Part shown: one piece after another, positions 1 through 37,500 of the stretch
How positions within the stretch are numbered: position 1 is the first letter of the stretch
How the letters are laid out: each line of letters opens with the position of its first letter
NCBI GenBank assembly: GCA_020723465.1
Contig: DYIW01000014.1
Location: 1-37,500 of the forward strand
Length of the DNA stretch: 37,500 nt
Direction: 5' to 3'
DNA from: Phycisphaera mikurensis
GTDB lineage: Bacteria; Planctomycetota; B15-G4; JADJEK01
The notes under the pieces: model-generated
What the model was told of the DNA's origin: nothing
Databases searched by the model: none
Seen by the model: the letters and a program-made list of their open reading frames with translations, nothing else
Translations under genes and position numbers: made by a program

Positions 1-415
1 GGATGCGCTCGCCCGCGGCCACGTCCGCGTGCAGGCGGCCGTAGGTCAGCGGCAGCGCCACGACGCCGCGCGGCCGTGCACCTCCGGCGGCGGCGCCGCC
101 GAGCAGCACCTGCTCGCCCTGGCGCAGCTCGACCGGCGCCTGCAGCCGGCCCACGCGCACGCGCGGCCCCTGCAGGTCCTGCAGCACGGCGATCGGCCGG
201 CCCGCGCGCCGCGCCGCCGCGCGAATGGCCTGGACCACGCGCGCGTGCGCGGCCACGTCGCCGTGCGAGAAGTTGAGGCGCGCCACGTCCATCCCGGCCG
301 CGATGAGCGCGGCGAGCACGCGCGGCGACGAGGTCGCCGGGCCGATGGTGGCGCAGATCCTGGTGAGCCGGGGGCGGGAACCGGGCGGGTCCCGCCGGGG
401 GCGCGGCGCGGGCAC
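1..415 (-). CDS. pyk: pyruvate kinase, N-terminal part (runs off window edge)
   Basis: Not in ORF track (no stop inside window). Reading minus from GTG 415: VPAPRPRRDPPGSRPRLTRICATIGPATSSPRVLAALIAAGMDVARLNFSHGDVAAHARVVQAIR...; matches pyruvate kinase N-terminus (CTIGPAS...L..LI.AGMDVARLNFSHG). Confidence 0.85.
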   Translation of the reverse strand, partial: MPAPRPRRDPPGSRPRLTRICATIGPATSSPRVLAALIAAGMDVARLNFSHGDVAAHARVVQAIRAAARRAGRPIAVLQDLQGPRVRVGRLQAPVELRQGEQVLLGGAAAGGARPRGVVALPLTYGRLHADVAAGERI

Positions 416-424
416 GGAGTCCTG

Positions 425-1039
425 CTAGGGAACGACCTGCTCCACCGCGTCCACGAACCTGACCGGCTCGCGGTGCGGGTCGAACCGGTCACCCTTCTTC
501 TCGTAGCGCAGCACCAGCTCCAGGTTCTCCTTCTCGAAAGACAGACCGACCTTCTTCACCGGGTCGGCGTAGCCGGCGCAGCGCACCTTGATGCGGTCGA
601 TGTTCTCCTCGAACTCCCGGCTGTCGGGCTTCCTGAACTGGAAGATCGCCACGGCGCGGACCGTCTCCCCGGCCGCGAGTTCGAGTCCCGCGAGCGCGGT
701 CACGTCCTTCACGTCCGCGCCGTGCAGGTCGCGCACTTTGGCCAGGGCACGCGGATAGTACCCCTCGCTGGTCACGAGCTCGTTCGCGTCGGTCTCGGCC
801 CTGAGGTGCAGCGCCAGGCGGATGGCTTCGTCGTGCGCGTTCGTGATGGTGTAGACGAAGTACCAGTACACCTGAGCGGGACCCTTCGGCGGCTGCACGG
901 TCAGGCGGCCGCAGGAGTTGCGGGCGCTGTCGTCGGGCTTGATGCCCAGCTTCCAGCGCAGGACGCTCTCGCCCGCCGTCGCGCCGCAAGCGAGCAGGCC
1001 CAGGGTGCACGCCGTCAAGGCAAGGGTCGTGAAACGCAT
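425..1039 (-). CDS. hypothetical secreted protein / possible lipoprotein
   Basis: 204 aa ORF, signal peptide MRFTTLALTACTLGLLACGATAG with possible lipobox, good SD (gggaggga) before ATG; family not recognised. Confidence 0.7.
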   Translation of the reverse strand: MRFTTLALTACTLGLLACGATAGESVLRWKLGIKPDDSARNSCGRLTVQPPKGPAQVYWYFVYTITNAHDEAIRLALHLRAETDANELVTSEGYYPRALAKVRDLHGADVKDVTALAGLELAAGETVRAVAIFQFRKPDSREFEENIDRIKVRCAGYADPVKKVGLSFEKENLELVLRYEKKGDRFDPHREPVRFVDAVEQVVP

Positions 1040-1058
1040 CAGCCGTCCCTCCCGGGAT

Positions 1059-1751
1059 TCAGTCGATCAGGAGCTTTCTGAGTGGCTCGAAGGGCGAGTC
1101 CGGGCCGACCACGAGGTAGTCGAGCCCGGCGAGGTCGAGGCCTCGCTCGCGCACGTCGATGTCGATGTCGAATGTCCGCACCGCGCCGTCCGCGTACAGG
1201 TAGTTCGTGCCGTGGCGATGGTTGCCGTCGCCGTCGTTGTCGTCCGCCGCGATGACTTCCTCGTCCATCTTGCTCTTGTTGATCGGGAAGTTCTTGGCGT
1301 CGCGGCCGGCGTAGTCGATCGTCATCGGGTTGAGGTCGTCCCAGTCCTTGTAGGCCGAACCCTCGTCCGGATCATCCTCGGTCCAGTTGATGGACTGTGA
1401 GTTCGGACAGATGAAGGCCGAGCTGTTCTTGCCCGTGATCATGCCGTCGCGGTAGAGGATGAGCAGGAAGCGGATGCCCGACTCGCTGGGCCAGCGCTGG
1501 TTGCGGTTGCGCTGCACCCAGAGCATCATCTCTTTGCCGATCTGGGACAGGTTGTTGGCGCAGGCGCTCAGGTTGGCCTTGTCCATGGCGCCCTGGTAGA
1601 TGGGCACCGCCAGCGCCAAGAGGGCGCCGATGATCGTCACCACCACCAGGATCTCGATCAGGGTGAAACCGGCGCTGCGCGGCGAGCTGGACATGGCATC
1701 GATTCCGTCTGGGAGCCTGCGGCTGACGCGCGCCCGCAACCTCGCGCGCAC
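1059..1751 (-). CDS. type II secretion/prepilin-like protein (N-terminal methylation motif, DUF1559-like layout)
   Basis: [26 protein letters not shown] prepilin motif and C-terminal [16 protein letters not shown]. Start either GTG 1751 (leaderless-like context) or ATG 1694 ([14 protein letters not shown]). Confidence 0.85.
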
Positions 1752-1882
1752 GCCAGACTCTAGCGCCCGACGCGGTCATGGTAACTGGCGCGCCTGGCGA
1801 TGCAAGCGCCGACTTTGGGCGGGTTTGGGCTTGAGGCCGACGCCGCTCCCAGCCTCCAGGCGACCGCCTGGCCGCGCTTCCG

Positions 1883-3052
1883 CTACTTCAGCCCGCAGGC
1901 CTTCCTGAGCAGCTTCGCCTTGTCCGTGCGCTCCCAGGTGAAACCCGGGCCGCTGCGGCCGAAGTGGCCGTGCCGCGCGGTCTCGAAGAACACGGGGCGG
2001 CGCAGGTTCAGAGCCTTGATGATGCCAGCCGGCCTGAGGTCGAAGTGGCGGCGCACGGCCTCCAGGATCGTGTCGTCGTCCACGCAGCCGGTGCCGAAGG
2101 TGCTGACGTTCAGGGAGACCGGCTCGGCCATGCCGATCGCGTACGCGACCTGCAGCTCGCAGCGCTCCGCCAGGCGGGCGGCGACCACGTTCTTCGCCAC
2201 CCAGCGCGCGGCGTAGGCGGCGCTGCGGTCCACCTTGGACGGGTCCTTGCCGGAGAAGGCGCCGCCGCCGTGGCGGCCCATGCCGCCGTAGGTGTCGACG
2301 ATGATCTTGCGCCCGGTCAGGCCGGTGTCGCCGTGCGGCCCGCCGATGACGAAGCGGCCGGTCGGGTTGATGTGGAACTTGGTGTCGGCGTCGAGCAGCC
2401 GCGCCGGGATGACCTTCTTGATGGCGTGCGCGATCAGGTCGCGGCGGATGGTGGCGTGGCGCACCTCGGGCGCGTGCTGGGCCGAGATGACCACGGCGTC
2501 GACGCGCGCCGGCTTGCCGTTCGCGTACTCCACCGTGACCTGCGACTTGCAGTCCGGCCTGAGCCAGGAGATCTTCTTCTTGAAGCGCAGCTCCGCCAGG
2601 CGCGCCACCAGCTTGTGCGCGAACATGATCGGCGCGGGCATCAGCTCCGGCGTCTCGCGACAGGCGTAGCCGAACATCATGCCCTGGTCGCCGGCCCCCT
2701 GCTCCTTGTGCAGACCCTGGCCGGCGGTCACGCCCTGCGAGATGTCGGGCGACTGGCTGTGCACCGCGACGAGCACGCCCGCGGTCTCGCCGCAGATGCC
2801 GAACTCGTCGTCCGTGTAGCCGATCCGGGTCATGGTGTCGCGGGCGATCTGGGCGTAGTCCACGACCGCCTTGCTGGTGATCTCGCCGGAGATCACGCAC
2901 AGTCCCGTGGTGACCAGCGTCTCGCAGGCGACCCGGGAGGCCGGGTCCTCGGCGATCAGCGCGTCCAGGATCGCGTCCGAGATCTGATCCGCGACCTTGT
3001 CGGGATGCCCCATCCCGACCGACTCGGAAGTGAAGAGATGACGTTCGGCCAT
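1883..3052 (-). CDS. metK: S-adenosylmethionine synthetase
   Basis: [33 protein letters not shown]..., [35 protein letters not shown] motifs. ORF track extends to 3124 but MAERH at 3052 is the likely start. Confidence 0.97.
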
Positions 3053-3140
3053 GTAGTGTTCCTTCAGCCAGCTTCGGGCGGCGGCGCGCCGCGCGCCGCG
3101 GGGCCCGCGCGATGGAGCGTTCATCGGCCCCGCGCGGCGC

Positions 3141-4488
3141 TCAGCAGAACCACCGCTCCTCGATCAAACGACTGGTCCGGCCGGCCGCTCCGCGCGCCCG
3201 CTCCAGCGCGCGCTTTCCGGCCGCGGCCATGGCCGCGCCGGCGCCGCCGAAGAGGTCACGGGCCGCCGCGAGCAGCTCCGCCGGATCGTTCAAGACCCTG
3301 ATCGCTCCGGCTTCCTCGAGGAAGAGGACGTCGGAGCGCACGTTTCTATGGTGTCCGCCGACCAGGACCGGGACCCCGGCGAGGACCGGCTCGAACACGT
3401 TGTGGCCCCCGACGCCGGGGACGAGCGAGCCGCCCACGATGGCCAGGTCGGCCGCCGCATAGAGTGCGGCCAGTTCGCCCATCGTGTCCACCACGACCAC
3501 GGTCGCGGCCGCGCGGCCGCCTGCCTGGCGTGCCGGGCCCGCCGCGCGCAGGCGCGTGAGCCGGAGCGACGCCAGACCAGCATTCTGGAGATCCCTCTCG
3601 GCCTGCGCAAGCCGCTCGGCGTGGCGCGGCGCGACGAGCAGCCAGAAGGGAACCGGCGCCTCGCCGGCCAGAGCGAGCGCCGCCCGACCCACGAGCGCCT
3701 CCTCGCCGGCGTGCGTGGAGCCGGCCACGAGCACGCGCGCCGCCGGCTCGATGCCAAGCGCCTGGCGCGCCGCCGCCCGGTCCGGCGCCGCGCCGCGCGG
3801 CGCGTCCACCTTGAGGTTGCCGGTGACCGCGACGCGCTCCGCGGGCACCCCCAGCGCAGAGAGGCGCTCCTGGCACTCGTCGTTCTGCACGGCGAACAGG
3901 CCGACGCGGTCGAGGCCGACGAAGCGGCGCGCCCCGGGAAAGCGCAGGCGGCGGCTGGTGGTCGCGCCGATGCGGCCGTTGGCCACGGCCACGCCCGCGC
4001 CGCGCCGCCAGGCGGCATGCACCAGGTTCGGCCAGAGCTCCAGCTCCACCAGGACCAGCACGGTGGGATCGACACGCGCCATCACGCGCCGCGCCAGGGG
4101 GCCGAGGTCGAGGGGCAGCACGAAGGCCGTGCTCCTCGGCAGAAGGCGGCGCGCGACCTCCACCCCGGCCGCGGTCACGCTGGACAGCACCACCTCCAGG
4201 TCCGGACGGCGCTCCCCGAGGAAACGCGCCAGCGCCGCCGCCGCGGCCATCTCGCCGGCCGAGCCGGCGTGGATCCAGACGCGCGGTCGCGACCCGCGAG
4301 GCGGCGGCAGGAGAAGCGCCAGGCGCTCGGCCAGGCCAGAGCGGTAGCGCGGCCGCGTGGCCACGCGCAGGAGCAGCCAGGGCGAGGCGAGCAGCAACCC
4401 GCCGGCGAGCAGCAGGTCGTAGGCGAGCAGGCGCAGGCGCGGCGCCGCGCGCGCGGCCCCGGGACTCGTTCCAGCGGGCGCCGTGCGA

Positions 4489-4496
<8 letters not shown>
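3141..4496 (-). CDS. waaA: 3-deoxy-D-manno-octulosonic acid (Kdo) transferase
   Basis: [14 protein letters not shown]...[62 protein letters not shown]: WaaA/KdtA family motifs. Confidence 0.92.
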
Positions 4497-7545
<3,049 letters not shown>

Positions 7546-7608
7546 GGCGCCGGACGTCACTTCCCGGGCGGGGCGCCGTCGCGCGACCGCCGCCGGAACG
7601 GTTTACTT

Positions 7609-7621
7609 GTCCGTATCGGAC
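7609..7621. promoter_or_regulatory. short perfect inverted repeat GTCCG-TAT-CGGAC upstream of secA
   Basis: gtccgtatcggac lies ~64 bp upstream of the secA start; function unknown. Confidence 0.25.
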
Positions 7622-7736
7622 GGAATGGGCGACGTTAGCCGCGGATGCGGCGCAAGTCAACTCGGCAGGCGCGCCGGCAGCGGTCGAGGGTGGCGCGCGG
7701 CACGGCGCCGAGGCCGAGTACGTCGCGGAAGGCGGG

Positions 7737-7954
7737 CACATCGCGCCGGGGCCGCGACCGGACTCCGCCGCCCGCGTCCAGCTTGGGCACGCGGCTCACT
7801 CCCCTGACCTTGGGCAAGGCGAGCGCCGCCGCGAGGCGAAAGCGCGAAGTCCGTGGCACGAAAGGGGCCGCCTCCCGTCCGCTCCCGCCCTCCTCCTTGC
7901 CACGCCGCGCCAGGAGCGTCCGGCTGGTCAACGCTGCTTGGGATGTTCGCGCCA
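7737..7954 (-). repeat. dispersed ~210-220 bp element, copy C (upstream of secA)
   Basis: Aligns end to end by eye with copies at 9384-9593 and 22187-22396: tggcgcgaacatcccaagcagcg...gcgcggcgtggcaagga...caaggtcagggg...tggacgcgggcggcgg...cgcgatgtg. Confidence 0.7.
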
Positions 7955-8053
7955 CGCGCAAATCCCGACGGTTCACGGCGCCACCAAGCCGGGATTCGCT
8001 ACAGGCCGACGGCGACCAACCTCTTTCGCCGCCACGCACGTCGTTTCCTCACC

Positions 8054-9385
8054 CTATCCCGCCCTCTGCCCCGTCCGCGTCTCGCTCACTCGCCGGAACA
8101 GGAATTCGGTCTGGGCCTTGATGGGCTTGCCCTCGACCTCGAGCACGGGATAAGCCAGGAAGTTGATCGGACCGGAAACCGGTCCCGGATCGACCACCAG
8201 ATCGCGGCCCCGGCTCAGCTCGAGACGGTTGGCGGGCTGATGGCCGAAGTAGTAGCTCGCCAGCCCCGAGTTCTTGTCGGCCTCGCTGATGTCCACCGGC
8301 CACCACCGGCCGTCGGCGCAGAACTCGGCCCAGCAATGGTAGCCGTCGATCCCGCCGTCGTTCCTTTCCGATGGGATCGCGGCGCCGATGGCGAAGCGGG
8401 CGGGGATGTCGACGCTGCGCGCCAGCGCGATGAAGTAGGCGTGAAAATCGGTGCAGTTTCCGCTCTTGGCCCGACATGCGTACAGTGCATCGCCCTGCCC
8501 CCAGCCCGAGCCATACCGGGCGTATCGGACCTGGTCGATCACGTGGTCGTAGAGCGCCCGCGCGCGCATGAGATCCGAGGCCTTTCCTTCGACCGCCTTC
8601 TCGGCGATCGCGCGCAAGGATGGGTCATTCGGAACCAAGTGCTCGGGTTCGAGGTCCCTATCGGGCGAGGAGTTTCCCACGGGATACGGGGACTGCTCCT
8701 CTCGTCGGACGTGGTACAGAATCTCGATCGTCTTGCCGCTCTCCTCCGGTCCCGCGCGCAGGAACAGGACCTTGTTCCCGTACTTGTGCTCCTCGAGCTG
8801 TTGCGTCCCCGGCGGTGCGGAGATCCCCTTGACCTCGACGGACTGATACGCGTCCGATTGCGCCACCGGCAGCCACAGTCTGGCCTCTCCGGCGAGCTGG
8901 GGAAGTCGAACACGATAGGTGAACTCGAAGGTATCCTCGCCCTGGATCACGCCCAGGAGGCGGGGAGTCGCATCAGTCACCGGGACGCGAGCCCACCCAC
9001 CGTCCTCCTGCTGTTCCCAGGCGTAGAGCGGCTGCCCGTTGATCTTGTGCACGGTGGTTTCCGTCACCATCATGTCGCCCGGTCCGCCTCTGAGGAAGAA
9101 GTCCACGTCGTAGACCGGACCGTCCGTCCCCACCAGGTCCACGCACGCAAACTGCACGCCGCCGCCGAGGTCCGCGAGATACTCCATGTGGACTCTCACG
9201 AGCTTCAGCCGCAGCTCCTTTCCGTCGTGCTGCATGGGGAAGAACCCGCCGCCGGCCTCGGACCTGCCGGCGACGTGCTCTTCGATCGCGGCGGCGATCT
9301 GCTCGATGCTGGCGTCCTGCTCCTCTGCGAGCGCGTGACCCGCGATGAACGCCCCGAGCAGGCCCGCCAGGACCCTCAGCTTCAC
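8054..9385 (-). CDS. secreted transglutaminase-like (Cys-His-Asp) protein
   Basis: ARALYDHVIDQVRYARYGSGWGQGDALYACRAKSGNCTDFHAYFIALARSVDIPARFAIG...YHCWAEFCADGRWWPVDISEADKN; signal peptide VKLRVLAGLLGAFIAGHALA from GTG 9385. Longer ATG start at 9436 would read into repeat copy B. Confidence 0.85.
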   Translation of the reverse strand: MKLRVLAGLLGAFIAGHALAEEQDASIEQIAAAIEEHVAGRSEAGGGFFPMQHDGKELRLKLVRVHMEYLADLGGGVQFACVDLVGTDGPVYDVDFFLRGGPGDMMVTETTVHKINGQPLYAWEQQEDGGWARVPVTDATPRLLGVIQGEDTFEFTYRVRLPQLAGEARLWLPVAQSDAYQSVEVKGISAPPGTQQLEEHKYGNKVLFLRAGPEESGKTIEILYHVRREEQSPYPVGNSSPDRDLEPEHLVPNDPSLRAIAEKAVEGKASDLMRARALYDHVIDQVRYARYGSGWGQGDALYACRAKSGNCTDFHAYFIALARSVDIPARFAIGAAIPSERNDGGIDGYHCWAEFCADGRWWPVDISEADKNSGLASYYFGHQPANRLELSRGRDLVVDPGPVSGPINFLAYPVLEVEGKPIKAQTEFLFRRVSETRTGQRAG

Positions 9386-9593
9386 ATCGCGGCGGCGCCC
9401 CGACCAAGCTCGGCGGCCTGCGTCCATCTCAAGCATCGGGAACGCTCCCTGCCTTGCTTGGGCCCGCGCCGGCGCGAGTCGGGATTTCGCAGTCGGTGAA
9501 GTGTGGGGTCCTTCGCTGCGCTCGCATTCTCATCCTTGCCACGCCGCGCGAGGACCGCGTTGCTCGTTGATCCTGCACGCGATCTTTGCGCCA
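9384..9593 (-). repeat. dispersed ~210-220 bp element, copy B (abuts start of transglutaminase gene)
   Basis: tggcgcaaagatcgcgtgcaggatcaacgag...cgcggcgtggcaaggatgag...caaggcagggagcg...atggacgcaggccgccgagcttggtcggggcgccgccgcgatgtg aligns with copies A and C. Confidence 0.75.
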
Positions 9594-9666
9594 GACGAAG
9601 CTCCTGGCGGCAAGTGGCCCCCTTCGCCTGGCCTCCACGGGCCGAGCCGCCGCCCGTCCGTCGCGA

Positions 9667-10110
9667 TCACTTCCTGGGATGCTCCGTCTGCGCGGCCGCC
9701 GCGGGCTTCACCGCCCCCACCACCCTGGTCACCTCGAGCACACGCTCTTCCGTGTAGACCTTTCCCTTCAGTGTCACCGTTTCGCCGTGGTGCTCCTTGA
9801 CGACGGACTGCGCGTTGTCGACGTCCAGGTAGTGCAGGACCCATCCCTCCAAGTCCGGACGCGCCTCTCCGTACGCGGAGGCGCTGGTCACCTTCAAGGC
9901 GTGCCGGTGTCCGTACTTGCCGCATTGCGCGGCGGCGCCTTCCTGGTGCTGCAGGGTGCAGCCCAGGCAGACGTTCTCTCCCGCGACAGTCGCTTCCACC
10001 ACCTTCGCGTTCGCCGGCCTCTTCTTCGCGCACGCCGGATGGTCCTGCGCGAAGGCGTATCCTGCGATCGCCAGTCCAAACATGCTCGCCAGCAGCATTC
10101 CTCTGTTCAT
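9667..10110 (-). CDS. small secreted CxxC/His-rich protein, paralog 1
   Basis: MNRGMLLASMFGLAIAGYAFAQ signal peptide; GENVCLGCTLQHQEGAAAQCGKYGHRHALKV; SD aaggaagg; adjacent homologous ORF. Confidence 0.8.
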   Translation of the reverse strand: MNRGMLLASMFGLAIAGYAFAQDHPACAKKRPANAKVVEATVAGENVCLGCTLQHQEGAAAQCGKYGHRHALKVTSASAYGEARPDLEGWVLHYLDVDNAQSVVKEHHGETVTLKGKVYTEERVLEVTRVVGAVKPAAAAQTEHPRK

Positions 10111-10179
10111 CGTTCGCCTTCCTTCGCTCTCATGCTTCGCCTGCACTCCACGATCCGAACCACCGCCAGCCCGTCCCGA

Positions 10180-10644
10180 TCACTTCTTGGGATGCTCCGT
10201 CTTGGGATGCTCCGTCTTGGGATGCTCCGGCTGCGCGGGCGTCGCCGACGCCTCCACCTCGGCGACCTCGAGCACGCGTTCCTCGGCGTAGACCTTTCCC
10301 TTCACGGTCAGCGTCTCGCCGTGGTGCTCTTTGATGACGGACTGCGCGTCGTCGGTGTCCAGGTAGTGCAGAACCCACCCCTCCATCTCCGGATGCTCCT
10401 CACCTGCCGTGGACGCGCTGGTCACCTTCAGCGCGTGCCGGTGTCCGTACTTGGCGCACTGTGCGGCGGCGCCTTTCTGGTGCTGCAGGGTGCAGCCCAG
10501 GCAGATGTTCTCCCCCATGACGGTCGATTCCGCCACATTGGCGCTCGCAGGCTGCTTCTTCGCGGTTGCGGGGTGTTCTTGCGCGAGGGCGTATCCGGCG
10601 ATCGCCAATGCCACCAGACTCGCCGTCAAAGTTCCTCTCTTCAT
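10180..10644 (-). CDS. small secreted CxxC/His-rich protein, paralog 2
   Basis: MKRGTLTASLVALAIAGYALAQ; GENICLGCTLQHQKGAAAQCAKYGHRHALKV; VKEHHGE.. replaced by IKEHHGETLTVKGKVYAEERVLEV; SD aagaggaaag. Confidence 0.82.
   Translation of the reverse strand: MKRGTLTASLVALAIAGYALAQEHPATAKKQPASANVAESTVMGENICLGCTLQHQKGAAAQCAKYGHRHALKVTSASTAGEEHPEMEGWVLHYLDTDDAQSVIKEHHGETLTVKGKVYAEERVLEVAEVEASATPAQPEHPKTEHPKTEHPKK
10186..10230. repeat. 15-bp tandem repeat x3 (cttgggatgctccgt) coding C-terminal TEHPK repeats
   Basis: Three consecutive 15-bp units 10186-10200, 10201-10215, 10216-10230 giving ...EHPKTEHPKTEHPKK. Confidence 0.9.
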
Positions 10645-10729
10645 CGGTCGCTTTCCTCTTGTACTCGGAGCCGTGGTGGCCCGGTCCGAATCATGGGTGA
10701 GTCACCGCCGCCCACCGGCGCCTCGAGCC

Positions 10730-10757
10730 CCTCCTTGCCCGCATGGGCAAGAAGGGA
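10730..10757. other. stem-loop CTTGCCC-GCAT-GGGCAAG with extended outer pairing
   Basis: cctccttgcccgcatgggcaagaagggagccc: perfect 7-bp inner stem, 4-nt loop, between the paralog pair and the repeat array. Confidence 0.5.
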
Positions 10758-10820
10758 GCCCGTGTCGCTGACAGGCCGGGCCTACTAGCACCTCGACGAT
10801 TGCTGTCAAGGACCGGCCTG

Positions 10821-11447
10821 GCACCGGGCGTCTCCGGTGCATGCCTTCCGGGGCGGGAGCGGGCCCTTCTCCCGCCCGCGAACGCCTACCTTGACTACGT
10901 GGTACCGAAGCGGCCCGCCTTGACCCGGACCATCGAGACGGCGCGATGGCGCAGCGGAGCGGCGTTTCCCTGGTGGAGGGGACGGCCGCGATCGCTCGGC
11001 ACACATCCCCTCCCCTCCGGTTCCGTGTAACCGGCTGCGACGCCTGTCTCACCGCGCGTCCCCGCGCGGTGCACCATTCCGGGGCGGGAGCGGGCTCCTC
11101 TCCCGCCCGCGAACGCCGACCTTGAGTACGTGGAACCGAAGCGGCCCGCCTTGACCCGGGCCATCGAGACGGCGCGATGGCGCAGCGAAGCGGCGTTTCC
11201 CTGGTGGAGGGGACGGACCCGATCGCTCCGCTCACATCCCCTCCCCTCCGGTTCCGTGTAACCGGCTGCGACGCCTGTCTCACCGCGCGTCCCCGCGCGG
11301 TGCACCATTCCGGGGCGGGAGCGGGCTCCTCTCCCGCCCGCGAACGCCGACCTTGAGTACGTGGAACCGAAGCGGCCCGCCTTGACCCGGGCCACCGAGA
11401 CGGCGCGATGCAGGAGCGGAGCGGCCTTTCCCCGGTTGAGTGGCCGC
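10821..11447. repeat. tandem array of 231-bp units, about 2.6 copies, each with multiple hairpins
   Basis: The string ccggggcgggagcggg starts at 10848, 11079 and 11310 (period 231). Units share ...gtggaaccgaagcggcccgccttgacccgggccatcgagacggcgcgatgg....; third copy decays after about 11409-11447. Confidence 0.92.
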
Positions 11448-11548
11448 CAGCGCCGACGTACCAACCGGCACCCGGCGATCCTTCACGACTCTGGACCGCC
11501 AGCATCGCCTTCACCTCGAAGAGGCTCCTTCCGATCATCGCGCGCTCG

Positions 11549-11660
11549 ATGCACCGGGAGGCGCGATGCGGCCACGGACCCCGGGGAAACGGCCGCGATC
11601 GCTCGGCACACATCCCCTCCCCTCCCCCTCCCCTCCCCTCCGGTTCCCAACCAAACAGCC
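11549..11660. repeat. diverged partial copy of the 231-bp unit
   Basis: acggccgcgatcgctcggcacacatcccctcccctcc is identical to copy 1 (around 10981-11018), flanked by weaker similarity (ctcgatgcaccgggaggcgcgatg...). Confidence 0.7.
11614..11641 (-). other. G-quadruplex-type G-tract run on minus strand
   Basis: Plus strand cccctcccctccccctcccctcccctcc = minus ggaggggaggggagggggaggggagggg. Confidence 0.7.
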
Positions 11661-11674
11661 GCGAAGCCCTAGCC

Positions 11675-12541
11675 CTAGGCTGAGGCGCCGGTGCGCTGGC
11701 CGCGCGAGGCGCCCTGCAGCATGGCCTCGAGGAAGCGCAGCAGCACGTCGGCCTGGAACGGCTTGACCAGGAAGCCGTCCCCGGGCGGGCGCGCCAGGTC
11801 GAAGGCACGCGCCGACGCGAGCAGCACCGGCAGGCCGCGGCGGCGCTCATCGGCCTTGAGGCGCGCGCACGCCTCGATGCCGTCCATGCGCGGCATCTCG
11901 ACGTCCATGAGGATGAGATCGTGGCGCTCCGGATGCGCCATGCTCACCGCCTCCTCGCCGTCGCGCGCCAAGTCGACCTCGTACCCCTTCAGCTCCAGGA
12001 GGTGCGCGACCGTGTCCAGGATGGCGGCGTCATCATCGACCAGCAGGAGGCGCGCGCCCTTGGGCGGCTCGCGCTCCTGCGGGCGGCACTCGAGCACGCC
12101 CTTGAGGTTTACGGTCGTGGGCAGGCCGGCGCCCTCCCAGGCGGCCTCGATCGACGCCTTCAGCTCGCGGTTGAACTCCATGAGTCGCGCCAGCTCGAAG
12201 TCCCGTTCCGCCTCGAACATCTGGTCGTGCGTGTCCACGGTGAAGAAGAACTCCCCGCGGAAGAGGTGCTCCAGCAGACGCATCTTCATGAAGGCGTAGC
12301 GCCGGTTGCCGAGCCGCAGGGCAAAGACGCGGGCGCCGCGGCCAACGCGCGCGGTCTCGTCCAGGAAGTCCTCGCGCAGGCGCTGGCTGACGGGCGTGTC
12401 GCCGCTGCCGGCGGGACGGCGCAGCGAAGGCGGGATGGGCGCGTCGCGGTAGGCATGCTCGAGGTAGAGGTCGATCGCGCGATTGACGTGGTCGAGCGTG
12501 ATCTCTTCCAGTCGCATCTCGCTGGGACCTCGGAGCGCCAC
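11675..12541 (-). CDS. response regulator receiver protein with N-terminal non-REC domain
   Basis: C-terminal REC: ARLLLVDDDAAILDTVAHLLELKGYEVDLARDGEEAVSMAHPERHDLILMDVEMPRMDGIEA...GFLVKPF; N-terminal ~160 aa of unrecognised family. Start may be MRLEEI at 12517. Confidence 0.85.
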   Translation of the reverse strand: MALRGPSEMRLEEITLDHVNRAIDLYLEHAYRDAPIPPSLRRPAGSGDTPVSQRLREDFLDETARVGRGARVFALRLGNRRYAFMKMRLLEHLFRGEFFFTVDTHDQMFEAERDFELARLMEFNRELKASIEAAWEGAGLPTTVNLKGVLECRPQEREPPKGARLLLVDDDAAILDTVAHLLELKGYEVDLARDGEEAVSMAHPERHDLILMDVEMPRMDGIEACARLKADERRRGLPVLLASARAFDLARPPGDGFLVKPFQADVLLRFLEAMLQGASRGQRTGASA

Positions 12542-12641
12542 CTGGAGGGAGAAGGACCTCCACGGTCATTCTCGATCCCCTATACGCAGCATACCCCCGG
12601 GCGGTCGGGTTTCGTTGGAAACTGTCCGCGTTCCGTACAAA

Positions 12642-13577
12642 TCACGGTCTTTCGGGTGCGGGAGGCGCGGCCGGGAAGCGCAGCGTGCCGACCAGATCCC
12701 GCACGTGTGCCACGCCGGCCGCGGCGAGACAGCCGGGCAGGTCCTCGATGATGCGCGGCATGGCCAGGGGATCGCGCAGCGAGGCCGTGCCCACCTGGAC
12801 GGCGCTCGCGCCGGCGACCATGAACTCGAGGACGTCGTCCGCGTCCTGGATGCCGCCGATGCCGATCACCGGGATGGCCACGGCGCGCGCCACCTCGTAG
12901 ACCAGGCGCAGCGCCACCGGCTTGATCGCCGGCCCGGACAGGCCGCCGAAACCATAGCCCAGGCGCGGCCGCCGGGTGCGCCAGTCCACGGCCAGGGCGC
13001 GGATCGTGTTGATCAGGGACACGGCGCAGGCCCCCGCCTCCGCGGCCGCCCGCGCCACGGCCGGCAGGTCGGGCGCCTCGGGCGCGAGCTTGACGATCAG
13101 GGGAAGCGGTGTCTCGCCGGCCACGCCGCGCACGATGCGGGCCACGACCTCGGGATCGCGCGCGAACGGCAGCCCCCCCTGCTCCACGTTGGGACAGGAG
13201 ACGTTCAGCTCCAGCGCGTCGATCCCGGCGCGCGCGCCGACGCGGGCGGCGAGGCGCGGCCACTCATCCAGGCGCTCGCCCGCCACGTTGAGGATCAGGC
13301 AGTCGGCCAGGCCGTCCACCTCGGGAAAGGTCTCGGCCAGGTAGCGGTCGATGCCCTTGTTGGGCAGGCCGATCGAGTTGATGATGCCGCCGGCCGTCTC
13401 GACGATGCGCGGCGGCGGGTTGCCGGCCCGCGGGTGGAGCGTGATGGTCTTGAGGAGCAGCGCTCCGAGGAGCCGGGGATCGAAGAAGGTCGCGGCCTCC
13501 CGCCCCTGGCCGAAGCAGCCGCTGGCCGAGATCACCGGGTTCTTGAGGCGCAGCGGACCGAGCTGGACGTCAAGCAC
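12642..13577 (-). CDS. pyrD: dihydroorotate dehydrogenase, class 1B-like catalytic subunit
   Basis: MLDVQLGPLRLKNPVISASGCFGQG..., ELNVSCPNVEQGG, SLINTIRALAVDWRTRRPRLGYGFGGLSGPAIKPVALR, IPVIGIGGIQDADDVLEFMVAGASAVQVGT. Confidence 0.95.
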   Translation of the reverse strand: MLDVQLGPLRLKNPVISASGCFGQGREAATFFDPRLLGALLLKTITLHPRAGNPPPRIVETAGGIINSIGLPNKGIDRYLAETFPEVDGLADCLILNVAGERLDEWPRLAARVGARAGIDALELNVSCPNVEQGGLPFARDPEVVARIVRGVAGETPLPLIVKLAPEAPDLPAVARAAAEAGACAVSLINTIRALAVDWRTRRPRLGYGFGGLSGPAIKPVALRLVYEVARAVAIPVIGIGGIQDADDVLEFMVAGASAVQVGTASLRDPLAMPRIIEDLPGCLAAAGVAHVRDLVGTLRFPAAPPAPERP

Positions 13578-13583
13578 GGGAGA

Positions 13584-14102
13584 TCACCCGCGCGCGCTGG
13601 CCGAGCCGCCCTCCTTCCTCCCCGCGCAGGAGGAAAGGAGCATCTGCAGGGCGAGCAGGCCCACGCCCACGCAGATGGCGGAGTCGGCGATGTTGAAGGT
13701 CGGAAACGGAGCGAACGGGTCGAAGCCCAGGTCGAACTTCAGGAAGTCGCGCACGTGTCCCAGGCGCAACGAGTCGTGGATGTTGCCCGCGGCACCGCCC
13801 ATGATCAGACCGAGCGAGACCACCGAGAGGTGGTCGCCCGGCCGGGTCTGGAACAGGATGACCAGCACCACGATCACGGCGGCGAAGCGCACCAGCCGCA
13901 GGATCCACGGGTTCCAATCCTTTCCCACGCCCCACATGCCGCCGGGATTGGTGTGGTGGATGATGACGAAGGTCTGGCCGATCACCGGCACGCTCTGCTC
14001 GGGCTGCGGCAGGCGAGAGAACACCAGGCTCTTGCTGAACAGGTCGGCAGCGGTCACGGCGGCAGCGAGCGCCAGGAAGAGGAGGAGTTTCCTGCCGTGC
14101 AT
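13584..14102 (-). CDS. lspA: lipoprotein signal peptidase (SPase II)
   Basis: DLFSKSLVF, HHTNPGGMWGVG, GLIMGGAAGNIHDSLRLGHVRDF, FPTFNIADSAICVGVGLL; multi-TM. Confidence 0.92.
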   Translation of the reverse strand: MHGRKLLLFLALAAAVTAADLFSKSLVFSRLPQPEQSVPVIGQTFVIIHHTNPGGMWGVGKDWNPWILRLVRFAAVIVVLVILFQTRPGDHLSVVSLGLIMGGAAGNIHDSLRLGHVRDFLKFDLGFDPFAPFPTFNIADSAICVGVGLLALQMLLSSCAGRKEGGSASARG

Positions 14103-14117
14103 CGCGGCTCGACGGTT

Positions 14118-14696
14118 CTAGTAGCGTTCCTGCTGCTGCTGGCACTTGACGCAGAAGCCCGTCCAGGGCAGGGCCTCGAGGCGCGCCTCCGGGATGGGCT
14201 GCTCGCAGCCCTCGCAGACCCCGTACGTTCCCTTGTCGATGCGCGCCAGCGCGGCGTCGATCTGCAGGACCGCCTCTTCGTTGTTCTCGATCAAGCCGAG
14301 GGTGAAGTCCTGCTCGTAGTTGTCCGATCCGTAGTCGGCCATGTGGTTCGCCGAGGTGTCCTGGCCGCTGAGCTTGAAGGCCTGGGTCTCCATGCTCTTC
14401 AGGTCCCCGACCAGGGCGCGCCGCTTGGCCAGCAGCAGCTCCTGGAAGCGCCCCACGTCGGCGCGCGACAGCCTGTTCCCGGGCTGGCGGGCGGGCTTGC
14501 GCGCGGCGGGAGCAACCGCGCCGGCCTTCTTCTTGCCGGTCCTGGCTGCCTTCTTCGCCGCCCGCTTCGCGCCGTCGCGGGCCGCCGCAGCCTTGCGCGC
14601 CGCCGGTCCGCTGCTCGCGGCCTCGGACCGCTTCTTCGGCGCCACGCCGCGCGGTGTTCTCGCCGCCACTGTCTTCTTTGCCTTCTTCTTTGGCAT
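14118..14696 (-). CDS. DksA/TraR-type zinc-finger protein with long Lys/Ala-rich N-terminal tail
   Basis: YGVCEGCEQPIPEARLEALPWTGFCVKCQQQQE zinc finger; N-terminus MPKKKAKKTVAARTPRGVAPKKRSEAASSGPAARKAAAARDGAKRAAKKAARTGKKKAG. Confidence 0.9.
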   Translation of the reverse strand: MPKKKAKKTVAARTPRGVAPKKRSEAASSGPAARKAAAARDGAKRAAKKAARTGKKKAGAVAPAARKPARQPGNRLSRADVGRFQELLLAKRRALVGDLKSMETQAFKLSGQDTSANHMADYGSDNYEQDFTLGLIENNEEAVLQIDAALARIDKGTYGVCEGCEQPIPEARLEALPWTGFCVKCQQQQERY

Positions 14697-14722
14697 CGAT
14701 CTCTTCCGCGAAAGGACTTACA

Positions 14723-14751
14723 TTCACCGTAACGTGGTGCCGCACTATAGG
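14723..14751 (+). promoter_or_regulatory. possible sigma70-type promoter for the recombinase gene (TTCACC-N17-TATAGG)
   Basis: ttcacc 14723-14728, 17-nt spacer, tatagg 14746-14751 in the divergent dksA-like/xer spacer. Consensus match partial. Confidence 0.35.
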
Positions 14752-14795
14752 TTGCCACGCTCCAAGGTCAAGGATCTCTCACCCGGAGAGCGAGA

Positions 14796-15689
14796 GTGGC
14801 GGATCTGATCGGTGAGTTCCTGGCCTATCTCAGCGCCGAGGTCGGCCTAGCCCGTTCGACAATAGACGCTTACGAACGCGACCTCGGCCTCTTCCGGGAT
14901 TTTCTTGCCGCGCAGGGTCACCCTTCCCTCATCGTCTCCAGCCCGGAGCCGATTCTGCTCTTTCTCTTGGGCGAGAAGGAGAGAGGAGCGGCCGAGGCCA
15001 TGCTGGCGCGGCGCCTGGCCGCGATCCGTGTCTTCTGCCGCTACTTGCTCGAGACCGGGCGCGCCAGCCGCGACGTGCGCCCGAGCGGCGCCTCGCCCCG
15101 CCTGTGGAAGCGGCTGCCCGCGGTCCTCGACCCGGAAGCGGTCACGCGGCTCCTGGCAGCGCCGCAGGGGACGGATCCGCCGGCGCTGCGCGATCGAGCC
15201 ATGCTCGAGGTCCTCTACGCCACCGGCTGCCGCGTCTCCGAGCTGTGCGGCCTGACCCTGGAGCGCCTGCACCTCGAGGCGCAGTTCGTGCGCTGCCTGG
15301 GCAAGGGCGCCAAGGAAAGGATCGTGCCGCTCGGCCGGCGCGGCCTGGAGGCCCTCGAAGCCTACCTGCGGGACGGGCGGCCGGCGCTCGCCCGCGCGGC
15401 GCGCCCGACCCGCGCGCTTTTCCTGTCGCGCAGCGGCCGCCCCATCGAGCGCACGCGCGTGTGGCGCATCGTCAAGCGCTCTGCGGCGCTCGCCGGCCTG
15501 CCGCCAGCCGGCGTGACCCCGCACTCCCTGCGCCACTCCTTCGCCACGCACCTGCTGGAAAACGGCGCTGACCTGCGCGACGTGCAGGAGCTGCTCGGCC
15601 ACGCCAGCGTGGCCACGACCGAGATCTACACGCACGTCGACCGCCGGCGGCTCAAGGAAGCACACCAGCGCTTCCATCCGCGCGCGTGA
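14796..15689 (+). CDS. xerD: tyrosine recombinase XerC/XerD
   Basis: [36 protein letters not shown]..., [76 protein letters not shown] versus D assignment uncertain. Confidence 0.92.
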
Positions 15690-15699
15690 AGGAAGGCCC

Positions 15700-17526
15700 T
15701 CAACGACCGAAGTGGCGCGCGATCTCGCGCGCCACGCGCGCGCCGATGCCGGGCAGCGCGGCCAGCTCCTCCGGCGAGGCGCGCCGGATGCCCTCCAGGT
15801 CGCCGAAGCGCCCGAGCAGGATCTGCTTGCGCCGCGGGCCAACCAGCGGGATGGCATCCAGCAGCGAGGCCAGGCTGCGGCGGCCGCGGCGCCGCCGGTG
15901 ATAGGAGATGGCGAAGCGGTGCGCCTCGTCGCGCACCCGCTGCAGGAACATATTCAGCGGCGACGCCTGCGGGAGCACGAGCGGATCCCCGGAACCGCGC
16001 GTGTAGATGCGCTCCTCCTCGCCCGCCCGGAGCACCAGGCCGCGGCCGCGGCGCGCTCCTTTGGCCAGACCGATCAGTGCGACGTGCTCCGCGCCCAGAC
16101 CGTCGAGCACGGCGCGCGCCACGTTCCACTGCCCGCGCCCGCCGTCCACGATGAGCAGGTCGGGGAAGCTCTCCTCCGCGCGCGCGCGCGCGCCGCGCCG
16201 CGCCAGCACCTCGCGCAAGGAAGCGTATTCGTCCTGGGGATCGGCCTGCTTGATGCGAAAGCGCCGGTAGCCGGCCTTGTGCGGCTCGCCCTGGCGGAAC
16301 TGCACGCAGGAGGCGACGGTCTCCTTGCCGCCGGTCGTCGAGACGTCGACGCAGTCGATCACCAGCGGCACGCGCTCGAGATCCAGGAGCGCGCGCAGCT
16401 CCTCGAGCAGCAGGGCGAGACGCCGCCGCCGGTCGCCGCTCGCCTGCAGGCTGAGACGCGCGTTCTCGCGCGCCAGCTCCACCAGACGCGCCTTCTCCCC
16501 GCGCTGCGGCGCCCACAGGCGCGCGCGGGCGCCGCGCCGCTCCGCCAGCCACTCGGCGAGCGCGGCGCGGCCATAGGCCTCGCCCGGCAGCAGGATCTCG
16601 GGCGGCACGGGGCGGCCGCCCTCGTAGAAGCGCTGCAGGAACTGCGCGAGCAGCTCGTCTTGCGGCAGCTCCTCTGGCACGGTGAACGCCGCCCGATCGA
16701 CGAGCCGGCCCTGGCGCACGAACAGCGCCACGACCTGCGTCAAGCCACCCTCGCGCCACACTCCCACGGCGTCCACGTCGCCGACCTGCTCCTTCTCCGC
16801 CGCGCGCGGCCCGGCCGCGGCGATGCTCTGCAGGTAGTCGCGCAGCGCCGCCGCACGTTCGAACTGCTCGCGCCCGGCCGCTGCCTGCATCTCCTGCTCC
16901 ACCAGCAGCACGAGCTCGCCGGTCTCGCCGCGCAGGATGCGGACGGCCCGCTCCACGTCCCGGGCGTAGTCGGCCGGCGCGCGCAGGCCGACGCAGGGCG
17001 CCGAGCAGCGCCCGATCTCGTGCTCCAGGCAGGGGCGCGCGCGGTGGTGGAAGTCCGCGTCCTTGCAGTCGCGCAACGGCACGAAGGAGCGCAGGAAGCG
17101 CAGCGTCAGACGGATGGCGCGCGTCCCCGGGTAGGGGCCGAAGTAGAGCGCCCCGTCGCGGCGCACGCGCCGCGCCGGGACCAGCCGCGGAAAGGGCTCG
17201 CGCGGATCGAGGCGCAGGCTCAGGAAGCTCTTGTCGTCGCGCAGGCGCAGGTTGTAGCGCGGCTGCAGCTTCTTGATGAGGCTGCTCTCCAGCAGCAACG
17301 CCTCCTTCTCGCCGCGCGTCACGATGAACTCGAGGTCGGCGACGTGCTGCTCGATGAAGCGCGTGGCCAGGCGCTGGTCGCGCACCCGGCCGAAGTAGGA
17401 GCGCACGCGGCTCTTCAAGGAACAGGCCTTGCCCACGTAGAGGAGCGCGCCGGCCGCGTCGCGGAACAGGTACACGCCGGGCGCGGCCGGGAGGGAGGAG
17501 AGCTTCTGCCGCAGCGTCTCGTTCAC
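15700..17526 (-). CDS. uvrC: excinuclease ABC subunit C
   Basis: LPAAPGVYLFRDAAGALLYVGKACSLKSRVRSYF (GIY-YIG), UVR segment, DLLIVDGGRGQWNVA, C-terminal HhH LPGIGARVAREIARHFG. GTG start. Confidence 0.96.
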   Translation of the reverse strand: MNETLRQKLSSLPAAPGVYLFRDAAGALLYVGKACSLKSRVRSYFGRVRDQRLATRFIEQHVADLEFIVTRGEKEALLLESSLIKKLQPRYNLRLRDDKSFLSLRLDPREPFPRLVPARRVRRDGALYFGPYPGTRAIRLTLRFLRSFVPLRDCKDADFHHRARPCLEHEIGRCSAPCVGLRAPADYARDVERAVRILRGETGELVLLVEQEMQAAAGREQFERAAALRDYLQSIAAAGPRAAEKEQVGDVDAVGVWREGGLTQVVALFVRQGRLVDRAAFTVPEELPQDELLAQFLQRFYEGGRPVPPEILLPGEAYGRAALAEWLAERRGARARLWAPQRGEKARLVELARENARLSLQASGDRRRRLALLLEELRALLDLERVPLVIDCVDVSTTGGKETVASCVQFRQGEPHKAGYRRFRIKQADPQDEYASLREVLARRGARARAEESFPDLLIVDGGRGQWNVARAVLDGLGAEHVALIGLAKGARRGRGLVLRAGEEERIYTRGSGDPLVLPQASPLNMFLQRVRDEAHRFAISYHRRRRGRRSLASLLDAIPLVGPRRKQILLGRFGDLEGIRRASPEELAALPGIGARVAREIARHFGR

Positions 17527-17566
17527 GGCTGCATCCTAGCCCGATCCTCCGGCCGCCGCCGCGCGC

Positions 17567-19584
<2,018 letters not shown>

Positions 19585-19588
<4 letters not shown>

Positions 19589-20685
19589 GGTCCGGCGCCG
19601 GCGGGCGCGTCCTCTGGCGCCTGCGGCGCCACGTCGACCGCCTCGAGCCGCTTGAGGAGGGCGCCGACGAACGGGTATTCGGGGTCATTCGCGCGCAGCC
19701 GCGAGAAGTCCGCGAGCGCCTGCGCCGCGTCGCCGGCGTGCACCGTAAGAAAGCCGCGGACGAACAGCGCGCCGCTGTCCAGGGGGTAGGCCGCCTGATA
19801 GAGGTTGACCTGCTCCAGGCGTTCCTGGTACCGGTCCCGCCCGCCGTAGGCCTTGACCACGTTCAGCGATTCCGCCACCAAGTCGGGATCAAGACGGAAC
19901 CCGTCGACCAGCGAGCGCGCCGCGCCGTGCACGTTGCCCACGGCCGCCTGCGCCAGCGCGTACTCCAGCCGCAGGAGCGAATCCTCCGGGAAGAGCGTGA
20001 CCGCGCTGCTCAGGGACGACTCCGCCAGATAGATCTGGCCCTCCTGGAGCTGCTGGCGCGCGCTCGTCACGAGCTGCTCCGCCAGGCCGGACAGGGGATG
20101 GCGCCGGGGCTCCCGGTTCGCCGGCTCCGGCGTGTCCAGGCCAAGAAGCGCGCCCCCCGGCGCCACGCGGATCGACTCCTCGGGCGGCAGGGGCACCACC
20201 GCGGTCACGGGCCCTCCCAGGCGGTCCGGCGCTTCCGCGAGCCCGAGCGACCCGGCGTCCTCGACCACCAGGAAGCCGCCGCGAGGGGCCGGCGCGTTCC
20301 CGGCCGAGGGCTCCTCCGGGAGCGCCGGTCCGGCCGCTCCGGACGGCGCGTCGAGATCGCCGGCGTTGAGCACCCGGCCCTGCCCCAGCGGCGCCAGCGG
20401 CCGGCCCGAACCGAGCGGCGCCAGCGGGCGGCCCGAACCGAGCGGCGCCAGCGGGCGGCCCGAGCCCAGGGGGCTGAACGGCCGGCCGACGTGGCTGCCG
20501 CCGAAGCCGCGTTCCGCCGAACTGAACAGCCGGTTGGAGGCGGAAGCCGTGCTCCCCAGGCGCGGCGCCCCGGCGGGGAAGCGAGAGGAGCCACCCCCGG
20601 CACCGGACGCGGACGGGCCGCCGAGGAGCGCGAGCAGCGCGCCGGCCAGCGCCACCGCCCCGAGCCCAAGACTCGATCGATCCAT
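19585..20685 (-). CDS. secreted/anchored low-complexity protein with C-terminal TPR-like region
   Basis: Signal-like N-terminus [23 protein letters not shown]; repeats [10 protein letters not shown]-terminal [48 protein letters not shown]...; 4-bp overlap with uvrB. Confidence 0.75.
20374..20469. repeat. 27-bp in-frame tandem repeat (PLAPLGSGR peptide repeat)
   Basis: cggcccgaaccgagcggcgccagcgg repeated at 20401-20427 and 20428-20454 with degenerate flanking units. Confidence 0.85.
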
Positions 20686-20718
20686 GGCCTGCTCCCTGCG
20701 GCCGGCCCCGCCGGCCGT

Positions 20719-20747
20719 TCGACACGCGGGCTTGATCCTTCTATGTT
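20719..20747 (+). promoter_or_regulatory. candidate sigma70-type promoter TCGACA-N17-TATGTT
   Basis: tcgaca 20719-20724, 17-nt spacer, tatgtt 20742-20747, upstream of CDS 20847. Confidence 0.4.
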
Positions 20748-20846
20748 AGTCTGCGCCATCCCTGTCCGCAACGCGGGCGGCCGCAGGCGCGGCCGCGGAC
20801 GCCGGCCGGCGTGCTCTCGGGCGCCCGCGCTGAAAGGCAATCGGCC

Positions 20847-22121
20847 ATGCCCATCATCGCGTGCTCCTCGTGTCACTCGCGCTTCAAGGTGCCCATCACC
20901 AAGATCGGCCAGACCCTCACTTGCCCGCGCTGCAAGGAGAAGTTCCAGGCGATCGCCCTGCACGCCACGCCGCGCCAGCAGCACGGCTCGGGACCGATCA
21001 TCTACGCGGCGATCGTGGTGGGCGCCGTGATCGTGGCGCTCCTCATCTACGCGATCGCCGGCCGCGGCGAGCCAGAGGAGACGACCGCCCCCACCCCGGC
21101 GCGCAGCGAGGCAGCCTCGCAGCCGGCCGCCCGACCCGAGGCCGCCAAGCCGGTGACGCCCGCCGAGGTGCTGGTGGACCGCGCGCGCAAGCTCCTCGAG
21201 GCGCTCTGCACCGACGACCATCCCCTGCTGCCGCTCTGGATCGATTACGCGGAGATGCACCGCCAGCGCGTCGAGGCCGGGCTCGAGACCCGGCCGTGGA
21301 GCGAACTGGCCGCGGACGAGCGCTACGCCCGGCAGACGGAATACATGCAGAACGTGCTCGGGGACGCGGAGACGCGCGAGTTCCTGCGCCTGTCCACGGT
21401 CACGCGGGCCGAGATGGTTCGGCTCACCACCGGCGAGGGCAGGGTCGAGGCGACCCTCAAGAACGCCCTCAAGGACACGTCACAGGAGGTGGTTCTGCGC
21501 TTCATCCCTTCCGCAGGCGCGTGGAAGCTCGTCCATCTCGAAAGGGGACCGATCCTGGCAGCGGGCCAGACGGCGCCAGAGGCCGGCGCGGAGGCCTCGG
21601 CTGAGGTGGCCGCCCGGCCGGCGCGCCGCGCTCGCAACCCGGACGCGGAGGTCGTCGCGGTCGAGCTGATCGCCGGGACGCCGGGCGCCGTCACGCGCGA
21701 CATCGAGCGCGCACTGGCGGTGCTCTGCGACCGCACGGCGACGACCGCGGCGCACCAGGCGCGGCAGGACCTGGTCGTGGCCGGCAGGCCGGCCGTGCCC
21801 CACCTGCTGAACGCCCTGGTCCCGCTCGACCTGAACAGCGCAGGCGACCTGCAGATCGCCGCGCGCGTCGCGGGTGTGCTGGCCGAGCTCACGGGCGAGG
21901 ACTTCCCCATCGTCCCCGGCACGAACGAGGGCTCGATGGTCGGCGAGGGAGCGGCGCAGAACGAGCCGAACCGGCGCCGGTGGTTCGGCTGGTGGCGCGA
22001 CCACAAGGACTCCTACACGGGTCCGCCGGCTCCAGACTTCGAACCTGACGAGGAAGAAGAGGAGGACGAGGAGGAAGCCCCGGCCGAGCGCCCGAGGCAG
22101 GGGCGCGGCCGCGGGCGATGA
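20847..22121 (+). CDS. MJ0042-type zinc-ribbon, single-TM protein with HEAT-like C-terminal segment
   Basis: MPIIACSSCHSRFKVPITKIGQTLTCPRCKEKFQ; TM IIYAAIVVGAVIVALLIYAIAG; RQDLVVAGRPAVPHLLNALVPLDL. Confidence 0.85.
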   Translation: MPIIACSSCHSRFKVPITKIGQTLTCPRCKEKFQAIALHATPRQQHGSGPIIYAAIVVGAVIVALLIYAIAGRGEPEETTAPTPARSEAASQPAARPEAAKPVTPAEVLVDRARKLLEALCTDDHPLLPLWIDYAEMHRQRVEAGLETRPWSELAADERYARQTEYMQNVLGDAETREFLRLSTVTRAEMVRLTTGEGRVEATLKNALKDTSQEVVLRFIPSAGAWKLVHLERGPILAAGQTAPEAGAEASAEVAARPARRARNPDAEVVAVELIAGTPGAVTRDIERALAVLCDRTATTAAHQARQDLVVAGRPAVPHLLNALVPLDLNSAGDLQIAARVAGVLAELTGEDFPIVPGTNEGSMVGEGAAQNEPNRRRWFGWWRDHKDSYTGPPAPDFEPDEEEEEDEEEAPAERPRQGRGRGR

Positions 22122-22186
22122 AACGCACGCATGCGCCACGCCGTTGCTACGATGGGACTGTCTCACCAGCCGCTAGAATCTCCCCA

Positions 22187-22396
22187 TGGCGCGACGTCCC
22201 ATGCAGCATGGACGAGCGAGGTGGTCTTTGCTCGGCGTGGCACGGAGCAAGGCAGGCTTGGCCGGAAGGGCCCTAGGAACTACCGACTTCGAACTTCCGC
22301 CTCGGAGCGGTGCCAGCCTTGCCAAGGCAGGGGGCGATCCGCGTGTCGCGGATGGACGCAAGCGGCCCAGTTTGGTTGCGGCGCCGCCGCGATGTG
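22187..22396 (+). repeat. dispersed ~210-220 bp element, copy A (upstream of CDS 22439)
   Basis: tggcgcgacgtcccatgcagcatggacgagcg...ctcggcgtggcacgg...ccaaggcagggggcg...atggacgcaagcggcccagtttggttgcggcgccgccgcgatgtg; aligns with B and C. Confidence 0.75.
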
Positions 22397-22438
22397 TGAC
22401 ATCTCAGGGATCCTGGAGGATCGTGTAAGGAGCTTGCG

Positions 22439-23497
22439 ATGACCGACCGGATCGGGGTCTGCGGAGGCTGCGGAGCCAGGTTCAAGGTGCCGGAGAGCTT
22501 CAAGGGAACCAAGGCCAAGTGCAAGAAGTGCGGCGGTGCCGTCGAGGTCGAGGCGGCCGAGGTCGCGAAGCCGCAGGCCGCGGCGGAGAAGAAGAGCGCC
22601 GCGCCGGCGGGGGAAGGGGCCGCGCGCCCCGGCCACCGAGCCGGCCACGCCGGTCGCCCGGGCCGCTCCCACGCCCGGGCTGGCGCCCGGCGGCACGGGC
22701 ATGCCGCGGCCGCGGATGAGGAAGCGGAAGCCGGCGGGGGCCGGGCGCGGAGGGGAGGCCACGCCGGCGGCGGCAAGAAGGACAACACAGGCCTCTACGT
22801 CGTGATCGGCGGGGCCGTGGTCGTCGTGGGCGCCATCGCCTTCTTCCTGCTCTCCGGCGGCGACGACGAGCCGGTCGAGGTGGCGCCCGCGCCCGCGGCA
22901 GAGACCCCGGTCGAGCCCATGGCCGAGGAGCCCGAGCCCGAGCCGATCGTCGAGGCGCCGGTCGCGCCGGAGCCCGAGCCCGAGCCCGCGCCGCCGCCCG
23001 AGCCCGAGCCCGAGGCGCAGCTCGATCCGGTGCTCTCCTTCCAGGCGTTCGGCAAGATGCCGGACGTTTCGGACGAGGAGTGGGCGCAGATCCAGCAGGC
23101 GGTGAGGAACGCCTATGTCGAGAGCGCGCGGCCGCAGGTCATGAGGCAGGCCAAGGAAACGCTGGCCGCGGCCGGCGAGGCGGCCATTCCCGCGCTGATC
23201 AACGCGCTGAACGGACTGGACCTGCGCGTCGAGCGCAGCTTCATCACCGTCGGCAACTTGGTCCTGGCGATTCAGGAGACCTCCGCCGAGTACATCAAGA
23301 TCCCGTTCCGCACTGAGATCCAGGCCATGCAGGAAAACGAGCAGTGGAACCTGAAGTGCGTGAAGAGCCTGCTCGACTACTGGAGGAAGGTCGACGGCCC
23401 GGACAAGGCCGAGGCACTGGCGAAGTTCCGCCAGAAGCTCGCCAAGCGCCTGGCCGAGAAGGCCGCGGCCCCGGAGGAGGAAGAGGGGGGAGAATGA
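22439..23497 (+). CDS. zinc-ribbon, single-TM protein, paralog-like to 20847-22121
   Basis: MTDRIGVCGGCGARFKVPESFKGTKAKCKKCGG; TM LYVVIGGAVVVVGAIAFFLL; EP-rich linker; KETLAAAGEAAIPALINALNGLDL. SD aaggagc. Confidence 0.85.
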   Translation: MTDRIGVCGGCGARFKVPESFKGTKAKCKKCGGAVEVEAAEVAKPQAAAEKKSAAPAGEGAARPGHRAGHAGRPGRSHARAGARRHGHAAAADEEAEAGGGRARRGGHAGGGKKDNTGLYVVIGGAVVVVGAIAFFLLSGGDDEPVEVAPAPAAETPVEPMAEEPEPEPIVEAPVAPEPEPEPAPPPEPEPEAQLDPVLSFQAFGKMPDVSDEEWAQIQQAVRNAYVESARPQVMRQAKETLAAAGEAAIPALINALNGLDLRVERSFITVGNLVLAIQETSAEYIKIPFRTEIQAMQENEQWNLKCVKSLLDYWRKVDGPDKAEALAKFRQKLAKRLAEKAAAPEEEEGGE

Positions 23498-23567
23498 CGG
23501 CACGCCCGGCGCCTCGCTCGGCGCGCGACCCACGTGCCGGCGAGGTGCTCCCCGCGCAGCGAGGGAC

Positions 23568-23819
23568 TCAGAGCGGTGGCGCCGCGTCGCCGACCACGTC
23601 GTCGACGCGCACCTTGCGTTCCCTGAGGTACTGGACGGCCTTCTCGATCTCCGCCTCGTCCCCTTCCAGCTCCAGATACACCAGGCCCACCTCGTCCGTG
23701 ATGCTCGCACCCCGGATGTTGGGGATGACGTTGAAGTTCTTCCCGAGGTTGTAGAGGAGCGGCTCCTTGATCAGCTCCTTCGGGAACGTGCAGTAGACCT
23801 TCCGATTCGCCACGGTCAT
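23568..23819 (-). CDS. stand-alone NIL/ACT-like domain protein
   Basis: 83 aa MTVANRKVYCTFPKELIKEPLLYNLGKNFNVIPNIRGASITDEVGLVYLELEGDEAEIEKAVQYLRERKVRVDDV; resembles NIL domain; start ATG 23819 inside a longer ORF. Confidence 0.8.
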   Translation of the reverse strand: MTVANRKVYCTFPKELIKEPLLYNLGKNFNVIPNIRGASITDEVGLVYLELEGDEAEIEKAVQYLRERKVRVDDVVGDAAPPL

Positions 23820-23890
23820 CCAGCCACCTTCGGGGTTCGCCAGCGGGTCCAACCACCCGCCGCTCTCCGCCGGGGATTCTAGCACTGCGG

Positions 23891-23913
23891 CGCGGCAGCG
23901 CCGCAACCAAACT
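23891..23913 (-). repeat. short fragment (D) matching the 3' end of the dispersed element
   Basis: Minus strand agtttggttgcggcgctgccgcg versus copy A agtttggttgcggcgccgccgcg, one mismatch in 23 bp; lies ~70 bp upstream of CDS 23819 in the same relative orientation. Confidence 0.55.
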
Positions 23914-23919
23914 CGATGC

Positions 23920-25512
23920 TCAGCGGCGGGCGCGGCGCGCGGCCGCCGGGAGGAAGTACGGTTCGTCCGCGAACCATTCCTCGAGGTCTCGTTCCACCGA
24001 GGAGCCGCGCAGGTCCACGCGTCCCGGCCTGCGGCCGGGGAAGCCGTCCTGGCCGCCGCCCTCCGCGCCGTCGTCCCCGCCGCCGTCCGTTCCTCCACCC
24101 GCGCCCGGCGCGTCGCCGGGCGGCGCGACCCGCCGCCGCACGTAGTCGTCGAGGCCGAGGACTTGACCGACCAGCTCGGCCAGCACCAGGTCCCGCCGGT
24201 CGTGGAGCCGCGCACCCGTCCGGCAGAGGCGCGCCTCGAGGACCTCTCGCAGCAGCCGCGCGTCGCGCCGGCCCGACAGCGTGCGCTCGACCTGCACGCA
24301 GAGCTGCTCGTCTCCGGCGTCCGCCCGGCGCTCGGCCACCACCGGCAGGGCTCCCTCGAGCTCCAGCGCGCCGGCCACGAGCAGGGCATCCCGCAGTGCG
24401 GCCTGCTCCTTCTCGCTCCCCAGCCAGTCGAGCAGCGGCTGGTTCGCTTCCCGCGCGCCGAGAGCCGCCAGCGCCAACCCGGCGGCCGCGCGCACGTGCG
24501 CGCGCTGGTGCAGGAGCAGGCCCTCCAGCGCCTGGCGCAGGCTCGCGTCCGGCGCCCCGGCCGCCGCCAGCGCGGTGCGCTCCAGGAGTTCGGCGTCGCG
24601 CGACCCGGCGAACACCTGCCCGACGACGCCGGCCCCGTCGGCGCGGGCCGCCAGCGCCGCCAGCGCCGCGGCCTTGACGGCCTCGGCTCGCGCGCGCGAC
24701 CACGCGGCGAGCACCTCGCACGACGCGGAATCCTCGAACACGCCGAGCGCGAGAGCGAGCGACTCCAGCACCTGCTCGTCCTGTTCGCGCTGGCACGCCT
24801 GCAGCAGATTCGGCAGGGCGGCCGCGTCCGCGACCTCGCCAGCGGCGAACACCGCGGCCATGCGCTCGGGCGCGGCGCCGTCCTCGAGCAGGGGAACGAT
24901 GAGCGGCAGGAACACGCGATCCGCGGCGACGCCGGCCGCGAGCAAGAGCGCGACGCGGCGGTCCTGCAGCGACTCCCGCTGCAGGTTGGCCAGCACTGGC
25001 GCGAGACCCTCCGCGTCCGCCACGCGCCCGAGCGCCAGCACCGCCGCCTGGCGCAGCAGTCCGGCGCGCCGTGAGGCGGCGTCGGCCCGCAGCCGCTCGC
25101 GCGCCTCTCCCGGACCGAGCTTGCCGAGCACCAGCGCCGCCACCGCGCGCTCGTCCTCGCGCAGCGCTTCCGCGAGATAGCGTGCGCGCACGGCCGCCGC
25201 CGCGGTCGTTCCGCCGACTTCGACCAGGGCCAGCAGGCAGCAGCGCTGCACCAGCGGATTGCTCGTGGAGTCGGCGCACTCGACCACGAGCGGCACGGCC
25301 GCGTCGCCCGCGCGCGCCACGTCCCGCACCGCCTGCCGGCGCAGCCGCGGGTCGGGACTGCCGAACTGACGCAGGACCTCCCGCAGGTAGGCCTCCTGCA
25401 CCGACCTCAGGCGGCCGCTCCCGGGCAGCGCGCCGGCGGTCCCGGCTTCATCCTGCGCGCGCGCGCCGGCCATCCCCAGCGCGAGAACCAGCAGCGTCTC
25501 GAGCGGTCGCAC
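23920..25512 (-). CDS. secreted HEAT-repeat protein
   Basis: Repeated helical units such as LRRQAVRDVARAGDAAVPLVVECADS, AAVAALVLGKLGPGEAR, ERMAAVFAAGEVADAAALPNLL; signal peptide VRPLETLLVLALGMAGARA; GTG start. Confidence 0.85.
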   Translation of the reverse strand: MRPLETLLVLALGMAGARAQDEAGTAGALPGSGRLRSVQEAYLREVLRQFGSPDPRLRRQAVRDVARAGDAAVPLVVECADSTSNPLVQRCCLLALVEVGGTTAAAAVRARYLAEALREDERAVAALVLGKLGPGEARERLRADAASRRAGLLRQAAVLALGRVADAEGLAPVLANLQRESLQDRRVALLLAAGVAADRVFLPLIVPLLEDGAAPERMAAVFAAGEVADAAALPNLLQACQREQDEQVLESLALALGVFEDSASCEVLAAWSRARAEAVKAAALAALAARADGAGVVGQVFAGSRDAELLERTALAAAGAPDASLRQALEGLLLHQRAHVRAAAGLALAALGAREANQPLLDWLGSEKEQAALRDALLVAGALELEGALPVVAERRADAGDEQLCVQVERTLSGRRDARLLREVLEARLCRTGARLHDRRDLVLAELVGQVLGLDDYVRRRVAPPGDAPGAGGGTDGGGDDGAEGGGQDGFPGRRPGRVDLRGSSVERDLEEWFADEPYFLPAAARRARR

Positions 25513-25563
25513 GAGCCGATTCTAGCCGCCGCGACCGGGCCGGCGCCCGCCCCGTCTGCGCGC

Positions 25564-25585
25564 GCCGCGGCCGCGCGGCCGCGGC
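25564..25585. other. perfect 22-bp palindrome GCCGCGGCCGC/GCGGCCGCGGC
   Basis: Intergenic between two minus-strand genes, just downstream of the dual-REC gene; no U-tract seen. Confidence 0.8.
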
Positions 25586-25592
25586 CTGGCGC

Positions 25593-26411
25593 TCACTTCT
25601 TGTCTTCCTCCCCGTCCTCGGCCTTGTCCCCCATCCTGCGCGCGTCGTCCACGTCCCCGTGCTGCGCCATGCCCGCCGCCGCCATCGTGGTCTCCAGGTT
25701 CCTGAGCACGCGGCGAATGAAGCCCCAGAAGCTGCCCATGTCCTCCTTGGCGAAGTAGGCCGAGTTCAAGGCCTCGGTCGCCTCCTTCAGCTTGGCGCCG
25801 CCGTGGCCGGTCAGGAGGATGCCGGCGACGTCGGGGTGGATCTCCTTGAGCTTGGTGAGGACCACCAGGCCGTCCATGTCCGGCAGCCTCATGTCCACCA
25901 CCGCCACGTGAATGCGGTTCTGGCGCGCGATCTCGATGGCCTGACCGCCGGTCAGGGCGCGCAGGGGCTCGTAGCCCTTGATCTGGATGCGTGCGGCGAG
26001 CGCGCCCAGGAAAGCCTCGTCGTCGTCCACCAGGAGGATGCTCACGCGCCGGAAGGGGATGCCCGAGAGGAACTCCCAGAAGCCGGCCATGCGCCCCTTT
26101 TCGAAGTAGGCCGAGCTCAACGACTCCGTCGCCTCCTTGACCTTGTCGTCGCCGTGCGCGGTCAAGAGGATCGTCCGCACCTCCGGCTGCAGCTCCCTGA
26201 GCTTGGTGATGACCACCAAGCCGTCCATGTCGGGGAGGCGCAGGTCCACCACCGCCAGGTCCAGACGCGCGCCGCGCGCGGCCTCGAGCGCCTGTGCGCC
26301 GCTCGCCGCCGTCGAGACCTGGTGGCCGCGCAGGCGCATCCTCTGCGCCACGGACTCCAGGAACTGCTCGTCGTCGTCCACGACCAGGATCGTCAGTCCT
26401 TGCTCGGGCAT
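25593..26411 (-). CDS. dual-receiver (REC-REC) response regulator without output domain
   Basis: Two REC units: LTILVVDDDEQFLESVAQRM...VVDLRLPDMDGLVVITKLRE..LLTAHG and SILLVDDDEAFLGALAARI...VVDMRLPDMDGLVVLTKLKE..LLTGHG. Confidence 0.92.
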   Translation of the reverse strand: MPEQGLTILVVDDDEQFLESVAQRMRLRGHQVSTAASGAQALEAARGARLDLAVVDLRLPDMDGLVVITKLRELQPEVRTILLTAHGDDKVKEATESLSSAYFEKGRMAGFWEFLSGIPFRRVSILLVDDDEAFLGALAARIQIKGYEPLRALTGGQAIEIARQNRIHVAVVDMRLPDMDGLVVLTKLKEIHPDVAGILLTGHGGAKLKEATEALNSAYFAKEDMGSFWGFIRRVLRNLETTMAAAGMAQHGDVDDARRMGDKAEDGEEDKK

Positions 26412-26469
26412 CGGAAAACCTCCGCTCGCTCTTCGCGCCGGGAGCAGGCCCGGCCTGCCTGGCCGCGCG

Positions 26470-26898
26470 CTAGTGGCCGCCTCCGCCCAGGATCCCGCTG
26501 GCTGCCACGGACAGCACGAGGATTTCGAGGGCCACCATGACGGAAAAGGTCCGGTTCCTCGCCTGCACGTAGTTGGCCAGCAGCACCAGGTAGCACACGA
26601 TGCTCGTCAGGCCGAGCAGCGCGAAGGGCACGTAGTTGAGGAAGTCCCCCTGATTCAGCCTGCCGGCCCAGGACCACCCGGTCGACAAGCCCGTCACCGC
26701 GAGGTACTCGTCCACACCCTTGTCCCAGTGCTGCGTGACCTCGGCGATGGGCACGGCCGACGGCAGGAGGCCGGTCAGGTAGACCGTGTAGGTGACCAGC
26801 AAGGCGAACAGCCCGAGCCACACGCCCAGCAGCAGCATGTTGGCGTAGATGATCTGCTCGCGCGGAGAGGCGCACGCTGCGTCATGTTCGCCGGCCAT
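26470..26898 (-). CDS. small integral membrane protein (about 3 TM) next to TauE/SafE gene
   Basis: IIYANMLLLGVWLGLFALLVTYTVYLTGLLP, FLNYVPFALLGLTSIVCYLVLLANYV, FSVMVALEILVLSVAASGILGGGG; SD gggag. Confidence 0.8.
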   Translation of the reverse strand: MAGEHDAACASPREQIIYANMLLLGVWLGLFALLVTYTVYLTGLLPSAVPIAEVTQHWDKGVDEYLAVTGLSTGWSWAGRLNQGDFLNYVPFALLGLTSIVCYLVLLANYVQARNRTFSVMVALEILVLSVAASGILGGGGH

Positions 26899-26917
26899 CG
26901 TCTTTACTCCCTGCGGG

Positions 26918-27898
26918 TCAACCGAGCAAGCCCAGGCCGAGTCCGCGATCGATCGCCCTCAGGCCAGCGAAGAACAGCACCACGATCACCATGCGCCGGA
27001 TCAGGCGCGGCTTGACCACGGTCAACAGGCGCACGCCCACCAGCGAGCCGAGCATCAGGCCCACGATCGAGGGCACGGCGATGAGCGGGATGACGCAGCC
27101 GCGGTTCAGATAGACCCACGCCGCGGAGGTGTCCGTGATGGACAGCAGGAACTTGCTCGTCGCCACCGAGACCTTGATCGGGGCCCCCATCACCAGGTTG
27201 AGGACGGGGACGTTGGCCCAGCCGGCGCCCAGGCCGAACAGGCCGGCGAGCAGCCCGATGATGATGAACAGGGCCAGGCCGAGCAGCGTGCGATGCGTCT
27301 TCCATTCGACCCGCTCCTTCATGCCCACGTCGAAGTACGTGCCCGACAGGCCGAACGCCAGGCTCATGGCGTCCTGCTTGCTCACCACCGGCTTCTCGGT
27401 GTTCTTGGACAGGAGCAGGAGCACGCCGATGCCGGTGATGGTGAAGCCCAGACAGGCCTGCACGATCAGAGGATCCAGGGCGGAGAGGTACAAGCCGAGC
27501 ATCGCGCCGGCGATGGCGCAGGTCGACGCCACCAGGGCCACGGGCAGGGCGAGGCGCAGGCTCGCCAGGTTGCGCCTGAGCAGGCCCGGCCCGGCGGCCA
27601 ACGCCCCGGCCAACGCCACCATCAGTCCCGCGCCGCGCACGAAGTCGATGTGGAAGGGAAAGAAGCCGCCGACCAGGGGCACGTAGAGCACGCCGCCGCC
27701 GACGCCGGCCAGCACCGCGACCACGCCCAGCACGAAGCAGAACACCAGGAGGATCGGCGGCCAGATCCACCAGGGCGCGGCACCGCCGTTCTCCGCCAGG
27801 GGCTCGTCCGCGGCACAAAGGGCCGCCGGCGCGGTCAGGACCAGGATCAGACCGGCGGCGGCAGCGCGCCGCCAGGCCAGACGAAGTGCTTCGGACAT
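26918..27898 (-). CDS. TauE/SafE family membrane permease
   Basis: PILLVFCFVLGVVAVLAGVGGGVLYVPLVGGFFPFHIDFVRGAGLMVALAGALAAGPGLL...LLAGLFGLGAGWANVPVLNLVMGAPIKVSVATSKFLLSI. Confidence 0.9.
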   Translation of the reverse strand: MSEALRLAWRRAAAAGLILVLTAPAALCAADEPLAENGGAAPWWIWPPILLVFCFVLGVVAVLAGVGGGVLYVPLVGGFFPFHIDFVRGAGLMVALAGALAAGPGLLRRNLASLRLALPVALVASTCAIAGAMLGLYLSALDPLIVQACLGFTITGIGVLLLLSKNTEKPVVSKQDAMSLAFGLSGTYFDVGMKERVEWKTHRTLLGLALFIIIGLLAGLFGLGAGWANVPVLNLVMGAPIKVSVATSKFLLSITDTSAAWVYLNRGCVIPLIAVPSIVGLMLGSLVGVRLLTVVKPRLIRRMVIVVLFFAGLRAIDRGLGLGLLG

Positions 27899-28008
27899 GA
27901 GCTGCTATCCCAAGGTTCGGCCCGCGCCCGGGCACGGTCCCGCTGCAGGCCGGGATGGAGCCGGCGGCACGCGCATGGATGACGCCGCGCCAGGAGACAC
28001 GGCAGCCG

Positions 28009-28506
28009 CTACTTCTCGCCGTCGTCCAGGTTCATGAGCGCCCTCAGGATCGCCATCGGACTGCTGCCCATGGACAGGACCTCCAGGTCGCGCAGGCGCT
28101 TCTCGTCGCGCTCGAACTTGCGGCGCAACCGGTGTTCGTAGGCCCGCTTCAGCACGTCGAGGAGCTGGTCGAACTCGTACGGCTTCTCCAGGTAGTCGAA
28201 GGCGCCGAGCTTGGTGCACTCCACGGCCGAGTCGATGGTGGCGTGGCCGGTGAGGATCACCACCTCCAGGAACTTGTGCTTCTTCTTGAGGATCTTCAGC
28301 ACCTCGGTGCCGTCGAGATCCGGCATGCGCAGGTCGACCAGCGCGATGTCGAACTCCCCCTTGCCCGCCGCCTTGATGGCCTTCTTGCCGTCGTCCGCTG
28401 CGGTCACCTCGAAGTCCTTCAAGCCGAGCCTCTTCGAGACCATCTCGAGGAACTTGACGTTGTCGTCCACCATCAACAGACGAACCTTCTTCTGCTCACC
28501 AGTCAT
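28009..28506 (-). CDS. single-domain response regulator with NtrC-like C-terminal tail remnant
   Basis: VRLLMVDDNVKFLEMVSKRLG...ALVDLRMPDLDG...LTGHATIDSAVECTKLGAFDYLEKPYEF; tail EVLSMGSSPMAILRALMNLDDGEK. Confidence 0.93.
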   Translation of the reverse strand: MTGEQKKVRLLMVDDNVKFLEMVSKRLGLKDFEVTAADDGKKAIKAAGKGEFDIALVDLRMPDLDGTEVLKILKKKHKFLEVVILTGHATIDSAVECTKLGAFDYLEKPYEFDQLLDVLKRAYEHRLRRKFERDEKRLRDLEVLSMGSSPMAILRALMNLDDGEK

Positions 28507-28578
28507 GACCTGACCTCATCCTCGACCAGACCATTCGAATCCACGCGCCCGGCAGCCCGGGACCTCGTCCCGGGACTG

Positions 28579-29241
28579 TCATGCCCGCGCCTCGCCGATC
28601 CTCTCGGGCAGGACCAGGCGCAGCACGCCCGCCTCCCGGTCCAGGAGGACGCGGGCCTGGAGCGCCTGCTTCAGCAGCTCCACGCTCGGCGACTCGAAGA
28701 TGCCGCGGAAGCCGGCAGGCAGGCCGTGCACGGAGATGGACACTCCGTCCGCGCCGCGCTCCACGCCGACCTTGACCTCTCCGTCCGGTCCGACCGCCCG
28801 GAAGGCCGCGTCCAACGCGCGAAACAGCAGATCGTGCAGCAGCAGCGGCCGCGTGTGGATGCGCGGGTGCTCGCCGGCGCTCGGCAGGCGCGTGATGCCG
28901 CTGCAGTAGGCCAGGCAGCGCCCGAGGCTGGACACGACCGCCACCGCCTCCTCCACGTCCACGTCCGCGACCGGCTGGTCGCCGCTGTGAGCCAGCTTGT
29001 TCAGGAGCTGCACCACCTGGAAGCCGCGCTGGATCTCCTCGACGATCGTCTCCCCGAGCGTGCCGAGCTCCTTCAGGTCCATGCGCCGCGGCTCGCGCTC
29101 GGCCAGGGCCACCAGGTCGCCGAGCAGGCCGGCTGTCTCCGAGACCGTCGCCATCACGTTCTTGATGCTGTGCGAGATGACCGCCGTGGCCTTGCCCAGG
29201 AAGAGTAGTCCCTCCCCCTCCGCGCCTGGCGCCGCGCTCAT
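28579..29241 (-). CDS. histidine kinase-like protein: DHp with H-box but degenerate ATPase domain
   Basis: FLGKATAVISHSIKNVMATVSETAGLLGDL (H-box like); C-terminal half LLLHDLLFRALDAAFRAVGPDGEVKVGVERGADGVSISVHG lacks clear N-box Asn and DxGxG. Confidence 0.75.
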   Translation of the reverse strand: MSAAPGAEGEGLLFLGKATAVISHSIKNVMATVSETAGLLGDLVALAEREPRRMDLKELGTLGETIVEEIQRGFQVVQLLNKLAHSGDQPVADVDVEEAVAVVSSLGRCLAYCSGITRLPSAGEHPRIHTRPLLLHDLLFRALDAAFRAVGPDGEVKVGVERGADGVSISVHGLPAGFRGIFESPSVELLKQALQARVLLDREAGVLRLVLPERIGEARA

Positions 29242-29618
29242 CGCCCGTCCTCGCTGGGCCGCGCGCGCCCGGCGACGGCCTGGTGCAGCACGGCGATGAG
29301 GTCCTCGATCTTCAGGGGCTTGGGCAGATAGAACGACGCCTCCGCGGAGCCCACCTGGAAATCGCCCTCGGAACCATGACCGGTGAGGAAGATGAACTTC
29401 ATGCCGCCGCGCAGGCTCTCCAGCCGCCTCCTCAGTTCGATGCCGCCGAGGCCGGGCATCTTGACGTCCAGGACCACGACATCGTACCCGGAGCTCGACA
29501 CGCGCTCCACCGCCGCCTCGCCGCTGAACACGCAGTCGGCGTCGATCCCCCTGAGCCGCAGCCGCGTCGCCAGGAAGGTCACGAACTTCTGCTCGTCATC
29601 GACCAACAGCACTCTCAT
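29238..29618 (-). CDS. single-domain response regulator
   Basis: MRVLLVDDEQKFVTFLATRLRLRG...VVLDVKMPGLGG...FLTGHG...FYLPKPLKIEDLIAVLHQA; start trimmed to ATG 29618. Confidence 0.92.
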   Translation of the reverse strand: MRVLLVDDEQKFVTFLATRLRLRGIDADCVFSGEAAVERVSSSGYDVVVLDVKMPGLGGIELRRRLESLRGGMKFIFLTGHGSEGDFQVGSAEASFYLPKPLKIEDLIAVLHQAVAGRARPSEDGR

Positions 29619-31398
29619 GGGCACTGGCCTCCTGAACGCGCGTGGGCAGGAGAATCGTGACGGTGGTGCCGACCCCGACCTGGCTCTCGACGCTGATCCG
29701 TCCCTTGAGCTTGCGCACCAGCCCGTAGGTAATGGACAGGCCCAGTCCGGTTCCGGCCCCACGGCCCTTGGTGGTGAAGAAAGGCTCGAAGATCTTGCCG
29801 AGGTGCGCCGGCGGGATACCGCACCCCGTGTCGCTGACGGCGATGCGCACCAGGCCGTCCTCCGTTGAATCGATGGACACGGTCACGGCGCCGTCCTTGG
29901 TCATGGCCTGGAAGGCGTTGTTCAACAGGTTGAACAGCACCTGCTGCAGCTTGCCGCGATCGGAGACGATCTCCAGGCCCTCCTCGGGAGCCTCCAGGCG
30001 CACGGCGATGTTGCGGTAGCCGGCCTCCTTGCGGAAGAAGCTGAGGATCTCCTCGGCGACGCGGGCGACGCGCACGGGCTCGGAAGAGACGTCGACCTGG
30101 CGGGCGAAGCTCAGGAGCTGCCGCGTGATCAGACCGCATCTCTCCACGCATTCCAGGATGGAGTCGAGGTGCTCCTTGAACTCCACCCCCGGCGCGCCGG
30201 CGCGAAGGACGGGCTCGCCGCCGGCCTGCTCGAGCGTCAGCACGTCCCGCATGTAGCCGGCCTCCTCGTTGATCACCGCCAGCGGGTTGTTGATCTCGTG
30301 TGCGACCCCGGCCGCGAGACGGCCGAGGGAGGCCAGCCTCCCGGCCTCCTCCAGCCCGAGCATGGTCTGTCCCCGGGCGCGATCGGCGCGGTACAACTGG
30401 TTGATCATGTAGGTCGAGGTGAGCGCAACGATCAGGAAGATGCCGAGGATGCTCAGGGCGAGGAAGAGCGCGCTCGCCACGCCCACGCCGAGGAGCGACT
30501 CCATCATCTCGGCTTCGCGGCGTACCAGCAGCAGCACGAAGGGGGTCTCGCCGTACTTGGTCTCGATGAAGGCGTAGCCGAGGAGCGCCCGCTCGCCCTG
30601 AGGATCGAGCATGCTCTGCGCCTGCGTGCGCGGCGAGTAGGGCGGCACCTCGATGGCGGCCTTCTGCAGCACCTGGCCGAAGAGCAGCGAGGAAGACTGG
30701 ATCACCCCGGCGCGGTTCACCAGGAAGACGTCGTCGTGCACCGCCAGCTTGACCGTCTCCAGCGCGGCGATCAGGCGCTCGGTGTCGAGGGTGGCGCGCA
30801 GCACGCGCACCGGCCCCTGTTCCGGCGCCGAGCGCACCGCGATCACGATGTGAGGAACGCCACGGTAGCCTTCGAACACGTCGCTGATGTAGATGCCGCG
30901 GGCGAGGCAGCGCTCGAACCACTCGTGGCGGCTGTAGTCCCTGCCCGCCAGGTCGTAGGGACCGCTGTAGGCCACCTGGATGCCGCCGGCGTCCACCACG
31001 CCCAGGTCGGAGAAGCCGCCGAAGCCGAGCTTGAGGTGCTCCAAGACGCTGGCAAGCTGCTGCGGATCCAAGATCCAGTCCTGCCGGAACTCGCGCCCGG
31101 TGAAGTCGAGGGCGTCCAGACGCTCCTCGAGGAAGTGCGCCACGGAACGGCGCGCGTTCGAGGCGAGACGCACGGTGCGCAGCTCGCGCTCGACGCGCAC
31201 CGCGTCCTTCGTCAGCCGGTTGTGCAGCACGCTCAGCACGACCAGGGGCGCCACGGACGCGATCGCGAGCACCAGGATGGTCGTGAGCCACAGCCGCCGG
31301 TAGTTGACGAAGGCCTGGTAGGGCGAGGTCTCGGCGTTGACGCGCCAGAAGCGCGGCCAGAGAGAGGACAGCAGCCCGCCGATCGCCTCGAACATCAC
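29596..31398 (-). CDS. membrane-bound Cache-type sensor histidine kinase
   Basis: TM + extracytoplasmic Cache-like region (DLAGRDYSRHEWFERCLARGIYISDVFEGYRGVPHIVIAV), TM, GRLAAGVAHEINNPLAVINEEAG, LFNLLNNAFQAM, VSDTGCGIPPAHLGKIFEPFFTTKGRGAGTGLGLSITYGLV. Confidence 0.95.
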   Translation of the reverse strand: MMFEAIGGLLSSLWPRFWRVNAETSPYQAFVNYRRLWLTTILVLAIASVAPLVVLSVLHNRLTKDAVRVERELRTVRLASNARRSVAHFLEERLDALDFTGREFRQDWILDPQQLASVLEHLKLGFGGFSDLGVVDAGGIQVAYSGPYDLAGRDYSRHEWFERCLARGIYISDVFEGYRGVPHIVIAVRSAPEQGPVRVLRATLDTERLIAALETVKLAVHDDVFLVNRAGVIQSSSLLFGQVLQKAAIEVPPYSPRTQAQSMLDPQGERALLGYAFIETKYGETPFVLLLVRREAEMMESLLGVGVASALFLALSILGIFLIVALTSTYMINQLYRADRARGQTMLGLEEAGRLASLGRLAAGVAHEINNPLAVINEEAGYMRDVLTLEQAGGEPVLRAGAPGVEFKEHLDSILECVERCGLITRQLLSFARQVDVSSEPVRVARVAEEILSFFRKEAGYRNIAVRLEAPEEGLEIVSDRGKLQQVLFNLLNNAFQAMTKDGAVTVSIDSTEDGLVRIAVSDTGCGIPPAHLGKIFEPFFTTKGRGAGTGLGLSITYGLVRKLKGRISVESQVGVGTTVTILLPTRVQEASAHESAVGR

Positions 31399-31772
31399 CG
31401 TCCTTCCCCGCCGCCCTCGAGCAGGGCGAGCAGCTCGGGCAGCGCCACGGGCTTGCGCAGGAAGGCTTTGGCGCCCAGGCGCAGGCAGACGCGCCGGTCC
31501 CGCTCATCGCCGTGCGCGGTCATGATGATCACCCTGAGAGCCGGGCGCGCGGCGAGCGCCCGGCTCAGGACCTGCATGCCGTGGATGTCGGGCAGGCGCA
31601 GGTCGAGGAGCACCGCGTCGAACGGCCGCTTCTCCAGAAAGGCCAGCGCCGACAAGCCGTCGAACGCCATGCAGCAGGAGAAGCCCCTCAGCTCCAGTCT
31701 CTTCGCCAGGGCGGCCGTGAAGCGGCGCTCGTCGTCGACGATCAGAATGGAACGGCGTGACTCATCTTGCAT
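31395..31772 (-). CDS. single-domain response regulator
   Basis: RSILIVDDERRFTAALAKRLELRGF...VLLDLRLPDIHG...MTAHGDERDRRVCLRLGAKAFLRKP; likely start MQDESRRS at 31772. Confidence 0.9.
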   Translation of the reverse strand: MQDESRRSILIVDDERRFTAALAKRLELRGFSCCMAFDGLSALAFLEKRPFDAVLLDLRLPDIHGMQVLSRALAARPALRVIIMTAHGDERDRRVCLRLGAKAFLRKPVALPELLALLEGGGEGR

Positions 31773-31916
31773 CAAGAGCCTCTGCCTCGAGGCCCCATTG
31801 TAGGAGCCGGCCCCGGCCGCAGGCTGCATTTCGAACGAGGAGGCCGGCGCGAGCGGCACGCGCCCGCCGCGCCGGCCCCCCTTCGATGCTTCTTCGGTCG
31901 CGCCCGCGTGCCGCGC

Positions 31917-33134
31917 CTACTGGTTCACTTCCAGCAGAATCGGGTTGCTGATGCGGCCGGAGGCCACGTCGAGGACCTGCATGGCCACGTCGTAGGCGCT
32001 GCCACCGCCCGTGGGCGCCGTGCCGGTGTACACGCCCGCGCCCGCGCCGTCGCTCACCCCGAGCAGCGCCGGGGCGTTCTGGATGCCGGCCAGGAACAGT
32101 GGATCGAACGTCTCCAGGGCGAGCACGCCGAACCCGGGGAGCGCCAGCCCGGACCCCGCGGGGCGGGCCACGCCCGAGACCACCAGGAGGAAGGGGCTCG
32201 CCGGCGTCAGGCCGGTCACGCTCACGGCGAGCGGATCGCCGCCCTGCGCCTGGATGAAGTCCAACTCCAGGCAGGGGAACGGCAGCCCGTCGCACAGCGC
32301 CAGGGCGTCCGCCTCGACGTCGTTGCCGAAGCCGAGCGCCGCCTCGACCAGACCGGCGTAAACCGTGCCGCCCCCGGCCGTGGAGAACACGGTGGCGTCA
32401 TGCGCCGACGGGCTCTGCACCATGAACAGAACATCGCTGTTCAGGCACTCCAGCCCGCGCACGTCGCCGATGACGCTGCTGCCGCCCATGGCCTTCTGCG
32501 CCATGACCTCGACCTGCGCCTCGGTGTAGAGGACGCTGGCCTGGGTCCCCCCCGCGGGCAGGGCCAGGACCGAACCGTCCTGCACGATGACGCTGTTCGG
32601 CCCGGTGGCCTCGTCCTCGGCCAGGCTGAAGAGCAGGGTCCCGTCCGGCGCCAGCGCCATGCCGTCGACGTCGACGTTGCCGTCGTTGGCGGCCACGGCG
32701 GCGACCAGGAACGTCTCGGAGAAGACCACCTCCACGCCGCCGTTGACCCCGCCCGGGGTGAAGCGCAGCACGTCCCCGTCCTTCAGTCCGGACTGGTCGG
32801 TGAGCAGCGAGAAGTACACTCCGGCGATCATGGGCTGGCCGCTCGCCACGGGCACGATCTCGAGCGCGTCGATGTCGTTCGGCTCATCCATCAGGCCGTC
32901 GCCGTTCCGGTCGCCCAGGTAGAAGGCGAGCGTCTGGTCGTTGAGGAAGAAGCGCGGCGGCGCCCCCGAGGAGTCGACCAGCACCAGCTCCTCGTCCTCG
33001 GCGCTCCCGCCGGGCAGCGCGCCCGGACCGGACAGGGAAAGCACGGCCCGGCCGCCGCTCTGGGCCAGGGCCGCGCCGCACAGCAACACAAAGGAGACCG
33101 CCACCAGGCGCGATCGTCCGCACACTCCGCTCAT
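31917..33134 (-). CDS. hypothetical secreted protein
   Basis: MSGVCGRSRLVAVSFVLLCGAALAQ signal peptide; FFLNDQTLAFYLGDRNGDGLMDEPNDIDALE; SD aggagg before ATG 33134. Confidence 0.75.
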   Translation of the reverse strand: MSGVCGRSRLVAVSFVLLCGAALAQSGGRAVLSLSGPGALPGGSAEDEELVLVDSSGAPPRFFLNDQTLAFYLGDRNGDGLMDEPNDIDALEIVPVASGQPMIAGVYFSLLTDQSGLKDGDVLRFTPGGVNGGVEVVFSETFLVAAVAANDGNVDVDGMALAPDGTLLFSLAEDEATGPNSVIVQDGSVLALPAGGTQASVLYTEAQVEVMAQKAMGGSSVIGDVRGLECLNSDVLFMVQSPSAHDATVFSTAGGGTVYAGLVEAALGFGNDVEADALALCDGLPFPCLELDFIQAQGGDPLAVSVTGLTPASPFLLVVSGVARPAGSGLALPGFGVLALETFDPLFLAGIQNAPALLGVSDGAGAGVYTGTAPTGGGSAYDVAMQVLDVASGRISNPILLEVNQ

Positions 33135-33206
33135 CGGAACCTCCTGCATTGTCGCGTGCCAGCCACCATCGGCTGGCCGCGGCAAGACGGAGGGTGAAGC
33201 CGGAGG

Positions 33207-34481
33207 TTACAGCGGATCCGGAAAAGCGATGAACTCGTCGATGCTCTGCGCGCCGCAGACCAGCATGAGCAGGCGATCGAAGCCGAGCGCCGCGCCGGCC
33301 GCCGGCGGCATGCCGCGCTCCAGGGCGGCGAGGAAGCGCTCCGGGAACGGGCCGGGGTCGAGCCCGGCCGCGCGCTTCCGCGCGCGCTCCTGCTCGAAGC
33401 GGCGGCGCTGCTCCAGCGGGTCGTTCAGCTCGACGAAGGCGTTGGCCAGCTCGATGCCCAGGGCATAGCACTCGAAGCGCAGGCAGACGCGCGGGTCCTC
33501 CGGGTCCAGGCGCGCGAGCGCGGCCATGCGCGCCGGGTAGCCCGCGAGGATCGTCGGGCGCACGCGTCCCAGGCCAGGCTCCACGCGCTCGAGCAGCAGG
33601 CGGAAGAAGAGCGACTCCCCGTCCTCGCCGCGCCGCACGGCGAAGCCGGCGCGCCGCGCCGCGCGGCGAAAGCTCACCTCGTCGCCGTCGAGGAAGGGCT
33701 CGAGGTCGATGCGGGCGTGACGCGCAAAGGCCTCGCGCACGCTGAGTCGCTCGAAGGGGGGCGCGAGCGGCAGCTCGGCGCCGCCGTGCCGCAGCACGGC
33801 TCGCCCGGTCACGCTCTGCGCGCAGTGCGCGAGCAGCTCTTCCAGGTCCCGGACGAGCGCGTCTCCCCCCTCGTAGGCCCGATACCACTCGAGCAGCGTG
33901 AACTCCGGATGATGCAGCGGCGAGCGCTCGCCCAGCCCGGAGCGGAAGCAGTGCGACAGCTCGTAGATGCGCTCGAAGCCGGCCGCGAGCAGGCGCTTCA
34001 TGCGCAGCTCCGGTGAGGTGATGAGCGCGCGCCCGCCGCAAAAGATCGGTTCGAGGGTGGGCTCCTGCCCCGGCTCGTCCACGAGCTGGCCGGTCTCGAC
34101 CTCGAGGAAGCCGCGCTCGTCGAAGAAGGCGCGCACGGCCCGGGCGCAGAGCGCGCGCCGTTCGAGCGCGCGCCGGAACGCCGCGCTGGAGAGGCGCCGC
34201 TGCTCGGCGTCGGCGCAGGGGTCGCGCGTGGGCCGCACCAGGACGCGCGCCTCCTCCACCAGCAGCAGACCCGGCGCCGCGGCGCGGCCCTGGAGCACCG
34301 CCAGGTCGCCGCGCCGCAGGTCGGCGCCAGGATCGGCGCGGAAGCGGCAGCGGCCCGAGGCGTCGGCGATGCGGCCGCCAAGAAGCGCCGCGCCGCGCTT
34401 GAGCAGCACGATGCGGCCCGCCACCCGCACGACGGCCTGCGGCGCGCGGCGGCCGAGGTCGGCGATTCGCGTGTCGCGCAT
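33207..34481 (-). CDS. class II LysRS-like protein (EpmA/GenX-like) with N-terminal OB-like domain
   Basis: ERIYELSHCFRSGLGERSPLHHPEFTLLEWYRAYEGGDALVRDLEELL, GIELANAFVELNDPLEQRRRFEQE, GAALGFDRLLMLVCGAQSIDEFIAFP; N-terminus AVVRVAGRIVLLKRGAALLGGRIADASGRCRF. Confidence 0.85.
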   Translation of the reverse strand: MRDTRIADLGRRAPQAVVRVAGRIVLLKRGAALLGGRIADASGRCRFRADPGADLRRGDLAVLQGRAAAPGLLLVEEARVLVRPTRDPCADAEQRRLSSAAFRRALERRALCARAVRAFFDERGFLEVETGQLVDEPGQEPTLEPIFCGGRALITSPELRMKRLLAAGFERIYELSHCFRSGLGERSPLHHPEFTLLEWYRAYEGGDALVRDLEELLAHCAQSVTGRAVLRHGGAELPLAPPFERLSVREAFARHARIDLEPFLDGDEVSFRRAARRAGFAVRRGEDGESLFFRLLLERVEPGLGRVRPTILAGYPARMAALARLDPEDPRVCLRFECYALGIELANAFVELNDPLEQRRRFEQERARKRAAGLDPGPFPERFLAALERGMPPAAGAALGFDRLLMLVCGAQSIDEFIAFPDPL

Positions 34482-34502
34482 CTGGCCTGGCCCTCCCGCC
34501 GC

Positions 34503-35807
34503 CTAGGGCGTGATCTTCTCCAGCATCCGCGGGTAGGGAATGCACTCGCGCAGGTGCGGCACGCCGCAGATCCAGGCCGTGGTGCGCTCCACGCCCAGGC
34601 CGAAGCCCGCGTGCGGCACCGAGCCGTAGCGCCTGAGGTCGAGGTACCAGCGGAACGCCTCCTCGGGCAGGCCGTGCGCCTTGATCTGCTCCAGCAGGAA
34701 GCCCAGGTCGGCGGCGCGCTCGGAGCCGCCCACGATCTCGCCGTAGCCCTCGGGCGCGAGCACGTCCACGCACAGCGCCAGCCGGTCGTCCGCCGGGTCG
34801 CGCTTCATGTAGAACGCCTTCACCTGGGCCGGGTAGCGGTGCACCAGCACCGGCCGGTCGAACTGCTCCGAGATCAGGGTCTCGTCGGGCGCGCCGAAGT
34901 CGCCGCCCCACTCGAAGGCCTGGCCCTTGTCCCGCAGCACGGCCACGGCATCGGAGTAGGAAATGCGCGGGAAGGGACGCGCCACGCGCTCCAGGCGCGA
35001 CAGGTCGCGCTCCAGCACCAGCAGCTCGGCGCGGCGGTCCTTCAGCACCTGCTCCACCACGTAGACGATGAACTCCTCGATCAGGTCGAGCAGGCCGTCC
35101 AGCTCGAGGAAGGCCACCTCCGGCTCGACCATCCAGAACTCGGTGAGGTGGCGCCGCGTCTTGGACTTCTCGGCGCGGAAGGTGGGGCCGAAGCAGTAGA
35201 CCTTGCCGAAGGCCATGGCCGAGGCCTCGGCGTAGAGCTGTCCGGACTGCGTGAGGTAGGCGGTATCGCCGAAGTAGTCCACGGGGAAGAGCGTGGTCGT
35301 GCCCTCGCAGGCCGAGGGCGTGAAGATGGGCGAGTCCATGCACACGAAGCCGCGCTGGTCCAGGAAGTCGCGGATCGCCTTGATGACGCGCGCGCGCACG
35401 CGCAGCACCGCGTGCTGGCGGCGCGAGCGCAGCCACAGGTGGCGGTGCTCCATGAGGAAGCCGGTGCCGTGCTCCTTCTTGCCGATCGGGTAGGGCTCGG
35501 CCTCGTGGTGGATGCGCACGCCCGAGGCGTCCAGCTCGAAGCCGCCGCTGGCGCGCGGCTCCGCCTTGCACGTCCCGGCCACCTCGAGCGAGGACTCGAG
35601 CGGCAGCAGGTCGAGGCGGCGGAAGGTCTCGGCGTCGAAGTTGCCCTTGAAGCAGACCGCCTGCACTACGCCCGTGCCGTCGCGCACCTGCAGGAAGTGC
35701 AGCTTGCCGGAGGAGCGGCGGTTCATGAGCCACCCCTTGACCGTGACCGTCTCGCCCGCGTGGCGGCCGAGATCCTCGATGTAGACGTGTCCTGCTGCCG
35801 CCGTCAC
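34503..35807 (-). CDS. asnS: asparaginyl-tRNA synthetase
   Basis: [125 protein letters not shown]. Confidence 0.95.
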
Positions 35808-35862
35808 CGGTTACTCCTCGTCCTCTGCCTGCCGGTTCGCTCGCCGCCGTCGCGGCGACGTC

Positions 35863-36375
35863 TCACGGGAACACCTCGTACGACGAGCTGAGCTTCTCGT
35901 CGACGACCCGCCCCTTGTCGATCACGACGTACCCCTTGCGCGTGGTCCCACCCTTCGTCGCCTCCACGTTGACCTGCGCCGGCTCCTCGCCGATGGCCGC
36001 CAGATCGCTGAGAATGCGGATCGACTCGTACCCCAGACCGCGGAAGCGGCGTTCAATCATCTCGTGCAGGCGCACGCTGCGCTCGAGCGACACTTCCGCC
36101 GCCACCAGGTCAAGCCGCTCGGCCAGGACGTCCAGCAGGCGCCTGACCTCGGCCAGCCGCGCCTCGAGCGGCGCGAGGTCCACCTCAGGCAGCTCGATCG
36201 GCGGCGGCGCGGGCCGGCTCAGGGCCTCGCGCACCTCCCGCGCGAGCGCGCCCAGGCTGCGCTCGAACAGGTCGAGCCGCGCGCGCAGCAGCAGGAAGAT
36301 GAGCAGCAGCCCGAAGAGCAACAGCACCGCCACGCCCGCGGTCGCGGCCACGCTGGAGGCGAGGAGCACTTCCAT
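35863..36375 (-). CDS. hypothetical single-TM coiled-coil protein
   Basis: MEVLLASSVAATAGVAVLLLFGLLLIFLLLRARLDLFERSLGALAREV...; start ATG 36375 with TAGCAT 7 nt upstream. Confidence 0.7.
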   Translation of the reverse strand: MEVLLASSVAATAGVAVLLLFGLLLIFLLLRARLDLFERSLGALAREVREALSRPAPPPIELPEVDLAPLEARLAEVRRLLDVLAERLDLVAAEVSLERSVRLHEMIERRFRGLGYESIRILSDLAAIGEEPAQVNVEATKGGTTRKGYVVIDKGRVVDEKLSSSYEVFP

Positions 36376-36513
36376 GGGCCCGATGCTAGGAAGCGCGCCG
36401 CTCCCCGGCAAGCGCTGCGCGGCGCGCCGGCCGCGCGCGTGCGCTTGTGCGGGCGCGTCCCGCTGGTTCGAATGGGGCGCGCGGCGGCGGCGCCCGCCGC
36501 CGCAGGAGGCGGA

Positions 36514-37380
36514 TTGAACGGACCCGACATCGCCCTGCTCGAGCTCGACGGCCGCGCCGGCCGCATGCGCATCGCGCTGCGCGCGGACTGCCGCGAGGAC
36601 ATCGTGCTGCGCGCGCTGCTCGACCCGGACGCTTTTGTGCCCGCGCCCAGGAAGCGCAGCCAGGAGCGCAAGGCCGCGAGCCGGCGCGCGGTGCACTCCT
36701 TTCGGGCGGACCTCTGCGGCCGCCGCGAGCGCCTCTACCTCAAGCTCTACCGCGTGCGCACGCCCAAGGACGTGCTCGAGGAGCTGTTCCTGGGCAAGCG
36801 CGCCCTGCGCTCACTTCGGACCGGGCTCGAGGCGGAACGTCGCGGTATCGCCGTGCCGCGCCATCTCGGCGCGAGCCACCGCCAGGTGCCCGCGCGCTGG
36901 CCGGCGCGTTCCGTGCTGCTCATGCTCGGCGTCCCGCACAACCGCGACGTGCGCACCGTGCTGGCGCACGACCTGCAGGGGGCGGCGCGCGCCGAGCAGC
37001 GGCGACGGCTGCTGCGCGCGCTCGGCAAGCTGGCGGGCGAGGCTCACGGCCGCGGCCTCATCCACTCCGACCTGAAGATCAGGAACGTCTTCGTGCGCCA
37101 GGTCGACCCGCCGGATCTCGTCCTGATCGACCTCGACCGCGCGCGCTTCCTGCCGCCGGGCGCGACGCGCGGCCTGGCGCGCCAGGCATGGGACCTGCGT
37201 ACTCTCCTCGCCTCGCTGCGCGGCCGGGTTTCCCCCGCGGAGCAGCGCCGCGTGCTCGCCGCCTACCTGCGCGCCCGGCGCCTGCCGCGCGCCGGCCGCC
37301 GGCGCCTGCTGTGCTTCACCGCGCTCCTCGGCCTGCGCGCGCGGCTGCCAGCGGCGCGCGAGCGTCCGCGCGACGCGTGA
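36514..37380 (+). CDS. WaaP/RIO-like lipopolysaccharide kinase family protein
   Basis: YLKLYRVRTPKDVLEELFLGKRALRSLRTGLEAERRGIAVPRHLG...AHGRGLIHSDLKIRNVFV...VLIDLDRARF; TTG start with aggagg SD. Confidence 0.85.
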   Translation: MNGPDIALLELDGRAGRMRIALRADCREDIVLRALLDPDAFVPAPRKRSQERKAASRRAVHSFRADLCGRRERLYLKLYRVRTPKDVLEELFLGKRALRSLRTGLEAERRGIAVPRHLGASHRQVPARWPARSVLLMLGVPHNRDVRTVLAHDLQGAARAEQRRRLLRALGKLAGEAHGRGLIHSDLKIRNVFVRQVDPPDLVLIDLDRARFLPPGATRGLARQAWDLRTLLASLRGRVSPAEQRRVLAAYLRARRLPRAGRRRLLCFTALLGLRARLPAARERPRDA

Positions 37381-37390
37381 CATCGGGAAC

Positions 37391-37500
37391 TGGTGGAGAC
37401 GGGCTGACGGGACACGGCCGCGACCGCTCCTCGCCGCGCGTCCCCGCGCGGAGCACCCTTCTGGGGCGGGAGCGGGCTCCCCTCCCGCCCGCGACCGGTC
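37391..37500. repeat. dispersed copy of the 231-bp-array element (truncated by window end)
   Basis: ctggtggaga...cacggccgcgaccgctcc...gccgcgcgtccccgcgcggagcaccc ttctggggcgggagcgggctcccctcccgcccgcga matches the array's double-hairpin section. Confidence 0.85.

Follow-up and report, generated by a model that had tools for sequence, protein, structure and literature searches.

Intergenic folded repeats of the ERIC/IRU, RUP and NEMIS types are elements on the 100-bp scale found in other phyla, and large structured RNA candidates are sequences of several hundred nucleotides whose secondary structure is supported by covariation. REP elements and BIMEs are repetitive extragenic palindromes and include the GTAG and CGTC families (PMC3733652, PMC2817692); REP elements lie mostly in the gaps of unidirectional and convergent gene pairs, past the coding sequences, and often touch or supply stop codons (PMC3733652). 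The array described here was found in a window of 37,500 nucleotides (the whole stretch of DNA analysed) from a groundwater planctomycete genome, G000, and is one shortened local copy within a dispersed, genus-specific repeat family. That this family is real, restricted to one genus, structured and located close to stop codons is secure.

A preliminary description of the locus had reported a tandem array with a period of 231 bp at 10821-11447. Tandem Repeats Finder bore out the period (10846-11440, 2.6 copies, 94% matches, score 1064). The array is real but larger than first delimited: the repeat feature covers 10819-11670 and its third unit is full-length (Table 1). The hairpins listed earlier, GGGCGGGAG-N9-CTCCCGCCC at 10851-10877, 11082-11108 and 11313-11339, ACCGCGCG-TCCC-CGCGCGGT and the smaller stem CCGGTT-N6-AACCGG, are all in the sequence, and so is CCATCG-N8-CGATGG, although this last stem is local and not conserved across the family.

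Table 1. Features of the window array, its flanking genes and a second family copy in the window
Feature	Position	Strand	Basis and remarks
Gene on the other side of the array	10180..10644	-	Encodes 154 aa without a Pfam match; its start is ~175-205 bp away from the array
Unit 1, short form	10819..11018	+	Profile columns ~36-207 joined to 344-390; nhmmer family profile: 10819-10991 = hmm 36-207, 10982-11029 = hmm 344-390
ACGGCCGCG, 9-bp direct repeat	10982..10990	+	Point at which the apex of the long hairpin is missing from unit 1; motif positions and consensus
Unit 2, short form	11016..11246	+	Profile columns 5-201 joined to 3' block; Tandem Repeats Finder and nhmmer
Hairpin H1 of unit 2	11050..11071	+	CACCGCGCG-TCCC-CGCGCGGTG; unit 3 has an identical copy (11281-11302), unit 1 an incomplete one
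Hairpin H2 core of unit 2	11081..11117	+	GGGGCGGGAGCGGGCTCC...GCCCGCGA.CGCC; also 10850-10886 and 11312-11348
Unit 3, full-length family unit	11247..11670	+	Profile columns 5-408; nhmmer 1.9e-99; 3' end beside stop codon of response-regulator gene
Long covarying stem of unit 3, 5' arm	11421..11457	+	A2 columns 11-50
Long covarying stem of unit 3, 3' arm	11557..11596	+	A2 columns 166-208
Flanking gene, response-regulator receiver domain	11675..12541	-	Pfam PF00072, 4.7e-21; stop codon 5 bp from array 3' end
Further family copy, start only	37411..37497	+	Profile columns 17-100, nhmmer 4.8e-12; cut by contig end; 31 bp past gene stop

The 231-bp unit is true of the window but is a derived local form of a family unit of ~370 bp. 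Over 231 bp, unit 1 has 95% identity to unit 2; between units 2 and 3 there are zero mismatches across 162 bp at offset 231 (11002-11163 vs 11233-11394). The first two units lack the apex of a long stem-loop (profile columns ~208-343), and the junction in unit 1 falls exactly at ACGGCCGCG, which full units carry on both sides (consensus copies near columns 197 and 342, the intact 3' copy being at 11589). Four further short forms of the same kind occur at other loci, and such forms would have arisen by deletion between the 9-bp repeats within the long stem. The period is thus read as a tandem duplication of the shortened unit, which would have been a later step; the sister locus (L059) is without this 231-bp duplication. 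Nothing more than such a local duplication was the alternative against which the preliminary description had set its own readings. The near identity of units 2 and 3 and the missing duplication at the sister locus speak for it, and it holds for the 231-bp period; as a full explanation it is refuted and retains only the faintest probability, since the unit belongs to a covarying family that is spread over the genomes of two species.

Family units measure ~365-375 bp, with ~365 columns obtained by iterative nhmmer over fetched loci, and 44 near-full copies average 70% identity. Further copies in the genome, whose absence had been proposed as the sign of a simple duplication, number in the dozens: blastn of G000 with the array gave 66 matches in ~40 contigs, many of them at contig ends, and a sister species represented by a Planctomycetota groundwater MAG (G001) gave many more. 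A covariance model of a 127-nt core had 67 hits in G000 and 81 in G001. The repeat is thus at ~60 or more places in each of two related groundwater Planctomycetota species, over which we read 123 array loci, most of them between genes, with 232 segments. A query from the 3' end of the unit found additional contigs missed with the core, so the counts given for the family are minimum values. In both MAGs, many contigs terminate inside the repeat, which helps to explain their frequent contig-end breaks; the copy at the end of our window follows a Kdo/WaaP kinase-like gene.

Outside the two species, the core covariance model had no hit in the 12 remaining genomes of the order, and under stricter filters only G000 and G001 were positive among 392 Planctomycetota genomes, with none in the other 390. 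Distant blastn found no match in phage or plasmid collections; an 18-bp core pattern had matches in 6 viral contigs. No similar family was seen in a sample from one relative (G002). Another sample (G004) contained an unrelated element of ~165 bp that is bounded by terminal inverted repeats like CAGCCTGTTGAAGAACT (L259:16355-16515, L249:9872-10054, L243 and L247), and similar ends are present in G000 (L207, near 1560-1720); this element looks like a MITE that at least two genera of the order carry.

Read 5' to 3' on the plus strand, the unit consists of a linker, hairpin H1, a nearly invariant hairpin H2, a weaker H3, a long stem-loop of ~190 nt (at least 25 pairs, loop roughly 110 nt) and a C-rich 3' end. 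Among 53 copies of the 127-nt core, 18 columns are invariant and about 50 nearly invariant, H2 being nearly invariant family-wide. H2 shows no two-sided changes, and because its sequence hardly varies, covariation neither backs nor opposes its fold. The long stem behaves differently. Over 25 pairs and 70 copies, standard pairs occupy 97.9% of cells vs 89.4% in shuffles, two-sided changes affect 15 of the 25 pairs vs 6.3, and the covariation score is 0.253 vs 0.092; none of 500 shuffles reached the real stem on any of five measures. With a tree built from unpaired columns, we counted 53 compensatory double changes in the long stem vs 3.5 with random partners. One could see in this pattern an artefact of templated correction from arm to arm (quasi-palindrome repair), or of recombination among copies, instead of selection on the fold: transversion swaps account for many of the double changes, wobble intermediates are few, and the copies are mosaic. 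We consider this quite unlikely, given that the same stem is kept at its high level of pairing over all 70 copies with a loop that is more divergent, and that shifting the partners by a single column makes the signal disappear.

The strand on which the fold might act was addressed with wobble pairs. In the long stem, 23 G–U and 24 A–C events favour neither strand, whereas the 23 vs 8 events in H1 favour the plus strand, which is antisense to most flanking genes. Such a pattern would suit DNA hairpins, and equally RNA made from both strands, which is to be expected where genes converge; the symmetry of the long stem together with the antisense bias of H1 counts against inferring RNA action in the gene-sense direction. 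The predicted fold is stable on both strands (z -2.5 and -2.4), with energies only modestly better than those of shuffles. Of the earlier suggestion of a structured RNA, one part stands: the strong long-stem covariation backs selection on the fold or its templated maintenance; the strand test gives no RNA preference. A stand-alone class of structured noncoding RNA, transcribed from its own promoter on the plus strand, could draw on this covariation, on the G–U excess in H1 and on the stable fold. It is made very improbable by the strand-neutral long stem and the modest energies, by the lack of any sigma-70-like promoter or intrinsic terminator (hairpin plus T-run) in 10600-11800, and by Rfam, where no family came near its gathering score (best match 22.3 bits vs 52 needed). 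Intrinsic terminators were also rare in the 150 nt after stop codons at arrays (0/29 and 1/28). An open frame on the minus strand spans the window array, although the array is noncoding by its indels: a protein-coding repeat was rejected, as indel lengths modulo 3 (5692, 1791 and 808 for 1, 2 and 0) showed no frame preservation.

For the placement of the arrays, we used a gene caller trained on recognisable genes of the window, such as SecA and UvrC, and checked several calls with Pfam. At 65 of 91 readable loci, the adjacent gene on the 3' side is turned with its stop codon towards the array, and stop-facing genes lie within 15 bp of the array more often on the 3' side (38/65) than on the 5' side (12/45; p=0.0017). 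Among fully flanked arrays, 48 of 62 have a stop-facing gene on one side or both. Element orientation in tandem gene pairs is 22:8 (p=0.016), and convergent pairs are enriched at arrays over array-free spacers (p=9e-5). Where the frame of a gene runs on, a stop codon inside the element is used. Units are single or in short same-direction tandem arrays, predominantly directly past stop codons of tandem and convergent gene pairs, and the flanking genes are diverse, including response regulators, an Mfd-like transcription-repair coupling factor, an aldehyde dehydrogenase, a glycosyltransferase and a HEAT-repeat protein. Closeness to stop codons is partly expected, as convergent spacers that have no array are very short, in most cases less than 50 bp. 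Two observations count against a role at 3' ends of protein genes: 14 fully flanked arrays lie in divergent spacers, and one array (L032:5098-5803), read by eye, starts just past an apparent tRNA gene end and a terminator-like hairpin. Upstream of the window array, 9667-10146 and 10180-10644 on the minus strand are tandem paralogous genes of ~155 aa with CLGCTLQ motifs and no Pfam match, the second ending in a 15-bp tandem repeat (10185-10229) that encodes EHPKT repeats.

Enrichment between convergent genes, strand symmetry and an H2 conserved in sequence and not merely in pairing, with no two-sided changes, would also suit a protein-binding or topological array acting on the DNA between transcription units. 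By analogy with BIME-2, the site might be one for a nucleoid protein or gyrase, formed by H2 or by repeated GGCCGCGAtCGC-like motifs. Such an array is improbable, for a simple DNA-binding site would have no need of a covarying stem of 25 pairs, and the binding protein is only putative.

Comparison of the two species shows both shared and variably occupied sites. Arrays are at matching positions in about 20 loci. Flank searches, which covered the first 4058 of the 4480 bases of concatenated flanks, gave two sites (L152/L205 and L173/L206) that are cleanly empty in G000 and hold a single unit in G001, and at neither was a target-site duplication seen between empty and filled site. In L205, a short hairpin spacer is at the position of the L152 element; three other flank-searched sites had remnants or no element. 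In another case, G000 has a gene for a 738-aa protein of repeated VSLSGDTALVGA units (L208:1625-3841, minus strand) where G001 has an array (L061), and a remnant of the family repeat lies beside that gene at 4037-4117. Between the window and its sister locus, the unit pieces are 94-95% identical vs 81% at fourfold sites of neighbouring genes, an excess that suggests constraint in situ. Selection at this locus is likely, as judged from sequence; in the general case conservation is not above the fourfold level, all orthologous arrays having 77% identity vs 79% at fourfold sites, with uncertain unit orthology.

The dispersal in many copies and the empty orthologous sites support the earlier suggestion of a non-autonomous element, so that the three-way reading of the preliminary description (structured RNA, replicating non-autonomous element or protein-binding array) is partly supported. 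A purely selfish element would depend on an enzyme from another locus that recognises the hairpins as single-stranded or cruciform DNA, and its core and stem would be conserved for mobility only, with no benefit to the host. The gain or loss of single units without target-site duplication agrees with this, as do the wobble symmetry of the long stem, the drift of many copies at about the synonymous rate, and the fact that stop-proximal placement can result from short spacers. The genome also contains IS200-like Y1 transposase genes (7 Y1_Tnp matches), seven of them, in L098-L104, being related (DNA 80-90% identical) and several lying at contig ends. None of the 7 is flanked by a family repeat, so mobilisation by RAYT/Y1, if any, would be in trans, and no autonomous partner was seen. 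With the conservation of the window and sister units above fourfold sites and the many sites common to both species also opposed to it, a purely selfish origin appears possible but on the whole unlikely.

Our preferred explanation, tentative and given nearly an even chance, is that the family spreads as a non-autonomous repeat and that its fold is kept for a role at the 3' boundaries of the neighbouring transcription units. The spread would proceed much as that of REP/BIME, and the fold would be kept because it is active at such boundaries in either orientation, where it might block 3' exonucleases or read-through, or provide a supercoiling or protein site between genes. As a folded boundary, the family would probably affect the two flanking transcripts or else the local DNA; the mechanism itself, whether a folded two-way 3' boundary or a topological or protein site, we infer with similar reserve, at roughly the same slightly-less-than-even confidence. 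A bolder and rather unlikely proposal is that the unit represents a large folded 3'-end module with several domains, new as a class and common to several dozen unrelated genes in one genus, which would serve as a standard two-way transcript boundary instead of short intrinsic terminators and spread from gene end to gene end. As the family can be followed in two species, at sites that are shared or empty and in naturally shortened units, its spread and function are testable.

Among the known systems, large structured RNA candidates are alike in covarying structure, but the family differs in having dozens of copies per genome, no strand signal in the long stem and no Rfam match. ERIC/IRU, RUP and NEMIS-type repeats are likewise folded and intergenic, and are set apart, by description and not by sequence, as smaller and from other phyla. 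With MITEs and REPINs, the family shares being short, noncoding, dispersed and variably present at orthologous sites; its ends, however, are not inverted repeats, and it has no observed target-site duplication and no known partner transposase. The likeness to REP/BIME is in high copy number, in intergenic palindromes that are single or clustered, and in location downstream of genes in tandem and convergent pairs. A REP, however, is a single palindrome of 20-40 bp, whereas the family unit of ~370 bp has several hairpins and a long covarying stem; BIME alternate in direction, whereas the family arrays run in the same direction; neither GTAG nor CGTC is at the foot of H1 or H2 (consensus read by eye); and no Y1/RAYT gene was found beside family copies. 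The family thus resembles REP/BIME in placement and is not classed with them on account of size, the single palindrome and the tag. It is best read as a mobile 3'-end repeat that is REP/BIME-like but has a new size and architecture. If true, a covarying multi-hairpin element of ~370 bp at the 3' ends of dozens of unrelated genes would be unusually large for REP/BIME-like behaviour: the well-studied bacterial 3'-end repeats are short, and this family is ten times larger and more elaborate.
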